Assembly: GCA_012839475.1 (NCBI GenBank)
Contig: DUNG01000005.1
Coordinates: forward strand, 186,001-250,000
Reading direction: 5' to 3'
Length of the DNA: 64,000 nucleotides
Source: Petrimonas sp.
GTDB taxonomy: Bacteria > Bacteroidota > Bacteroidia > Bacteroidales > Dysgonomonadaceae
Position 1 is the stretch's first letter, and each line of letters starts with the position of its first letter. This document shows positions 1-64,000 of this stretch, in pieces. A program made the translations under genes and the position numbers. The notes beneath the pieces are model-generated. The model searched no databases and was not told the origin of the DNA. It worked only from the letters and a program-made list of their open reading frames with translations.

Positions 1-1287
1 AACCACCTGATTGATTACACCATCTCCTGGTACCTCATGCTGAAGGAGAAATATGGGAAGTTGTTCCCGCGCCGCACCGAGATAAGAAGCTTCGGGACAA
101 TTGATGCCTCCAGGGTGGCGATGGCCAATGAGAAGCTATACGTGAACCGCGAAGAGGGTTTTATCGGAACTGATATGAAGAAGGACGAGTTCGTCTGCAA
201 CTGCTCGAATATCGACGATATCATCGTCTTCTTCAAGGATGGCACCTACAAGGTGGTGAAGGTGAGCGAAAAGATGTTTGTAGGCAAGGGGATCCTCTAT
301 TTGAATGTCTTCAAGCGTAATGATAAGCGCACCATCTACAACGTGGTGTACCGCCATGGCAGAACTTCGCCCCATTACATCAAGCGATTTGCCGTCACGG
401 GGGTCTCCAGGGACAGGGAGTACGACCTGACCCGGGGTAAGCCAGGCTCCCGCGTGGTCTACTTTAGTGCCAATCCCAACGGGGAGGCCGAGACCATCCG
501 GGTCATCTTGAAGCCTAAGCCGCGGATGCGCGTGTTGCAGTTCGAGAAAGATTTCAGTGAGATCGCGATCAAGGGGCGGCAGGCGATGGGCAATATTCTG
601 ACCAAGGCGGAGGTTCATCGTATCCAGCTAAAGCAGAAAGGGCTCTCCACGCTGGGTGGTCGCAAGGTGTGGTTCGATCCCGACGTGTTCCGGTTGAATT
701 ACGAGGGTGGGGGACACTACCTGGGCGAGTTCCAAGGTGATGATAAGATACTGGTTACCACCAAGGGCGGTGACTTCTGGGTTTGCAATTTCGACCTAAG
801 TAACCACTTCCCCACCGATGTCTTACGGGTAGAGAAGTTCGACGAGGGCAAGGTGTGGTCGGCGGCCCTTTATGATGCCAATCAGAAATACGCCTACCTC
901 AAGCGCTTCACGTTTGAGGAGTCCGACAAGCCGGTGAGCTTTATCGGGGATAACCCCGACTCACGACTCTTTTTACTGACCGACGTTGTTTACCCGCGGG
1001 TAAAGGTTACCTTTGGGGGGGGAGACGAATTCAGGGATCCCATCGAGATCGACGTTGAAGAGTTTATCGGCGTGAAGAGTTACCGCGCACGCGGAAAGCG
1101 GATCTCCAATTATGAGGTGGAGGGTGTGGAAGAGCTTGAACCCACCCGTTTCCCGGAGCCGGAACCGGAACCGGAGGAACAGGCATCTATTAAGGTGGAG
1201 ATCGAAGAGGATGAGGGAGATGATGCATCGGTTTCGGATGCCGACCTGCTGGATGAGATCACGGGACAGATGAAGTTGTTCGATTGA
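1..1287 (+). CDS. parC: DNA topoisomerase IV subunit A, C-terminal part (partial)
   Basis: The 5' end lies outside the window; the frame is open from base 1. The 428 visible residues resemble the C-terminal part of the Bacteroidetes type IIA topoisomerase A subunit: the end of the coiled-coil/tower region (KLFPRRTEIRSFGTIDA) followed by a beta-propeller-like DNA-wrapping domain with repeated blades (for example KVVKVSEKMFVGKG). The last 50 or so residues are an acidic tail rich in Glu and Asp (EPEPEPEEQ, EIEEDEGDD). The catalytic tyrosine domain would be upstream. The enzyme decatenates and relaxes DNA together with ParE. Choosing ParC over GyrA rests on overall resemblance and the acidic tail, not on a seen GyrA-box, so GyrA cannot be fully excluded. 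Confidence 0.85.
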   Translation, partial: NHLIDYTISWYLMLKEKYGKLFPRRTEIRSFGTIDASRVAMANEKLYVNREEGFIGTDMKKDEFVCNCSNIDDIIVFFKDGTYKVVKVSEKMFVGKGILYLNVFKRNDKRTIYNVVYRHGRTSPHYIKRFAVTGVSRDREYDLTRGKPGSRVVYFSANPNGEAETIRVILKPKPRMRVLQFEKDFSEIAIKGRQAMGNILTKAEVHRIQLKQKGLSTLGGRKVWFDPDVFRLNYEGGGHYLGEFQGDDKILVTTKGGDFWVCNFDLSNHFPTDVLRVEKFDEGKVWSAALYDANQKYAYLKRFTFEESDKPVSFIGDNPDSRLFLLTDVVYPRVKVTFGGGDEFRDPIEIDVEEFIGVKSYRARGKRISNYEVEGVEELEPTRFPEPEPEPEEQASIKVEIEEDEGDDASVSDADLLDEITGQMKLFD

Positions 1288-1308
1288 AAGATAGAGATAC
1301 ATAATCGG

Positions 1309-2151
1309 ATGAAAAAGGGAGCGATTATACTCACCATTTGGTTCTCAGTGGCCTCTCTTCTGTGGTCGCAAGCGGAAACGTTACCCGTCTCGGTTAGACC
1401 GGTGAATCAATCGACGTTGGCTGGCGTGGGTGCGCTCTTTTTAAACGATACCTATCTGTCGCCCCTTCGGTATGATGGGATTGCCTTCACGCTCTTGCAT
1501 GATCGATTGAATGGTTCCCGTTACGCCAACGCCCGTCTCCTGCTACAACAGCAGTACAAAATACAGGCAGCCAGTACCAATAACCCAACATCTTCAGCCG
1601 CTGAGTACTACGGGGAACTTGATTACCGGATTAGTGGTTTCTACCCGTTGCTACAACAATCCCAGTTCCGCTTGTTGGCCGGTGGGGGATGGGAGGCATC
1701 CCTTGGTGGTATTTACAACATGCGAAACAGCAACAACCCGGGCTCGTTAAAGGTGTCGACCAACTTGAACCTCTCGCTTATGGCCTTTTACGGTTGGTGT
1801 GGGGTAACATTCCGGTGGCAGCTAGCCACACCTTTCATCGGTCTCTTTTTTTCGCCGGAGTACGGGCACTCTTACTATGAGATTTTTACCCTTGGAAATA
1901 GCCAGCGTACCCTCCACTTCGCGTCGTTTCATAACCAGCAGGCGCTCCGCAATTACTTCACGGTTGACCTGCCGATTAGAAACGTCACGTTGCGGGCGGG
2001 CTACCTGGGCGACTACTATAGAACCGACCAAAATCAACTGGTCACCCGCGTTGTTTCTCACCAGTTCGTGTTAGGACTCGCGTTCGAGTCGCTCTATTTC
2101 GGAGGGAAAAGGGTACGCGATAACCACTGGTTAAAGAGCGTTTATTATTGA
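1309..2151 (+). CDS. Secreted protein of unknown function, DUF3316-like
   Basis: A 280-residue protein with a clear signal peptide (MKKGAIILTIWFSVASLLWSQA, hydrophobic core at residues 5-19, likely cleavage after residue 20-22). The rest is rich in aromatic residues and in alternating hydrophobic/polar stretches such as LDYRISGFYPLLQQSQFRLL, which suggests outer-membrane or periplasmic beta structure. It recalls the Bacteroidales DUF3316 family, which from memory often lies next to topoisomerase IV genes; that assignment is not certain. It starts 21 bases after parC and its stop overlaps the region just before the next gene, so the three genes are probably co-transcribed. No catalytic motif was recognised. 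Confidence 0.7.
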   Translation: MKKGAIILTIWFSVASLLWSQAETLPVSVRPVNQSTLAGVGALFLNDTYLSPLRYDGIAFTLLHDRLNGSRYANARLLLQQQYKIQAASTNNPTSSAAEYYGELDYRISGFYPLLQQSQFRLLAGGGWEASLGGIYNMRNSNNPGSLKVSTNLNLSLMAFYGWCGVTFRWQLATPFIGLFFSPEYGHSYYEIFTLGNSQRTLHFASFHNQQALRNYFTVDLPIRNVTLRAGYLGDYYRTDQNQLVTRVVSHQFVLGLAFESLYFGGKRVRDNHWLKSVYY

Positions 2152-2159
2152 CAGGAAAT

Positions 2160-3341
2160 ATGAACGAATCGTATAACTTTGACGAGTTGATCGATCGGGA
2201 AAACAGCGATTGCGTGAAGCTGGAGAGGATGAAGGAGCTCTTCGGGAGGGACGACCTAATCCCGCTCTGGGTGGCCGATATGGACTTTAGGTCGCCCCCC
2301 GCGATTATTCGCGCACTGCAAGAGCGGGTATCGCACGGGGTTTTTGGTTATACCGTTCCCTCGGAAGGTTACACTCGCTCCATCGTCAACTGGTTGAAAC
2401 GACGCCATCGCTGGGAGGTGAACCCTGACCATATCAACTTCATACCGGGTGTGGTGAAGGGTATCGCGTTCGCGCTTGATGCGTTCACCAAGAGGGGCGA
2501 TCGGGTGATTATACAGCCCCCGGTGTATCATCCCTTCCGTATCGTTTCCCAATCCATGGGGCGTGAGGTGGTGACCAATCCCCTTGTCCTGGAGTGTGAC
2601 CGATATCGGATGGACTTTGATGGGCTGCGTAAAATTGTATTGAGCCGACAGTGTCAAATGCTTATCCTCTGCAACCCGCACAATCCCGGTGGTACGGTTT
2701 GGAGCCCGGAGGAGCTACGGGAGTTGGGTGCTATCTGTGCTGAGAATGGAATACTGGTGGTGTCTGACGAGATTCATGGTGATATGGCGCTTCCGGGTTA
2801 CGTGCACACCCCTTTTGCCACGGTATCGGCCGAGGCCGAGGCGAACAGCCTTACGTTCATGGCTCCTAGCAAGACGTTCAATATCGCCGGCATCGTCAGC
2901 TCGTTCGCGGTGATCCCTGGCAAGGAGGTGCGCGAACGGTTTCTGGCTTACCTGCAGCCGCGTGAGCTGCAGCAAGGAACGCTATTCGCTTTCACCGCCA
3001 CGAGGGCGGCCTACGAGGAGTGTGATGACTGGCTCCGGCAGATGCTGGACTACGTACAGGGGAACGTCCGGTTCGTGGATGGGTATCTCAAGGAACACGT
3101 TCCCGCGATCAAGGCGATGATTCCCGAGGCCTCGTTCCTCGTCTGGCTCGATTGCCGCCGTTTGGGCCTATCGCAGCCTGATCTGGTACGTTTTTTCGTG
3201 GATAAGGCGGGACTGGCCCTAAATGATGGGACCATCTTTGGTGATGAGGGCGAAGGGTTTATGCGGCTCAACGTGGGCACGTCGCGGGTTGTATTAGAGA
3301 AAGCCCTTGATCAGCTGAGGGATGCGATAGAGAGACAGTAA
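2160..3341 (+). CDS. PatB/MalY-type PLP-dependent aminotransferase or cystathionine beta-lyase
   Basis: A class I/II fold PLP enzyme of 393 residues. The N-terminal motif LIPLWVADMDFRSPP is typical of the MalY/PatB group of C-S lyases, which cleave cystathionine or cysteine S-conjugates. NPHNPGG and the pyridoxal-binding stretch SPSKTFNIAG (in MAPSKTFNIAGIV, where Lys forms the Schiff base) are visible, as is SDEIHGD with the PLP-contacting Asp. An upstream in-frame TTG at 2148 exists, but the ATG at 2160 follows an AGGA and gives the usual N-terminus. It is 8 bases behind the preceding gene. The likely role is in methionine/cysteine metabolism; substrate is inferred from family only. Confidence 0.88.
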   Translation: MNESYNFDELIDRENSDCVKLERMKELFGRDDLIPLWVADMDFRSPPAIIRALQERVSHGVFGYTVPSEGYTRSIVNWLKRRHRWEVNPDHINFIPGVVKGIAFALDAFTKRGDRVIIQPPVYHPFRIVSQSMGREVVTNPLVLECDRYRMDFDGLRKIVLSRQCQMLILCNPHNPGGTVWSPEELRELGAICAENGILVVSDEIHGDMALPGYVHTPFATVSAEAEANSLTFMAPSKTFNIAGIVSSFAVIPGKEVRERFLAYLQPRELQQGTLFAFTATRAAYEECDDWLRQMLDYVQGNVRFVDGYLKEHVPAIKAMIPEASFLVWLDCRRLGLSQPDLVRFFVDKAGLALNDGTIFGDEGEGFMRLNVGTSRVVLEKALDQLRDAIERQ

Positions 3342-3371
3342 TGTAGAATGTAAAACATAGAATGGTTTAAC

Positions 3372-3902
3372 ATGAAAATTGAAAGCAATAGAATGGTTGC
3401 GCTTACGTACGATTTAAACGTGGGCGAAGGTGATGAGCGCGAACTGATGGAGCAGGCTACGGCTGAGCGCCCCCTGCAGTTTATCTTTGGCGCCAACATG
3501 ATGCTCGACGCGTTCGAGCGAGAGCTCAAGGGACTGGGTGAGGGCGATACCTTCTCGTTTTCCCTTACCCCCGAAGAGGCGTACGGTGAATACGAGGAGG
3601 AGCGTGTCATCGAGCTACCCAAAAAGATATTCGAGGTTGATGGTAAAATCGATAAGAAGGTGCTTTTCGAGGGCAACACGTTGCCGATGATGGATTCGGC
3701 GGGCAACCGCTTGATGGGCTCGGTAGTCGCGATTAAAGACGATACCGTTACTATGGACTTTAACCATCCGCTCGCTGGGGAGACCATGCATTTCGACGGG
3801 AAGGTGTTGTCCGTTCGGGAAGCCACGGCTCAAGAGATGGCCATGATCTCATCGGGCGGTTGTAGCGACTGCCCCGGTTGTGGGCCGGAGGGTTGTGGTT
3901 AG
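3372..3902 (+). CDS. FKBP-type peptidyl-prolyl isomerase, SlyD-like
   Basis: A 176-residue cytosolic FKBP of the SlyD type: an FKBP half-domain (YDLNVGEGDERELMEQA, PLQFIFGANMMLDAFE), the inserted chaperone flap with TPEEAYGEYEEERV, and the second FKBP half with DFNHPLAGETMHF, a strong SlyD signature. It catalyses cis-trans isomerisation of Xaa-Pro bonds and probably acts as a folding helper. The C-terminus GCSDCPGCGPEGCG carries four Cys within 14 residues, like the metal-binding tails of SlyD, although this tail has Cys/Gly and no His. No signal peptide is seen. It stands 30 bases after the lyase gene. Confidence 0.92.
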   Translation: MKIESNRMVALTYDLNVGEGDERELMEQATAERPLQFIFGANMMLDAFERELKGLGEGDTFSFSLTPEEAYGEYEEERVIELPKKIFEVDGKIDKKVLFEGNTLPMMDSAGNRLMGSVVAIKDDTVTMDFNHPLAGETMHFDGKVLSVREATAQEMAMISSGGCSDCPGCGPEGCG

Positions 3903-3933
3903 GAAGGTCAGAACCGGATAACAAATAGGCGCC

Positions 3934-6090
3934 ATGTTACTAACGGTCGATTTCACGCTACCCCTCACGAACCCGACGCTGCAGTTCCTGATCCTGTTCG
4001 TCATTATCTTGACGGCCCCGATCCTTTTTAATAAGATAAAGGTTCCATCCCTGATCGGGTTAATCATAGCGGGAGCGGTAATAGGGTCTTATGGCTTGGG
4101 ATTGATGACCCGCGACAGCAACATGATCATGTTGGGCAACGCGGGCTTGCTCTACATCATGTTCCTAGCCGGAGTTGAGATCGACCTGGCAGAATTCAAG
4201 AAGAGTAGTGCGAAAAGCTTGGTTTTCGGGTTAATCTCCTTCTTGACCCCCATGCTCTTCTCCTACCTCGCGGGGCACTACCTCCTTGGAATGACCGTGA
4301 TGTCATCGGTACTGTTCGCCAGTATGATATCTTCCCACACGTTGTTGACATACCCCCTGATTAGCAAGATGGGGGTGGGTAAGAACCGGGCAGTCACGGT
4401 TGCAGTAGGGGGTACGGTAATTACCGACACGCTTGCGCTGCTTGTCCTGGCGGTCATCGTCAGTATGAACGAGGGAGGGATCGGTTTCGCCTTTTGGACT
4501 AAGCTTACCATCTCGATACTGCTGTTTGCCCTGATCGTGATTGTCGGTTTCCCGCTTTTTACCCGTTGGTTTTTCAAGCATTTTCCCGACAGTACTACTC
4601 AGTTCATCTTCGTGCTGACAATGATTTTCTTAGGTGGGTTGTTGGCTGAACTGGCTGGCATCGAGGGAATTATTGGCGCATTTTTGGCCGGTCTGTCCAT
4701 GAACAGGTTACTTCCCCGCGTATCTCCGCTCATGAACCGCGTTGATTTCGTGGGGAACGCTATCTTCATCCCTATCTTTTTGATCAGCGTGGGAATGCTA
4801 ATCGATTACCGCGTCTTTTTTGGCGATCTGGAAACCTTGAAGGTCTCGGTGGTAATGACGGTCGTGGCTATCCTGTCAAAGTTCCTGGCTGCGCTGTTCA
4901 CGCAAAAAATTTTCCGGTACACCAACGCGGAGCGGATGCTTATTTTCGGTCTCAGTAATTCGCAGGCGGCGGCTACGCTGGCTACCGTGATGGTCGGTCA
5001 CCGGGTAGGGTTACTGGACGATGCTATCCTAAACGGGGCTGTAGTGATGATCTTGATCACCTGTACCGTCTCCTCCCTTCGCGCGCAGAAGGGGGCGATC
5101 GCGACCTCCCTTTTGGAGGGAACGACGGGTGAGGCCGAAGGCGAAAGTGTACTCGACGAACGAATCCTTATTCCCGTGGCCAACAAGGATACCCTTAAAG
5201 ACCTGATCGAGTTTAGCCTGGTGATTAAATCGAAGGAGAATACCCGGGATCTGTACGCGCTGAACATTATCAGGAGTAGCGAAGCGACCCCCGAGGCGGA
5301 GAAAAACTCCGAGAAGCTACTGGAAGAGGCGGCTATGCTGGGTGCCGGAGCAGAGACCATCATACAGCCGCTGAAGCGCTACGATATGAATATCCTCAAC
5401 GGTATACTGGGGGTGGTCAAGAAGTACGTCATTACCGATATCGTGATGGGGCTCCATATAAAGCAGGAGATATCTGAATCGTTCCTCGGGAACCTGGTGG
5501 AGGGTGTTCTCGATAAATCGCGTACCACCCTCTACGTGTACAAGGCCATGCAGCCGCTCTCTACCGTCAAGCGCAGGCTCGTGGTCGTGCCGCGAGACGC
5601 TGATAAGGAAATTGGGTTTGCTTTGTGGATCTCCAAACTATGGAACCTTGGGCGCAATACTGGTGCCAAGCTCAGCTTTTACGCCGATGAGGCGATGTTG
5701 GATATCTTGCGACAAATACAAAGGATTCACCCCGTGGATGGCGACTTTCACCTGTTTGAAGATTGGAACGAGTTCCCTTCACTCGCGAAAGAGGTGGGTA
5801 AGGACGAGGCGTTGTTTATCGTGATGAGCCGAGATCGAAAGGCCTCGTATCACCCGGTTATGCAGCGAATCCCGGACTACATCAACCATTATTTCAGGGA
5901 GAAGAACTTCATGCTGCTCTACCCGTTGCAATCGACAACAGCAGAGGGTTACCATAGTCAGATATCGATCCCGTTGCTCTCATCCAATCAGGTGTTGGGT
6001 GGTGTGAGCGACGTGTTGGCTGCCGTTGTTCGTGAAAAAGAGGAGCGAGAGGGGAAAGTGGATAAAGAGGCTGAGGGGGAAGATGTGTAA
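3934..6090 (+). CDS. Cation:proton antiporter (CPA2 type) with C-terminal cytoplasmic domain
   Basis: A 718-residue inner-membrane protein. Residues about 10-390 form a dozen hydrophobic helices of the Na+/H+ exchanger fold (LIGLIIAGAVIGSYGLG, LLYIMFLAGVEIDLAEF, IEGIIGAFLAGLSMNRL). The remaining 320 residues are soluble and resemble tandem universal-stress-protein-like domains (RILIPVANKDTLKDLIEF, RRLVVVPRDADKEIGFAL) rather than the RCK domains of KefB/C. Such proteins exchange Na+ or K+ for protons and help pH and ion balance. The ion cannot be told from the sequence alone. It starts 31 bases after the FKBP gene, so it may share that transcript. Confidence 0.88.
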   Translation: MLLTVDFTLPLTNPTLQFLILFVIILTAPILFNKIKVPSLIGLIIAGAVIGSYGLGLMTRDSNMIMLGNAGLLYIMFLAGVEIDLAEFKKSSAKSLVFGLISFLTPMLFSYLAGHYLLGMTVMSSVLFASMISSHTLLTYPLISKMGVGKNRAVTVAVGGTVITDTLALLVLAVIVSMNEGGIGFAFWTKLTISILLFALIVIVGFPLFTRWFFKHFPDSTTQFIFVLTMIFLGGLLAELAGIEGIIGAFLAGLSMNRLLPRVSPLMNRVDFVGNAIFIPIFLISVGMLIDYRVFFGDLETLKVSVVMTVVAILSKFLAALFTQKIFRYTNAERMLIFGLSNSQAAATLATVMVGHRVGLLDDAILNGAVVMILITCTVSSLRAQKGAIATSLLEGTTGEAEGESVLDERILIPVANKDTLKDLIEFSLVIKSKENTRDLYALNIIRSSEATPEAEKNSEKLLEEAAMLGAGAETIIQPLKRYDMNILNGILGVVKKYVITDIVMGLHIKQEISESFLGNLVEGVLDKSRTTLYVYKAMQPLSTVKRRLVVVPRDADKEIGFALWISKLWNLGRNTGAKLSFYADEAMLDILRQIQRIHPVDGDFHLFEDWNEFPSLAKEVGKDEALFIVMSRDRKASYHPVMQRIPDYINHYFREKNFMLLYPLQSTTAEGYHSQISIPLLSSNQVLGGVSDVLAAVVREKEEREGKVDKEAEGEDV

Positions 6091-6209
6091 GGGCGACAGT
6101 TACTCAACTAATGAAGGATTTGTCAAGGCTTCTATCGTGGAAGCGATTTTCAACCATTCGACGATTGGAAGGAATGAAAAGGAAAAAACAATGAAAAACA
6201 GGAGGCATG

Positions 6210-7280
6210 ATGAACACGTATGGTTATATATTTAGGCTTACCTCGTTTGGTGAATCGCACGGTCTGGGCGTGGGAGGGGTCATCGATGGGTGTCCCCCTG
6301 GTTTGGAACTCGATAGGAACTTCATACAGTTGGAGTTGAACCGTCGCCGCCCGGGGCAATCACGTGTTACCACCTCCCGGGATGAACCAGACCAGGTGGA
6401 ATTTCTTTCGGGCCTGTTTGAAGGGAGGTCTACCGGTGCGCCCATCGCCTTTCTGGTGAGGAACCGTAATCAGCAGTCATCTGATTATGACCACCTGAAG
6501 GATCTTTTTCGCCCTTCACATGCCGATTATACCTATCAACAAAAGTATGGACTGCGCGATTACCGGGGTGGGGGACGCTCTTCTGCCCGAGAGACGGTTG
6601 CCCGTATCGTGGCGGGTGCAGTGGCCAAGCAGTACCTGAATAGGCTGGGAGTGAAAATACAGGCATATACCTCGCGAGTGGGGGATATCGCCCTTGAGAA
6701 CGATTACCGGATTTACGATCTCAACCGGGTGGAGGAGAACATGGTTCGATGTCCTGACCCCGATGTGGCTGAGCGGATGATTCAACTTATCGATGAATTG
6801 CGCTCCAGAGGTGATACCATCGGGGGGGTGATTACCTGCGTGATCAAGGGTGTTCCCGTGGGATTGGGTGAACCGGTCTTCGGTAAGCTTCACGCTGCCC
6901 TTGGATTTGCGATGCTGAGCATCAACGCCGTGAAGGGATTCGAGTACGGGACGGGATTCAACGTATCAGGGTGTGGGTCGGAAGTGAACGACCCGTTTTA
7001 CGACGATGGGGGAACCGTGCGTACCCGCACCAATTACTCAGGTGGTATACAGGCGGGTATCTCCAACGGCGAGGATATATACTTCCGTGTGGCGTTCAAG
7101 CCGGTATCTACCATTGTAAAGGAGCAAGATACCGTGGATATCCATGGTGAGGAGACACGGGTAAAGGGGCGTGGGCGGCACGATCCCTGCGTCCTCCCCC
7201 GGGCGGTCCCCATCGTTGAGGCCATGGCGGCCATCACCCTTCTGGATTTTTACCTGTTGTCCCTGGCTAAACCGAAATAA
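6210..7280 (+). CDS. aroC: Chorismate synthase
   Basis: Last step of the shikimate pathway: 5-enolpyruvylshikimate-3-phosphate to chorismate, using reduced FMN. The protein of 356 residues starts [31 protein letters not shown] and the [15 protein letters not shown] block are the family signatures, and [12 protein letters not shown] and [13 protein letters not shown] close the C-terminal part. There are two adjacent ATGs at 6207 and 6210. The second is preferred because it gives the usual MNTYG start and leaves four bases after the AGGAGG at 6200-6205. The gene is separated by about 120 bases from the antiporter gene. Confidence 0.97.
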
Positions 7281-7297
7281 AAAGCAATCGATACAAT

Positions 7298-8218
7298 ATG
7301 GCGAAATCGATCCGTATCTCTCTTGTGGTGCTTTTGATGGTGTTCTTGCCGTGTCATTCAATGTTGCCTTTTACACGTACACCTTTGGAATCCCCTGGAA
7401 TCTCGCAAGATGTAATCTATACATTGGAAGATAAGCAGGTTTTCAATAGTTATCTCTCCTATATTGAACCTCAGTTGGGGTCTGGTTTCGGAACAAACGA
7501 AGGGGAAAGGTTGAAATTGTTGCTGGAAAAAACAGCCCTGTTTTTTCAGGGAACTCCATACGTGGCTCATACGCTCGAGGTGACCGATGAAGAAAAGCTG
7601 GTAGTCAACCTTCGGGAGCTCGATTGCGTAACGTTCGTCGAAACGGTTATCGCCTTGACAAACATGATTCGTTCAGGGAAGCATGACTTCGATGTGTTCA
7701 CCCGCCAGCTGGAGCGTATTCGCTACCGTAATGGGAACAGGGATGGCTACTCTACCCGTTTGCATTACACATCCGACTGGCTATACAATCATGAGCAAAA
7801 CGGCTTGTTGCGAAATATTTCCTGTGATCTTGGCGGTGCCAGTGAAGGTAAAAAAATTCACTTTATGACATTCCACAGGGATGCATACAGACAATTGAAG
7901 AACAACGATACTCTGCTTGAGGAGATGCGTGCTGTAGAAGAGTCAATGCGTGAGAGGGGTGGTTTTTGTTATTTGCCAAAAGATAAGATTCAAGCTGTCG
8001 CTTTTGACATTCCACACATGGCGATTCTGGCTTTTACTACCCGTATCGAAGGGCTTGATACCACCCACACCGGCTTTGCCTTTTGGCGGGATGATACCCT
8101 TACCTTTATTCATGCCTCCTCCTCCCGTGGAGAGGTTGTAGTGGATCAGAATTCACTTGGCGACTACTGTGCGGCTCAGCCTTCTTGTACCGGTATTATC
8201 GTTGCCCGGATGTTGTAA
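7298..8218 (+). CDS. DUF1460 protein, N-acetylmuramoyl-L-alanine amidase-like
   Basis: A 306-residue exported protein with an N-terminal hydrophobic signal (residues 5-22). The segment VNLRELDCVTFVETVIAL with Cys in LDCVTF is the hallmark of the DUF1460/PF07313 family, an NlpC/P60-related papain-like fold thought to cut peptidoglycan peptides; RYRNG..GYSTRLHYTSDWL and the C-terminal HTGFAFWRDD..IHASS (His likely catalytic) agree with it. It is expected in the periplasm, acting on cell-wall fragments. FLPC at residues 20-23 might be a lipobox but proline before Cys is atypical. The gene is 17 bases after aroC and converges with the S41 protease, whose stop is only five bases away. Confidence 0.85.
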   Translation: MAKSIRISLVVLLMVFLPCHSMLPFTRTPLESPGISQDVIYTLEDKQVFNSYLSYIEPQLGSGFGTNEGERLKLLLEKTALFFQGTPYVAHTLEVTDEEKLVVNLRELDCVTFVETVIALTNMIRSGKHDFDVFTRQLERIRYRNGNRDGYSTRLHYTSDWLYNHEQNGLLRNISCDLGGASEGKKIHFMTFHRDAYRQLKNNDTLLEEMRAVEESMRERGGFCYLPKDKIQAVAFDIPHMAILAFTTRIEGLDTTHTGFAFWRDDTLTFIHASSSRGEVVVDQNSLGDYCAAQPSCTGIIVARML

Positions 8219-8223
8219 ACGGG

Positions 8224-9918
8224 TTAACTGGCAACCTGATTTGTAGGTGACATCTTCCTCGATGAGGGTTGTAACACGTGGTGGTACCCTATTTGATCTT
8301 GTAGCACCTCTATCGCTTTGTGGTAGACCTTGTCATTCGCGAGCTGGTGAAGAAGTACCCCCTTCTTGTAATGGAAGCGTTGCATGATTTCCGTTTCGAT
8401 CATTCCCTTAATCAACTCTTTGAACAGCTCCAAGTCTCTGTCCAGGTCAGGATGCAATTTGGCTTCCAGCGCCTTAAACTCCTCTGATGCCACGCCCATA
8501 TACCCTTCAAACTCCATGATGCTTTTCAACTGTTGCAACGAGTGTTCGCTCATCTTGTCGTATTCGAAATCCTTTGATTTCACGAACGCCTTGAACGCTT
8601 CATAATCCGAGTCAGGTAGTTGAAATGTGCCGGGGGTGGGAACCTCTTGGCCTTGCCACATCCACTCGGTTACGAAATTAAAGATAACATTATCAGCCAT
8701 CAGATAGTAGGCGATGGTACCCCCTGGCTCCTGGGGAATCGTGATATCAGGGGTGATACCTCCCCCGTCACGTACTTCCCGCCCGTTGCGCGTTTGAAAC
8801 AGGTTGGTTAGCGAGTCGGGTACCCGTGCCACACTCCCGTCGGGGTTGCGGTGCGAGTAGTCCAGCGCTTGGATGCAGCGGCCGCTCGGGATGTAGTACT
8901 TGGATGTCGTGATTTTGATATTCCCCCCGTAGGGCAGGTCACGAGGCGTCTGCACCAGCCCTTTCCCGAACGAGCGGTTTCCAACGATAACCGCCCGGTC
9001 GAGGTCTTGCAATCCCCCCGCGACGATCTCGGCGGCAGATGCCGAACCGGTATCGATCAACACGACGATCGGCATAACCTCATCGATGGGCTGTTCGCGG
9101 GTGCGGTAGCTCCGATCCCACTCCTTCACCTTCCCTTTGGTGGAGACGATCTCTTCCCCTTTCGGCACGAACAGGTTCACCACCTCTACTGCCTCTTCGA
9201 GGATACCACCACCGTTTCCACGGAGGTCCATGATTAGCGAGGTGGCCCCGTCTCTTTTGAGCTCTTTCACTGTCTCCTTTACCCGCTTCCCACTCCCGGA
9301 GGTGAACCCGGAGAAGTGGAGGTAGCCGATACTGTCATGAACCACGCTCGCGTAGCTGATAGGGTCAATCTCGATTTTTTCCCTTGTGATGGGGATCGTC
9401 CGATCCTTTTTTTCACCCGGACGGGCAATGGTCACCTGTAGCGTGGTGCCAGGCGTCCCTTTCAATCGGTCACTCACCTCTTTCACGGTAGACTTACGCA
9501 TATCCTCTCCATCAACATCCAAGATGACGTCACCAGCCTTCAATCCTGCCTTGTCCGCTGGTAACCCCTCGTACGGCTCGTTGATTACCACGCGACCTTC
9601 GTTATACGAGATGATGGCACCGATGCCCGCGTATTCACCCGTGGTCATGAACTGAAGCTCGCTCACGTTCTCTTCCGAGTAGTACTCGGTGTAAGGATCC
9701 AGTCGGGTGAGCATGCTGTTTATCGTTCCCTGTACCAGTTGGTTCACCTCTATACTGTCCACGTAGAAAAGGTCGAGTTCCCGGATGACCGAGTTGAATA
9801 TGTCGATGTTCTTGTTGATGTCGAAATAGCGCCGGTTCTGTTCGGGAGTCGGCGCTTGGGCTACTGCCGTTTGTAGGGCAACTATGCTTGCGAGCAGTAA
9901 AAGGATGTTTTTTCTCAT
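8224..9918 (-). CDS. S41 family C-terminal processing peptidase
   Basis: A 564-residue exported serine protease of the Ctp/Prc type. It has an N-terminal signal peptide (KNILLLLASIVALQTAVAQA), a short helical region, a PDZ domain around residues 90-170 (GAIISYNEGRVVINEPYEG, GLKAGDVILDVDGEDM) and the S41 domain, with the catalytic Ser in DTGSASAAEIVAGGL and the Lys in RSFGKGLVQTP. It should degrade or trim periplasmic proteins at their C-termini. A further 170 residues after the protease core (EFVTEWMW onward) are usual for the long Bacteroidetes members. The gene stands alone, divergent from the DUF975 gene and convergent with the DUF1460 gene. Confidence 0.93.
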   Translation of the reverse strand: MRKNILLLLASIVALQTAVAQAPTPEQNRRYFDINKNIDIFNSVIRELDLFYVDSIEVNQLVQGTINSMLTRLDPYTEYYSEENVSELQFMTTGEYAGIGAIISYNEGRVVINEPYEGLPADKAGLKAGDVILDVDGEDMRKSTVKEVSDRLKGTPGTTLQVTIARPGEKKDRTIPITREKIEIDPISYASVVHDSIGYLHFSGFTSGSGKRVKETVKELKRDGATSLIMDLRGNGGGILEEAVEVVNLFVPKGEEIVSTKGKVKEWDRSYRTREQPIDEVMPIVVLIDTGSASAAEIVAGGLQDLDRAVIVGNRSFGKGLVQTPRDLPYGGNIKITTSKYYIPSGRCIQALDYSHRNPDGSVARVPDSLTNLFQTRNGREVRDGGGITPDITIPQEPGGTIAYYLMADNVIFNFVTEWMWQGQEVPTPGTFQLPDSDYEAFKAFVKSKDFEYDKMSEHSLQQLKSIMEFEGYMGVASEEFKALEAKLHPDLDRDLELFKELIKGMIETEIMQRFHYKKGVLLHQLANDKVYHKAIEVLQDQIGYHHVLQPSSRKMSPTNQVAS

Positions 9919-10052
9919 TGAATGCTATTTTAGTGTACCACTCATTCTCTATTTCCCACAAAGGAACGAATTTTTTCAAGAATAGGGAGGATGGATTTAG
10001 TTATATGTTTATAAATCGTTTCGTCTACCCGTCTAAATTCAGAAATTGTAGT

Positions 10053-10060
10053 TATATTTG
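10053..10060 (+). promoter_or_regulatory. Bacteroidetes-type -7 element before the DUF975 gene
   Basis: TATATTTG fits the TAnnTTTG consensus. Transcription would begin around 10067, which rules out the ATG at 10060 as a start and supports the ATG at 10102. No clear TTTG was seen at the -33 position. Confidence 0.55.
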
Positions 10061-10101
10061 TGATAATTTACCTGAATATTTCACCCAAAATAAAAACAGT
10101 A

Positions 10102-10692
10102 ATGATGACAAAAAACGTGGAGTTGATGAGGATGGCTAAAGAGTCTCTTAAAGGAAAGTGGGGACTAGCCGCGGTAACATTTCTAGTGTATATCTTACTT
10201 TCGATGGCCTCAAGCATCGTTCCGGTTGTAGGGCCTTTGCTTGTTGGAGGCCCTTTGGCTTTGGGACTTGCCCTGTTTATTCTATCTATTTCTCGAGGGC
10301 AGGAGGCTGATATAGCACAGCTTTTTAAGGGATTCGAGCGTTTTGTAGTGGCATTCGTCGCTATGTTGTTGATCACGCTTTTCGTCTCGCTGGCTTGCTT
10401 ACTCTTAATCGTTCCAGGCATTATATTGGGCATTGCCTACTCGATGACCTTTTTTATACTGCTCGATAACCCTGACTTAACCGCTGTAGAAGCGATGAAG
10501 AAGAGCAGGGAGCTGATGTATGGATTCAAGTGGAAGTTTTTCTGCCTTAGCTTGCGGTTTATAGGTTGGTTTTTACTGTGCGTGATAACGTTTGGTATCG
10601 CGTCACTATGGATAACTCCATATTTGTACGTGAGTTACGCCAAATTTTATGACGATCTGCTGGCCAACAAAAATGTTGCCCAAGCAGTATAG
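10102..10692 (+). CDS. DUF975 family integral membrane protein
   Basis: A protein of about 196 residues with four to six hydrophobic segments (AAVTFLVYILLSMASSIVPV, FVAMLLITLFVSLACLLLIV, FIGWFLLCVITFGIASLWIT) and conserved stretches typical of DUF975: AKESLKGKWGLA at the N-terminus, PGIILGIAYSMTFFILLDNP and EAMKKSRELMYGFKWKFF in the middle and WITPYLYVSYAKFYDDL near the end. It lies in the inner membrane; the function of the family is unknown. The reading frame is open from 10060, but the promoter just there argues for the start at 10102 (or the next ATG at 10105). Confidence 0.82.
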   Translation: MMTKNVELMRMAKESLKGKWGLAAVTFLVYILLSMASSIVPVVGPLLVGGPLALGLALFILSISRGQEADIAQLFKGFERFVVAFVAMLLITLFVSLACLLLIVPGIILGIAYSMTFFILLDNPDLTAVEAMKKSRELMYGFKWKFFCLSLRFIGWFLLCVITFGIASLWITPYLYVSYAKFYDDLLANKNVAQAV

Positions 10693-10715
10693 GAGGCCTG
10701 GTATATTGTCAATGA

Positions 10716-10747
10716 GCCAAGTTTGAAGTAGCTACTTCAAACTTGGC
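10716..10747. terminator. Perfect 32-bp palindrome between convergent genes
   Basis: The 16-base arm GCCAAGTTTGAAGTAG is followed directly by its exact reverse complement. It lies 23 bases after the DUF975 stop and contains the last codons and the stop of the GH26 gene from the other strand. It probably works as a hairpin protecting or ending both transcripts; there is no strong T-run on either side, so factor-independent termination is only a guess. Confidence 0.6.
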
Positions 10748-11829
10748 ATTTGCTCTAATGTAATTACGTTAGGATGGTTCATAACAATTTTCCAGTATGT
10801 CGCGCCATTTATTTTATCATCGCGTGTAAACCCGCCATACCAGGGCATGAACCACAACCAGGTATCACCCTTTTCAAACATTGAATTTGGGTTTGGTATT
10901 CCTCCGCATTCAGAAAGGGCGATCATTTTCTTCTCTTCAACGATAGCTTTAACCTTGTTGAACTCTGCCAATTGGGAACCGTGTATATCAGTTTCCGGGT
11001 ATAGGTCTCTTCCAAGCAAATCCACATATTCGTCACCGGGATACCAATCTTTATCATTCCCTTGCGAAGTCCAAACCCAAATAAGGTTGTTCAGTTTGTG
11101 GTAGTTTACCATTCTGTCAAACATGATTTTCCACAGTGCCTTGCATGGCTCCGCTCCTTTTGCCCCCCACCAAAACCAGCCGGTACCCCCGTCATAACTG
11201 TTCGTGTTCCCGGCAGCTTCGTGTAACGGTCGCCATAGAACAGGTATGTTTTTATCCTGCAAAAGTTTCAAATAGCCCGATATGATATCTATATCCTTTA
11301 TCATTAGTTGATATTCGGGTGAGTTTTCATCACTTATTTTGCTCACATCGAAATTTGTCTCTTCCGTGTAAAATGCAAATTTAGTGGGGTTGTTTGAACG
11401 CATATCATTGGGAACACACCAATGCCACATGATTGAAACTATCCCGTTGTTATCCCACCACTCCTCCACGACTTTTGTATCTTCATAATTAATCCAGCCA
11501 GCAGGGGAGTGGATATGGTGTATGAAGTCGAAGCAGTTGAGGGCTGGGTATTTTCCCGTTTGAACGTATACCCAATCGGCTTCATCGCGGTTCCAATCAA
11601 CCTTTGCCATTGTCCCCGACAGGGTCTTTTTGCCATAGATTTCGCCTAGGAAATTGATCAAGTTTTGCGCCTCTTTTGAAGGGTTTGGCGTAACTAGGGC
11701 AATGTCTGATTGTGGGGTTATATCCTCATGTTCTACTCCATTATGTTTCGTTTGACCCTCTTTTTGTGGTTCCTGCGTATGGCAGGCCAGCAAAAGAAAG
11801 CTACAAAACATAAGCAATACTTTTTTCAT
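10732..11829 (-). CDS. GH26 endo-beta-1,4-mannanase, lipoprotein
   Basis: A 365-residue glycoside hydrolase family 26 enzyme. It has a lipoprotein signal with the lipobox LLAC (Cys16), so it is probably anchored at the outer membrane. The TIM-barrel signatures are VLWRPLHEAAGN, with Glu204 as acid/base after His203, and ALSECGG with Glu307 as nucleophile; GTGWFWWGAKG and LIWVWTSQG are also GH26-like. Members cut internal beta-1,4-mannosyl bonds in mannan, glucomannan or galactomannan. It is the last gene of the glycan locus, 40 bases after the glycan-binding protein. Its final codons lie in the 32-bp palindrome. Activity on mannan is inferred from the family; a few members act on beta-glucan or xylan. 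Confidence 0.92.
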   Translation of the reverse strand: MKKVLLMFCSFLLLACHTQEPQKEGQTKHNGVEHEDITPQSDIALVTPNPSKEAQNLINFLGEIYGKKTLSGTMAKVDWNRDEADWVYVQTGKYPALNCFDFIHHIHSPAGWINYEDTKVVEEWWDNNGIVSIMWHWCVPNDMRSNNPTKFAFYTEETNFDVSKISDENSPEYQLMIKDIDIISGYLKLLQDKNIPVLWRPLHEAAGNTNSYDGGTGWFWWGAKGAEPCKALWKIMFDRMVNYHKLNNLIWVWTSQGNDKDWYPGDEYVDLLGRDLYPETDIHGSQLAEFNKVKAIVEEKKMIALSECGGIPNPNSMFEKGDTWLWFMPWYGGFTRDDKINGATYWKIVMNHPNVITLEQMPSLK

Positions 11830-11869
11830 CTCTTGTTACATCAAAAAAATCGATTTCATGTTTTCTCAT

Positions 11870-12994
11870 CTACATGGGGTCGACACGCAGGTTGTCGAAA
11901 CAAACACCTGCAGGCACGGTCCCGAACAGTCCATTAGTGCCAGATTCAAAACTTAAGAATCCCGAAAGATTCCAATGAGTGAAAGGCACCCTTATGGTCA
12001 TCCATTCTCCATCAGTGGTTTTTGGCAACAAGTTATCACCGTACCAGTAGTTCCACTGGTCGCCAAATATAAACTGCATCCCTTTGGCGGCCGTGCCATC
12101 AACACCTGGTGGAATTAGCACGTCAAATTTCACCATGTAGTTTTCTACATCATCTACACTCCATGGCCATGTCGCATCGATATTGGCTTGATGGTTGCAA
12201 TTGATAATCCAGTTATTGTTAAGATCTCCGGTAACCCTGAGGAATATGTTCCCGGTTTCAGGGTCTGTAGCAATCTCGGTATTGCCTCCCCAGCCATTAT
12301 CCCAATAGCCGTTATGTCCACCATGCTCTTCATAATCAAGTAAGATTATGGTGTTTGGTGTGATGGGATCCACTTTCCCCTCTTCGATTGGTTCGTCTGT
12401 TACTTCAATTGAAAAAGGGGAGGTGGTAATTATATCACCCGATAGCGCAACTATTTGAAGGGTACCCTCACCATCTATTGTCCCTGATGGAACAACAACT
12501 ATGATTTCGGTGTCTGATTTACGCTTAAAATGCATGGCATCTATAAATACGTTGTCAGGAAAAATTACCTGTTGAATCTCAATTAAATTTTCACCTTTAA
12601 TCGTGAGCTCTTCTCCCGTTTTCACCTCCTTAGGAAATATCGTGGAGAATTTTGGGGTCACGGCTGTGATTTCATTGGGAGAGCTGTATTCGCTTCCATT
12701 GGCTTTGATGGTCACAACACCAGACCTCATCCCTGCAGGCGTAACCAGGGAGAGCTGGTTGAAGCCGACCCTTTCAAAATCTTTGACGGAAATGTTCTCG
12801 GGTAGCACGATCTCGGTAACTTCATTGAAGTTTTTTCCTATGATAAAGATTGTTTGCCCTGTGACAACTTTCGTTGGATATACCATGGTGATTGAGGTTT
12901 CCAAAGCATCTTCATTATGGTCTGAAGTGGATTGACATTGAACAAAAGTGCCAAGGAAAATCAAAAAAACAGATAGTAATTTAATATTCTTCAT
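11870..12994 (-). CDS. Surface glycan-binding lipoprotein with two IPT/TIG domains
   Basis: A 374-residue protein exported by an N-terminal signal that ends in a plausible lipobox (FVQC, Cys about 20). Two IPT/TIG immunoglobulin-like domains follow: about residues 33-115 (YPTKVVTGQTIFIIGKNF) and 115-200 (FPKEVKTGEELTIKGENL). The C-terminal 170 residues (ILLDYEEHGGHNGYWDNGWG onward) are rich in Trp, Tyr and Asn and would be the sugar-binding module, as in SGBP/SusE-position proteins of Bacteroidetes loci. It has no hydrolase motif. It is 12 bases downstream of a susD gene and upstream of the GH26 gene; the role in holding mannan at the cell surface is inferred from this position. Confidence 0.82.
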   Translation of the reverse strand: MKNIKLLSVFLIFLGTFVQCQSTSDHNEDALETSITMVYPTKVVTGQTIFIIGKNFNEVTEIVLPENISVKDFERVGFNQLSLVTPAGMRSGVVTIKANGSEYSSPNEITAVTPKFSTIFPKEVKTGEELTIKGENLIEIQQVIFPDNVFIDAMHFKRKSDTEIIVVVPSGTIDGEGTLQIVALSGDIITTSPFSIEVTDEPIEEGKVDPITPNTIILLDYEEHGGHNGYWDNGWGGNTEIATDPETGNIFLRVTGDLNNNWIINCNHQANIDATWPWSVDDVENYMVKFDVLIPPGVDGTAAKGMQFIFGDQWNYWYGDNLLPKTTDGEWMTIRVPFTHWNLSGFLSFESGTNGLFGTVPAGVCFDNLRVDPM

Positions 12995-13006
12995 ACCGTT
13001 ATAATT

Positions 13007-14728
13007 TTACCAACCCGGATTTTGTTCGAGTTTTTTATTTTTTTGAATCTCTGTGAATGGTATAGGGAACAGGTAATATTTATTGTTCCAGCCCCTTACT
13101 AACTCTCCCCTGTTGAGGATAACTTCGTTTGACGATTTTGTCAAGTTTGCCGTTGCTACTGAAGCAAAAAACCGGTCTCCTTTTTTCCAGCGCCTTACAT
13201 CCCAGAAGCGATGATCCTCAAACGCTAACTCGATCATTCGTTCGCGCATGTATCTTTCCAGGAAGTTGGGGTCATCTCCTTGAAAGCTTGGCATTTTCAC
13301 GTCAGAACGCGATCGCACCACGTTAATGGCTTCATTTGCTGACATATCGAAATCTCCCTTCGAGTCTGCACTGCCGGTAACATGGTAGATGGCTTCAGCG
13401 TAATTGAGGTAAAACTCTCCCAGCCGATAGATGATGTAGTTGTGTCGTTTTGGAGAAGGGTTGTTGGTGGAGATATTCGCACTTGGGTCACATATTTTTC
13501 TCAGGTAATAACCTGTGGTGGTAGCTCCATAAATAGGGGAAGCATTTGCACCACCTTCAAATGTTTCAATCTCTTTCTCCGTGTAGGATGGCCAAACGTC
13601 ACCATTTTTAACAACCGTCATCGCGAAACGAGGATCCAAATCCTTATATGGGTTAGATGCTGACAAGTTAATGCTCTTTCCCGGCCACACTTCTCCAAAA
13701 GTTTTGCCTTGATTTTCCCCTGTCTTATACTCATAGGAGTCTACTAAGCTTTGGGTTGGGCAGTTACCCGATTCTCCATTTTCTACACCTATTGGAAAAT
13801 TGAAGTTCTCTACCGAATTCATTCTCCATCCTTCAGGCATACCGGTGCCTCGTACCCAGATAACCTCTTTGTTGGCATAGTTTTTTTCGCCTGACAACTC
13901 GGCATATTTACCCATTTCGACGCCTGAGGTGGGAGCAAAGTCAATTACATCTTTGTTTGCTTTTGCCGCGGCTAACCACAAAGAGGGGTTATTTTCAGTG
14001 TTGAAAAGAGGGCTGGCTCGGTAAAGCATAGCCCTAGCCTTAAGGGCCAAAACGGTAATCCTGTTTACCCTGTTTATATCTTGATTTGGTTCTTTTTCGT
14101 AGGTTATTGGCAGTTTGTCCGCGATCGCGTCACACTCATCTATAACAAACTTGAATACCTCGGCCGCGGCAGTTCTCGTCAGTGTATTCGCCTCTTCATT
14201 CGTGAGAACTTTAGTCACCAGGGGTACATTGCCATAGGTCCTGACAAGTTCAAAATATAAATACGCCCTTAAAAACCTCACTTCATATTCAAACAACTCA
14301 AACTGTTTTTTCAGATTCTCATAAGGTCTTACAGAAACATTGTACCGGTATTGCTCCAAAGAGAGATAGATGTTATCCAACTCTTCCAGAAAATTATTTG
14401 CTTGAGCAATACCGGCGTAGTTGTTGACCCAAATAAAATCAAAAGGATTCATCGGACTCCATCCGCCGTTATAGAACTTGTGAATATCAGAAATGGAAAT
14501 GGCATAGTCCGATTCGTCAGTTGCGGATGCTTTCATTGCGCCATTGAACTCGCCGAGGTCGTATCTCACGTGCGCGTATATATTTGTAACCAATCCTGAA
14601 ACCGCGGAAGGCATACTGTAAACCCACTCTTTGTCGTTGGTCTGCACCTCAGAGTAATTGAGGTCTACGCATCCTGTCATTAACAATAATGTAATGGTGG
14701 ATAGTGATATGATATGTTTTATTTTCAT
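13007..14728 (-). CDS. RagB/SusD family nutrient-binding lipoprotein (second copy)
   Basis: A 573-residue SusD-like protein. The N-terminus carries a lipobox (LLLMTGCVDLNYSE, Cys about 20). TPR-like helices with EYEVRFLRAYLYFELVRTYGNVPLV (quoted in parts: RFLRAYLYFELVRTYGNVPL) and the C-terminal motifs LGEFYLNYAEAIY, ERMIELAFEDHRFWDVRRWK and FPIPFTEIQKNKKLEQNPGW mark the family. It caps the partner SusC porin and binds the oligosaccharide. It lies 19 bases after the second susC, with which it should form one complex. Confidence 0.95.
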   Translation of the reverse strand: MKIKHIISLSTITLLLMTGCVDLNYSEVQTNDKEWVYSMPSAVSGLVTNIYAHVRYDLGEFNGAMKASATDESDYAISISDIHKFYNGGWSPMNPFDFIWVNNYAGIAQANNFLEELDNIYLSLEQYRYNVSVRPYENLKKQFELFEYEVRFLRAYLYFELVRTYGNVPLVTKVLTNEEANTLTRTAAAEVFKFVIDECDAIADKLPITYEKEPNQDINRVNRITVLALKARAMLYRASPLFNTENNPSLWLAAAKANKDVIDFAPTSGVEMGKYAELSGEKNYANKEVIWVRGTGMPEGWRMNSVENFNFPIGVENGESGNCPTQSLVDSYEYKTGENQGKTFGEVWPGKSINLSASNPYKDLDPRFAMTVVKNGDVWPSYTEKEIETFEGGANASPIYGATTTGYYLRKICDPSANISTNNPSPKRHNYIIYRLGEFYLNYAEAIYHVTGSADSKGDFDMSANEAINVVRSRSDVKMPSFQGDDPNFLERYMRERMIELAFEDHRFWDVRRWKKGDRFFASVATANLTKSSNEVILNRGELVRGWNNKYYLFPIPFTEIQKNKKLEQNPGW

Positions 14729-14747
14729 AGCGTGTGATCTTTTTACT

Positions 14748-17561
14748 TTAAAAAATAACCGATGCGCCCACGCTGATACCTATCAACGCGGGATAGCCCC
14801 CCCAAGTGTTTTCCGGATCGATGTTTGCCGGTAAATCGTGTAGCGATAGAAGATTTTCACCCTTCGCGTAAATTTTTAACCCTTTCATCTTATCCAAACC
14901 AAATAGGCCTGTTTGAAATTTGTAATAGATTTCACAGTTGCGCAATTTTAAAAACGAAGCGTTGGCATACCATGCAGAGCTGGAGCGATAATTGTTGGGA
15001 CTTGCCAGGGTTGTCAACCGGGGATAAAGTGCTTCGCTATTGTCTTGCCCGGGACGCCAGCAATGCTCGAAGTAATGGGTAGAGAGGTTTGAATTATTGA
15101 CCATGGGATTGAAAACCCCCTGTGTATTCAGGTAGTGGGTGTAGTTTTCAACACCTTGGAACAATATGTTGAAACCAAGGCCCTTATATTCAAGCCCCAC
15201 GTTGAACGAATAATTAATTTCGGGAGTCCCCGTGTATCCTATTGCAACTACGTCATTCTCGTTGATTAGCCCATCGTTGTTTTGGTCTTTATACTTGATA
15301 TCACCCGGTCGTACCCGGTCAAATTCCTGCAAGGGGCTTGACTTGATATCTGCTTCGCTTTCAAAGAAACCTATGGCTTCAAGTCCAAATGGCTGCCCCA
15401 CGGGGTGACCAATGCGGGACAAGTACGCGTAGGCCAGGGGGGCTTCCACCATGTCTACAATTTTGTTTGCCCCGTAACTAAACAGTGCCGTTAGGTTGAC
15501 TTTAAGGTCATTAAACGACTTGTTATAGCTTAAGCCCGCCTCAAAGCCTTTGCTGTCCACGACACCTTTATTGATATAGGATGAAGGAATCCCTACAATC
15601 GTAGAGTTGATTTCATCTGCAGATTGCAAAATGTTATTTCGTCTTTGATAGTAGCTTTCCAGTAACAGTTCAAAGCTCTCCCACAGCTTTAACTCCAGGC
15701 CAATATTGAACTTGTTCGCTTGTTCGAGGGCAAAATCACCTGTGGGGAAATAACTTAAAAAGTTCCCCCAGGTCTCTCGGTAATCTTTGCCGAGCACGAA
15801 CCACCCCCTGCTTGTTCCGTAATCTTCCAGGCTTAATCCCACGCGTGGCACGTAATCACTATATAAAACACCCGCGGAAGCTCTCAGTTTTAACAAATTT
15901 ACAGCTTCTACATCTTCTAGAAAACCCTCGTTTGATACCACCCATCCTAAAGCAAGGGTAGGCGAAAGGGCATACTTTTGAGGCCATGAGCGATTTGAAC
16001 CACTTCCAACCAAATTTAAATCAGCCACATATCTATTGTCATAATCATAATGGCCGTAAAGGGCTAAATTAACGCGGTTAAATTCATTGTGACGACCACT
16101 GAAAACGGTAGAGTTAGCAGTGTAGATAAGGGATGCGGCCACATTATGTATATCAAATTGATTTACGTAATCAATATTCGCCTGAAAATTGAAACTTCTC
16201 CATTGGCTGTTTAGCCATTTTCCAAACTGAAGGTGGCTTGCCTTATTTCCTCCTATAAACTGAATCGAATCTGTTACTTTATCGTTTTGGCCGAAGATAT
16301 ATCGCGTGTTGCCATACTCGAAAGATCTTTTCCTCTCCTCCACAATTTCCGAACGGTTGTCATAACCAAAGCGTGCTGATGCACTTAGACCTTTTAACAA
16401 CATGTCTAAGTTTTGTACGAATTTAGCATCTGCCAGAAGTCCTTTTTCGTGGGTTTTGTTGTGACCGGTAGCCCTGATACGTGCGATGATATTGTCAGCA
16501 CCGTAGGCCGTGGTTCCACCCCAAGTAGTGCCGTCAGACATCATTACCGGGTAAGCCGATGCGGGTGTGTTGTTGAAAAACTGAAAAATTCCGTTTGCAT
16601 CAATACCATGTGGGCGATTTGTTTCCACGAAATAACCCATGATGCCGGCGTGAACATTGGTTGTGGGGGTTAGCTTAAAATCTATGTTAACCCTTACGTT
16701 TCCCTTTGAATACTTCAATTGAGTGGAATAACCCTCGTTTACCTCTGTTCCACTTAGTAAGCCACTTGCATTTACCAGATTGCATGACGTGAGGTATTTC
16801 AAGTTGTCGTTCCCCCCTGATATACTCAGGTTGGCTTGAGTTTCAAAAGCAGCATCGCGAAGTGCCTCACTTTTCCAGTCTACATTGGGATAGATATTGG
16901 GATAAGTACCGTTTTTAAAAGCGTCTAACTCCTGTTTGTTGTAAGCAGGTGTAAGGCCATCTAGCGTCCTGGCTTCGTTTAAGGCCATCGCGTAGGTGTG
17001 GGCATCAATAAATTCGGTTGTTTTTGGGGCCGATTGAAACTTGCGATCGAATCTAACCTTTACTGCAAGGTCATCGCTTTTCGAACGCTTGGTTTTTACC
17101 GAGATAACTCCATTAACGCCTTTATACCCGTATAGGGCCGTTGCAGCAGCATCTTTAAAGACTGTCACAGATTCCACTTCATCAATAGGAAGGCGATCTA
17201 TCGGGCGCTCCAATCCATCCACCAATATTAAAATGTCATTTTCCGTAGATGTTTGGGTACCTCTAATATTAAAATAGCCACCGTACCATTGGTCACCGGA
17301 GAAGTTTGCACCCCTTAACGTGTTTAGTCCGAGCAATCTGCCATAAAGGGCGTCTAACAAGGTGATTGCCGATGTTTTTTGCAACTCTTCAGCCGTTATG
17401 GTATATGTGGAAGCTGTCGATATCTCTTTTTTTTGGGCTATTCCTAATCCCAAATCGACCACTGAATCTGTAGTTTGAGCAACAAGTAAAGAGGGTGTGA
17501 TTAAAAAACAACTCAAACATAGCCAGATCAATACGTTTTTATTCACTATATATTTCTCCAT
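14748..17561 (-). CDS. SusC/RagA family TonB-linked porin lacking the N-terminal CTD-like domain (second copy)
   Basis: An outer-membrane TonB-dependent transporter of 937 residues. After a signal peptide (VLIWLCLSCFLITPSLLVAQ) it goes almost at once to the plug domain (TYTITAEELQKTSAITLLDA, NIRGTQTSTENDILILVDGL, VTVFKDAAATALYGYKGVNG), so the carboxypeptidase-regulatory-like domain usual in SusC proteins is absent. A 22-strand barrel follows and the chain ends in a hydrophobic strand with terminal Phe (VGASVIF). The start at 17561 is preferred to an ATG 13 codons earlier because it fits directly before the signal peptide. With the SusD that follows, it would import large oligosaccharides using proton-motive force passed on by TonB. 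Confidence 0.93.
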   Translation of the reverse strand: MEKYIVNKNVLIWLCLSCFLITPSLLVAQTTDSVVDLGLGIAQKKEISTASTYTITAEELQKTSAITLLDALYGRLLGLNTLRGANFSGDQWYGGYFNIRGTQTSTENDILILVDGLERPIDRLPIDEVESVTVFKDAAATALYGYKGVNGVISVKTKRSKSDDLAVKVRFDRKFQSAPKTTEFIDAHTYAMALNEARTLDGLTPAYNKQELDAFKNGTYPNIYPNVDWKSEALRDAAFETQANLSISGGNDNLKYLTSCNLVNASGLLSGTEVNEGYSTQLKYSKGNVRVNIDFKLTPTTNVHAGIMGYFVETNRPHGIDANGIFQFFNNTPASAYPVMMSDGTTWGGTTAYGADNIIARIRATGHNKTHEKGLLADAKFVQNLDMLLKGLSASARFGYDNRSEIVEERKRSFEYGNTRYIFGQNDKVTDSIQFIGGNKASHLQFGKWLNSQWRSFNFQANIDYVNQFDIHNVAASLIYTANSTVFSGRHNEFNRVNLALYGHYDYDNRYVADLNLVGSGSNRSWPQKYALSPTLALGWVVSNEGFLEDVEAVNLLKLRASAGVLYSDYVPRVGLSLEDYGTSRGWFVLGKDYRETWGNFLSYFPTGDFALEQANKFNIGLELKLWESFELLLESYYQRRNNILQSADEINSTIVGIPSSYINKGVVDSKGFEAGLSYNKSFNDLKVNLTALFSYGANKIVDMVEAPLAYAYLSRIGHPVGQPFGLEAIGFFESEADIKSSPLQEFDRVRPGDIKYKDQNNDGLINENDVVAIGYTGTPEINYSFNVGLEYKGLGFNILFQGVENYTHYLNTQGVFNPMVNNSNLSTHYFEHCWRPGQDNSEALYPRLTTLASPNNYRSSSAWYANASFLKLRNCEIYYKFQTGLFGLDKMKGLKIYAKGENLLSLHDLPANIDPENTWGGYPALIGISVGASVIF

Positions 17562-17593
17562 AGGTCTATTTTCTAAAAAGTAAATGTTTATAA

Positions 17594-19483
17594 TTACCAA
17601 CCTGGATTTTGAGTCAATCCATACCCTTTATTAATTTCTGGAATCGGTAAGGCTTGCAGGTACCATTTCGTCGTGAAAAAGCCCGGTTTCCACCACGCTC
17701 TCGCACCATCGGTAAACACGTATGTTTCATATCTGAACTCAGTAGGATAGGGTTCCCCTTCTTCTAGCTTGCCTTTTCCATCCTTGCGGTATATTTTTAT
17801 CCCGTGCAGGGGTGTTGTGAACTTGTCTGCCATTTTCCTGCGGCATATGTCTAAAAAGCGATGCTCTTCAAACCCAAGTTCAACGGCTCTTTCACGCAAG
17901 ATCTCATGGATAAGGTTCTCTTTGTTACTGGTGAGGTTCAGTTCGGGATTCATCTCTTCGATTTTACCGAGTCCCACGCGAGCCCTGACCTTATTAACCT
18001 CCTCACATGCCTTTTGGAGATTTCCCGTTTCAGCCAACGCTTCCGCGTAAATCAGGTGCATTTCACCCATTCTTAATATTGAATACTGTACGGGATCAAC
18101 ACCTAAATTATAGAAATCCAGACACCATTTGTAGGGTCCAATGCCGTTGGCCATCATGCTACTGTAGTACCACCCCATGGCATCTTTTAGATTGCCTTCT
18201 TCCCATACCTCGATTTGATTGTAGTTCTGCCACCGGCGTCCTTTTTTCGGTGTTAACAGGGTTTCATACATCCGAGGATCTCTATTTTCAAAGATGTCAA
18301 TGTTTGTCGGATTATCGGTGTTATATACGGACATGTCTTTAAAGTTACGGCCATCGGCCATTGGAAACATCTCCATGAATTCAACCGTTGGGCAGTAGGC
18401 ACCTTGGTGCATAACATTGATGGGTTGTTGGTCACCCCACTCATCAACATATGGACGTGTATGTACTTCGATAATTTTTTCACTGTTGCCGCGTGTCCAA
18501 TAGGCCTGACGGTACACCGCCATATATCCCTCTTCCGTGTTGCTTTTTGGTTGCAGTAATTGATAAGGATTTCCATTTGAGGCATTCTGGCTGAAAAAGT
18601 CATTGCAAGCGTCAAGGCATCTATTCCACAGCTCGGGTTTATATCCTCCATACCACACGTGTAAACTATCCACGGCATCTTGAGGCTCCTCACGTGAATA
18701 GGGGCTGGCATCGTTGAACAGAGGACTGGCAGCGAAAAGTAACACTTTAGCTTTAAACCCCAGGGCGGCCCCTTTTGTCATCCTTCCCGCCCATTGGCTT
18801 TTCTCTGATTCAGGAATCGAAAATGGCAGAGAGGGGGTTGCCGCGGCCTCATCCAATAGATGAACCATGAAATCAACCGTCTCCTCAATGGTTGCCCTTG
18901 GTGCGTTATACTCTTCGGTGGGCAGATAAGCGTGATCAATGATGGGAAGTCCCCCAACATGCCTAAACAGGGTATAATAAAGGATGGATATTATGATTTT
19001 CGCCTCTGCTTTCAAACGCTCCTTTTCATCTTCGGACATATCTCCGACCCTATCCACATTCTCTATAAAATTCCAGCAATTACGTATAGGACCCCAAATT
19101 TTGGTAAACTCCATACGGCTTCTGTCCCAACCGGATGACCAGGACGCGTTGTAATTTCCCGGATACCATAACTCTTTCATGTCGCCCCATCCTAATCTTG
19201 AGTGGATGCAATCTGACAATGCATCTACGGGACAGTCGCCCATTATATAATACTCCAAGTTTGAATTGTGGGGGGTATAAAGTTTACCATATGCCTCCCA
19301 AAGATATGCACGCGCGTACTCCGCTTTAGAAAAGATGGTGTCCGCGTTAACTGTAACACCCGGGGCCTTTTCTAAGAAAGCATCTCCTATGTTAAAGTGA
19401 TCCACGCACGACGCGATAAAGGGAGCTCCAAACAATGCGAAGATGATAATTTTTACTATGTTGTTTTTTATTTTCATTTTCAT
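17594..19483 (-). CDS. RagB/SusD family nutrient-binding lipoprotein (first copy)
   Basis: A 629-residue SusD-like lipoprotein. The N-terminus KIIIFALFGAPFIASCVDHF has a good lipobox (IASC). Family signs are ARAYLWEAYGKLY near the N-terminus, RMGEMHLIYAEALAETG, HEILRERAVELGFEEHRFLD and the ending LQALPIPEINKGYGLTQNPGW (the last residues QNPGW are the typical end). It is longer than the second copy and clearly different from it, so the two pairs are not recent duplicates. It lies 22 bases after the first susC. It probably binds a different size or decoration of the same glycan; that is a guess from the arrangement. Confidence 0.94.
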   Translation of the reverse strand: MKMKIKNNIVKIIIFALFGAPFIASCVDHFNIGDAFLEKAPGVTVNADTIFSKAEYARAYLWEAYGKLYTPHNSNLEYYIMGDCPVDALSDCIHSRLGWGDMKELWYPGNYNASWSSGWDRSRMEFTKIWGPIRNCWNFIENVDRVGDMSEDEKERLKAEAKIIISILYYTLFRHVGGLPIIDHAYLPTEEYNAPRATIEETVDFMVHLLDEAAATPSLPFSIPESEKSQWAGRMTKGAALGFKAKVLLFAASPLFNDASPYSREEPQDAVDSLHVWYGGYKPELWNRCLDACNDFFSQNASNGNPYQLLQPKSNTEEGYMAVYRQAYWTRGNSEKIIEVHTRPYVDEWGDQQPINVMHQGAYCPTVEFMEMFPMADGRNFKDMSVYNTDNPTNIDIFENRDPRMYETLLTPKKGRRWQNYNQIEVWEEGNLKDAMGWYYSSMMANGIGPYKWCLDFYNLGVDPVQYSILRMGEMHLIYAEALAETGNLQKACEEVNKVRARVGLGKIEEMNPELNLTSNKENLIHEILRERAVELGFEEHRFLDICRRKMADKFTTPLHGIKIYRKDGKGKLEEGEPYPTEFRYETYVFTDGARAWWKPGFFTTKWYLQALPIPEINKGYGLTQNPGW

Positions 19484-19505
19484 GCTTTCCGATCATTAAT
19501 GGTGA

Positions 19506-22500
19506 TTAAAAGTTTATTCTGACTCCCAAGTTATATATTTTCATAATAGGGTGTCGAATTGTATTTTGCCATCCACCCCCCACGTTTTCAGGGTCGTTAC
19601 CTGCAAAAGCGGAAAAGGTTAATAGGTTGGTGCCGTTTAAAAACACCCTTATACTGCTATTTGCTGTAAGTAGTTTAAGTTTGTCAAATGTATACCCAAT
19701 CTCAAGGTTGCGCAAGCGTATATATGATGCATCCATCAGCCAAACGCTAGATAATGGGGTGTTATTGACTTCATTGGCAATTGTCAAACGCGGAAGAGTT
19801 GCTGTGGCAGCTGTCTCGGGTGTCCATGAGTTTTCGTAAACCCAGCGGACCAGCCCTTGATCGTGGAACTGACCAAATTGAGGGTTGTAAGGCCAGCTCA
19901 AGGCCCTTCCTACATTTGTTGCACCATTCCACAACATCGAGAAATCAAACTTTTTATAAGTAAAACTCGTGTTCAGCGAAAAAGTTATTTCCGGATAATC
20001 GGGAAAGCCTATGGCATGTTGATCTTCCGCGGTTATTATTCCGTCATTATTTAAATCAACATAGATCGCGTCACCATTGCTTAGATTTGCCTGTCCCAGT
20101 TGGGTGGGCATATCCACACCATACTTGTCTTTATAAGCCTGTTCGGTTTTGTCTTTCTCATAAAACGCGAAAAACTCATACCCGAAAGGTTGGTTTACCC
20201 TGTGCCCCGTTCTATACAGATAGTCGTATTCCTGGCGGATTTCGGCCATCTCTACGATCTTGTTTCTATTGAACGAGAAGTTTGGAGCAATACTGTAGGT
20301 GAAGTTACCGACTCTGTCTGTCCAGTTGAGTACCACTTCAAACCCCTTGTTGGTTACTTTTCCATAATTGATTGGTGAGGGGACCAGTGCCGAGGGTGCG
20401 GTTATGAAGGCATCATTATTGATAAGGATATTGCTTCTATTCTCTTTAAATATATCGATATTAATATTTAAACGATCGCCAAAGGTTCTCAGATCTACGC
20501 CAAGGTTTTGCTTTACAGAAGTTTCCCATGTTACTTCCGGGTTTCCGGATGTATCTTCCGTTGCTCCTTTTACAAATACCGGATTGTTCGTTCCAAAGTT
20601 ATAACCATGAAAACCGCCTCCATAGCCTGCATAGAATCCGTTATGAATGGTGTATTCAGGAGGAAGGTATAAGAATCTCCTTCCACCCATGTAATCGTTA
20701 CCTACTATTCCGTATGAATACCTGAATTTAAGGTAAGAAAAAGCTTGCTGGTTCTTCATCCATTCCTCTTCCGTCATTATCCATCCCACAGAGATAGCGG
20801 GGAACAATCCATACCGCTTGTCGGGTGCGAAGTTTTCGGAACCGTTATAACCAACGTTGAAGTCAACCAGGTAGCGTGACAGGTAGTTATAGGTTGCCCT
20901 TCCTACTACTCCTACATATCCGCGAGGAATTTCCGGGTAAGGCCAGGGATAGTAGTATTTGGATTGATTGTAGAGCAAAAGTGCAGTTACATCATGTGCG
21001 CCAAATTTTCGGGCGTAATTTAAACTTGTCTCGGCATACCAATCTCTCCACACATTGGTCTCTTCCGAAAACGCTGGCTTCCATTTGTCACCGGAGGTTT
21101 CAAGAACAACCGAACCATCATCAAGCATGTATGGCTTATAAGTTGGATATGCCTCATACTGTTCCCATTTCTTAGTGTGGGCGTAAGTGCTGTTATATGA
21201 TCCCTTGACTTGGAACTTTAACCCTGAAGTGATCATATTCAAATCCGCGGAATAGATTAAATCCAGGTTCAGTACATTGTTCGCGGTACTTTGGTGACCT
21301 GAGCCGTAAAAACGCATGGGATCATTATCCATATCGGTACCAACGTATGCTGTATTGGATTTAATTCTTTTCCCATCTATAATACCGGCTCCCGACATGG
21401 GCGATGCAAAAAGGATATCTTCAAAAATACTCTGCTCACCCCTGGGTAATGATGATTTATCTTCCAGGCGTCCACCAATGTTTACTGAAAGGGAGCTTAT
21501 TTTGTCGATGTTAAAATCCAGGTTAGCTCTATAGTTGTATCTGTCGTAAGCAAATTTTTCATTCGGGTCTGTGGCAAATGTCCTGAATAAACCTCCTTGT
21601 TGCAATGCACCCAGGGAGATGAAGTACTTTGCTTTCTCGTTACCGCCTGATATGTTTACATTTTGCTGTGTTTGTGGAGCCACGGGTCTCATAATATAAC
21701 TTACCCAGTCCATATCGGGGTAAAGTATTGGTTGGTCCCCATCTTTGAAATGTTGAACTGCCTCGGGAGAAAATCTTAGCTCTCCCTCTAGTAAACCATC
21801 GCCACGTTGGGTTTGATTATACGCCATGGCGTAGTCATAGCTATTCACGTAGTCTAAAAACATGGTGGGGCGCTGTATCCCAAAAGAGGTGGTTGCGGAA
21901 ATTTGTGTTTTCCCGGCTTCTCCACGTCTGGTGGTAATAAGTATCACGCCGTTTGCTCCTTGTACTCCAAAAACAGCCGTTGCTGACGCATCTTTCAAAA
22001 TGGTAATATCAGCAATTTCACTTGGATCGATTTGGGTAAAGCTTCGTTCCACACCATCCACCATTACCAATGGGGTAGAGCCACCTGTGGATAGAGAAGC
22101 TACTCCGCGTACGAGGATCATCGGGTCGTCTGCACCGGGCAATCCCGAGTATTGCACGGTTGAAACTCCCGGGAGTTTACCCGTAAGGGCATTGCCTAAT
22201 GAGGCTGTAGGGGATTTTAGAATTTCATTACCGCTTACATTTGCCAAAGATCCTGTAACCGTAACTTTCTTCTGACTTCCATAGGCTACAACAACAACCT
22301 CATCCAGCAACTCATCGTCTTGTTCCATAACAACCTGTATCATTGTTCGACCTTCTACATTTACCTCCAGGGTCTTGTAGCCAATCATAGAAAAGACCAA
22401 TACTGAATTACGGGAACTTACAGTCATTTCGAAATCGCCATCAACGTCCGTTATAGTACCGTTGCTGGTTCCCTTTTCTACGATGTTCACACCAATCATG

Positions 22501-22607
22501 GTAGATCCATCACTGCCATCACTAACAGTTCCGGAAATACCATGTCGCTGCGCCACCAGTTGAAAGCTCATTAATAGAGCCATACACAACACTAAAGCCT
22601 TATTCAT
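19506..22607 (-). CDS. SusC/RagA family TonB-linked porin (first copy)
   Basis: A full-length SusC of 1033 residues. After the signal peptide (MNKALVLCMALLMSFQLVAQ) comes the carboxypeptidase-regulatory-like domain (GISGTVSDGSDGSTMIGVNI, GTSNGTITDVDGDFEMTVSS), the conserved LDEVVVVAYGSQKKVTVTGS stretch before the plug, and the plug with ILVRGVASLSTGGSTPLVMVDG (quoted in part: VRGVASLSTGGSTPLVMVDG) and ITILKDASATAVFGVQGANG. The barrel ends in IYNLGVRINF. The frame is open 23 codons further upstream, but the ATG at 22607 gives the proper signal peptide. The gene is the second of the locus, after the GH5 gene. Confidence 0.96.
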   Translation of the reverse strand: MNKALVLCMALLMSFQLVAQRHGISGTVSDGSDGSTMIGVNIVEKGTSNGTITDVDGDFEMTVSSRNSVLVFSMIGYKTLEVNVEGRTMIQVVMEQDDELLDEVVVVAYGSQKKVTVTGSLANVSGNEILKSPTASLGNALTGKLPGVSTVQYSGLPGADDPMILVRGVASLSTGGSTPLVMVDGVERSFTQIDPSEIADITILKDASATAVFGVQGANGVILITTRRGEAGKTQISATTSFGIQRPTMFLDYVNSYDYAMAYNQTQRGDGLLEGELRFSPEAVQHFKDGDQPILYPDMDWVSYIMRPVAPQTQQNVNISGGNEKAKYFISLGALQQGGLFRTFATDPNEKFAYDRYNYRANLDFNIDKISSLSVNIGGRLEDKSSLPRGEQSIFEDILFASPMSGAGIIDGKRIKSNTAYVGTDMDNDPMRFYGSGHQSTANNVLNLDLIYSADLNMITSGLKFQVKGSYNSTYAHTKKWEQYEAYPTYKPYMLDDGSVVLETSGDKWKPAFSEETNVWRDWYAETSLNYARKFGAHDVTALLLYNQSKYYYPWPYPEIPRGYVGVVGRATYNYLSRYLVDFNVGYNGSENFAPDKRYGLFPAISVGWIMTEEEWMKNQQAFSYLKFRYSYGIVGNDYMGGRRFLYLPPEYTIHNGFYAGYGGGFHGYNFGTNNPVFVKGATEDTSGNPEVTWETSVKQNLGVDLRTFGDRLNINIDIFKENRSNILINNDAFITAPSALVPSPINYGKVTNKGFEVVLNWTDRVGNFTYSIAPNFSFNRNKIVEMAEIRQEYDYLYRTGHRVNQPFGYEFFAFYEKDKTEQAYKDKYGVDMPTQLGQANLSNGDAIYVDLNNDGIITAEDQHAIGFPDYPEITFSLNTSFTYKKFDFSMLWNGATNVGRALSWPYNPQFGQFHDQGLVRWVYENSWTPETAATATLPRLTIANEVNNTPLSSVWLMDASYIRLRNLEIGYTFDKLKLLTANSSIRVFLNGTNLLTFSAFAGNDPENVGGGWQNTIRHPIMKIYNLGVRINF

Positions 22608-22734
22608 ATAAAACAAATTTAATCTTTTTATATACTGCCATTCATACATCAGCGTGATTGACGCGTAATAAACCATCCATCTCGGTGATGATCCTTGTCT
22701 CTCTAAAAAACTTGTTACACGGAAACGGAGTCAG

Positions 22735-23727
22735 TTAATGGTTGTCACTTATCTCTTTTTTGACAATTTGTCCCCACTCCTTCAACTCTTCATCTTCCCA
22801 TTTACCGGTCGAAGATGCAGAAGGTAATAGCATCGAGCAGGTTTCATCCTTGTCTGCTATAGACCATGCAATCCAACTAATGTGATTTTCTGCCATCCAA
22901 TTCAACCATGTTTGCCACTCGTTGTAATTTATGGCTCCATCACCTGTCGCCTCCATACCTGCACATTCTGACACAAATATCGGTATCCCCTTTGAGATGG
23001 CGTAATTGGCCCTGTCGCGCAGAAACTGGTGATGTGTGGCAGCGTAAAAATGAAGTGTATACATAATGTTTTCAAATCCCACCAATGGGTTGTCTGCAAC
23101 TATATGTACATCCTGGCTCCAGTGGGGTGAGCCGACAAGTATAACATTCGATTTGTCGAACGCTCTAATTGTCTTAATGACCTCTTCCGAGTATGCTTTC
23201 ACGGTTTCCCAAGAGTCATCTACCGGTTCGTTAAATATCTCGTAGATTATGTTGGGATAATCTTTATATTTTCGCGCCATCGCGCTGAAAAACTGAACAG
23301 CTTCTTTGGTCCTAATCGTGTGACTGTGCCAGTCTATTATCACGTAGATGCCATTTTCTATGGCTGCATCAATCACACTTGTCGCACATTCGGTTGAAAA
23401 TGCCGGTTCGCTGATAAATCCTCTTTCAGGATCTACACCTATTGATGCCCGTACAACATCACACTGCCAGTCGGTTGCAAATGTTTCAACCGCACCAGCA
23501 TTATAGAAGCGGGGCCACCAGTTGTGCCACCCGAAGCTGACACCTCTCAAGACTACTTTTTCTCCTTTTTCATTTACAAGATAGACCCCGGAAACTGAAA
23601 GCTGGCCATGCTTATCCACAACTGTTTTTTCAGCATCTCTTTCATTAACCCCCACTTTATTGTCCATCCCTTTTGTACAACAACAAAATAGAAGAAGAAA
23701 GGTTAAGAAGGAAACTAATTTTTTCAT
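22735..23727 (-). CDS. GH5 family endoglucanase/mannanase, lipoprotein
   Basis: A 330-residue enzyme with a lipoprotein signal (FLTFLLLFCCCTKG). The barrel begins with HGQLSVSGVYLVNEKGEKVV and VLRGVSFGWHNWW, like GH5 subfamily 2 cellulases; the acid/base Glu167 sits in EIFNEP and the nucleophile Glu254 in IFVSECAG. IIDWHSH and LHFYAATHHQFLRDR agree with GH5_2. This family cuts beta-1,4-glucan bonds, and some members glucomannan. As first gene of the locus and together with GH26 it suggests glucomannan as target, but a cellulose or beta-glucan specificity cannot be excluded. Upstream lies the 79-bp repeat region. Confidence 0.92.
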   Translation of the reverse strand: MKKLVSFLTFLLLFCCCTKGMDNKVGVNERDAEKTVVDKHGQLSVSGVYLVNEKGEKVVLRGVSFGWHNWWPRFYNAGAVETFATDWQCDVVRASIGVDPERGFISEPAFSTECATSVIDAAIENGIYVIIDWHSHTIRTKEAVQFFSAMARKYKDYPNIIYEIFNEPVDDSWETVKAYSEEVIKTIRAFDKSNVILVGSPHWSQDVHIVADNPLVGFENIMYTLHFYAATHHQFLRDRANYAISKGIPIFVSECAGMEATGDGAINYNEWQTWLNWMAENHISWIAWSIADKDETCSMLLPSASSTGKWEDEELKEWGQIVKKEISDNH

Positions 23728-23784
23728 GCGATTATTTTATCTTTATATTGCAGTATATGGAACCTTTGGTGTTTAAAATAATCA

Positions 23785-24179
23785 TTCACTGAAGTTAGAC
23801 TATTTCTCGCCACGGCATATTCCAAGTGAACTTGTTCTCTGCTCGTTTGGCTTATCGAAATAGTTCACTAAAGTTAGACTATTTCTCGCCACGGCATAGT
23901 ACAAAAAGATTTGTCCTCTGCTCGTTTGGCTTAACGAAATAGTTCACTAAAGTTAGACTATTTCTCGCCACGGCATAGTACAAAAAGATTTGTCCTCTGC
24001 TCGTTTGGCTTAACGAAATAGTTCACTGAAGTTAGACTATTGCTCGCCACGGCATAGTCCAAGTGAACTTGTTCTCTGCTCGTTTGGCTTATCGAAATAG
24101 TTCACTGAAGTTAGACTATTTCTCGCCACGGCATAGTCCAAGTGAACTTGTTCTCTGCTCGTTTGGCTTATCGAAATAG
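23785..24179. repeat. Tandem array of five 79-bp units
   Basis: Units start at 23785, 23864, 23943, 24022 and 24101, each exactly 79 bases, and a sixth begins at 24180 but ends after three bases. Units 2 and 3 form one subtype, units 1, 4 and 5 the other. Differences gather in the middle: CAAGTGAACTTG in one subtype, ACAAAAAGATTTGT in the other. Because 79 is not a multiple of three, the array cannot code for a repeated peptide. Each unit contains GACTAT and ATAGTC (or a near match) as inverted repeats around GCCACGGC, and ACTATTTC near the start can also pair with GAAATAGT at the unit's end. Function unknown. Confidence 0.95.
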
Positions 24180-24584
24180 TTCCCAAGGGTGTTTTATGAT
24201 TGTTTTAAAACATGTCAAGTTCGTACGATTATTGTATTTTAGTGATAGTTAAGTGTTTGGCACCTATGGTGTTTAATAATTGCTTGAAAATTGGTCTATA
24301 TCATTTGTTTAATGGCAAAAATATTAAAATTGTTAAAAGCGGACTACACTGTTAATTTTTTGCAAGGTACACAATAAAAAGTTGAATGTGTAGCCATCCC
24401 TTGTTAAGAAAATGAAAAATAAAAAAATGTTGGATTAAAATCATTTAAACAACGCGTTAAGTTTATGTTTTGTTGCTGTTCATCGGGGCCAGAACATGCA
24501 GAGGTGTCGTCATCGATAAAGAAACGTTGTAGGGTTTTGAATCAAGACAGTTGAATAGCGAAGGTTGAACGGGAAGAAAAATTC

Positions 24585-24614
24585 TTTGATTTTCGAAACT
24601 ATTCCCTATCTTTG
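24585..24614 (+). promoter_or_regulatory. Bacteroidetes-type promoter for the SHOCT-ftsE genes
   Basis: TTTG at 24585-24588, a gap of 18 bases and TATCTTTG at 24607-24614 match the -33/-7 consensus almost perfectly. Transcription should start near 24621, about 16 bases before the ATG at 24637. Confidence 0.75.
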
Positions 24615-24636
24615 TTTCGTAGTACATAAACGAATT

Positions 24637-24750
24637 ATGAAGTACCAAGACTTAAAGATTCTTGACGAGCTAAGGGAGAAGGGGAGTATTTCGGAGGAGG
24701 AGTACCAGCGTGAGAAGAGGCACCCCTTCACCATTCAATTCATTAAGTGA
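24637..24750 (+). CDS. SHOCT-domain microprotein (37 residues)
   Basis: A very short protein, MKYQDLKILDELREKGSISE and a further 17 residues. The core ILDELREKGSISEEEYQREK is a good match to the SHOCT motif (short C-terminal domain: a leucine-rich helix, Gly-x-Ile turn, then EEE-x-(Y/F)). In most proteins SHOCT is an appendage at the end of a larger chain; here it is nearly the whole protein. The start is supported by the promoter at 24585-24614. Its TGA overlaps the ATG of ftsE by one base, so translation of the two is likely coupled. The function is not known; a regulatory or oligomerising role next to FtsE is a guess. Confidence 0.75.
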   Translation: MKYQDLKILDELREKGSISEEEYQREKRHPFTIQFIK

Positions 24751-25421
24751 TGATTCAGGAACAGATCATTAATTATTCTAACGTGCAGCTCAACCGGGAG
24801 GAGAATATCATATTGCGTAACGTGAACCTCACCGTTGACCGGGGTGATTTCCTCTACGTGATTGGCAAGGTGGGTTCCGGGAAGAGCACGTTGATGAAGA
24901 GCATGTACGCCGAGTTACCTATCGAGTCGGGGAGCGCCCGGGTATTCGATTACGAGCTGGCCGGTATCAAGCGGCGGCTTGTCCCGTTCCTGCGCCGGAA
25001 GATCGGTATAGTGTTCCAGGATTTTCAGCTGCTTATCGATCGATCGGTGGAGAAGAATCTGGAGTTCGTGTTGCGCGCCACCGGATGGAAGAACCGCCGC
25101 GAGATCAAGGACCGGATCAACGAGGTGCTGGTGCAGGTAGGTATGCAGAACAAGACCTACAAGATGCCGCACGAGCTGTCTGGTGGGGAGCAGCAGCGAG
25201 TGGTAATTGCCCGTGCCCTGTTGAATTCGCCTGCCCTCGTGTTGGCCGATGAGCCAACGGGAAATCTCGACCCAGAGACGGGGAGTCAAATCGTTTCCCT
25301 CTTGCAGGAGATCTCTAACCGGGGTACCGCCGTTATCATGTCTACCCATAACTACTCCATCGTGCAAGCCTTTCCCGGGAAGATCATCCAGTGCGAGAAT
25401 ATGTCGCTTGTACCCATGTGA
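24750..25421 (+). CDS. ftsE: Cell-division ATP-binding protein FtsE (ABC-type ATPase)
   Basis: A 223-residue ABC ATPase: Walker [11 protein letters not shown]-loop IVFQDFQLL, signature LSGGEQQRV, Walker [17 protein letters not shown] and the switch His in STHNYS. Length and the [16 protein letters not shown] region match FtsE, which works with the membrane protein FtsX to control cell-wall hydrolases at the septum. FtsX is not next to it here. The ATG at 24750 overlaps the stop of the microprotein; a GTG three bases earlier is less likely. LolD-type ATPases are related and cannot be wholly ruled out. Confidence 0.85.
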
Positions 25422-25436
25422 TCCAAAAAAAATGGT

Positions 25437-25444
25437 TACCTTTG
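25437..25444 (+). promoter_or_regulatory. -7 element before pyrG
   Basis: TACCTTTG matches TAnnTTTG, 30 bases before the GTG start of pyrG and just after the ftsE stop. A matching -33 box was not seen, so pyrG may be transcribed both from here and by read-through. Confidence 0.5.
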
Positions 25445-25453
25445 CACCTTTGA

Positions 25454-27109
<1,656 letters not shown>

Positions 27110-27166
27110 TCGCTTTTACATTAAACGTTAATTACTGCCGGGATTATTCCCGTCAACCCACTTGAT

Positions 27167-29164
27167 ATGGATAGAAATACAGTTATAGGCCTGATTCTGA
27201 TTTTCGCGGTTTTGATGATATTCTCCATTTATAATCGCCCAAGTCAGGAACAGATCGAGGAACAACGTCGTTTACGCGACTCGATCGCAATGGCGGAGGC
27301 ACTTCATGTTGAGCAGGAGTCCGAAAGCCTAATTATGAAGGAGGGGGCAATGGCATCGCCTCTGGATGATGGGCAGGCCGTTGCCGATTTCTTTGGCGTG
27401 GTAACATCCGTGGCCGTTGCCGATACAGCTGAAAACGTTGAGGTTGACACCGATTCTTTAATGGCTTTGCCCGATTCCGTGATAAAACCCGTGGTACAGG
27501 TGGACCGGAAGGTGGTGCTCGAAAATGAGAAGGTGCGCCTCCTGATCGATACCCGGGGGGGGAGCATTGCTTCCGTGCAGCTTAAGGAGTTCCTGCATCA
27601 CACCCGTGATAGCCTCTACCTCTTCGAGAAGCCCGAAGAATCCCGGTTTAACCTCGATCTTTTTAATCGACACAGCGTACATCTCTCTACCGAGAACGAG
27701 CGTTTCACACCGATTGAAAGTGCTGATGGACAAAGCTTGACAATGCGTCTTGAATACACGCCCCAGCAATATATCGACTTTATTTACACCCTTCCAGAGG
27801 ATGAGTACATGATGGCGTTTGATATCCACGTGGCGGGTATGCAAGATGGGCTTCATCCTGAGAGTTTGACCAATTTTCGGCTGAACTGGGAGCAGAAGAT
27901 ACGACAGCAGGAGCGTGGCCGTATGTTTGAGAACCGCTTCTCGCGCATCCATTATAAGTACGACCGACAAGACGTGGAGCGGATGAGTGAGAATAAGAAT
28001 GCCCGCGTGGAGCTTACCGAACCGGTTAAATGGTTCGCGTTTAAAGACCAGTACTTCTCATCGGTGATTATAGGTGCTCAGCCCTTCAGCAACACGATTC
28101 TTGACACCAAGGTGTTGAGCGACACGGCTTACCTAAAGGAGTACAAGGCCGAGATATGGGCGCCGGTGACCCTCAGCAATGAGGCTGACCTTGTCTCTGT
28201 CCACTTTAACTACTATTTTGGACCCGTACATTATAACACGCTAAAGGCGTATGACGCGGATGTGCCCAAGGGCGATAGGTTGCAACTACAGGAGATTGTT
28301 TACCTCGGTTACCGGTGGCTTAGTTGGGTTAACAAGTGGTTCGTGATTCCCATCTTCGATTTCTTTCGCTCGCTGGGGTGGGGCATGGGACTTATCATCT
28401 TAATCCTGACCCTTTGTGTGAAGCTGGTCACCCTGCCCGTTACCTACAAGTCGTTTATGTCGTCCGCTAAGATGCGGGTGCTTCGACCCCAGATAAAGGA
28501 GTTGGAGGAGAAGTACCCAGGCAATGATCAAGATATGATGATGAAGCGGCAGCAGGCTACCATGGACCTTTACAGCAAGGTGGGCGTCAGTCCCATGAGC
28601 GGCTGTATTCCCATGCTTATCCAGATGCCCGTGCTGCTGGCCCTTTTCTTCTTCTTCCCCTCGGCCATCGAGCTGAGGCAACAATCGTTCCTCTGGGCCG
28701 ATGACCTCTCTACTTACGATGCGCTGATATCGTGGGGAGGTAACATCCCTATTATCACCCGTTTCCTGGGTAACCACATCAGCATTTTCTGCCTCCTGAT
28801 GACCACGGTGAATATCGTTTACACGAGGTATAACATGGCGATGACAGACACGGGGCAGCAGACGATGCCCGGGATGAAGCAGATGCCCATTTTCATGAGT
28901 CTCTTCATGTTTTTCATTCTCAACTCCTATCCTTCGGGGCTCACTTATTACTACTTCCTCTCCACGCTGTTTACCGTGGCCATCACGTTTGCAATGAGGA
29001 AACTCGTAGATGAGGATAAACTCCTTGCGCAGCTTGAGGCCAACAAGAAGAAGCCCAAGAAAAAGTCCGGTTTTATGGCCCGGCTTGAAGAGGCGCAAAA
29101 AATGCAGGAGAAGCAGGCCAGGGAACGTGCTAAAGAGTCGGCTAAGCGCATCTACCGGAGGTGA
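27167..29164 (+). CDS. yidC: Membrane protein insertase YidC
   Basis: A 665-residue inner-membrane insertase that helps proteins enter and fold in the membrane, alone or with SecYEG. It has the N-terminal helix (TVIGLILIFAVLMIFSIYN), a large periplasmic domain (about residues 85-350; VRLLIDTRGGSIASVQLKEF) and the conserved C-terminal membrane part: MGLIILILTLCVKLVTLPVT, the cytoplasmic hairpin with MRVLRPQIKELEEKYP, SPMSGCIPMLIQMPVLLALF and FFILNSYPSGLTYYYFLSTL. The C-terminal tail is very basic (KKKPKKKSG, RAKESAKRIYRR), as is common for ribosome contact. It follows pyrG by 57 bases. Confidence 0.97.
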   Translation: MDRNTVIGLILIFAVLMIFSIYNRPSQEQIEEQRRLRDSIAMAEALHVEQESESLIMKEGAMASPLDDGQAVADFFGVVTSVAVADTAENVEVDTDSLMALPDSVIKPVVQVDRKVVLENEKVRLLIDTRGGSIASVQLKEFLHHTRDSLYLFEKPEESRFNLDLFNRHSVHLSTENERFTPIESADGQSLTMRLEYTPQQYIDFIYTLPEDEYMMAFDIHVAGMQDGLHPESLTNFRLNWEQKIRQQERGRMFENRFSRIHYKYDRQDVERMSENKNARVELTEPVKWFAFKDQYFSSVIIGAQPFSNTILDTKVLSDTAYLKEYKAEIWAPVTLSNEADLVSVHFNYYFGPVHYNTLKAYDADVPKGDRLQLQEIVYLGYRWLSWVNKWFVIPIFDFFRSLGWGMGLIILILTLCVKLVTLPVTYKSFMSSAKMRVLRPQIKELEEKYPGNDQDMMMKRQQATMDLYSKVGVSPMSGCIPMLIQMPVLLALFFFFPSAIELRQQSFLWADDLSTYDALISWGGNIPIITRFLGNHISIFCLLMTTVNIVYTRYNMAMTDTGQQTMPGMKQMPIFMSLFMFFILNSYPSGLTYYYFLSTLFTVAITFAMRKLVDEDKLLAQLEANKKKPKKKSGFMARLEEAQKMQEKQARERAKESAKRIYRR

Positions 29165-29232
29165 TAGGTAAAAGGTGAACTTATTTGTACATTAATTGTT
29201 TTAGTAGTATAAACGCAAAATTGTTGTGAACT

Positions 29233-29556
29233 ATGAGCGAAGAAAAGAAAGTACTTGAGTACGATGAGGATGAATCCCTGCAGTTTATTCAGGAATGCTT
29301 GCCTCCAGAAATGCAAGGTGAGTTTTCGGATGACGAGATCAATTACATTGTCGACCTGATTTACGAGTTTTACGAGGTAAAGGGTTTTTTAGATGAGGAC
29401 GACGATGCCGAGGTGGAAATTGATGAGGACGAGTTGTTGGAGTACATCTTCGATAACGCTCGTGAAGATGGTATTAGGGATTATACCGACGAGCAGATCG
29501 AGGCCATCGTGGCTGGGGAACTGGCTTACTGCGATACCTTGAACCTGTTCGAGTAA
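29233..29556 (+). CDS. Small, strongly acidic conserved-type protein
   Basis: A 107-residue protein without signal peptide or membrane segment. It is unusually acidic: the stretch DEDDDAEVEIDEDELLEYI and several other Asp/Glu runs, with very few basic residues. Patterns such as FSDDEINYIVDLIYEFYEVKG and YTDEQIEAIVAGELAYCDTL look like two helical repeats of the form (D/E)xxIxxIVxxE, suggesting a compact helical protein. I recognise it as a Bacteroidales hypothetical only by type and cannot assign a function. It lies between yidC and an OmpA-family gene, 68 and 55 bases away respectively. Confidence 0.75.
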   Translation: MSEEKKVLEYDEDESLQFIQECLPPEMQGEFSDDEINYIVDLIYEFYEVKGFLDEDDDAEVEIDEDELLEYIFDNAREDGIRDYTDEQIEAIVAGELAYCDTLNLFE

Positions 29557-29611
29557 GTAGATGTAGACAGAATTTTAGAAGAACCAAAAGTTTAAAAAAA
29601 CCAAACTGACT

Positions 29612-30292
29612 ATGAAGCAATTTTCTAAAGTGTTGGCCATCGCCCTGTTGAGTGTCGCGATGGTGTTATCTAGTTGTGGTACCAGTAGAACGGTACAAGG
29701 TGGCGCCATTGGTGCCGGTAGTGGTGCCGCGGTGGGTGCCGGCGTGGGTGCCATCGCCGGTGGGGGTCGCGGAGCGGTTATCGGTGCAGCTATTGGGGCC
29801 GTTTTAGGGGGTAGCGCGGGTGCTATCATCGGGAACAAGATGGACAAGCAAGCTGCTGAGCTTGAGCAGATTGAAGGGGCTCAGGTAGAGAAGGTGAACG
29901 AGGGAGAGGCCATCAAGGTAACCTTTGAATCGGGTATTCTCTTCGCAACCAATTCAAGCACGCTTAACACGGCTTCGCGTGCATCCCTCGATAAGTTTGC
30001 CGCCTCGCTGTTGAATAACCCGGATACCGATGTGAAGGTGTACGGTCATACCGACAGCACCGGTAGTGACGCTATTAACAACCCGTTGTCGCAACGTCGC
30101 GCTGAGTCGGTTTACAACTACCTTGTTGACAGGGGGGTGTCTGGTTCACGTATGGAGTCGCAGGGTTTTGGTTCCACGCAGCCAGTTGCCGACAATAGCA
30201 CCGCTCAAGGCCGTGCCGAGAATCGACGTGTTGAGGTGTTTATCTTCCCCAACGCGAAGATGATTAAAGAAGCACAAGAGCAAGCCCAGTAA
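29612..30292 (+). CDS. OmpA family lipoprotein with glycine-zipper domain
   Basis: A 226-residue outer-membrane lipoprotein of the YiaD type. The lipobox is LSSC (Cys about 23). Residues 30-75 form a glycine zipper (GAIGAGSGAAVGAGVGAIAG), which inserts in or packs against membranes. The C-terminal OmpA domain (about 105-215) holds the peptidoglycan-binding motif KVYGHTDSTGSDAINNPLSQ, RRAESVYNYL and NRRVEV. It links outer membrane and cell wall. A rho-independent terminator follows. Confidence 0.94.
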   Translation: MKQFSKVLAIALLSVAMVLSSCGTSRTVQGGAIGAGSGAAVGAGVGAIAGGGRGAVIGAAIGAVLGGSAGAIIGNKMDKQAAELEQIEGAQVEKVNEGEAIKVTFESGILFATNSSTLNTASRASLDKFAASLLNNPDTDVKVYGHTDSTGSDAINNPLSQRRAESVYNYLVDRGVSGSRMESQGFGSTQPVADNSTAQGRAENRRVEVFIFPNAKMIKEAQEQAQ

Positions 30293-30317
30293 TTTTTATT
30301 AAATGGAATCATAACGT

Positions 30318-30355
30318 ATCGCGCGGCTTATCTAATGGGTTGCGCGATTCTTTTA
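30318..30355 (+). terminator. Rho-independent terminator after the OmpA gene
   Basis: ATCGCGC at 30318-30324 pairs with GCGCGAT at 30342-30348, with further G-T and C-G pairs inside, followed by TCTTTTATT. It is 26 bases after the OmpA stop. Confidence 0.7.
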
Positions 30356-30444
30356 TTACCTATTACCGCGCGGGTTTTATCATTTGTTTTTCAGGTGATT
30401 TATTCATAGCGCGGGTATACATGTAAACCACAATTGATGTGAGT

Positions 30445-30918
30445 ATGGCAGACGAACTACTAATTACGGGGAGCAACAAACGGGAACGGTACGAGTCGTT
30501 GTACCCCCAACTGCAGGCTTTGTTGTCGGGCGAAGATGACCTCATAGCCAACATGGCTAACGTGTCGGCAGCCTTAAAAGAGGGATTCGGTTTTTTTTGG
30601 GTCGGCTTTTACCGTGTATTGGGCGATCAACTGGTTTTAGGTCCGTTTCAAGGACCGGTGGCCTGCACCCGCATCGCCTATGGCAAAGGCGTGTGTGGAA
30701 CTGCCTGGAAGGAAGGGCAGGTGGTGGTAGTCCCCGATGTTGATAGGTTCCCGGGACATATCGCGTGTAGCTCACTTTCTCGTTCCGAGATCGTGGTGCC
30801 GGTTTGGAGCGATAATCGGCTCATAGCCGTGCTGGATATCGACAGCGATCAACTCGATACTTTCGATGAGATCGACGCGCACCACCTGGTGAAGATATGT
30901 GGTTTGTTGAACGGGTGA
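30445..30918 (+). CDS. msrC: Free methionine-(R)-sulfoxide reductase (GAF domain)
   Basis: A cytosolic GAF-domain enzyme of 157 residues that reduces free methionine-R-sulfoxide with thioredoxin. The three cysteines at 74 (VACTRI), 84 (GVCGTAW) and 108 (HIACSS) are spaced 10 and 24 residues apart, exactly the spacing of the E. coli fRMsr cysteines 84, 94 and 118. FFWVGFYRV, VVVPDVDRFPGHIACSS and VLDIDSD are further signs. The ATG at 30445 is preferred to a GTG two codons earlier. Confidence 0.93.
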   Translation: MADELLITGSNKRERYESLYPQLQALLSGEDDLIANMANVSAALKEGFGFFWVGFYRVLGDQLVLGPFQGPVACTRIAYGKGVCGTAWKEGQVVVVPDVDRFPGHIACSSLSRSEIVVPVWSDNRLIAVLDIDSDQLDTFDEIDAHHLVKICGLLNG

Positions 30919-30936
30919 TAAACCCTGCGAATGGGG

Positions 30937-31302
30937 CTACCCCTTAAAAATAAAATATACCGCCAATGCCAACAGCACGAACCCGACGATATGGTTGGGT
31001 TTTATTTGTGTGTGAAAAGCCACGTAAGAGAAGGCCATAAAAACTACGAGCGTGATGACCTCCTGCAACACTTTGAGCTGTACCAGTGAAAATGGTCCGC
31101 CGTTACTGATGAACCCTATCCGGTTTGCCGGAACCTGAAAGCAGTACTCAAAGAAAGCAACCCCCCAACTAAAAACAATGATTCCGAACAATGACAACTT
31201 GTTAAACCATGAATACTCAGTGAGCTTTAAGTGACCGTACCAAGCGAACGTCATGAAAATATTGGAGCAGATGAGCAGCCCGATAGTTAGTAATGCTTTC
31301 AT
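30937..31302 (-). CDS. DUF486 (DMT-type) small membrane protein
   Basis: A 121-residue integral membrane protein with four hydrophobic helices ([69 protein letters not shown]). [13 protein letters not shown] and [17 protein letters not shown] are typical of DUF486, a family placed in the drug/metabolite transporter clan with no proven substrate. An ATG six codons upstream is possible, but MKALLTIG is the usual start. It converges with msrC (18 bases apart) and diverges from rfbA. Confidence 0.88.
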
Positions 31303-31465
31303 AAAAAAGATGTATTGCAAAAACAGGCGCGAAAGTAGTCAATTTAAAATCGAAAAACAACAGGCCAGAAAAAACGGTCAATCGTATGAAAATAGCGTTT
31401 TTTTATGTACTTTTACATTTACGGTAAATAAAGCGCATACTATCTATTTAACAGGTGCATTTACT

Positions 31466-32341
31466 ATGAAAGGAATTGTTTTAGCCGGGGGGTCCGGTAC
31501 CCGTTTGTATCCCATTACCAAGGGGGTAAGCAAGCAGCTGTTGCCCGTTTACGACAAGCCCATGGTCTATTACCCCATCTCGACGCTCATGTTGGCCGGG
31601 ATCCGCGAGATACTCATCATCACCACCCCTGAAGATCGTCATGCTTTCCAGCGGCTTTTGGGTGATGGCAGTGATTACGGCGTGTGTTTCGAGTACGCGG
31701 TGCAACCCAGTCCCGATGGATTAGCACAGGCCTTTATCATCGGCGAGGAGTTTATCGGGGAAGATACCGTCTGCCTGGTATTGGGTGACAACATATTCTA
31801 CGGACAAGGCTTCTCTACTATGCTAAAGCAGGCCGTGCAACAGGCCGAACAGCAAAATCAAGCCACCGTGTTCGGCTACTACGTGAACAACCCCCAGCGG
31901 TACGGCGTGGCCGAGTTTGACGATAAGGGGAACGTGCTGGGTATCGAGGAGAAGCCCAAGGAGCCGAAATCAAACTACGCCATAGTGGGTCTCTATTTTT
32001 ACCCGAATAGCGTGGTGGAGGTGGCCAAAGGGGTCAAACCCTCGGCCCGGGGCGAGCTGGAGATCACCACGGTAAACCAAACCTTTCTGAGTCGACGGCA
32101 ACTTAAGGTGAGCCTTCTGGGACGCGGTTTCGCCTGGCTCGACACCGGCACCCACGGTTCGCTGGCCGAGGCATCCACCTTCGTGGAGGTAATAGAGAAG
32201 CGGCAAGGGCTCAAGATCGCCTGTCTCGAGGAGATCGCATGGCACAATTGCTGGATCTCCAGCGACAAGCTGGCGGAGGTTGCGGAGCCGATGAAGAACA
32301 ACGACTACGGGCAGTACCTGTTGAAGTTAATTAACCTGTAA
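31466..32341 (+). CDS. rfbA: Glucose-1-phosphate thymidylyltransferase
   Basis: Joins glucose-1-phosphate and dTTP to dTDP-glucose, the first step towards dTDP-L-rhamnose and related sugars. The 291-residue protein begins [18 protein letters not shown] with the nucleotide-binding signature GGSGTRLx[25 protein letters not shown] and [16 protein letters not shown] are typical. The reading frame is open for 71 codons upstream, but the ATG at 31466 is the right start by comparison. rfbB follows after two bases. Confidence 0.97.
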
Positions 32342-32343
32342 GT

Positions 32344-33432
32344 ATGACCCACCGGATGAAGAGAGAGACGTTTAAGCGAAATATAGTGATAACCGGAGGT
32401 GCCGGCTTTATCGGCTCGCACGTGGTGCGGCTGTTTGTCACCTCGTACCCCGAGTACCGGATCATCAACCTCGATAAGCTCACCTACGCGGGCAACCTGC
32501 AAAACCTGACCGATATAGAGAATCGCCCTAACTACACCTTCGTGAAGGGCGATGTGTGCGACGCGGAGCTGGTGACCAAGCTGTTTGAGAAGTACGACGT
32601 GGATGGCGTAATCCACCTGGCAGCCGAAAGCCACGTGGACCGGAGCATAAATGATCCCTTCACCTTCGCGGAAACCAACGTGATGGGTACCCTTGTCTTA
32701 CTGGAGATTGCCCGGCAGCGGTGGCTATCTGCCCCACGCAGGGAGGGGAGCCCTAAACCTCTCTTTTACCACGTCTCGACAGATGAGGTGTATGGCTCGC
32801 TGGGGTTTGATGATACCCTCTTCACCGAAGAGACGCGGTACGACCCTCATAGCCCCTATTCCGCCTCCAAGGCGGCGGCTGACCATTTCGTGCGGGCTTA
32901 TCACGACACGTACCGACTGCCCGTGGTCATTTCGAACTGCTCTAATAATTACGGCCCTTACCAGTTCCCGGAGAAGCTGATCCCGCTCTTTATCCATAAC
33001 ATCCGGCAACGGAAACCCCTGCCGGTGTACGGCAAGGGTGAAAACGTGCGTGACTGGCTCTACGTGGAGGACCACGCCCGGGCCATCGACCTGGTCTTTC
33101 ACCGGGGAAAAATTGGTGAAACCTACAATATCGGTGGGTTCAACGAGTGGAAGAACATCGACCTGATCAAAACGATGATCAAGGTGGCCGATAGGATGTT
33201 GTGCAACCCCGAAGGTACATCCTTGGAACTTATCACCTACGTGACCGACCGTCCGGGGCATGACTTGCGTTACGCCATCGACGCGACGAAGATCCAGCGC
33301 GAACTGGGATGGGAACCCTCGTTGCAGTTTGAAGAGGGCATCGAGAAGACCATCCGGTGGTACCTGGATAACACCGAATGGTTGGAGAACGTCACGAGCG
33401 GCGATTACCTGGTAAGCAACCGTTTAGCGTAA
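32344..33432 (+). CDS. rfbB: dTDP-glucose 4,6-dehydratase
   Basis: An NAD+-dependent short-chain (extended) dehydrogenase that turns dTDP-glucose into dTDP-4-keto-6-deoxyglucose. Of its 362 residues, NIVITGGAGFIGSHVVRLF is the Rossmann motif, HLAAESHVDRSI and VSTDEVYGSLG belong to the active site and YSASKAAADHFVRAYHDTY (quoted short) carries the catalytic YxxxK. The ending WYLDNTEWLENVTSGDY is normal. It is 2 bases after rfbA and surely co-transcribed. rfbC and rfbD, needed for rhamnose, are not in the window. Confidence 0.97.
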   Translation: MTHRMKRETFKRNIVITGGAGFIGSHVVRLFVTSYPEYRIINLDKLTYAGNLQNLTDIENRPNYTFVKGDVCDAELVTKLFEKYDVDGVIHLAAESHVDRSINDPFTFAETNVMGTLVLLEIARQRWLSAPRREGSPKPLFYHVSTDEVYGSLGFDDTLFTEETRYDPHSPYSASKAAADHFVRAYHDTYRLPVVISNCSNNYGPYQFPEKLIPLFIHNIRQRKPLPVYGKGENVRDWLYVEDHARAIDLVFHRGKIGETYNIGGFNEWKNIDLIKTMIKVADRMLCNPEGTSLELITYVTDRPGHDLRYAIDATKIQRELGWEPSLQFEEGIEKTIRWYLDNTEWLENVTSGDYLVSNRLA

Positions 33433-33524
33433 CCATAAAAGGTGAAAACCCTGTACCTGCCTGCGAAAAGCCTTTTGAACAACCATTTGGAATTACATCA
33501 CGATAAAGATTAAGATATAAGAAC

Positions 33525-34325
33525 ATGAACTACTTGACTCCGGCTGAGGCTACCAAAGCGTTTAGCGCCTCGGCGATTAGCAAATCGAAACGAACACTTC
33601 CGGAATTCGCGTTGATAGCCATATTGGGGGGCGCCTTCATCGCCATGGGGGGATTGTTGACGGTGGTGGTGGCCGGGGGGATGCCACAAACGGCGGCAAC
33701 GAACCCCGGGATCGTGAAGTTCGTGGCGGGGGCCCTTTTCCCGGTCGGCCTCATCATGGTGGTGGTCACGGGAGCCGACCTCTTCACGAGCAACTGCGCG
33801 GGCTACACGTTTCCCCTACTGACAAAGGAACTGCCCGTTATCATCATCCTCAAAGTGTTGCTCTTCTCCTACCTGTTCAATTTCGTGGGCACGCAATTTG
33901 TCGCGTACCTCCTCTCGGCTAACGTGGGCCTTTTTGATACCGACCCGTGGCGCGTGTACCTGCATGGGCTGGCCGAGGCGAAGCTGGATCAGGACTTCTG
34001 GACCATTTTCGTGAAAGGGATTGGGGCGAACTGGCTGGTCTGCCTCGGCGTGTTCATGGGTCTAACGGCCAAGGATACGATTGGTAGATGTATCGGGATA
34101 TGGATACCGGTGATGATTTTCGTGACGATGGGATACGAGCACTCCATTGCAAATATGTTCTTTATCCCCGCGGCCATCTACTCGGGTGCTGCCATTGGAT
34201 GGGGTGATTTTGTGGTGATTAACCTCATCCCTGCTACTTTGGGTAATATCGTGGGTGGGATGCTACTTGTCGGCTGCATCTACTACTATCTTTTCTTAAG
34301 GGAACGGGGAACGGGTAAAAGGTAA
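33525..34325 (+). CDS. Formate/nitrite transporter family channel
   Basis: A 266-residue inner-membrane protein of the FNT family, which forms pentameric channels for small monovalent anions such as formate, nitrite or hydrosulfide. Six helices are visible, for example FALIAILGGAFIAMGGLLTV, AGALFPVGLIMVVVTGADLF, GIGANWLVCLGVFMGL and NLIPATLGNIVGGMLLVGCI. The hallmarks GADLFTSNC, GIGANWLVCLGV and EHSIANMFFIPAAI include the pore Lys-less omega loop and the conserved His (MGYEHSIANM). The substrate cannot be told from the sequence. It has its own spacing of 92 bases from rfbB. Confidence 0.93.
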   Translation: MNYLTPAEATKAFSASAISKSKRTLPEFALIAILGGAFIAMGGLLTVVVAGGMPQTAATNPGIVKFVAGALFPVGLIMVVVTGADLFTSNCAGYTFPLLTKELPVIIILKVLLFSYLFNFVGTQFVAYLLSANVGLFDTDPWRVYLHGLAEAKLDQDFWTIFVKGIGANWLVCLGVFMGLTAKDTIGRCIGIWIPVMIFVTMGYEHSIANMFFIPAAIYSGAAIGWGDFVVINLIPATLGNIVGGMLLVGCIYYYLFLRERGTGKR

Positions 34326-34335
34326 AGGTAAACGA

Positions 34336-34350
34336 AAGGGTAGTACCCTT
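34336..34350 (-). terminator. Hairpin after tRNA-Gly
   Basis: AAGGGTA and TACCCTT form a seven-base perfect inverted repeat around one G. On the minus strand it comes 3 bases after the tRNA and is followed by TTCGTTTACC, so it can end the tRNA transcript. It may also serve the FNT gene from the other side. Confidence 0.5.
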
Positions 34351-34352
34351 AG

Positions 34353-34425
<73 letters not shown>

Positions 34426-34474
34426 GATTATTTAAAAGAACACCTTGCCAAGGTCACTTTCATTTCCTTTTTGG

Positions 34475-34510
34475 GGCAAGGTCGTGCTCTACCAACTGAG
34501 CTACTTCCGC
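34475..34510 (-). pseudogene. Duplicated 5' half of tRNA-Gly
   Basis: On the minus strand the first 36 bases of tRNA-Gly, from the acceptor strand to the anticodon loop (GCGGAAGTAGCTCAGTTGGT, then on to ACCTTGCC), are repeated without mismatch 49 bases upstream of the real gene and in the same direction. The copy stops in the anticodon loop. It lies in the leader predicted from the promoter at 34542-34572, so it would be transcribed. It may be the remains of a tandem duplication or of an integration event in the anticodon loop. Confidence 0.85.
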
Positions 34511-34516
34511 AACGAA

Positions 34517-34534
34517 ACGTTACTTTTGTAACGT
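34517..34534 (-). other. Hairpin at the start of the tRNA-Gly leader
   Basis: ACGTTAC and GTAACGT form a perfect seven-base stem with a four-base T loop (A loop on the minus strand), directly at the predicted start of the tRNA transcript. Role unknown; it could protect the 5' end. Confidence 0.5.
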
Positions 34535-34541
34535 GCGACTG

Positions 34542-34572
34542 CAAAGATACCTTTTTGTTTCGTGATGACAAA
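34542..34572 (-). promoter_or_regulatory. Bacteroidetes-type promoter for tRNA-Gly
   Basis: On the minus strand TTTG (34572-34569), a 19-base gap and TATCTTTG (34549-34542) match the -33/-7 consensus fully. Transcription should start near 34535 and pass through the half tRNA copy before the real tRNA. Confidence 0.8.
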
Positions 34573-34689
34573 ATTTTAAACGGAAAAATCATAGAATAAT
34601 GCCATTCTTCACGATGTGGTGCTCCTGTCCATAAGCGGTCGGGAAATGTTAATTATGCAAAAATGGATCAAGTGGCGCAGTAATTATTC

Positions 34690-34697
34690 TATTTTTG
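34690..34697 (+). promoter_or_regulatory. -7 element before the GH10-like gene
   Basis: TATTTTTG matches TAnnTTTG, 26 bases before the ATG at 34724. No clear -33 TTTG is present. Confidence 0.45.
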
Positions 34698-34723
34698 CAT
34701 GCTATTTAATGTGATCGATCTGC

Positions 34724-36322
34724 ATGCACTTTATTTCTCAACTTTGGTATGTTTTCTTGTTGCCGTTTGCTTTCAAAGCAAGGACTTTCGTTCGTGTTGA
34801 TGGGTCACAAAACGAGCGTCAGTCAAGCTTGAAAGCAAGAATAAGCGCAAATGCGAAAGTTGACTATATTTTTTTCATTATTTTCTTTTTTTCCTGCACG
34901 ATAAACCTTCACGCTACGGAGTTCCTTATCACACCCCCTCCCGCTACAGAGGTGAGGGCGGTTTGGCTGACCACGAACTACGGGCTGGATTGGCCACGGA
35001 ATAGGACGAGCGTAGAGGTTCAAAAACGCGAGCTAAGGGAGATTCTGGACGGGTTGCAAGAACTCCGGTTTAACACGGTCTTTTTTCAGGTTCGTGCCAG
35101 GGGAGAGGTATTCTACCTATCCCGTTTAGAGCCTATGTCGGGTTTAATCGCAACAGCCGGGAAGGGTGAGCCTCCTTTCGACCCGTTGCGGTTCGCCGTG
35201 GAGGAGTGTCACAAGCGGGGGATGGAGTTGCACGCGTGGATCGTAACCTACCCGCTGGGGAACGAGGAGCACGTGAAGAGTTTGGGAGAGCGGTCGATCA
35301 CCCGGAAGGATCCCTCCCTCGTTAAGCGCTTTAATAGGGAGTGGTTTCTTGATCCGGGGAACCCCCGTACCGATGACTACCTGCTTGCCTTGATCCTGGA
35401 AGTGGTGGAGAACTACGACGTGGATGGCATTCATTTCGATTACATTCGATACCCGGATAACCGGGGACGTTTCCCGGACGATGGTATGTATCGCCTGTAT
35501 GGGAAAGGAAAATCGAGGGAGGATTGGAGGCGGGATAATATCACCCGATTCGTGACCAAAGCCTATGATGAGGTGAAGAAGAGGAAGCAATGGGTGCAGG
35601 TAAGCAGCGCCCTGTTGGGACGGTATAGGGTACTGGAAGGTGTTGGGCATGGGTGGACGGCGTACGAGACGGTCTACCAGGACGTGGCCCGATGGATGAG
35701 TGAAGGCAAGCATGATGCGATCTACCCGATGATGTATTATAAGGATCAGCACTTCTACCCCTTCGTGGACGATTGGGTGCATCAAGCGAACCGGCGCATT
35801 GTGGTGCCGGGATTGGGTGCCTACCAGATGATCGAGTTGGAATGGTCGCTTAAAGATATCCTTGATCAGGTGGAGCATACCCGTGAACAGGAGGTACAGG
35901 GACAGGCTTACTTCCGAACCGAGCACGTGCTTTCTAACACGAAAGGGTTAATGACGGCATTGCAATGGTACTACCGTTACCCTGCCAAGCTGCCGCCGAT
36001 GGAGTGGTTGAGCGATACCGTGCCGGGTGCTCCAAGGGACCTGAGGGCGGAACGCACCTCTGATGGGGAGTTCGAGCTGGCATGGGAAGAGGGTGAGGGA
36101 GAAAGGATTACCTACAACGTGTACAGGTGTGAAATGGATAGCTTTGACAGGAACGATGGTTCCAAGCTATTGGCTACCGGGGTGCGTGAGAGTAATATCA
36201 GGTTATTGGTACCGAACGATGACCGTGCGTTTTATTACTATGTTACTGCTTCCAACGCGTATCACAACGAAAGCGAGCCCTGCATACCGGCCTTCTTCTA
36301 CCATTCAGATACGGTGAAATAG
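34724..36322 (+). CDS. Family 10-like glycoside hydrolase (GHL10, PF02638/DUF187)
   Basis: A 532-residue exported protein. The catalytic part (about residues 72-400) is a TIM barrel of the GHL10 group: EVRAVWLTTNYGLDWPRN, FNTVFFQVRARGEVFYLS, AVEECHKRGMELHAWIV, DGIHFDYIRYP with the likely active-site Asp, and YDEVKKRKQWVQVSSAL. A fibronectin-type-III-like domain follows (about 430-530; PGAPRDLRAERTSDGEFELA). Members are thought to act on peptidoglycan-related or other polysaccharides; the substrate is not known. The N-terminus is odd: a first hydrophobic stretch at residues 3-18 and a second at about 48-64 (YIFFIIFFFSCTINLHA), which looks like the true signal. No other in-frame ATG lies between them. 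Confidence 0.85.
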   Translation: MHFISQLWYVFLLPFAFKARTFVRVDGSQNERQSSLKARISANAKVDYIFFIIFFFSCTINLHATEFLITPPPATEVRAVWLTTNYGLDWPRNRTSVEVQKRELREILDGLQELRFNTVFFQVRARGEVFYLSRLEPMSGLIATAGKGEPPFDPLRFAVEECHKRGMELHAWIVTYPLGNEEHVKSLGERSITRKDPSLVKRFNREWFLDPGNPRTDDYLLALILEVVENYDVDGIHFDYIRYPDNRGRFPDDGMYRLYGKGKSREDWRRDNITRFVTKAYDEVKKRKQWVQVSSALLGRYRVLEGVGHGWTAYETVYQDVARWMSEGKHDAIYPMMYYKDQHFYPFVDDWVHQANRRIVVPGLGAYQMIELEWSLKDILDQVEHTREQEVQGQAYFRTEHVLSNTKGLMTALQWYYRYPAKLPPMEWLSDTVPGAPRDLRAERTSDGEFELAWEEGEGERITYNVYRCEMDSFDRNDGSKLLATGVRESNIRLLVPNDDRAFYYYVTASNAYHNESEPCIPAFFYHSDTVK

Positions 36323-36397
36323 TTCCCCCTCCCGTTTGTTTTTTTATGATAGGGCAGGTTTGAACCTCAAAATCACGGGGAAGTCGAAAAAAAAGCA

Positions 36398-36405
36398 TAT
36401 TTTTG
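36398..36405 (+). promoter_or_regulatory. Possible -7 element directly before the Fur-family gene
   Basis: TATTTTTG fits the consensus but ends only five bases before the ATG at 36411, which would make the mRNA leaderless or nearly so. No -33 box at the right distance, so it may be chance. Confidence 0.3.
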
Positions 36406-36410
36406 TAATC

Positions 36411-36935
36411 ATGGATGCCAATCTGAAGCTAAAAAATCGGGTAAATGAGGAGTTCACTGAGTACCTCACGCTGCATAAGCATCGGAAAACACCCGAACGA
36501 TTCGCAATACTAGACTACATATACTCCACGAAAGGACATTTTGACATCGACTCGCTCTACAAGTCAATGGTGGAGATGAACTTTAGGGTGAGTCGGGCTA
36601 CCTTGTACAACACCATCGACCTGTTGCTTGATTGCGGCTTGGTGATAAAGCACCAGTTTGGAGGCAACGTGTCGACGTACGAGCGCTCCTACGGGAACGA
36701 GAACCACAGCCATTTAATATGTACCACCTGCGGGGAGGTGTGGGAGATAAAGAACGATGATTTGTTAACTCCCGCACGATTGAAGAAGATACGGCGCTTC
36801 ACGGTGAACTACTATAGCATGTACATTTACGGGATATGTAGCAAGTGCGCTCATGCTAAGAGAATGGAGTTGAGAAGGTTGGAACGAGAAAGTCGTGTGG
36901 AAAAAGTTGCCGCTGAACCTAAAAAAAGGCGGTAA
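36411..36935 (+). CDS. Fur family transcriptional regulator
   Basis: A 174-residue metal- or peroxide-sensing repressor. The N-terminal winged helix (residues 15-85) has HRKTPERFAILDYIYSTKGH and VSRATLYNTIDLLLDCGLV. The C-terminal dimerisation part has ENHSHLICTTCGEVWEI and GICSKCAHAKR; the two CxxC pairs make a structural zinc site. Whether it is Fur, PerR or Zur cannot be said, since the regulatory metal ligands are not distinctive; the tail is basic (EPKKRR). The frame is open 25 codons further upstream, but those residues are not Fur-like. It lies 49 bases before purA. Confidence 0.92.
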   Translation: MDANLKLKNRVNEEFTEYLTLHKHRKTPERFAILDYIYSTKGHFDIDSLYKSMVEMNFRVSRATLYNTIDLLLDCGLVIKHQFGGNVSTYERSYGNENHSHLICTTCGEVWEIKNDDLLTPARLKKIRRFTVNYYSMYIYGICSKCAHAKRMELRRLERESRVEKVAAEPKKRR

Positions 36936-36984
36936 ACCAATTAAATAGAACTACATTTAGGAAACAAAAAACGAACAAGAGAAT

Positions 36985-38247
36985 ATGAATGTGGATGTGA
37001 TTTTAGGGCTCCAATGGGGCGATGAAGGAAAAGGGAAGGTGGTAGACGTGCTAACACCGGGCTACGAGATGGTGGCACGCTTTCAAGGAGGACCCAATGC
37101 GGGACATACGCTTGAATTCGAGGGGAAAAAGTTCGTGCTGAGATCGATCCCCTCAGGCATTTTTCAAGAGGACAAGCTGAATCTCATCGGCAATGGCGTG
37201 GTTATTGATCCCGCGCTCTTTAAGGAGGAGGTGGAGGGGCTTGAAGGGGCTGGCCACCCGCTTCAGGAGAGACTCTACATATCTAAGAAAGCACACTTGA
37301 TCTTGCCAACCCACCGGCTGTTGGATGCCGCTTCAGAAAAATCGAAGGGCAATGCCAAGATCGGTACCACGGGACGGGGAATTGGACCGACCTACACCGA
37401 TAAGATTAGCCGCCTTGGTTTGAGGGTGGGGGATCTCTTTCACGACTTTGAAGCGAAGTACCGGAATGCGGTACTAAGGCATACAGAGGTACTGGACCGG
37501 AGTGACCTGGAGTACGATCTCGCTGCACTCGAAAAGCAGTGGTTTAAAGGAATAGAGAAATTGACGGAGTTTCGGATCGTGGATAGCGAGCACCTGGTGC
37601 AGCGCTACCTGCGCGAGGAGAGAAAGGTGCTGGCGGAAGGGGCCCAGGGCACCATGCTGGATGTTGACTTCGGTTCGTATCCCTTCGTGACCTCTTCAAC
37701 GACCACCTGCGCGGGGGCATGCACCGGGATGGGTGTAGCACCCAATCAGATCGGGGAGGTGTTTGGTATTTTCAAAGCGTATTGCACACGGGTGGGGAGT
37801 GGCCCTTTCCCGACGGAGTTGCTAGATGAAGATGGGCAGAGGATGAGGGATCAGGGGAACGAGTACGGCTCAGTGACGGGACGCCCGCGCCGCTGCGGCT
37901 GGATCGATCTGGTGGCATTGCGCTACGCCATCCGGCTGAACGGGGTGACCAAGCTGGTGATGATGAAGAGCGACGTGCTCGATACCTTCGAACGGGTAAA
38001 GGCGTGCGTTTCCTACCGGGTGGACGGAAAAGTGACCAATGAGTTGCCTTTCGACCTTGAAACGAACCTCGAACCGGTCTACGTGGAGTTACCTGGTTGG
38101 AAAACGGACCTGACAACGATGCGCTCGGTGGATGAGTTCCCCGATCAGTTTAACCATTTCTTGCTCTTCTTGGAGAAGGAGCTGGGCGTTCCCATCGCTA
38201 TCGTTTCGGTAGGCCCGGACCGATCGCAGACGATCGTCCGCTCGTAG
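36985..38247 (+). CDS. purA: Adenylosuccinate synthetase
   Basis: Couples IMP and aspartate with GTP to adenylosuccinate, the first step from IMP to AMP. The 420-residue protein has the P-loop-like GLQWGDEGKGKVVD at the N-terminus, FQGGPNAGHTLEF, IGTTGRGIGPTYTDKISRLG (quoted to 20) and the GTP-binding VTGRPRRCGWIDL. The C-terminus AIVSVGPDRSQTIVR is normal. Nothing unusual was seen apart from the close position behind the Fur-family gene. Confidence 0.98.
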   Translation: MNVDVILGLQWGDEGKGKVVDVLTPGYEMVARFQGGPNAGHTLEFEGKKFVLRSIPSGIFQEDKLNLIGNGVVIDPALFKEEVEGLEGAGHPLQERLYISKKAHLILPTHRLLDAASEKSKGNAKIGTTGRGIGPTYTDKISRLGLRVGDLFHDFEAKYRNAVLRHTEVLDRSDLEYDLAALEKQWFKGIEKLTEFRIVDSEHLVQRYLREERKVLAEGAQGTMLDVDFGSYPFVTSSTTTCAGACTGMGVAPNQIGEVFGIFKAYCTRVGSGPFPTELLDEDGQRMRDQGNEYGSVTGRPRRCGWIDLVALRYAIRLNGVTKLVMMKSDVLDTFERVKACVSYRVDGKVTNELPFDLETNLEPVYVELPGWKTDLTTMRSVDEFPDQFNHFLLFLEKELGVPIAIVSVGPDRSQTIVRS

Positions 38248-38312
38248 TCGGGATGTAGGGTAAAGCGTAGGTTTCAATTTAGCGGTTGGTACCGATAGCG
38301 ATTTTTCTGATG

Positions 38313-38320
38313 TACATTTG
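38313..38320 (+). promoter_or_regulatory. -7 element before the zinc peptidase gene
   Basis: TACATTTG matches TAnnTTTG and lies 65 bases before the ATG at 38386. The -33 position has only TTGG at a poor distance. Confidence 0.45.
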
Positions 38321-38385
38321 CTCATAATCGGCACAGTTTTTGTTAATATATGCTGGTTAAACAGGTGACAAATAGATAATGCAAT

Positions 38386-39069
38386 ATGGCAATAATTTGG
38401 ATTTTATTTTTCTTGATCGCGATCGCGGGATGGGCTGTGCAAGGCATGCTTCAGAGTAGGTTTAAAAAATACTCGAAAATTCCCCTTCGCAATGGCATGA
38501 CAGGTAAAGAGGTTGCCGAGAAGATGTTACACGAGAATGGCATTTACGATGTGCAGGTGATCTCCGTAAGGGGGAAGCTCACGGACCACTATAACCCGTT
38601 GAACAAGACCATTAACTTGAGCGAGCCGGTGTATGGGTCCTACAGCGTAGCCGCGGCAGCTGTGGCGGCACACGAAACGGGACACGCCATCCAGCATGCG
38701 GTGGGGTACGCGCCGTTAAAGATGCGGTCTGCCCTGGTGCCGGTAATCTCCTCGACCTCTAAATGGGTGATGTGGGTCATCTTGGCCGGTATCCTCTTGA
38801 TTCAGGCATTCCCGATGTTGATATGGGTTGGCATCGCGATGTATGGCCTCATCACGCTCTTTAGTTTTATCACGCTCCCCGTGGAGAAGAATGCGACAAA
38901 CCGGGCCATCCAATGGCTGAGCAGCGCGGGGATAACCGACGTGAGCAACCACAACCAAGCGGTAGACGCTCTCCGGTGGGCAGGGTATACTTACGTGATA
39001 GCGGCCCTGAGCTCGTTGGCAACGCTTTTTTACTACATCATGATCGCGATGAGCGGTAGTCGAAGGTAA
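38386..39069 (+). CDS. Neutral zinc metallopeptidase, membrane-bound (YugP-like)
   Basis: A 227-residue membrane protein of the Zn_peptidase_2 family (PF04298). An N-terminal helix (IIWILFFLIAIAGWAVQG) is followed by YSKIPLRNGMTGKEVAEKML, HYNPLNKTINLSEPVYGSYS and the metal-binding AAHETGHAIQHAVGYAPL, an HExxH-like motif of the form HETGH. Three further helices lie in the C-terminal half (MWVILAGILLIQAFPMLIWV, GIAMYGLITLFSFITL, YVIAALSSLATLFYYIM). It should cut membrane or membrane-near proteins; the substrate is unknown. Confidence 0.9.
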   Translation: MAIIWILFFLIAIAGWAVQGMLQSRFKKYSKIPLRNGMTGKEVAEKMLHENGIYDVQVISVRGKLTDHYNPLNKTINLSEPVYGSYSVAAAAVAAHETGHAIQHAVGYAPLKMRSALVPVISSTSKWVMWVILAGILLIQAFPMLIWVGIAMYGLITLFSFITLPVEKNATNRAIQWLSSAGITDVSNHNQAVDALRWAGYTYVIAALSSLATLFYYIMIAMSGSRR

Positions 39070-39187
39070 ATGCGTTAATGCTCGCTATTCCATTCTCTTT
39101 CTGCTTGTAGAGCTTTAAGATTGGACGTGAAAAGGAAGGTAAGGTAAGAAAACGGAAAGAAACATTATTAATATATAAATCCATCGT

Positions 39188-41098
39188 ATGAACCGAAAAC
39201 TTTTGATTAGAGACCTCACGTTGAGGGATGGCCAGCAGTCTGCTTTCGCTACGAGGATGAACCAGTCGCAAGTGGACCGGGTATTGCCTCTCTATAAGGA
39301 GGCCAATTTTTACGCCATGGAGGTGTGGGGTGGGGCCGTGCCCGACTCCGTGATGCGCTTTTTGAATGAAAACCCGTGGGATCGGCTGGAGAAAATTCAT
39401 CATGCCGTGGGAGGAGCTTCTAAGTTGACAGCACTCTCGCGCGGGCGCAACTTGTACGGCTATGCACCCTACCCGGATGAGATTATTGACGGTTTCTTCA
39501 AGAATGCCGTAGCATCGGGACTGAACATCATGCGTATCTTCGACGCGCTTAACGATGTCAATAATGTGAAGTCGAGTGTAAAATATATTAAGAAGTACGG
39601 GGGCATGGCCGATTGCGCGGTATGTTATACCGTGGATCCAAAACCGGAGGAGCCGGTTGGTCAGCCTGAGCCGAAGAGAAAAGGATTGTTCGGATTGTTT
39701 GGCAGAAAGAAGGTAGTGGAGAGCGGTGTTACCTATGAGCCGGTCTTTACCAACGACTACTTTCTGAACAAGGCCAAGGAGATGTGTGCCTTGGGTGCTG
39801 ACATGATTACGATTAAGGATATGAGCGGGTTGATCCCGCCATCTAGGGTAGCACAGTTAATTCCACTGTTCAAGAGGGAGTTGGACGTACCTATCGATTT
39901 TCATACCCACTGTACACCCGGTTTCGGGTTGGGTGCGGTCCTCACGGCTATTATGCACGGCGTTGACGTGGTGGATACCGTGATCTGGAACTTCGCGGGG
40001 GGACCAGCTGCACCGGCGCTGGAGCTTATCTACATCTTCTGCCAAAAGTTGGGTGTCGAGGTGGACGTGAACATGGATGCAGTAGCCAAGATCAACGAGG
40101 AGTTGCTGTCCATCCGTCGAGAACTGGACAAGTACGACGCGGTGAAACAGTTCCCGAAATCGTTTAACCCGTTGACCGACGCACTGCCCGCGGAGGTGGA
40201 TCAACAGTTTGACCGGGCGATTGCCGCCGTGAAAAACAAAGACGAAGAGGCGCTCCTACAGGCGTGCCACGCGATCGAGGCCTACTTTGGTTTCCCGGCC
40301 CCGGATGAGCAGGTGAAGAACGCGGAGATTCCCGGTGGCATGTACACCAACATGGTGGCGCAGCTCAAACAGTTTAACGCCCTGGAGATCCTGCCCGAGG
40401 CGATGAAATTGATCCCCAGCGTACGGCGTGACGCCGGATTGCCACCCCTGGTGACGCCCACCAGCCAGATCGTGGGGGCGCAAGCGGTGAACTCGGCTAT
40501 GAACCAAAAAAATGCTCGCCCCAAGTACGCGAATCCCTCAAACCAGTTCGTGGCGTTGGTTAAGGGTGAATACGGGAAGACACCCGTGCCCGTGGACCCC
40601 GAGTTCCGGCTCCAAATCGCCGGTACCCGGGAGGAGGTAGAGTACGATACGTCTACCTACAAGCGCCAAGATAACCCGATACTTGAGGAGTACGGCGGTA
40701 CACGGTTGGCCAAAGATGAGAAAGAGGAACTCCTGATGGAGCTCTTCCCCGCGGTGGCGACCGGTTTCCTGAGAAAACTTCGGCAAGAGGAGTGGGAAAC
40801 GCAACAGGCGAAGAAGGCAGCGGAAGAGATGCGGCTGGAATCGACCGAGGTGGCGAGTGATATCCAGTCAGAAGACGAGGTGGTGGGTCATCTGGTGATG
40901 AGTCCCATGTACGGGACGATTTTAGAGGTGCTAGTGAAAGTGGGCGACAGAGTGAAGAAGGGGGACAACGTCGTGATCTTGGAGGCGATGAAGATGGAGA
41001 ACGAGATTACTACGGAGGAGTCTGGAAAAGTACATCGAATTTTCGTAACGGAGGGAGAAATCGTTAAGGATGGGGCTCCCCTCGTTGAGATTGTTTAA
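39188..41098 (+). CDS. Biotin-dependent carboxyltransferase: oxaloacetate decarboxylase alpha / pyruvate carboxylase subunit B-like
   Basis: A 636-residue protein. Residues 5-300 are an HMG-CoA-lyase-like TIM barrel with the carboxyltransferase signs RDLTLRDGQQSAFATRM, IMRIFDALNDVNN, MITIKDMSGLIPP (the Lys expected to bind CO2) and the metal ligands in DFHTHCTPGFG. A conserved PYC/OADA domain follows (320-500), then a linker and a biotinyl domain with VILEAMKMENEI, where Lys carries biotin. It moves a carboxyl group between oxaloacetate/pyruvate and biotin. Between barrel strands it has an insert of about 38 residues (39637-39750) with the basic stretch KRKGLFGLFGRKK. No beta or gamma decarboxylase subunit is next to it; a sodium:solute symporter follows 22 bases later. 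Confidence 0.88.
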   Translation: MNRKLLIRDLTLRDGQQSAFATRMNQSQVDRVLPLYKEANFYAMEVWGGAVPDSVMRFLNENPWDRLEKIHHAVGGASKLTALSRGRNLYGYAPYPDEIIDGFFKNAVASGLNIMRIFDALNDVNNVKSSVKYIKKYGGMADCAVCYTVDPKPEEPVGQPEPKRKGLFGLFGRKKVVESGVTYEPVFTNDYFLNKAKEMCALGADMITIKDMSGLIPPSRVAQLIPLFKRELDVPIDFHTHCTPGFGLGAVLTAIMHGVDVVDTVIWNFAGGPAAPALELIYIFCQKLGVEVDVNMDAVAKINEELLSIRRELDKYDAVKQFPKSFNPLTDALPAEVDQQFDRAIAAVKNKDEEALLQACHAIEAYFGFPAPDEQVKNAEIPGGMYTNMVAQLKQFNALEILPEAMKLIPSVRRDAGLPPLVTPTSQIVGAQAVNSAMNQKNARPKYANPSNQFVALVKGEYGKTPVPVDPEFRLQIAGTREEVEYDTSTYKRQDNPILEEYGGTRLAKDEKEELLMELFPAVATGFLRKLRQEEWETQQAKKAAEEMRLESTEVASDIQSEDEVVGHLVMSPMYGTILEVLVKVGDRVKKGDNVVILEAMKMENEITTEESGKVHRIFVTEGEIVKDGAPLVEIV

Positions 41099-41120
41099 CA
41101 GATTCCGTATAGCGTGAGCC

Positions 41121-42602
41121 ATGCACTCCACGTTTATACTTGTCACGATCGCCATCTACTTTGGTGCGTTGATGCTCGTTTCGTACTTCACCAGTCGGAA
41201 AGGGTCGGGTAACGATGCGTTCTTTCGTGCCAACAAGTCGTCCAAATGGTATATCGTTGCGATCGCGATGATCGGGACCTCTATCTCCGGGGTTACCTTT
41301 GTCTCGGTACCGGGGATGGTGCGTGCGCTGGACATGACCTACCTACAGATGGTGTTCGGCTTCTTTTTCGGGTACCTGGTGATTGCTTACGTGCTGCTGC
41401 CGCTCTACTACCGGCTGAACCTGACCACGATATATGGCTATTTGGATGAGCGGTTTGGTCCCAAATCCTACAAGACGGGTGCATGGTTCTTTTTGATATC
41501 TAAGATCGTGGGGGCCGCGGCCAGGCTTTACCTGGTAGCATTTATCCTACAGAAGCTGGTTTTCGACGCGTGGGGTGTTCCCTTCGCGATTACCGTTATC
41601 GGGATTATCCTTGTTATCTGGCTCTATAGCCATCAGGGCGGTATCAAGACCATTATATGGACTGACCTGCTTCAATCTATCCTGTTCCTCACGGCGCTGG
41701 CGTTGATTATCTGGCAGATTGCCAGGCAACTCGACTTCAGTTTCGGCGAGATGGTGACGGTCATCGCCCAGAGCCCGCACTCCCGCATCTTCCTGTTCGA
41801 TGACTGGGCGAGCACCCAGAACTTCTTCAAACAGTTTTTTAGCGGGATGTTTATCACTATCGTGATGACAGGGCTGGACCAGGATATGATGCAGAAGAAC
41901 CTGACCATTCGCTCGCTAAAGGACGCGCAGAAGAACGTGCTCTCCTACGGCTTCGCGTTCGTGCCGGTCAACCTGCTCTTCCTCTCGCTGGGGGTGCTAT
42001 TGCTTATCTACGCGTCGTATAACAATATCGTGCTACCCGAGGTGTCGGATAACATTCTTCCCTACCTGGCAAGCGAGTACCTGGGACCGATCGTGTTGGG
42101 TGTCTTCAGCATCGGGATCGTCGCGGCCGCGTTCTCGAGCGCCGACTCGGCGTTGACCGCCTTGACTACCTCCTTTTGCGTGGATATCCTCAACATGAAA
42201 GCCGTCTACCAGGATAAGGAGCAGGAGAAGAGGGACGTGGCAACGCGCCGTTGGGTACACGTGGGTATCAGTGCCTTGTTCGTGCTCATTATCCTGCTGA
42301 TCGAGGCGATCGGCTCGGATAGCATTATTACCGCCATCTATAAATTGGCCTCCTATACGTATGGACCCCTGCTGGGCCTCTACCTCTTTGGACTCTACTC
42401 GAAGGTAAAGCCGATTGACAGATATGTGCCGTACGTGGCCATCGCGTCGCCGGTGCTCTGCTTCGTGATCGAGTTGGCTATGATGCACTTCTTTGGCTAC
42501 CGGGTGGGGTACGAACTACTGCTGATGAATGGGCTATTCATCGGATTGGGGCTTTGGATGGTTTCGAAACGGCCAGCGGTTGAAATGAGCCATAAGCGAT
42601 AA
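41121..42602 (+). CDS. Sodium:solute symporter (SSS family)
   Basis: A 493-residue inner-membrane transporter with about thirteen helices. Family marks are YFTSRKGSGNDAFFRANKSS near the N-terminus, AIAMIGTSISGVTFVSVPG in helix 2, GLDQDMMQKNLTIRSLKDAQ (quoted to 20) in the middle and FSIGIVAAAFSSADSALTAL in the sodium-site helix. It imports a small solute with sodium; the solute cannot be read from sequence. It follows the biotin protein by 22 bases and probably shares its transcript. There is no long C-terminal regulatory domain. Confidence 0.92.
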   Translation: MHSTFILVTIAIYFGALMLVSYFTSRKGSGNDAFFRANKSSKWYIVAIAMIGTSISGVTFVSVPGMVRALDMTYLQMVFGFFFGYLVIAYVLLPLYYRLNLTTIYGYLDERFGPKSYKTGAWFFLISKIVGAAARLYLVAFILQKLVFDAWGVPFAITVIGIILVIWLYSHQGGIKTIIWTDLLQSILFLTALALIIWQIARQLDFSFGEMVTVIAQSPHSRIFLFDDWASTQNFFKQFFSGMFITIVMTGLDQDMMQKNLTIRSLKDAQKNVLSYGFAFVPVNLLFLSLGVLLLIYASYNNIVLPEVSDNILPYLASEYLGPIVLGVFSIGIVAAAFSSADSALTALTTSFCVDILNMKAVYQDKEQEKRDVATRRWVHVGISALFVLIILLIEAIGSDSIITAIYKLASYTYGPLLGLYLFGLYSKVKPIDRYVPYVAIASPVLCFVIELAMMHFFGYRVGYELLLMNGLFIGLGLWMVSKRPAVEMSHKR

Positions 42603-42700
42603 ACGCGTATTCTTTATCTTAGATACTGGTTGGTTTCTAAATGTGGTGTTTTTTGGTGTTAAACTTTGAAGTTGAAAAACGAAAGCTGGAAAGGTGAAAA

Positions 42701-43297
42701 ATGAATATAGGGAAAGCCGAGTTCGTGATTAGCAATACGGACTATCGAAAATGCCCCGCCGATGGGCGGCCCGAATACGCGTTTATTGGACGTTCCAACG
42801 TGGGTAAATCATCGCTCATCAATATGCTGACCAACCGCAAGGGGTTGGCCATGACCTCATCAAAACCGGGGAAAACATGGTTAATCAACCATTTTTTAAT
42901 CAATGATGAGTGGTACCTGGTGGACCTACCGGGGTATGGCTACGCACGCCGGGGCAAGGGGGAGAGGGAGAAGATCGAGCGGATGATCAGGGCCTATATC
43001 TTGCATCGTCCGGCAATGACCTGCCTGTTCGTGCTGTTGGACTCCCGCCACGAGGCGATGGCGATAGACCTGGAGTTTATGGCGTGGCTGGGCGAGAATG
43101 GTGTTCCGTTCGCCATCGTCTTCACCAAGGCCGACAAGCTGGGTGTTAACCGCCTGCAAGCCAATGTGGATGCGTATAAGGAGAGACTGCTGGAAAGATG
43201 GGAAGAGCTGCCCCCCGTTTTCGTTACCTCCTCAACGAGGAGAGAGGGTAGGGAAGAACTGCTGCAATATATCAAGGAGATCAACGCGTCGTTGTAG
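42701..43297 (+). CDS. engB: Ribosome biogenesis GTPase EngB (YihA/YsxC)
   Basis: A 198-residue GTPase needed for assembly of the large ribosomal subunit. G1 is GRSNVGKSS, the G2 region [10 protein letters not shown]3 DLPGYGYA, G4 TKADKL and G5 TSSTRREG. Typical is also [20 protein letters not shown] (20). Length is normal and no fused domain is seen. It faces atpG across an 86-base gap with no obvious terminator. Confidence 0.96.
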
Positions 43298-43383
43298 AGA
43301 CGAAATCATGCGATCAATAAGGGTTTGAACGAGGTGCAACAGGAGGTGTAGCGTGCGCTGGTTTGAAAAAGGTGTTGTACGTG

Positions 43384-44274
43384 TTACCGTTGACCAATCG
43401 TCCCGCCCATGATATCGAGCAGTTCGTTGGTAATGGCCTGCTGCCGCATCTTGTTGTACTCGAGCCTGAGCTCTTCGATCAACTCATCGGCGTTATCGGT
43501 GGCAATCTGCATGGCGATAACCCGGGCAGCGTGTTCCGAGGTCACAGAATCAACGTGAGCCGTGTACAGCTTGAGCTGGAGTATTTTGGGAACCAATTGC
43601 TCTAGCAGGCCGATCTTATCGGGCTCCAGGATGTAGTCTAGATTATGGATGCCTTTTTCGGTAGCGGTCTGCTCTAGTTCGCTAAAGTCGATGGGAAGAA
43701 GTGTTTCCCGCCTCAGCAGTTGCGAACGAGTACTTAGGTAGTGGTGATAGATAAGTTCCACCTGGTCGATCTCCCCGCGTGTGAAAAGGTTCATAAGGGG
43801 TTGAGCGATGTCGTACGCGTTGTCGTAGGTGGGCTTTTCAGCATGTTCAAGGAAGTCGTTTCGAACTACTATTCCCTTCTTTTGTACCCCTTTTGCAACC
43901 TTCTCCCCTATGGCGTAGAAGAGGATGTTCTCGTTACCCAAGGATTGATACTGGGTAATGGTCTCCAATGCCTTTTCTGTTACATTCTCGTTAAAACGTC
44001 CTACTAGTCCACTATTGGAGGAGAAGGCCAAAATAGCTACCCGTTTCACAGGGCGTTCCACCATGTAGGGAGAGGAGACAGCTTGCTGTCCCTCCTCCTT
44101 AATCAGCAAGGGCTGCAAGATACGTTGCAAGGCCTGGGTATAGGGACGCAGATTCACAATTACCCGTTCGGCTCGCTTCTGTTTAGCCGAAGAGACCATC
44201 ATCATGGCCGATGTGATCTTTCGGGTAGATTGAACCGACTGGAGCCTACTTTTTATCTCTTTTAGCCTCGCCAT
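43384..44274 (-). CDS. atpG: ATP synthase F1 gamma subunit
   Basis: The central rotor shaft of F1, 296 residues. The N-terminal helix begins MARLKEIKSRLQSVQSTRKI and the C-terminal helix ends with IELRLEYNKMRQQAITNELLDI (in part LEYNKMRQQAITNELLDIMG), the conserved coiled-coil pair inside the alpha/beta ring. It is the last gene of the atpE-F-H-A-G run, six bases after atpA. The beta and epsilon genes do not follow. Confidence 0.97.
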   Translation of the reverse strand: MARLKEIKSRLQSVQSTRKITSAMMMVSSAKQKRAERVIVNLRPYTQALQRILQPLLIKEEGQQAVSSPYMVERPVKRVAILAFSSNSGLVGRFNENVTEKALETITQYQSLGNENILFYAIGEKVAKGVQKKGIVVRNDFLEHAEKPTYDNAYDIAQPLMNLFTRGEIDQVELIYHHYLSTRSQLLRRETLLPIDFSELEQTATEKGIHNLDYILEPDKIGLLEQLVPKILQLKLYTAHVDSVTSEHAARVIAMQIATDNADELIEELRLEYNKMRQQAITNELLDIMGGTIGQR

Positions 44275-44280
44275 CTCTTG

Positions 44281-45870
44281 TTATTGTTTCATGGTGGATA
44301 TAGTGTCACGCGCTACCTGTTCGATAATCTCCCCGATTTGGTCGTTCATCTCCCCTTTCTGTAACGGGTCGAGCACATCCTCACGGTGACTAGCCTCCAA
44401 AGCGGATAGAAACTCTTTCTCAAAGCGGGTTACCTGTTCAAGTGGCAACTCAGTCAACAGTCCATGGGTACCACAATAGAGTACGGCCACCTGATGCTCC
44501 AGGCGCATGGGGCTGTTCACGGGTTGAACCAGCAGGCGTTCGTTTTTAGCTCCCTTATCGATCGCCATCGCCGTAACGGGATCCATATCCCCGCCAAACT
44601 TGGCAAATGCGGCCAACTCTTCATACTGAGCCTGGTCAATTTTTAACGTTCCGGCCACCTTCTTCATAGCCTTTACCTGTGCGTTACCCCCCACGCGGGA
44701 AACGGAGATACCCACGTTAATCGCGGGACGGATACCCCGGTTAAAGAGGTCATTCTCGAGGAAAATTTGTCCGTCAGTGATGGAGATCACGTTGGTGGGG
44801 ATGTACGCGGAAACGTCACCGGCTTGCGTCTCGATAATGGGCAGGGCGGTCAGCGACCCGCCTCCCTTGACCCTTCCTTTGAGGCTCGGGGGAAGGTCGT
44901 TCATGTTAATGGCTACCTCCTCTTGGGAAATAATGCGTGCCGACCTCTCCAACAAGCGAGAGTGGAGGTAGAAGATGTCACCGGGATAGGCCTCGCGACC
45001 GGAGGGGCGACGAAGGACAAGCGATACCTCACGGTAGGCCACGGCCTGCTTCGAGAGGTCGTCATATACCACCAGCGCATCGCGGCCCGTGTCGCGGAAG
45101 TATTCACCGATGGCCGCACCGGCAAATGGTGCGATGTAGCGCATGGCAGCTGAGTCGGACCCGCTGGCGGAGACGATCACGGTATAGTCCATGGCACCTT
45201 TCTCGGTGAGGGTCTTCACGATAGAGGCAACCGACGAGCCTTTTTGGCCGATGGCCACGTAGATGCAGTAAACCGGGTTGCCCTTTTCGAAGTTCTCCCG
45301 CTGATTGATGATGGTGTCGATGGCAATACTGGTCTTACCGGTCTGTCGGTCACCGATAATCAGCTCCCGCTGCCCCCGGCCGATGGGAATCATGGCATCG
45401 ATTGCCTTAAGCCCCGTCTGTAGGGGGGTGTTCACAGGTTGGCGAAAGACCACGCCGGGCGCTTTGCGTTCCAAAGGCATCTCAATTTTTTCGCCCTTTA
45501 CCGGTCCTTTCCCATCCAGGGGTTCCCCGGTAGGGGTGATGACGCGACCCAGCATGCCTTCACCCACGAACAGAGAGGCCACTCGTCCCGTGCGTTTCAC
45601 GGTGTACCCCTCCTTGATTTCGCTGGATGGCCCCAGCAGAATGGCACCAACGTTATCTTCCTCGAGGTTCATCACGATGGCGTGCATGCCGTTGTCAAAC
45701 TCCAGCAATTCGCTTGCCTCGGCGTTGTGTAGGCCGAAGACCCGAATAACGCCGTCACTGACGCTGACCACCACGCCCGTCTCCTCGAACTTCACACGGT
45801 TATCAATCCCCTTCAGTTGCATTCGCAACATCTCGGATACTTCGCTTATCTTAATTGCCTTGTCTGCCAT
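44281..45870 (-). CDS. atpA: ATP synthase F1 alpha subunit
   Basis: A 529-residue nucleotide-binding, non-catalytic subunit. The Walker A motif is GDRQTGKTS, and [20 protein letters not shown] (20) and [20 protein letters not shown] (20) are classic alpha signatures; [13 protein letters not shown] is also seen. It forms the hexamer with beta, whose gene is absent from the window. The gene is 26 bases after atpH and 6 before atpG. Confidence 0.98.
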
Positions 45871-45896
45871 AACTTCCTTTCTTCATTGCTTGTTCT

Positions 45897-46433
45897 TTAT
45901 TGTTTCAGCGACTGTCTGACCCGTTCGAGTTCGCCGCTAACGCTTGCATCCCAACGGTAATCATCTAAATTGAAGATGAATCCACCAATGATATTGGGGT
46001 CTACCACGGTCTCTATCTCCAGGGTGTTCCCGATCAGGTGGTGAATTTTCTCCATGAGCCTCTTCTTGGTCCCCTCTTCTAAGGGTACTGCCGTGATTAG
46101 CTTACCCGCTTGAATACGGAATCGTCTTCGATAGAGGTCGATATAGCGTTGGGTAATGAATTGCAGTTGGTTCTCCCTCTCGTTCTCAAGGATGAGCCCG
46201 ATCATCTTTTCAAGTGAGGTGGGCAATGCCCCACCGCAGGCGGTAACGATAATCTTTTTCTTCTCCTTAGCCGGGATGGAAGGGTTCTGCACGATCTCCT
46301 TCAACTCCGGCACTTCAAAGAACAGGTGTGCCAGCAGCTTCATTCTCGCGTATACCTGCTCCTGCTCTCCCAATTCTATGGCAAAGTCCAGGAGTGCATT
46401 CGCGTAACGTGTGGATACCAGTCCGCTGTTCAT
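45897..46433 (-). CDS. atpH: ATP synthase delta subunit
   Basis: A 178-residue stator protein linking F1 alpha to subunit b. The N-terminal domain (STRYANALLDFAIELGEQEQ) and the C-terminal motif VVDPNIIGGFIFNLDDYRWD, a variant of the conserved vDpsliGGfvi, define the family. It ends with SVSGELERVRQSLKQ. It lies 9 bases after atpF. Confidence 0.94.
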   Translation of the reverse strand: MNSGLVSTRYANALLDFAIELGEQEQVYARMKLLAHLFFEVPELKEIVQNPSIPAKEKKKIIVTACGGALPTSLEKMIGLILENERENQLQFITQRYIDLYRRRFRIQAGKLITAVPLEEGTKKRLMEKIHHLIGNTLEIETVVDPNIIGGFIFNLDDYRWDASVSGELERVRQSLKQ

Positions 46434-46442
46434 ACCTCTACC

Positions 46443-46943
46443 TTAAGATTTTGACAGGTCGATTTCATCCAATAGGCGATCGATCAAGCGCGTTTGTTCT
46501 TGACCGGTACTTAGCTTCTCGCGTAAAATCTTCCCTGAGAGTTCAAGCGATAACTCGGCGACTTCGTCCCGAATTTGTCGGAGTGCCTCCTCTTTTTCCA
46601 CGCTTATCTGTTCGCGTGCGGCGGTTATGATCTTCTCCGACTCTTGGCGAGCGTCTTCCCGGGCTTGCCTTACCAGCTTTTCCCGTAACTTTTCGGTCTC
46701 CCTTATCATGGCGGCTTGCTGTTCTCGCGTGGCTGCCATCATCTCCTCGCCTGCTTTCTTCACGTTGGCCAGTTCATCGCGTGCCTCCCGTGCGGCTTGG
46801 AGCGACTCGTCAATCCAGTCCGCACGTTTCTCAACCGAATTCAGGATAGTCGGCATGGCGAACTTGATCAGCACGAACAGCACCACGCCGAACGCGATGA
46901 GCATCCAGAAAACGAGTCCTGGTTCGGGTGTAAGCAACGACAT
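46443..46943 (-). CDS. atpF: ATP synthase subunit b
   Basis: The peripheral stalk, 166 residues. One membrane helix near the N-terminus (PGLVFWMLIAFGVVLFVLIK) is followed by a long charged coiled coil (EARDELANVKKAGEEMMAAT and on to the end), as expected for the dimeric stalk. It lies 31 bases after atpE. Confidence 0.95.
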   Translation of the reverse strand: MSLLTPEPGLVFWMLIAFGVVLFVLIKFAMPTILNSVEKRADWIDESLQAAREARDELANVKKAGEEMMAATREQQAAMIRETEKLREKLVRQAREDARQESEKIITAAREQISVEKEEALRQIRDEVAELSLELSGKILREKLSTGQEQTRLIDRLLDEIDLSKS

Positions 46944-46974
46944 ACCTTTTCTTTGTTAAGGAATAAAGTTTCAA

Positions 46975-47226
46975 TTAAAGGATAAAACCGCACACTACGA
47001 TGGCAAACAGGGCAACCCCCTCGATCAACGCGGCCGCGATAATCATCGATGTACGAATGTCTGAGCTGGCTTCGGGTTGACGGGCGATACCTTCAACGGC
47101 CGTTTTGCCAATGGCTCCAATTCCTAAGGCGGCTCCTATCACGGCGAGCGCAGTACCTAATGCTGCTCCAAACATCCCTAATCCAGCCTGGCCTGCAGCT
47201 TGCAATAACACGGTAAGTAATGTCAT
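46975..47226 (-). CDS. atpE: ATP synthase subunit c
   Basis: The rotor ring proteolipid, 83 residues: two helices (LGTALAVIGAALGIGAIGKT and IIAAALIEGVALFAIVVCGF) around the polar loop EGIARQPEASSDIR. The ion-binding Glu is in ALIEGVALF. The Ser/Thr neighbours of Na+-binding rings are missing after this Glu, so protons are the likely ion. It is the first atp gene in this window; the a-subunit gene that usually comes before it is replaced by a TPR gene, 44 bases upstream. Confidence 0.96.
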   Translation of the reverse strand: MTLLTVLLQAAGQAGLGMFGAALGTALAVIGAALGIGAIGKTAVEGIARQPEASSDIRTSMIIAAALIEGVALFAIVVCGFIL

Positions 47227-47270
47227 AATCTCTTTTTTAAATGGTTATATATTATTTACTATATCTCTAT

Positions 47271-48953
47271 TTATTGCAGTCCCTCTACGATTTGGGTCGC
47301 TGTCGCATCTACGGGACTTAGCTCCAGCACCTTCTTGGCATACTCGATCGATTGGTTCTTGTCGGCGTTTGAGTTACTCGAGTCATACTGGTAGAGGTAA
47401 TAGATCGCGAAGTAGCGGTATGCTTCGGTCAACCTGCTTTGATTGTCGCTGTCCTCGCTGGCGGACAAAATCTCGATCATTTTTTGGTAGTCATTGTTGG
47501 CCAACCCTTTCGATAGGTCTTGGTCAATGAGCGTGTTGGCGTTTGCACGCCAGTAGTACCCCTGGTAGCTCTCGGGAATCAGTTCGACAACCTTGCCGAA
47601 GGCTTCCACCGCGTTACCCACGAATTGATTCAGGCTATCTTTGAGCACCGCGGGACTAACTTCAACTGTTTCTTCCGCTTCTATTGCCTTCTCGGCAGCG
47701 CTAACTTTCCTGGCCAGTTGACCGGCCACCTGGTAGTGGTAGATACCCAGTTGTAGGAAATCGGCCGACTCCGTACTTTGCGTGGCATCGATATACCCTT
47801 GATAAAACTCTGCGGCGTCAATCGTTCGACCGGCTCGTCCCAAGGTGCTTGCCACCTCTTTATACAGGTTCACCTCTTCCGGGTTTACCTTTACTGCTTT
47901 CCAGTAGGTCTCAATCGCCTGATCAATTTTTTCTACGCTCATGTAGGCTTCGGCTAAGATGGTGAAGTCTGTCAGCAGTGGCTTGAACTCCTCCTCGTCA
48001 CTCCTTAACTCAAAGAAGTGTTCGCCTGCCTTGATCGCCTCCTCGTAGTTTTGTAACTCGCTTTGCGTGTACATCATGAGGCGGTTCATTATCGGGTGAT
48101 CCGGGTCTTTGGCTAAAATTGTGCTTAATGCGCTTAGGGCTTCATCAAACTTATCAGAGAAGTAGAGGCAAGCGGCGTGGTTGCGCTCGTCCTCTGGACT
48201 TAAGTTGCCGTACTGCAGCAGGTTGTTGTACTCGGTGATGGCCTGATCATAGAATCCGTTCCGGTAGTAGCTTCTAGCCAGGTACTTACCGATAAGCTCG
48301 TTACCAGGATTGGCCTCCAAACCCGTCCTTAAAGTGTTAATCGCTGCGCTGGGTAGTACGGAGCTGTAAGCGATGGAGTTTTTCACGTAGGCCACGGCGC
48401 AGTGCGGGTCAAAGTTGATGGCCTGCTCGTATTGCGTGGCCGCTCCCCCGGTATTCCCTTGCTTCTCCATCCAGTAGCCCTCGAAGAGATAGATGTAGGG
48501 GTAGGATTTATCCGCGCTTCGTGCTGACGACAAAGCGCTAGAAGCCTCCTTGTGCATGTCGTTGTATCGGTAAGCTTGCGCCACGGCCAAGAGTACAGGT
48601 GCTTTCTTCCGGTTTTTCTTAGCGATGGACTGCATGCTTTTTTTGAACTCGTTCGGATTTGATTTTAACGTTAATTTAGTCGCCCCGATTTCGCTGAAAA
48701 TCGCGTCAGGATCCGAAGAGATACCCTTTTGGTAATAGGCCATTGCCTCTTCGGGATTATTTTTTTGAAGCTCGATCTCACCGAGATAGTAATACGCGAT
48801 ATCTGGCTCAGAGGTAGCGGTTTGTTCAAACACCTTCTTTGCCTCGTCGAAATCTTCCAGGAGGAACAGCTCCAAGCCTTTATCCACCTGGCCCCATGCA
48901 GCCGGGATGAGCGCGATTAAAAACAGGGCGATTAATACGAAATTTTTCTTCAT
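47271..48953 (-). CDS. Tetratricopeptide repeat protein, exported
   Basis: A 560-residue protein with signal peptide (NFVLIALFLIALIPAAWGQ) and a chain of TPR units through the whole length, for example AYYYLGEIELQKNNPEEAMA, YYQKGISSDPD, AVAYVKNSIAYSS and AIETYWKAVKVNPEEVNLYK. It is probably periplasmic and binds other proteins. It follows the PstS-like gene in the ExbB-ExbD-TonB cluster, so it may belong to energy-coupled uptake; that is inference from position. An earlier in-frame ATG 14 codons upstream is less likely because the signal peptide starts at MKKNFVLIAL. Confidence 0.87.
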   Translation of the reverse strand: MKKNFVLIALFLIALIPAAWGQVDKGLELFLLEDFDEAKKVFEQTATSEPDIAYYYLGEIELQKNNPEEAMAYYQKGISSDPDAIFSEIGATKLTLKSNPNEFKKSMQSIAKKNRKKAPVLLAVAQAYRYNDMHKEASSALSSARSADKSYPYIYLFEGYWMEKQGNTGGAATQYEQAINFDPHCAVAYVKNSIAYSSVLPSAAINTLRTGLEANPGNELIGKYLARSYYRNGFYDQAITEYNNLLQYGNLSPEDERNHAACLYFSDKFDEALSALSTILAKDPDHPIMNRLMMYTQSELQNYEEAIKAGEHFFELRSDEEEFKPLLTDFTILAEAYMSVEKIDQAIETYWKAVKVNPEEVNLYKEVASTLGRAGRTIDAAEFYQGYIDATQSTESADFLQLGIYHYQVAGQLARKVSAAEKAIEAEETVEVSPAVLKDSLNQFVGNAVEAFGKVVELIPESYQGYYWRANANTLIDQDLSKGLANNDYQKMIEILSASEDSDNQSRLTEAYRYFAIYYLYQYDSSNSNADKNQSIEYAKKVLELSPVDATATQIVEGLQ

Positions 48954-49024
48954 GTCAGTGTAGGTTTTATGTTTACATTGTTTAATTGTTTTCATTATTT
49001 TGGACTATCCGTTTCAAAAATAGT

Positions 49025-50041
49025 TTACTCCTCCGAGATTTGTACCAATCGAACGGGTCGGTTGGATGGGAGCATACCCGATTTCAAAATAATACGTTGT
49101 CCCCGATCTCCCGAGACGAAATTAAAGAATCCGGAGGAGAGACCACCTGGCGAATCGGTAATGATCATGAAGATGTCACGGGTGAGTGGGTAGCCCCTTG
49201 CCGGGAACTCCCTTGGGTCTTCCCGATGAGCCATCTCCAGCGCAAGCTGGTAGGGGTAGGGCTTGTAACTATTCAGCGGGGTCGCCTCTAAGGAGCTGCT
49301 CATCGAGACTATGTTGATCCCTTCGATAAACCCGTGAGATATACTGTCCGTTGGACTGGAAATCCAATTGAGCCCGACGAAACCGATGGCGTTGGCGTGT
49401 GTTGCCACGTACTCTATTACCTTATCATGTGAGACCAGTTGGGTTATATCGGCCAACGCGCTGTCGGCGGATAGTGCCTTCACGTTTGTCCCGAAGGGGC
49501 GGTTGAGGGTAATGGAGTCTTGCATGTAACGAACCATGCTGGAGTTGGGCGTGTCGAACATCACGGTAATCTCGTCCAGTGGGGAGTTCGGGTTGAGCTG
49601 CTTCCAGCTATCGATTTCACCCGTCAATACCTTTTGCAGTTGCTGAGTCGTTAAAAGCGTGTCGTTATTGTCTTTGTGAATGATTACGGCAATGCCATCA
49701 ATAGCGATCTTGTGGCTTCGTATTCGCTGCTTTCTCTCTTTGATAATAGCCAATTCGTTTTCAGTGAGCAACCGGGTCCCGATAATTAGACGAATGCTGT
49801 CGTCCATCAACAGTTGGTAGCTGTTTAAATCCGTGGTGTAGACCGGTATGATCGCTGCCTTGGGGTAGAGCGATTCAAACACGTTAATGGAGGCCTCCAC
49901 GACCGGCGCAAAACTCTCGTCTACCGCGACCTGCGTGATACCGGAGGTCGCCGTATCCGTGCGAGTTGGCCGTTCATAACAGGATGCAAAAAGGAGCATC
50001 CCTAAAGCCATGATTAGTAAACGTGTCTGTTTCATATCCAT
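49025..50041 (-). CDS. PstS-like phosphate-type substrate-binding lipoprotein
   Basis: A 338-residue lipoprotein (lipobox FASC, Cys about 21). The fold is that of PstS-type periplasmic binding proteins: TQVAVDESFAPVVEASINVF, QKVLTGEIDSWKQLNPNSPL and NSSMVRYMQDS, with RGYPLTRDIFMI near the end. No PstC, PstA or PstB gene is nearby; instead it is inside the TonB-ExbBD cluster. It may bind phosphate or another anion, or may have taken on a different role. Its ATG overlaps the stop of the small upstream gene by one base (TAATG), so the two are translationally coupled. Confidence 0.85.
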   Translation of the reverse strand: MDMKQTRLLIMALGMLLFASCYERPTRTDTATSGITQVAVDESFAPVVEASINVFESLYPKAAIIPVYTTDLNSYQLLMDDSIRLIIGTRLLTENELAIIKERKQRIRSHKIAIDGIAVIIHKDNNDTLLTTQQLQKVLTGEIDSWKQLNPNSPLDEITVMFDTPNSSMVRYMQDSITLNRPFGTNVKALSADSALADITQLVSHDKVIEYVATHANAIGFVGLNWISSPTDSISHGFIEGINIVSMSSSLEATPLNSYKPYPYQLALEMAHREDPREFPARGYPLTRDIFMIITDSPGGLSSGFFNFVSGDRGQRIILKSGMLPSNRPVRLVQISEE

Positions 50042-50256
50042 TACCTTTCTTTCCAGGACCTATAACCCCTCATTACCCCATACAGGGTAAAAATTACACC
50101 AAGCATTACCCGTATTCCCTTGGGGAGTAGTCTTGATTCAAAAATGGGGGTGAAGACCAGTAAATATGCGAATGCGATGTATAAGATACCCATTGTAACA
50201 CCCCATATCAGCTTGAATTGCTTCTTTGGGTCAATCCCCCGTTTGAATTCTTTCAT
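50041..50256 (-). CDS. Small membrane protein of the TonB cluster
   Basis: A 71-residue protein with two hydrophobic helices (LIWGVTMGILYIAFAYLLVF and IRVMLGVIFTLYGVMRGY) and basic ends (KEFKRGIDPKKQFK, RSWKER). No known family was recognised. Its place between tonB and the PstS-like gene, and the one-base overlap with the latter, make it a real gene and suggest a part in the same membrane system. Confidence 0.75.
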   Translation of the reverse strand: MKEFKRGIDPKKQFKLIWGVTMGILYIAFAYLLVFTPIFESRLLPKGIRVMLGVIFTLYGVMRGYRSWKER

Positions 50257-50365
50257 AGCTTAAATTCCGTGGTAATGAATGAAAAGAGACGAGTGAGTAG
50301 GCGAATGATGGTCACATCATTCGCTCTACTCCTCGTTTCTTCTTTCTTCACACACGGTGAACCAG

Positions 50366-51205
50366 TTAGTTCTGCAACCTGAAATGGACCGGTAAGGTGA
50401 AGTAGACGGGAACCGCCCTTCCCCTCTGTCGCCCGGGAATCCATCTCGGCATCGATTCAACTACCCTTACCGCCTCTCTATCGAGGGAGGGATCCACCCC
50501 GCGTAGTACTTCAACGTTGGATATATCGCCAGTACGGGATACCACGAATCGGATGATGACCCTTCCTTGGATACCGTTTTCTTGTGCGATTACCGGATAC
50601 CGGATGTTATCAGACAAAAACTTGTTCAATTCGGCAATACCACCCGGGAACTCGGGATTTTGTTCGACCACCTCAAACGGCTTCTCCTCTTCCGGTTCAG
50701 CCTCCACGATGACTTTGTGTTGTTGAAGCTCGGCGATGTCGATCCCGTGCTCCTCATCCGTACCCTTCACGTCGGCCACGGAGATCATGAGGTCGGAAGC
50801 TTGTACCTCGTCTTGTGTCCTCATCACGTCTTCATCCGTTACCTCATCATCGGCCGCGATGACCGGGGGTACGAACTGGATACTCGACTTCAAGGGAGGG
50901 GGTGGCGGTGCCGATTCTTGCCTAATAATGTTCTCTTGTGGAACCTGCTCTTCAATAGGTAGGTTCGACAATTCCACCACCTCTTCGATGGGACCGAGGT
51001 CGGGCTTTCTGGTTAGCTCTTCTACTACTCCTATCACTTGAGGTGTAAGCATAATGAGGATCATAAGGATCAGCACAACGGCTAGCGCGTACAAATGCCT
51101 TTTCGAGGAGGATTGACGCAACCTATAGGCCCCGTACCGCTTGTTCTTTCCTTCAAATACCAGGTCACACCATTCTCTGGAGTCTATGTCAATAAATTTA
51201 CTCAT
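50366..51205 (-). CDS. tonB: Energy transducer TonB
   Basis: A 279-residue protein with one membrane helix (residues about 35-56, HLYALAVVLILMILIMLTPQ), a periplasmic linker with many acidic residues and a short proline run (SAPPPPPLKS), and a C-terminal TonB domain (about 190-279): NPEFPGGIAELNKFLSDNIR (20), VIIRFVVSRTGDISNVEVLR (20) and MPRWIPGRQRGRAVPVYFTL (20). It carries proton-motive energy from ExbB-ExbD to TonB-dependent porins such as the SusC proteins. Many Bacteroidetes have several TonBs, so which porins it serves is unknown. Confidence 0.94.
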   Translation of the reverse strand: MSKFIDIDSREWCDLVFEGKNKRYGAYRLRQSSSKRHLYALAVVLILMILIMLTPQVIGVVEELTRKPDLGPIEEVVELSNLPIEEQVPQENIIRQESAPPPPPLKSSIQFVPPVIAADDEVTDEDVMRTQDEVQASDLMISVADVKGTDEEHGIDIAELQQHKVIVEAEPEEEKPFEVVEQNPEFPGGIAELNKFLSDNIRYPVIAQENGIQGRVIIRFVVSRTGDISNVEVLRGVDPSLDREAVRVVESMPRWIPGRQRGRAVPVYFTLPVHFRLQN

Positions 51206-51218
51206 GCTATCTAAACGT

Positions 51219-51902
51219 TTATGGGGTTTGGGGCGCTAAATTTGCCTCGCCGAAAGCACCCCTTGTCCTGTAGTTTTCCACCAGGAAGAGGTCGCCCTCC
51301 GTGGGGTCCACGATGGCGTACTTACCCACGCTGCAAATCTGCATCTCATCCAAAGCGTCCACTAAGTTCCTGTAATTCGATGCCTGCAGTGGTTTGATAA
51401 CCACCGTGAGCGCATCGATATCTCCCTTGATCTCATTGGAGCGTTCGTTGAATTCCTCTACTGGCATCTGGTCACCCCTCTCCAGGCGTTCCAGTTTCAA
51501 GTCGCGCATTTTGTTGACCGCCTCCATGTTCCGTTCCAGCAGGATGGCCCGCAAGCCCTCGTTCGAGGTTCGGGTAGAGTAGGTGGTCTCCTTAATGGTC
51601 GTGTAGTCGCTATACGAACTCTCATCAATTTTTCCCAGGTAATAGTATACCTTGTCTTCTTCACCGAGCAGGAGGGTAATCGCTCTTGACTCCCTTACCT
51701 TGGGTGCCATGTCTTCTGATACCTCCGCGTCGGAAGGCATCGCGATATCCATTATCTGGGGCTTCGATAAGGTGGTAACGAACATGAAGAACGTCAGAAG
51801 CAACAGCATCATGTCGACCATGGGTGTAAAGTCAACCCGCGTGTCATATTTCTTAGGTTCACTTCTTCCACCTTTTCCACCTTTTTGTTGAATTTGTGCC
51901 AT
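51219..51902 (-). CDS. exbD: Biopolymer transport protein ExbD (second copy)
   Basis: A 227-residue ExbD/TolR protein with a short cytoplasmic N-terminus, one helix with the proton-carrying Asp30 (VDFTPMVDMMLLLLTFFMFV) and a periplasmic domain. A part around residues 80-130 (GEEDKVYYYLGKIDESSYSD) is larger than in usual ExbD. It lies 18 bases after the other exbD and 13 before tonB. Two different ExbD genes in a row are common in Bacteroidetes; the pair may form a mixed dimer in the ExbB pentamer. Confidence 0.92.
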   Translation of the reverse strand: MAQIQQKGGKGGRSEPKKYDTRVDFTPMVDMMLLLLTFFMFVTTLSKPQIMDIAMPSDAEVSEDMAPKVRESRAITLLLGEEDKVYYYLGKIDESSYSDYTTIKETTYSTRTSNEGLRAILLERNMEAVNKMRDLKLERLERGDQMPVEEFNERSNEIKGDIDALTVVIKPLQASNYRNLVDALDEMQICSVGKYAIVDPTEGDLFLVENYRTRGAFGEANLAPQTP

Positions 51903-51920
51903 ACTTTTTAATAAATATCG

Positions 51921-52523
51921 TTAAAACCCATCCGGTGCTCCTCTTAGCACGGTTATAAAACTATACCGATTAGCCTTGATGTGTACCAAGTCTTTCATCA
52001 CCTTTTCTATTACGGGGTAGGGTGTGGTCTCATCGGCCTTTAGCGTTATCTTCATATTTTCATCGAGTGCTCTCGCTTTCAGTATCCAATCTGTAAACTG
52101 GTTGTTGGTGCTGTCATTGGGAATCCCGTAATTTCTCATGGCAGCATCATGTTCACTCATTGGTAGATCCAAGAAAGCAGGCATTCGGTTCATGGGCACC
52201 CCTATAAAAGGTTGCTCCACGAACACCCTCTTCTGCTGATCCGTAATCGTTACTCCATATTCACTTGCCATCTGTTCCAGCACTTGCAGCTTAACGTCAG
52301 GTCGGTCAATATTCAAAAAAACCTTTCCATCGAGGTCTATCAAGACTGTCATCACGTTGTATTCCGGTATCTTGATCTCCATCACGGAGGCAGGTGCTAC
52401 TACCCTAAAGGGTTCTGGTGGCAAGAAAGTGGCAGTAAGAATAAAGAAGGTAAGCAGAAGAACCGTTACGTCGCTCATAGCGGTCATGTCTATCCAGACA
52501 TCATGTTTCTTTGCTTTTGCCAT
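51921..52523 (-). CDS. exbD: Biopolymer transport protein ExbD (first copy)
   Basis: A 200-residue ExbD/TolR protein. The membrane helix carries the conserved Asp18 (DMTAMSDVTVLLLTFFILTA). The periplasmic part has NVMTVLIDLDGKVFLNIDRP (20) and ITLKADETTPYPVIEKVMKD (20), typical of the ExbD fold. It lies 42 bases after exbB. The two ExbD proteins differ clearly from one another, so this is an old duplication. Confidence 0.93.
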   Translation of the reverse strand: MAKAKKHDVWIDMTAMSDVTVLLLTFFILTATFLPPEPFRVVAPASVMEIKIPEYNVMTVLIDLDGKVFLNIDRPDVKLQVLEQMASEYGVTITDQQKRVFVEQPFIGVPMNRMPAFLDLPMSEHDAAMRNYGIPNDSTNNQFTDWILKARALDENMKITLKADETTPYPVIEKVMKDLVHIKANRYSFITVLRGAPDGF

Positions 52524-52565
52524 TTTTTATGTTTGAATTAATGGTTATTTATGCCTCGGCTTTTA

Positions 52566-53375
52566 TTATTTAGCCAAACCACCGTGTAATTTAATAAAAG
52601 ATTGTCCAACTGCAAAACCAATTTCGTCCACCGAGTTGAGCATTTTTTGTATTCTGCCCGAAAAATAGGTATAACAGATAATAGCCGTTGCTCCCGTGGC
52701 GATACCGAGTGCCGTGTTCAAGAGGGCCTCAGAGATACCCACGGCTAACGCGGTGGAGTCGGGTGCCCCTTCTTGTCCCATGGCGCCGAACGCGCGGATC
52801 ATCCCGAGAACCGTACCGAGCAGCCCGAACAGCGTACCCAAGCTGGAGATAGCAGCAATGATATTCAAATTCTTTTCGAGGTAGGGGAGCTCCAGCGTGG
52901 TGGCCTCGTCGACCTCTTTTTGGATGAGGGCAGCCTTGTCGGAGTTGGTGATGTTGGGGATGTGCTCCACATCTTCGTAGCGTACCAGTGCTTCCCTGAT
53001 TATATTGGCTATGGAGCCTTTCTGATTGTCGCATAACTCGGTAGCCCCTGCAATGTCACCTTCGGCGATTTTTTCTTTCACCGCGATCACGAACTTCTCG
53101 TTTTTCTGTTTTCCACTGGCCCGGTTCATAGCGAACAGGCGCTCGACGGAAAGTGTGAGTACCGTGAGCAGCAGCGTGATAACTAACGGGATAACGAACC
53201 CCCCTTGGTAGAGAAGACCGAAGGTGTCACCGGGAAGTGGCATCCCTGATTCGTCGAAGTGACTGGGATGTCCGCAGTAGCCCCAGAAGAAAACTTCCGC
53301 GATAATAAGACAAGCGAGAATAATTAAGCCGGCGCTTGCGCCTTTGCTTCTACGTTTTTGTTTTTTTGTCTCCAT
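52566..53375 (-). CDS. exbB: MotA/TolQ/ExbB proton channel protein
   Basis: A 269-residue inner-membrane protein, three main helices: ASAGLIILACLIIAEVFFWG, FVIPLVITLLLTVLTLSVER and the long region NIIAAISSLGTLFGLLGTVL with GMIRAFGAMG and ALLNTALGIATGATAIICY, the conserved TolQ/ExbB core. It forms the pentameric proton channel around ExbD. It is the first gene of the exbB-exbD-exbD-tonB series; the operon probably continues to the PstS-like and TPR genes. Confidence 0.94.
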   Translation of the reverse strand: METKKQKRRSKGASAGLIILACLIIAEVFFWGYCGHPSHFDESGMPLPGDTFGLLYQGGFVIPLVITLLLTVLTLSVERLFAMNRASGKQKNEKFVIAVKEKIAEGDIAGATELCDNQKGSIANIIREALVRYEDVEHIPNITNSDKAALIQKEVDEATTLELPYLEKNLNIIAAISSLGTLFGLLGTVLGMIRAFGAMGQEGAPDSTALAVGISEALLNTALGIATGATAIICYTYFSGRIQKMLNSVDEIGFAVGQSFIKLHGGLAK

Positions 53376-53489
53376 AATGTTTTTTTTAAATTAAATGAGT
53401 GTGTTGAACTGTTTGATTATTAATTGATATGTTTTGTTTGTTCATTGTTTCATCTATTTCACTTTTTAATGTTCCCCGTTCTCTTTTAT

Positions 53490-53828
53490 CTACTCCTCCC
53501 GTTCTGCTTCGAGCTTCACCTCCCCCTTGTTGGCCAAATGGGAAACAGGATAGAGGTTATCAGTATAAAGTCGATGACTGCCAGCTAGAAACATGTTCGT
53601 TATATGACGCTTGCCATCCATCTTAGTAAAGAACTTCGGTTCATGCACATCGAAATCTGTCCATTTTACCCCCACCAGGATGAAAACAATGCGCAAGATA
53701 ATAGAAATCAAAATACCAAGCAACAAAAGCTTGGGTTGATTTTCTGAATTTATCCCCAACAGTGAGAAAATCAGGATAAAAATGGACAGATTATCACCGA
53801 TTGGGCGTATATAAAAGCATTCGCTCAT
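53490..53828 (-). pseudogene. TerC-like remnant with internal deletion
   Basis: A 112-residue reading frame. The first part, PIGDNLSIFILIFSLLGINS and LLGILISIILRIVFILVGVK, resembles the metal-site helix and following helix of TerC/Alx membrane proteins (family pattern S(V/L)DN...F...IF then a helix with LR). It then jumps to EPKFFTKMDGKRHITNMFLA, which resembles the later TerC stretch KFF..(I/R)DGKR..TPLFLA. About sixty residues that should lie between, and the whole rest of the protein after it, are missing; full-length TerC has about 300 residues. The tail (KGEVKLEAEREE) is unrelated. I judge it a decayed gene; a shortened working protein cannot be excluded. Confidence 0.55.
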
Positions 53829-53933
53829 GCTTTACCCGCACAAAGTTAATGAAACATTTGTTTTTGAAATGATAACAGGTAGTCTGTTTTTGGAAATTTA
53901 ACATATCCTTGCTCCTGATAACATTCTTTGGGC

Positions 53934-55361
53934 CTATTGTACCCCGAAACCAAAGTGTGATATGCTCTCCACGAAGAGGCTAACAACGCCCGTTACCAAA
54001 ATTCCTATCGTGCAGAGTATCAAGCTCACCCTATTGTATCCATCAGTACGCAACGTGGGGATGGGGTTGTCTGAATGGTTGATAAACATCGCCTTCACCA
54101 CCTTCAGGTAGTAGTAGAGCGAGATCACGGTGTTGAGGGCCGCGATAAGCACCAGCACGTAGAACCCCTGTTCTACCGCTGCCGAGAAGATGAAGAATTT
54201 GCTGAAGAAGCCGGCGAACGGAGGGATGCCTCCCAGCGAGAACATCGCCAGCATCATCACGACGCTCAGCTTGGGGTTGGTGCTGTAGAGCCCGTTGTAG
54301 TCGGAGATATTCAGTTTACCGGTTTTGTTCTCTATCGATATCACCACGCCAAACGCGGCCAGGTTAGAGAACAGGTAGACGAACAGGTAGTATACCAGCA
54401 TGTTCATGCCCAACGCGGTGCCCCCCATCATACCCAGCGCGATGTACCCTGCCTGCGAGATGGAGGAGAAGGCCAGGAATCGCTTCATGTTCTCCTGTCG
54501 GATAGCGAACAGGTTACCCACGGTGATGGTCAGTATGATGATCGCGTACAGGATACCCTGCCACTGCACGACAAGGTTGCCAAATACCTTGAATAGCAAA
54601 ACCACCAGGGCGAATGCAGCCGCCCCCTTGGATACCACGGAGAGGTAGGAGGTGACGTTGGTGGGTGCGCCCTCGTACACGTCGCCCGCCCACAAGTGAA
54701 ACGGGACGAAGGAGAGCTTGAAGAAGAGACCAGCGGCGAAGAAAACGAATCCCATGATCTGAAGTGCGTTGGCACTGATGAGCGGGGGCATGTCGGCAAA
54801 GTAAAGGGTGCCGGTGGTCCCGTAGAGGTAGGAGATTCCAAAGAGCAGGATGCCCGATGAAAAGGCGGCCAGGAGGATGTACTTTGCCCCCGCCTCCGCC
54901 GATTTTTTACACTTCTTGTCCATCGCTACCAGTGTAGACAAGGGTATGGAGGCCATCTCTATCCCGATGAAAAACAGCAGGAAATGGCCACTCGACACCA
55001 TGAAGTACATCCCCAATAGGGTCACCAGCGTGAGGAAGTAGTATTCGCCCCGCCGCTGGCGCTGTTTGGAGGAGCTGAACAGCTCCTTCGCCTGCAGGAA
55101 GACGGTGAGCGTGGCCAGGTTAAGGATGCTCTTGACCACGCCGGCCATGGGGAGGTAGGTATACATCCCGCCGAACGCGGATACCTCCGCACGCGGGATG
55201 ATGTTTATAAGGGTATGCAGGGCCATCAGGCCGATGGCTGCCGGCTGGAAGTACCGCATCCCCCTCTTGCCCGCGATCAGGTCGTACAGGAGCAAGAAAA
55301 CGATCAGGACCACGAGCGATAGCTCCTCCCGCATATATAAAAAGTTGCTGAAATTCTCCAT
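53934..55361 (-). CDS. nuoN: NADH-quinone oxidoreductase subunit N
   Basis: An antiporter-like membrane subunit of complex I, 475 residues with about fourteen helices. Typical are LVTLLGMYFMVSSGHFLLFF, GIEMASIPLSTLVAMDKKCK, KLSFVPFHLWAGDVYEGAPT (20; the Lys and His of the proton path) and MLAMFSLGGIPPFAGFFSKF (20). It ends the nuo operon, 89 bases after nuoM. Confidence 0.96.
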   Translation of the reverse strand: MENFSNFLYMREELSLVVLIVFLLLYDLIAGKRGMRYFQPAAIGLMALHTLINIIPRAEVSAFGGMYTYLPMAGVVKSILNLATLTVFLQAKELFSSSKQRQRRGEYYFLTLVTLLGMYFMVSSGHFLLFFIGIEMASIPLSTLVAMDKKCKKSAEAGAKYILLAAFSSGILLFGISYLYGTTGTLYFADMPPLISANALQIMGFVFFAAGLFFKLSFVPFHLWAGDVYEGAPTNVTSYLSVVSKGAAAFALVVLLFKVFGNLVVQWQGILYAIIILTITVGNLFAIRQENMKRFLAFSSISQAGYIALGMMGGTALGMNMLVYYLFVYLFSNLAAFGVVISIENKTGKLNISDYNGLYSTNPKLSVVMMLAMFSLGGIPPFAGFFSKFFIFSAAVEQGFYVLVLIAALNTVISLYYYLKVVKAMFINHSDNPIPTLRTDGYNRVSLILCTIGILVTGVVSLFVESISHFGFGVQ

Positions 55362-55450
55362 TGCTACGTTTTATCTTGTTTTAATTACTTTACTTGACTT
55401 TGCGCTAGTCAAACCTGAAAGCGATGAGACAGTTACATGCGAAAGTTGAA

Positions 55451-56920
55451 TTACTTTATAATTACCGCGAGGCTGTCGCTTATCAGGTTGGACAGCCCAA
55501 GCGGGAACATACCGATGTACGCGATACCCGCGATCAGGATCACCACCGCCAGCTTCTCGTACCAGACGGCATCGATGCTCGCGAGGTGCTTCCTGTTCTG
55601 CATGGGGCCAAACAGGAATTTACCGACCATCCGGAGGATATAGACCGCGGTGACCACGATAGAGGAGACGGCCACGATGGTGAGCACCCTTCTAAACAGG
55701 TCGGCGTTCTCAAACGCGCCCACGAAGATGGTCATCTCGGCCGCGAAGCCGCTCAACCCCGGTAGTCCCAACGATGCCAACCCGGCGATCACGAAGGAGA
55801 CACCCAAGAAGGGAATCACCTTCATCAAGCCCCCCATCTCGGTGATCATGCGGGTGTGCGTCCGCTCGTAGATCATGCCGATGAGCGCGAAGAAGAGGGC
55901 GGTCATCAACCCGTGTGATATCATCTGTAGCACGGCACCGGTCATGGCGGTACGGGTGAGCATCAATATGGCGAAGAGTACCAGGTTACAATGGCTCACC
56001 GACGAGTAGGCGTTGATGTACTTCAAGTCGGTCTGGTGGATCGCGGACAATGCCCCGTATATCACACCAATAGCGGTCAGCACGATAAAGACGGGTGCCA
56101 GTATCTCCGTCGCCTCCGGCATCAGGCCAATGGAGACGCGGAAGCAGCCGTAGCCCCCCAGCTTCATCAAGACCCCGGCGTGGAGCATCGATACGGCAGT
56201 AGGAGCCGCGGCGTGACCGTCGGGCGACCAGGTATGAAATGGAAAGAGCGCCCCCAGCACGCCGAACCCCACGAAGGTGAGCGTGAAGAAGAGGAGCTGC
56301 AGGTTCAGCGGGATATCGATCTCCTTCAGGTCGAGCAGGTTCATGCTGACCGCTCCCGTGCTGAAGTAGATGCCCAGGATGCCCACGATAAGCAGCGAGG
56401 CAGCCCCCATCAGCATCAGCGTGAGCTTCATCGCCGAGTACTCCCGCCTACCGCTTCCCCAGATGCCGATAAGCAGGTACATGGGGATCAGCGCGATCTC
56501 ATAGAACATGAAGAGCGTGAAAAGGTCGGTGGTGATGAAAAAACCGAACACCCCCAGCGAGAGGAGACAGAACCAAATGAAAAACTCCTTGGTGAGCGGT
56601 TTGATCTTCCACGAGACGAAGGTCCCGGTGAAGACGATGATGGCCGAGAGGGCGAGCATCGTCACCGACACCGCGTCCACGCCCAGCGAGAAGCCGATGT
56701 TGAGCGGTTCAAACCAGGTGTAGCTGCTGGTGAACAGCATGGTTTCGGCTACACCGCTGTTACGCAGCAATATGTAGCGAACCGTCAGGTAGATGGATGC
56801 GAGGACCAGGGCCGAGCTACCGGTCACCATGACCGCCAGCACCTGTTTGCGGTTACGTGTCGCGAACAGGGCGAACAGCATCAGGAGCGGGATCAGTATA
56901 AAGACTATTAGAAAGTTCAT
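55451..56920 (-). CDS. nuoM: NADH-quinone oxidoreductase subunit M
   Basis: A proton-pumping membrane subunit, 489 residues. Signs are FFITTDLFTLFMFYEIALIP (20; with the conserved Glu), FPFHTWSPDGHAAAPTAVSM (20), DLKYINAYSSVSHCNLVLFA (20) and GLPGLSGFAAEMTIFVGAFE (20). Length is normal. It lies 24 bases after nuoL. Confidence 0.97.
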   Translation of the reverse strand: MNFLIVFILIPLLMLFALFATRNRKQVLAVMVTGSSALVLASIYLTVRYILLRNSGVAETMLFTSSYTWFEPLNIGFSLGVDAVSVTMLALSAIIVFTGTFVSWKIKPLTKEFFIWFCLLSLGVFGFFITTDLFTLFMFYEIALIPMYLLIGIWGSGRREYSAMKLTLMLMGAASLLIVGILGIYFSTGAVSMNLLDLKEIDIPLNLQLLFFTLTFVGFGVLGALFPFHTWSPDGHAAAPTAVSMLHAGVLMKLGGYGCFRVSIGLMPEATEILAPVFIVLTAIGVIYGALSAIHQTDLKYINAYSSVSHCNLVLFAILMLTRTAMTGAVLQMISHGLMTALFFALIGMIYERTHTRMITEMGGLMKVIPFLGVSFVIAGLASLGLPGLSGFAAEMTIFVGAFENADLFRRVLTIVAVSSIVVTAVYILRMVGKFLFGPMQNRKHLASIDAVWYEKLAVVILIAGIAYIGMFPLGLSNLISDSLAVIIK

Positions 56921-56944
56921 ATGCTGAAAGTTATATTCAATACA

Positions 56945-58867
56945 TTATAATAGGATGGCAAACAGCGTGATGAGCAGGGTGCCCAATAGGAACACCCAGG
57001 CGTACCATTGCAGGCTGCCCGATTGGAATCCCTTGATAGCATCGGAAGCGCGGTTCGTGATCCACGCCAACCCATTCATCGCCCCGTCTATCACGTGGCG
57101 GTCAAACCAGGCCAGCGGCCGGGATATGTTGTTAAAGATGATCTTCTTGGTGACGAAGAGGTAGGCATCGTCGATATAGAAGCGGTTGTAAGCCGCCTTG
57201 TAAAGGCCACTCGAACGACTTGGCAGCCAGCTTGCCCGCTTCTCTTCCTTCCTGTAGAGCAGGGTTGCCAACCCGATGCCCACCAGGGCCACCACTACGC
57301 TGATGATGGCAACGGTACTGTTCAACCGGATGGTGTAGGGGGCACCATCGGCCGTGACGAACTGGCCAAAGGGGATAAAGCCACCCACCAGGGTAATCAG
57401 CGCCAGGAAGATGAGCGGGTAGGTCATGGAGCGGGGACTCTCCTTGGGTTTCACCTCGCCCCGGTACTCCTTGCCCCAGAAAATACGGAAGTAGAGGCGG
57501 AACATGTAGAACGCGGTGAATCCCGCCGTCACGGTCATCCAGATGCCCATGCCGGTACTGAATTGATACGCCGCGGTAACGATCTCGTCCTTGCTCACGA
57601 AGCCGGAGAGGGGCGGGATGCCCGCGATCGCGAGGCACGCAACCAGGAAGGTCACGTGGGTGATGGGCAAATGCTTCCGTAGTCCCCCCATATCCTTCAT
57701 ATCGTTGCTGTTTACCGCGAGGATAACTGAGCCGGCACCCAGGAAGAGCAGCGACTTGAACATGGCGTGCGTGAAGAGGTGGAACATGGAGGCCATGTAG
57801 CCCAGGCCGCCGTGATCCTCGGGCGTTAGCTTCATGCTGGTGCTAACCCCCAGTGCCACCATCATAAAGCCGATCTGGGAGATGGTGGAGAAGGCTAACA
57901 CCCGCTTGATATCGGTCTGCACCACGGCAATGATGGCTGCGAAGAGGGCCGTGAAGGCACCCACGTAGGCAATCCCTTGAAGCACTTCAGGCGTGAAGCC
58001 GATGTAGATGGGGAATAGCCGGGCCACGAGGAATACACCGGCGACCACCATGGTGGCGGCGTGTATCAAGGCCGACACGGGGGTGGGACCCTCCATGGCG
58101 TCGGGTAACCAGACGTGCAGCGGGAACATGGCCGACTTACCGGCTGCGCCGATAAAGACGAGTGCCATGGCCCAGGTGAGGGCGGAGGCCCCTAAGAAAG
58201 TAGTGCCCAGCGCGGAGCTGAGGATGGAACCGTCACCTCCCATGATCGCCTCAAAGTCGAACGTCTGCGTGAAATAGGACAATACCAGTATACCGATCAA
58301 GAAGAAGAGGTCGGCAAAACGGGTGACGATAAACGCTTTTTTGGAGGCAGCCACCGCTTCGGGCTTGGTGTAGTAGAAGCCGATCAGCAGGTACGACGAC
58401 ACCCCCACCAGCTCCCAGAAGATGTACATCTGGAAGATGTTGGTGGCCAGCACGAGGCCCATCATCGAGAAGGTGAAGAGCGACAAGAACGAGTAGTAGC
58501 GCTGGAATCCTTTCTCGCCTTTCATGTAACCCAGGCTGTAGATATGCACCATGAGCGATACGGTGGAGATGACCACCAGCATCATCACGGAGATCGGGTC
58601 CAGCAGGATGCCCAGATCGATGTGTAGCCTTTCACCCACGTTGAGCCACGTGGTGTTGTAGGGTTGGATGGCCTGCCACACGCCGTTGACCTTCTGGGTC
58701 GTGAAGTAGTCGAACGCGGTGAGGTAGGAGAGCAGGGTCACCGCCGTGAGCACGAGGGTGCCGGAAATCCCGGCGGCCCGGTGCGACAGTTTCCTCCCCA
58801 ACAACCCGATACCCACGAACGAGAGCATGGGCAGCAGCAGTATGAGTAGTGTATATTCCATATTCAT
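56945..58867 (-). CDS. nuoL: NADH-quinone oxidoreductase subunit L
   Basis: The largest pumping subunit, 640 residues, with the long lateral helix at its C-terminus. Marks are VHIYSLGYMKGEKGFQRYYS (20), FWELVGVSSYLLIGFYYTKP (20), FPLHVWLPDAMEGPTPVSAL (20) and FVSKDEIVTAAY. The ATG at 58867 overlaps the nuoK stop by one base (TAATG), which points to coupled translation. Confidence 0.97.
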   Translation of the reverse strand: MNMEYTLLILLLPMLSFVGIGLLGRKLSHRAAGISGTLVLTAVTLLSYLTAFDYFTTQKVNGVWQAIQPYNTTWLNVGERLHIDLGILLDPISVMMLVVISTVSLMVHIYSLGYMKGEKGFQRYYSFLSLFTFSMMGLVLATNIFQMYIFWELVGVSSYLLIGFYYTKPEAVAASKKAFIVTRFADLFFLIGILVLSYFTQTFDFEAIMGGDGSILSSALGTTFLGASALTWAMALVFIGAAGKSAMFPLHVWLPDAMEGPTPVSALIHAATMVVAGVFLVARLFPIYIGFTPEVLQGIAYVGAFTALFAAIIAVVQTDIKRVLAFSTISQIGFMMVALGVSTSMKLTPEDHGGLGYMASMFHLFTHAMFKSLLFLGAGSVILAVNSNDMKDMGGLRKHLPITHVTFLVACLAIAGIPPLSGFVSKDEIVTAAYQFSTGMGIWMTVTAGFTAFYMFRLYFRIFWGKEYRGEVKPKESPRSMTYPLIFLALITLVGGFIPFGQFVTADGAPYTIRLNSTVAIISVVVALVGIGLATLLYRKEEKRASWLPSRSSGLYKAAYNRFYIDDAYLFVTKKIIFNNISRPLAWFDRHVIDGAMNGLAWITNRASDAIKGFQSGSLQWYAWVFLLGTLLITLFAILL

Positions 58868-59205
58868 TATTCCTTCATTTGTTGAATGTTATCTACCTCC
58901 ACGTTGCCGAAATTCCGGTAGACATTGATGATGATGGCGATGGCTACGGCGGTTTCGCACGCAGCGATGGCGATGACGAACAACGCGTAAAACATCCCCT
59001 CCATCTGGTCAGGGAACAGGTAGCGGTTGAACGCCGCGAAGTTGATATCCACCGCGTTAAGGACCAGCTCCACGGAGATAAGGATCATGATCAGGTTCTT
59101 GCGGGCGAAGAAACCGTAGATTCCCGCGAAGAACATCACCAGGCCCACGATGAGGTAGGCCGTCAAGGGGATGGCCCCAGCCGTGTTTACAATGATTTCT
59201 CCCAT
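58867..59205 (-). CDS. nuoK: NADH-quinone oxidoreductase subunit K
   Basis: A small membrane subunit with three helices, 112 residues. ILISVELVLNAVDINFAAFN (20) carries the conserved Glu of the proton channel; FALFVIAIAACETAVAIAII (20) carries the second Glu. It overlaps nuoJ by 19 bases and nuoL by one. Confidence 0.96.
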   Translation of the reverse strand: MGEIIVNTAGAIPLTAYLIVGLVMFFAGIYGFFARKNLIMILISVELVLNAVDINFAAFNRYLFPDQMEGMFYALFVIAIAACETAVAIAIIINVYRNFGNVEVDNIQQMKE

Positions 59206-59762
59206 GACTCTCTGTTTTCTGTTTCCTTATTTTCTACCTTTTCTATCTCTTTGACCCCCTTGTCCTTACGGGCGATCATGATAGCCCCGATGATGCAGGC
59301 CAGCAGCAATAGGCTGATAGCCTCAAAGGGAAGCAGGAACTGGTACTTCTCGGTTCCCAGCAACGCCTGCCCAATCGAGTGCATGCTTATCTCGTGATCC
59401 GTCACCACGCGGAAGGCACACACTACGTTCCGGACAATGATAACGCCACAGAGGAGGAGCCCGGCAACCGCTAGCAAGGCCGATGAGGTCACCTTCCAGC
59501 TCGCCTTGGTCGGCACACTTTTCCCCGGCTGGTGCGTGAGGAAGATGGCCATGATAAAGAGCACCATGATCCCCCCCGCGTAGACCATGACCTGCACGGC
59601 GAACAGGAAGTGGTAATTGAGCATCAGGAACAGCCCGGAGGTCGCCAGCAGCACGAACAGCAGGTAGGTGGCCGCACGTATCACCCGTTTGCTTGTCACG
59701 GCTAATACCGAGCAGACGGCGATCACGAGCGCCAAAATGATAAACACTATTTGTTGTACCAT
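59187..59762 (-). CDS. nuoJ: NADH-quinone oxidoreductase subunit J
   Basis: A 191-residue membrane subunit with five helices. FLFAVQVMVYAGGIMVLFIM (20) includes the conserved YAGG(I/A)xVLF motif. The C-terminal tail after the last helix is charged and loosely built (VKEIEKVENKETENRESWEK). It follows nuoI by four bases and overlaps nuoK. Confidence 0.95.
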   Translation of the reverse strand: MVQQIVFIILALVIAVCSVLAVTSKRVIRAATYLLFVLLATSGLFLMLNYHFLFAVQVMVYAGGIMVLFIMAIFLTHQPGKSVPTKASWKVTSSALLAVAGLLLCGVIIVRNVVCAFRVVTDHEISMHSIGQALLGTEKYQFLLPFEAISLLLLACIIGAIMIARKDKGVKEIEKVENKETENRESWEKSL

Positions 59763-59766
59763 AACT

Positions 59767-60246
59767 TTATTGCGTTTTTTTCTTTTCTCTTAACTTCGAT
59801 CCCGGTTGGTTCAGCCGGTAGATAAGCTTCTCCTTGTTGAACACGGCCCCCTCGAAATCGTTGGTAAAGGCGATGGCCTTCGAGGGGCAGGTGAGCACGC
59901 AGAGGTTGCAAAAGGTGCAACTCCCCTGATTCCAGGTATACGCGTCCAAAACCCGCTTTTTCTTCCCATCTTCGGTTTCAACGGTACTGGAGGTGACGCT
60001 GATGGTGCCATTGGGGCAGTTCATCATGCAGATGCCGCAGGCAGTGCACGCGTGTTCGTTGTTCTCGTCGTGCGGCATGGTCAGTTCCGATCTCCATCGA
60101 TCCGAAATGACCAGGGTATCCCTGTTCTCGGGGTACTCCATTGTCACTTTTTTGGCCCAAAACTGCTTCCACGTAACGCCCATCCCCTTCAAGAGGTTTT
60201 TGATGGCGACGAAGATGTCGGTGATATATTTTATCAATGCCTTCAT
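59767..60246 (-). CDS. nuoI: NADH-quinone oxidoreductase subunit I
   Basis: A 159-residue iron-sulfur protein of the peripheral arm. Two [4Fe-4S] ferredoxin motifs are intact: CTACGICMMNCP and CTFCNLCVLTCP, which would hold clusters N6a and N6b and pass electrons on to NuoB. The N-terminal helix (YITDIFVAIKNLLKGMGVTW) lies on the membrane. The C-terminus is basic. Confidence 0.97.
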   Translation of the reverse strand: MKALIKYITDIFVAIKNLLKGMGVTWKQFWAKKVTMEYPENRDTLVISDRWRSELTMPHDENNEHACTACGICMMNCPNGTISVTSSTVETEDGKKKRVLDAYTWNQGSCTFCNLCVLTCPSKAIAFTNDFEGAVFNKEKLIYRLNQPGSKLREKKKTQ

Positions 60247-60267
60247 ATGATCTATTTCATTACGTTG

Positions 60268-61392
60268 TTAAGCCAGCCCAAATAGGTTGGGGAACAGATC
60301 GGTGAGCGTCCATCCCGCTAGTACCGTGATGACCATCATCACGATGTTGAACAGGTTGATGGGGAGCAGCACCTTCCACTCCAGGTTAAGCAGGATGTCG
60401 ATGCGCAGGCGCGGGAACGTCCAGCGTACCCAGAGGCTCAAGAATATGAGCAGGGCCGTTTTGCCAAAGAACCAGACGTAGGAGGGGATGTACCACATCA
60501 CCTGGTTGAACCCGTCCCACCCATGCACCTGGATGGGCATCCAGCCACCCAAGAAGACGGTTGTCGCGATGGCGGCGACGATGAACATGTTGAGGTACTC
60601 GGCCAGGTAGTAGTAGCCGAACTGGATCCCCGAGTACTCGGTATGGTACCCCGCGGTGAGCTCCCCCTCTGCCTCAGGCAGGTCAAACGGGCCCCGGTTG
60701 GTCTCAGCGTGGCCCGATATCAGGAAGATCACGAACGCGACCAGCGCCGGGATATGGCCGTTAAAGATATTCCACACGTAGCGTTGGCTTTCCACGATTT
60801 CAGAGAGCTGCATGGTGCCGGCCAATACAACGACCGTCATCAACGAAAAGGCCGCGGAGAGCTCGTAGCTGATGGTTTGCGCCCCGCTCCGCATGGCGCC
60901 AAGCATGGAGTACTTGTTGTTGCTCGACCAGCCGGCCAGCAGCACGCCCAGCACCCCAATGGAGGAGACGGCGATGAGGTAAAGCACCCCCATCTTGAAG
61001 TCGACCGCCTGTAACCCCTTCCCGAAGGGGATGGCACCGAAAGCCATCAACGAGGAGCCAATCACGAAGAAGGGTGCCACGTAGAAGAGGAAGCGGTCAG
61101 CCCGGTTGATATGGATGATCTCTTTGATCAGGATCTTGATCATGTCGGCGATGCTCTGGATGGAGCCGTATTTTCCCAAGCGGTTGGGGCCCAGCCTCGA
61201 CTGGAAGAACCCCGTGATCTTTCGCTCCACGTAGATCAGGGCCAGCGCGATCACGGCATATAGTGCCACGATGGCTATAAGTATCAACAGTCCCTCCACC
61301 ACCGATGCCCAGAAGGGGGAGAGGTGCTCCCTGAAGAAGGCATCGAGGTTGGCGATCAGGCCTGTTAATTCCAATGGTTGTTTATAGTTCAT
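60268..61392 (-). CDS. nuoH: NADH-quinone oxidoreductase subunit H
   Basis: The membrane subunit that forms the quinone chamber with NuoB and NuoD, 374 residues, eight or nine helices. [20 protein letters not shown] (20) is the classic signature, and [20 protein letters not shown] (20) with several acidic residues lies in the cytoplasmic loop at the quinone site. It is preceded by nuoCD, 40 bases away, without nuoE, F or G between them. Confidence 0.97.
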
Positions 61393-61432
61393 ACGATTGT
61401 AATGGGATTTGTCACGTAAAGGAATCTATTCG

Positions 61433-63064
61433 TTACCTGTCGATATCGGGAATCACGTAGTCCATGGAGCCGCCGATACCGATAAAGTCGGCGAGGAATT
61501 CACCTTCGCTGATAAGTGGCATAACTGATACGGCCGCCATGGAGGGAGAGCGGAACTTTAGCCGGTAGGGGTGCTTGTTGCCCTTGCTTTCGATGAAGAC
61601 GGTGAACTCGCCCTTACCGGTTTCCACGCTCTGGAAATAGCGTCCCTCGGGTATTCGGATGATGGGCCTTACCTTGCCTTGTATCTCTCCCTCGGGGATG
61701 TTGTCGATCAGCTGCTCGATAATCTGGAGCGCCTGCTCGATCTCGTCCAGCCGGTTCAAGTAGCGGGCGTAGGAGTCACCCTCCGTTCGGATCACCTCGG
61801 TGAATTCCACCTGCTCGTAGAGGGCATAGGGTTTGTGGAGGCGCACGTCGCATGACCAGCCGGAGCCTCTGCCGGCAGGGCCGGTCACACCGTAGGTGAT
61901 GGCATCTTCGCGGCTCATGTAGCCCACGTCGACCATCCGCCGGAGGGCGATGGGGTTCTTGGAGAAGAACACCTCGTATTCCTTCAGCCTTTTCCGCATG
62001 TAGGGTATGAAGGCTTTCACATCTTTCTGGAAGTCGGGGTAGATATCGAACATCACTCCACCTATAACGTCTTGGTTGATGATCAGGCGTCCCCCGCAGG
62101 TCTTGTCGAATATGTCCAGCACGTGCTCCCGCTCCCTCATACCATAGATAAACGCGGTGGTCGCGCCCAGGTCGTTGCAATGTGAGGCAAACGCCAGCAG
62201 GTGCGAGCTGATCCGGTTCAACTCATCCATGATGGTGCGGATATATTGCGCCCGTGGTGGTACCTCGATGCCGACCGCTTTCTCCACGCACATGCAGACC
62301 GCATGGCGGTTGATGTTGGCTGAGAGGTAGTCCAGCCGGTCGGTCAAGTGCAGTATCTGAGGGTAGGTGAGGCTTTCGCAAAGTTTCTCGATACCCCGGT
62401 GGATATAGCCGCTCCGCACGTCGATCTTCTTGATCAACTCACCGTTAAGGGCGGTTCTGAAGTGCATCACCCCATGGGTGGAGGGGTGTTGCGGACCGAT
62501 ATTGATAATGTAGTCGTCTTTTTCGAAGACCCTCGTGGTGCTCTCTACCAGGTTCCCGTTCTCATCCTCCATGATACGCGGCACATCGTCCCTCACTTCG
62601 CTGCTGATCACGGTGACCGGGTTGCGTGCCGGGTCGGTATCGTAATCTTTCCGCAGGGGGAAGCCGTTCCAGGTGTCGTCCAACAGGAAGGGGCGCATAT
62701 CGGGGTTGTTGATGAAGCGGATGCCGAACATGGCGTACACTTCCCGTTCGTTGAGGTGGGCCGTTTCGTACAGGTCGGTCACGCTGTAGAGCAGCGGGTT
62801 TCCCCGATCTTCGGTAGCCGTGATCACGACCAGCTCTCGGGTAAGGTCCTTGGAGGGGGAGAGCAGGTAGATAACGCCCAGCTTATCTCCCCAGTCCATA
62901 CCGATGAGGCTGATGAGGTAGTCGAACGGGAGCTCCTCGTTATCATGGAGTGCCTTCATCAGGGGGTGCAGCTGCTTGGGCGGTACGGTGACGGTGAGCC
63001 TTTGTGCTTCTTCGATCACCGCGTCGCTGGCCGCTTGCGCTATAATTTTCTTGATTGTCTCCAT
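61433..63064 (-). CDS. nuoCD: NADH-quinone oxidoreductase fused subunits C and D
   Basis: A 543-residue fusion. Residues 1-150 are the NuoC (30-kDa) part (HLNEREVYAMFGIRFINNPD, LRKDYDTDPARNP) and about 165-543 the NuoD (49-kDa) part, with NIGPQHPSTHGVMHFRTALN (20; His ligands facing the quinone), GYIHRGIEKLCESLTYPQIL (20) and the ending GIGGSMDYVIPDIDR. The NuoC and NuoD reading frames join with a 15-20-residue linker. The fusion is common in Bacteroidetes. Confidence 0.97.
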   Translation of the reverse strand: METIKKIIAQAASDAVIEEAQRLTVTVPPKQLHPLMKALHDNEELPFDYLISLIGMDWGDKLGVIYLLSPSKDLTRELVVITATEDRGNPLLYSVTDLYETAHLNEREVYAMFGIRFINNPDMRPFLLDDTWNGFPLRKDYDTDPARNPVTVISSEVRDDVPRIMEDENGNLVESTTRVFEKDDYIINIGPQHPSTHGVMHFRTALNGELIKKIDVRSGYIHRGIEKLCESLTYPQILHLTDRLDYLSANINRHAVCMCVEKAVGIEVPPRAQYIRTIMDELNRISSHLLAFASHCNDLGATTAFIYGMREREHVLDIFDKTCGGRLIINQDVIGGVMFDIYPDFQKDVKAFIPYMRKRLKEYEVFFSKNPIALRRMVDVGYMSREDAITYGVTGPAGRGSGWSCDVRLHKPYALYEQVEFTEVIRTEGDSYARYLNRLDEIEQALQIIEQLIDNIPEGEIQGKVRPIIRIPEGRYFQSVETGKGEFTVFIESKGNKHPYRLKFRSPSMAAVSVMPLISEGEFLADFIGIGGSMDYVIPDIDR

Positions 63065-63070
63065 ATGCAG

Positions 63071-63733
63071 TTACTCTATGCTTGTATCGGGGGTTGGCTC
63101 GAGGCATACCTCCATGTCGATCGGTTCCCCTGTTTTCGGGTTGATCAACGTTTCGGGCCGGTAGGGACGCACGATCCGCTTTTTTTGAATGAACTTATCG
63201 GCCTTTACCTTGCGTTGCAGTTGCAGCAGCCCGTAGAAAAGCGATTCTGGACGAGGTGGGCAGCCGGGCACGTAGACGTCTACCGGGATGAGTTTGTCCA
63301 CCCCGTTGATCACGCAGTAGGAGTTGGTAAAGGGCCCTCCCGAGATGGAGCAGGCACCCATGGCCACCACGTGCTTGGGCTCGGCCATCTGGTCGTACAC
63401 GCGGCGGAGGAGCGGGGCCATCTTGTTCACGATGGTGCCGGCCACGATCATCACGTCGGCCTGGCGGGGACTGTTGCGCGTGACTTCCATGCCAAACCGG
63501 GCCAGGTCGTAGTGTGCGGCGGCCGCGGCCATGAACTCGATGCCACAGCAGCTGGTCGCGAACGCGAGCGGCCAGAGCGAGTTGGCGCGTCCCCAGTTAA
63601 TCATCTCATCGAGCTTCCCGATGATGACGTTGGTGCCTTCCGCGTTCAGCTCGTCGATGTAGGCTTGCAGCGAGTCGTTATCTTTAAACTCTTCTGCCGG
63701 GAAGGCCTTTATCTTAATCTTTTTCACGTCCAT
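63071..63733 (-). CDS. nuoB: NADH-quinone oxidoreductase subunit B
   Basis: A 220-residue iron-sulfur protein that carries the last cluster, N2. The cysteines are in [20 protein letters not shown] (20; tandem Cys), [15 protein letters not shown] and [20 protein letters not shown] (20). The start at 63733 is taken because the frame further upstream runs through nuoA. The ATG overlaps the end of nuoA by ten bases. nuoCD begins six bases after its stop. Confidence 0.96.
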
Positions 63734-64000
63734 TTCAATACTCCTTTTTTCCAAGCGTAGGCTAGGCCCAAGCTCATGATCCCGATAAAAAACAGCACGC
63801 TCACGAATCCTGTCATCCCCAGTCCCCGTACCACGGTAGACCATGGGAACAGGAAGATGGTCACCACGTCGAACATCAAGAAGAGGATGGCGTAGAGGTA
63901 GTAACCTACCCGGAATTGCATCCAGGATGTACCGTGGGTAGGCAACCCACACTCGTAGGGTTCTCCCTTCTGGAAGTTAAGGGAGCGGGGTGAGATAAGC
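63724..64000 (-). CDS. nuoA: NADH-quinone oxidoreductase subunit A (partial, 5' end outside the window)
   Basis: The C-terminal 91 residues of NuoA. The frame is open to the window edge and gives the conserved [20 protein letters not shown] (20) followed by [20 protein letters not shown] (20) and [20 protein letters not shown] (20). The helix usually reads FDVE; here it is FDVV, so the Glu expected in that helix is replaced by Val. It is the first visible gene of the nuo operon. Confidence 0.94.

Follow-up and report, generated by a model that had tools for sequence, protein, structure and literature searches.

A 79-bp tandem array in a Petrimonas genome probably consists of copies of a REP-like mobile hairpin

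What are five 79-bp units, joined head to tail without spacers, doing between two divergent genes beside a glycan-utilisation locus? The array lies in a 64,000-nt stretch of a Petrimonas sp. genome (the window, by which we mean this whole stretch), and the preliminary description had proposed that it could be a regulator-binding array, a transcribed structured RNA or an expansion hot spot. We consider it likely, with a probability of roughly 0.8, that the array comprises five head-to-tail copies of a 79-bp REP-like, non-autonomous mobile hairpin, and that it grew by a combination of end-to-end insertion and local duplication.

The array spans positions 23785-24182, where Tandem Repeats Finder reports a period of 79, 5.0 copies, 93% matches and 0% indels (Table 1). 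Five units of exactly this period had been described from the letters alone, and this holds, as does their contiguity: CRISPR-type unique spacers are absent from the array. The proposed division into two subtypes is also real. Units 1, 4 and 5 (subtype A) agree at 77-78 of 79 positions, units 2 and 3 (subtype B) have the same sequence, and identity between the groups is 69-70/79, with the subtypes following one another in the order A-B-B-A-A. The flanking genes, a GH5 cellulase gene (22735-23727, minus strand) and an ATP-binding-cassette gene (24747-25421, plus strand), are indeed divergent; the gap between them measures 1.0 kb, and the 0.9 kb given previously is obtained only if a short frame at 24637-24750 is counted as a gene. 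This frame (37 codons, by eye) lies directly ahead of the ATP-binding-cassette gene, and about 80 bp of it recur at 77-85% identity in four genomes (G002, G010, G022 and G013). Positions 23600-24750 have no match in Rfam at E up to 1. A terminator or promoter role for the array was dropped after a scan of 23650-24760, which contains no terminator-like sites and four promoter-like sites, versus 2.4 +/- 1.5 in shuffled sequence.

Table 1. Positions of the array units and associated features in the window; R1 is the covariance model of the unit.
Feature	Position	Strand	Score or basis
Unit 1, subtype A: 15-nt linker TTCACTGAAGTTAGA followed by 64-nt hairpin CTATTTC...GAAATAG	23785..23863	+	R1, 104.1 bits
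Unit 2, subtype B	23864..23942	+	R1, 97.2 bits
Unit 3, subtype B, same sequence as unit 2	23943..24021	+	R1, 97.2 bits
Unit 4, subtype A	24022..24100	+	R1, 101.5 bits
Unit 5, subtype A	24101..24179	+	R1, 104.8 bits
Right-hand border trinucleotide TTC, after unit 5	24180..24182	+	Sequence; borders of 60 arrays
F2 palindromic repeat, part one	23721..23786	-	F2 positions 41-107
F2 palindromic repeat, part two, across the array; aligned bases include the last few of unit 5	24175..24208	-	F2 positions 14-47
Empty insertion site; the orthologous locus L085 holds two units	32325..32339	.	Locus comparison

The 79-bp unit is a dispersed non-coding element and is not particular to the window locus. BLAST with the array located 35 places in the 3.39-Mb genome, and a unit profile, run on the window and on 30 stretches fetched around the other BLAST places, resolved 35 arrays that together hold 53 units; 22 of them are solitary units, 11 are pairs, one has four units and one, the window array, has five. 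Orientation is evenly divided (18 arrays plus, 17 minus). The covariance model R1 makes 78 matches in this genome at E up to 0.001, weak ones counted. Across the genus, R1 matched 34 of 39 genomes with 0 to 102 matches each (E up to 0.001, at most 121 candidates scored per genome and weak matches included), and across the family 50 of 101 genomes in 7 of 15 genera (E up to 1e-5). Two larger searches, which applied stricter filters and scored few candidates per genome, returned 2 of 295 genomes in a sample of the order (this genome and G210) and this genome only among 395 in a sample of the phylum. G210, which belongs to another family of the order, has five diverged units (L108, L110, L112, L114 and L116) that may represent an old branch or a transferred one. 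The core was matched exactly in 41 stretches, of which 39 have Bacteroidales or Bacteroidetes in their titles, one Proteiniphilum and one Clostridiales. None of 72,556 plasmid records or 50,697 phage records matched the unit; a 19-base pattern matched four viral contigs, and three of these matches, each falling within a long ORF among phage-like genes, were read as chance and not as a sign of phage carriers. In one single-contig genome (G013, 3.9 Mb), none of the 31 unit places falls between 1.99 and 3.84 Mb.

In each unit a linker of 15 nt (TTCAYTAAARTTAGA) precedes a bulged hairpin of 64 nt. The outer stem of the hairpin has 7 bp and is separated by an uneven inner loop from a middle stem of 8 bp, which carries bulges of two bases and one base, both on the same side; a 5-bp tip completes the fold. 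Since single units exceed shuffled sequences in folding only by a modest margin (z between -0.98 and -3.21 with RNA parameters, and between -1.73 and -4.09 with DNA parameters), the case for structure rests on covariation. Among the 47 copies taken from this genome, pairing is kept in 97.2% of cells, versus 23-42% in slid controls, and 11 of 20 pairs show changes on both sides, versus 4.1 +/- 1.2 in shuffles (0 of 500 as high). With 131 distinct copies from several genomes, both-side changes extend to 15 of the 20 pairs (209 cells), in an alignment that was fitted to the covariance model and so leans towards it. The innermost covarying pair changes from T-A to C-G in 36 of the 131 copies, and closes a two-base loop in most copies. 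A loop of two bases fits DNA better than RNA, and we counted this towards a reading of the hairpin as folded DNA. The earlier suggestion of a transcribed structured RNA thus stands in part: structure is supported, as pairing is kept across copies, while transcription as RNA is not, given that wobble pairs show no clear favour for either strand (26 v 39, duplicate loci included) and that arrays beside co-directional genes occur about equally in the two orientations (28 v 27).

The unit is apparently mobile, its movement being read from comparisons of orthologous loci that are filled in one genome and empty in another. The intergenic site between rplU and rpmA is filled in this genome (G000) and in G050 and empty in 27 of the 28 other fetched loci, while the remaining one could not be placed; filled and empty gaps differ by 72-73 bp and not by 79, and the flanks are diverged. 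At this site the last codon and stop of rplU appear to come from the unit inserted at the end of that gene (L026:1572-1580). At a second site, filled in this genome and empty in its ortholog L083, the difference is exactly 79. The converse case occurs in the window, where the site that is empty in Table 1 differs from L085 by 159 (2 x 79 + 1) and not by 158. Unit number varies as well: orthologous arrays hold two units and one (L012 and L052, with 77 bp for the one unit; L017 and L083, with 79 bp) or two, three and five (L016, L050 and L082, respectively). Of the three roles first proposed for the array, that of an expansion hot spot is therefore borne out. The departures from whole multiples of 79 (72-73, 77 and 159 bp) count against the mobile reading.

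Two routes of growth are suggested by the relations between neighbouring units, in counts (as for gene context and wobble pairs) that are not fully independent since some loci are duplicates (e.g. L071/L098, L064/L099, L040/L103, L041/L102 and L076/L174). Spacing between neighbours is exactly 79 in 55 of 67 cases across all fetched loci, and hairpins of neighbouring units differ by a median of 2 positions, versus 11 for random pairs. Replication slippage or unequal exchange would multiply such neighbours, as may have happened in the order A-B-B-A-A. Nevertheless, 16 of 58 neighbour pairs, including two in the window, differ by at least 8 positions yet hold the register exactly or nearly so, although a few of these dissimilar pairs involve partial or diverged units (L077, L040).

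The borders of the arrays point to how dissimilar units might come to share a register. In 60 deduplicated arrays the trinucleotide TTC is found on the left of 37, on the right of 44 and on both sides of 29. Left and right trinucleotides are equal in 30 of 60, versus 27.4 expected from independent draws, and because they are uncorrelated in this sense TTC has the look of a fixed preference rather than of a copied random target. In deduplicated loci, the likeness between right flank and linker is greater at offset 0 than elsewhere. In the analysis that gave the unit spacings the right flank was miscut for a few units overhanging locus ends, and those listed score below the limit used for both the offset comparison and the border counts. 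We propose that the hairpin, folded and probably single-stranded DNA, would be recognised by an enzyme supplied in trans, and that the element would be joined next to a (G)TTC-like target. As an inserted copy would then itself be bordered by TTC, a later copy could enter exactly at the end of the resident unit, which would yield the 79-bp register and, in some arrays, two subtypes.

Repeats of this general kind have well-studied counterparts. REP and REPIN sequences, as characterised in passages of two accounts, are short intergenic palindromes present in many copies, both singly and in ordered tandem clusters (PMC3116915, PMC3733652). The 79-bp unit resembles them in being a high-copy intergenic palindrome with a covarying hairpin and tandem clusters. 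It departs from those that are associated with RAYTs in having no GTAG or GTGG foot, its borders being mostly TTC, and its 64-nt hairpin within a 79-bp unit is unlike the REP palindrome, for which a length of 20-40 bp is given in a passage of PMC3733652. The same source has a passage on CGTC-tagged REPs, dispersed palindromic repeats that apparently are without a dedicated transposase (PMC3733652); the 79-bp unit is without CGTC at either end, is much longer, and turned up in one bacterial family and in a single genome outside it. Searches of the open-licence literature found no report of the unit.

REP-like repeats are usually explained by the action of RAYT transposases, and the search for such an enzyme bears directly on who moves the unit. 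The RAYT model NF047646 (REP_Tyr_transpos) reached its cut-off in none of the 39 genus genomes; in a control on 14 well-known genomes the same model matched 8, above cut-off in only one. The broader model Y1_Tnp (PF01797) matched in 6 of the 39 genomes (G000, G006, G010, G012, G018 and G054) and made no match in G007, G013, G015, G020, G022 and G050, each of which has between 31 and 102 unit matches. G013 and G015 are single-contig genomes, and neither RAYT model matched in them. Where Y1 does match, in G010 (58 unit matches) the match is weak and partial, and the sole match in this genome (L089:2771-3043, or G000:C9:9770-10042) is a broken remnant with one TGA inside; moreover, the unit is absent from all nine fetched loci with Y1 matches. 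With no match in six high-copy genomes and only a broken one here, RAYT or Y1 proteins were set aside as the mobiliser, and, the tests of GTAG foot, length and RAYT having all failed, we did not file the unit as a REP.

A more specific form of the mobile-hairpin reading would name TnpA-REP subclass 2.6 as the mobiliser. Its repeats, mostly from Bacteroidetes, are reported in part of the relevant source to have "atypical secondary structures", to occur in further copies elsewhere in the genome and to flank the transposase gene (PMC6006769). The phylum and the general description agree; no flanked transposase gene was found here. With RAYT over cut-off in 0 of 39 genomes and Y1 matchless in the single-contig G013 and G015, we regard this attribution as doubtful, bearing in mind that the RAYT models may miss subclass 2.6 or very divergent RAYTs.

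Orientation along the chromosome was also considered. In G015 the orientations form 26 runs versus 28.4 expected, at 55 of 70 places (15 were left out as neighbours within one array or weak matches), and this want of a strand pattern argues against strong lagging-strand targeting. A replichore bias of orientation was accordingly rejected, orientations in G015 being no less mixed than random. The origin could not be located by GC skew, which was too noisy over the 20 samples of six kb taken in each of G015 and G013.

One alternative is an ordinary MITE, derived by internal deletion from a cut-and-paste insertion sequence and carrying terminal inverted repeats and a target duplication. The unit is short, non-coding, dispersed and palindromic, and TTC is often present on both sides, all of which such an origin would accommodate. 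However, the stem is not terminal: it is flush with one end of the unit, with TTC directly after it, while at the other end TTC is followed by 12 conserved unpaired bases before the stem begins. Combined with the border trinucleotides, which agree hardly more often than independent draws would and hence look like a fixed preference, this makes an ordinary MITE improbable; nor was a parent element noticed in the fetched loci. The order does contain elements that share some features with ours. BrickBuilt and PgRS MITEs of Porphyromonas gingivalis, on the part of the account at hand, are intergenic and contain inner tandem repeats that vary in number between strains, these repeats being of 23 or 41 nt within an element that has IS5-family-like terminal inverted repeats (PMC4596501). 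Our unit is likewise from Bacteroidales, intergenic and variable in number, but here the repeat unit is the element itself.

An integron-like or tyrosine-recombinase site, in which an attC-like folded hairpin is moved as a tiny cassette, is decidedly unlikely. The core sites of integron attC are RYYYAAC and GTTRRRY. A single bulged hairpin with an unpaired inner spacer and units that start with TT and end with G are in keeping with such a site, and the linker often contains GTTAGAC, which fits GTTRRRY. The GTT varies, however, with linker rows reading AATTAGAC, ACATTAGAC and AACAGAC; the inverse core is not seen at the other end by eye; and the elements are scattered in both orientations and do not form one cassette array.

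Returning to the mobile hairpin as the preferred reading, we tentatively raise the possibility of a folded-DNA mobile family that works without Y1 or RAYT proteins. Here a candidate enzyme of Dysgonomonadaceae, perhaps a hairpin-reading recombinase, would insert the 79-nt hairpin at TTC, so that arrays in exact register would build themselves. Were the mobility of the unit confirmed, it would mean either that RAYTs missed by current models exist or that folded DNA hairpins are moved by an enzyme of another kind. Self-targeting would also explain simply how tandem arrays of exact period arise, and such arrays are readily taken for regulatory ones. The unit also offers a well-defined covarying hairpin family across one bacterial family, including two single-contig genomes that have no match to a RAYT model.

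It remains to consider the glycan locus. A segment of 14 kb in the window (10676-24744) comprises genes for GH26, GH5 and a glycan-binding protein together with two SusC/SusD-like pairs. In the G050 ortholog both this segment and the array are absent, and the position corresponding to 10675 joins 24745 upstream of the ATP-binding-cassette gene. A link between the unit and glycan loci had been suggested, and it is not upheld in this genome. In a Pfam search of 61 neighbour genes (60 of the 64 nearest ORFs within the fetched stretches, plus rpmA) no family matched more than two, the 25 families listed out of 124 include neither SusC nor SusD, and the glycan enzymes GH5, GH106 and alpha-amylase occur once each. 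Within this scope, no regular placement of the unit beside susC/susD was seen. Clustering of 433 ORFs from fetched loci that carry units revealed no gene common to many unit neighbourhoods, the largest clusters comprising four loci and consisting of common enzyme families or orthologs, with duplicate loci among them. For 89 arrays with ORFs on both sides (mechanical ORFs, some of them at duplicate loci), the context is co-directional in 28 and 27 for the two orientations, convergent in 23 and divergent in 11. That the array is a DNA-binding or RNA leader element regulating this glycan locus, or glycan loci generally, is thus very improbable: its first hairpin does start 73 bp from the GH5 gene start in a divergent gap, pairing is conserved across copies and three glycan enzymes stand among the 61 neighbours, but no neighbour family recurs more than twice and SusC/SusD are missing from those listed, the two orientations are balanced at co-directional genes and divergent gaps are the rarest context, Rfam gives no match, and G050 has 102 unit matches despite lacking the glycan segment at the orthologous position.

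The position of the array is better accounted for by F2, another dispersed palindrome, about 105 bp long, within which the window array is nested. F2 contains two sites used by the 79-bp unit and is touched by 11 of the 35 arrays in this genome. Because the array sits in so frequent a target, we take its placement ahead of the glycan locus to be incidental. F2 has features of its own: at L061:2518-2626 and at several loci of this genome one of its ends extends into the start codon of the gene that follows (ATCGTATGAAA), and one F2 half has more copies in G007, G010, G015 and G022.
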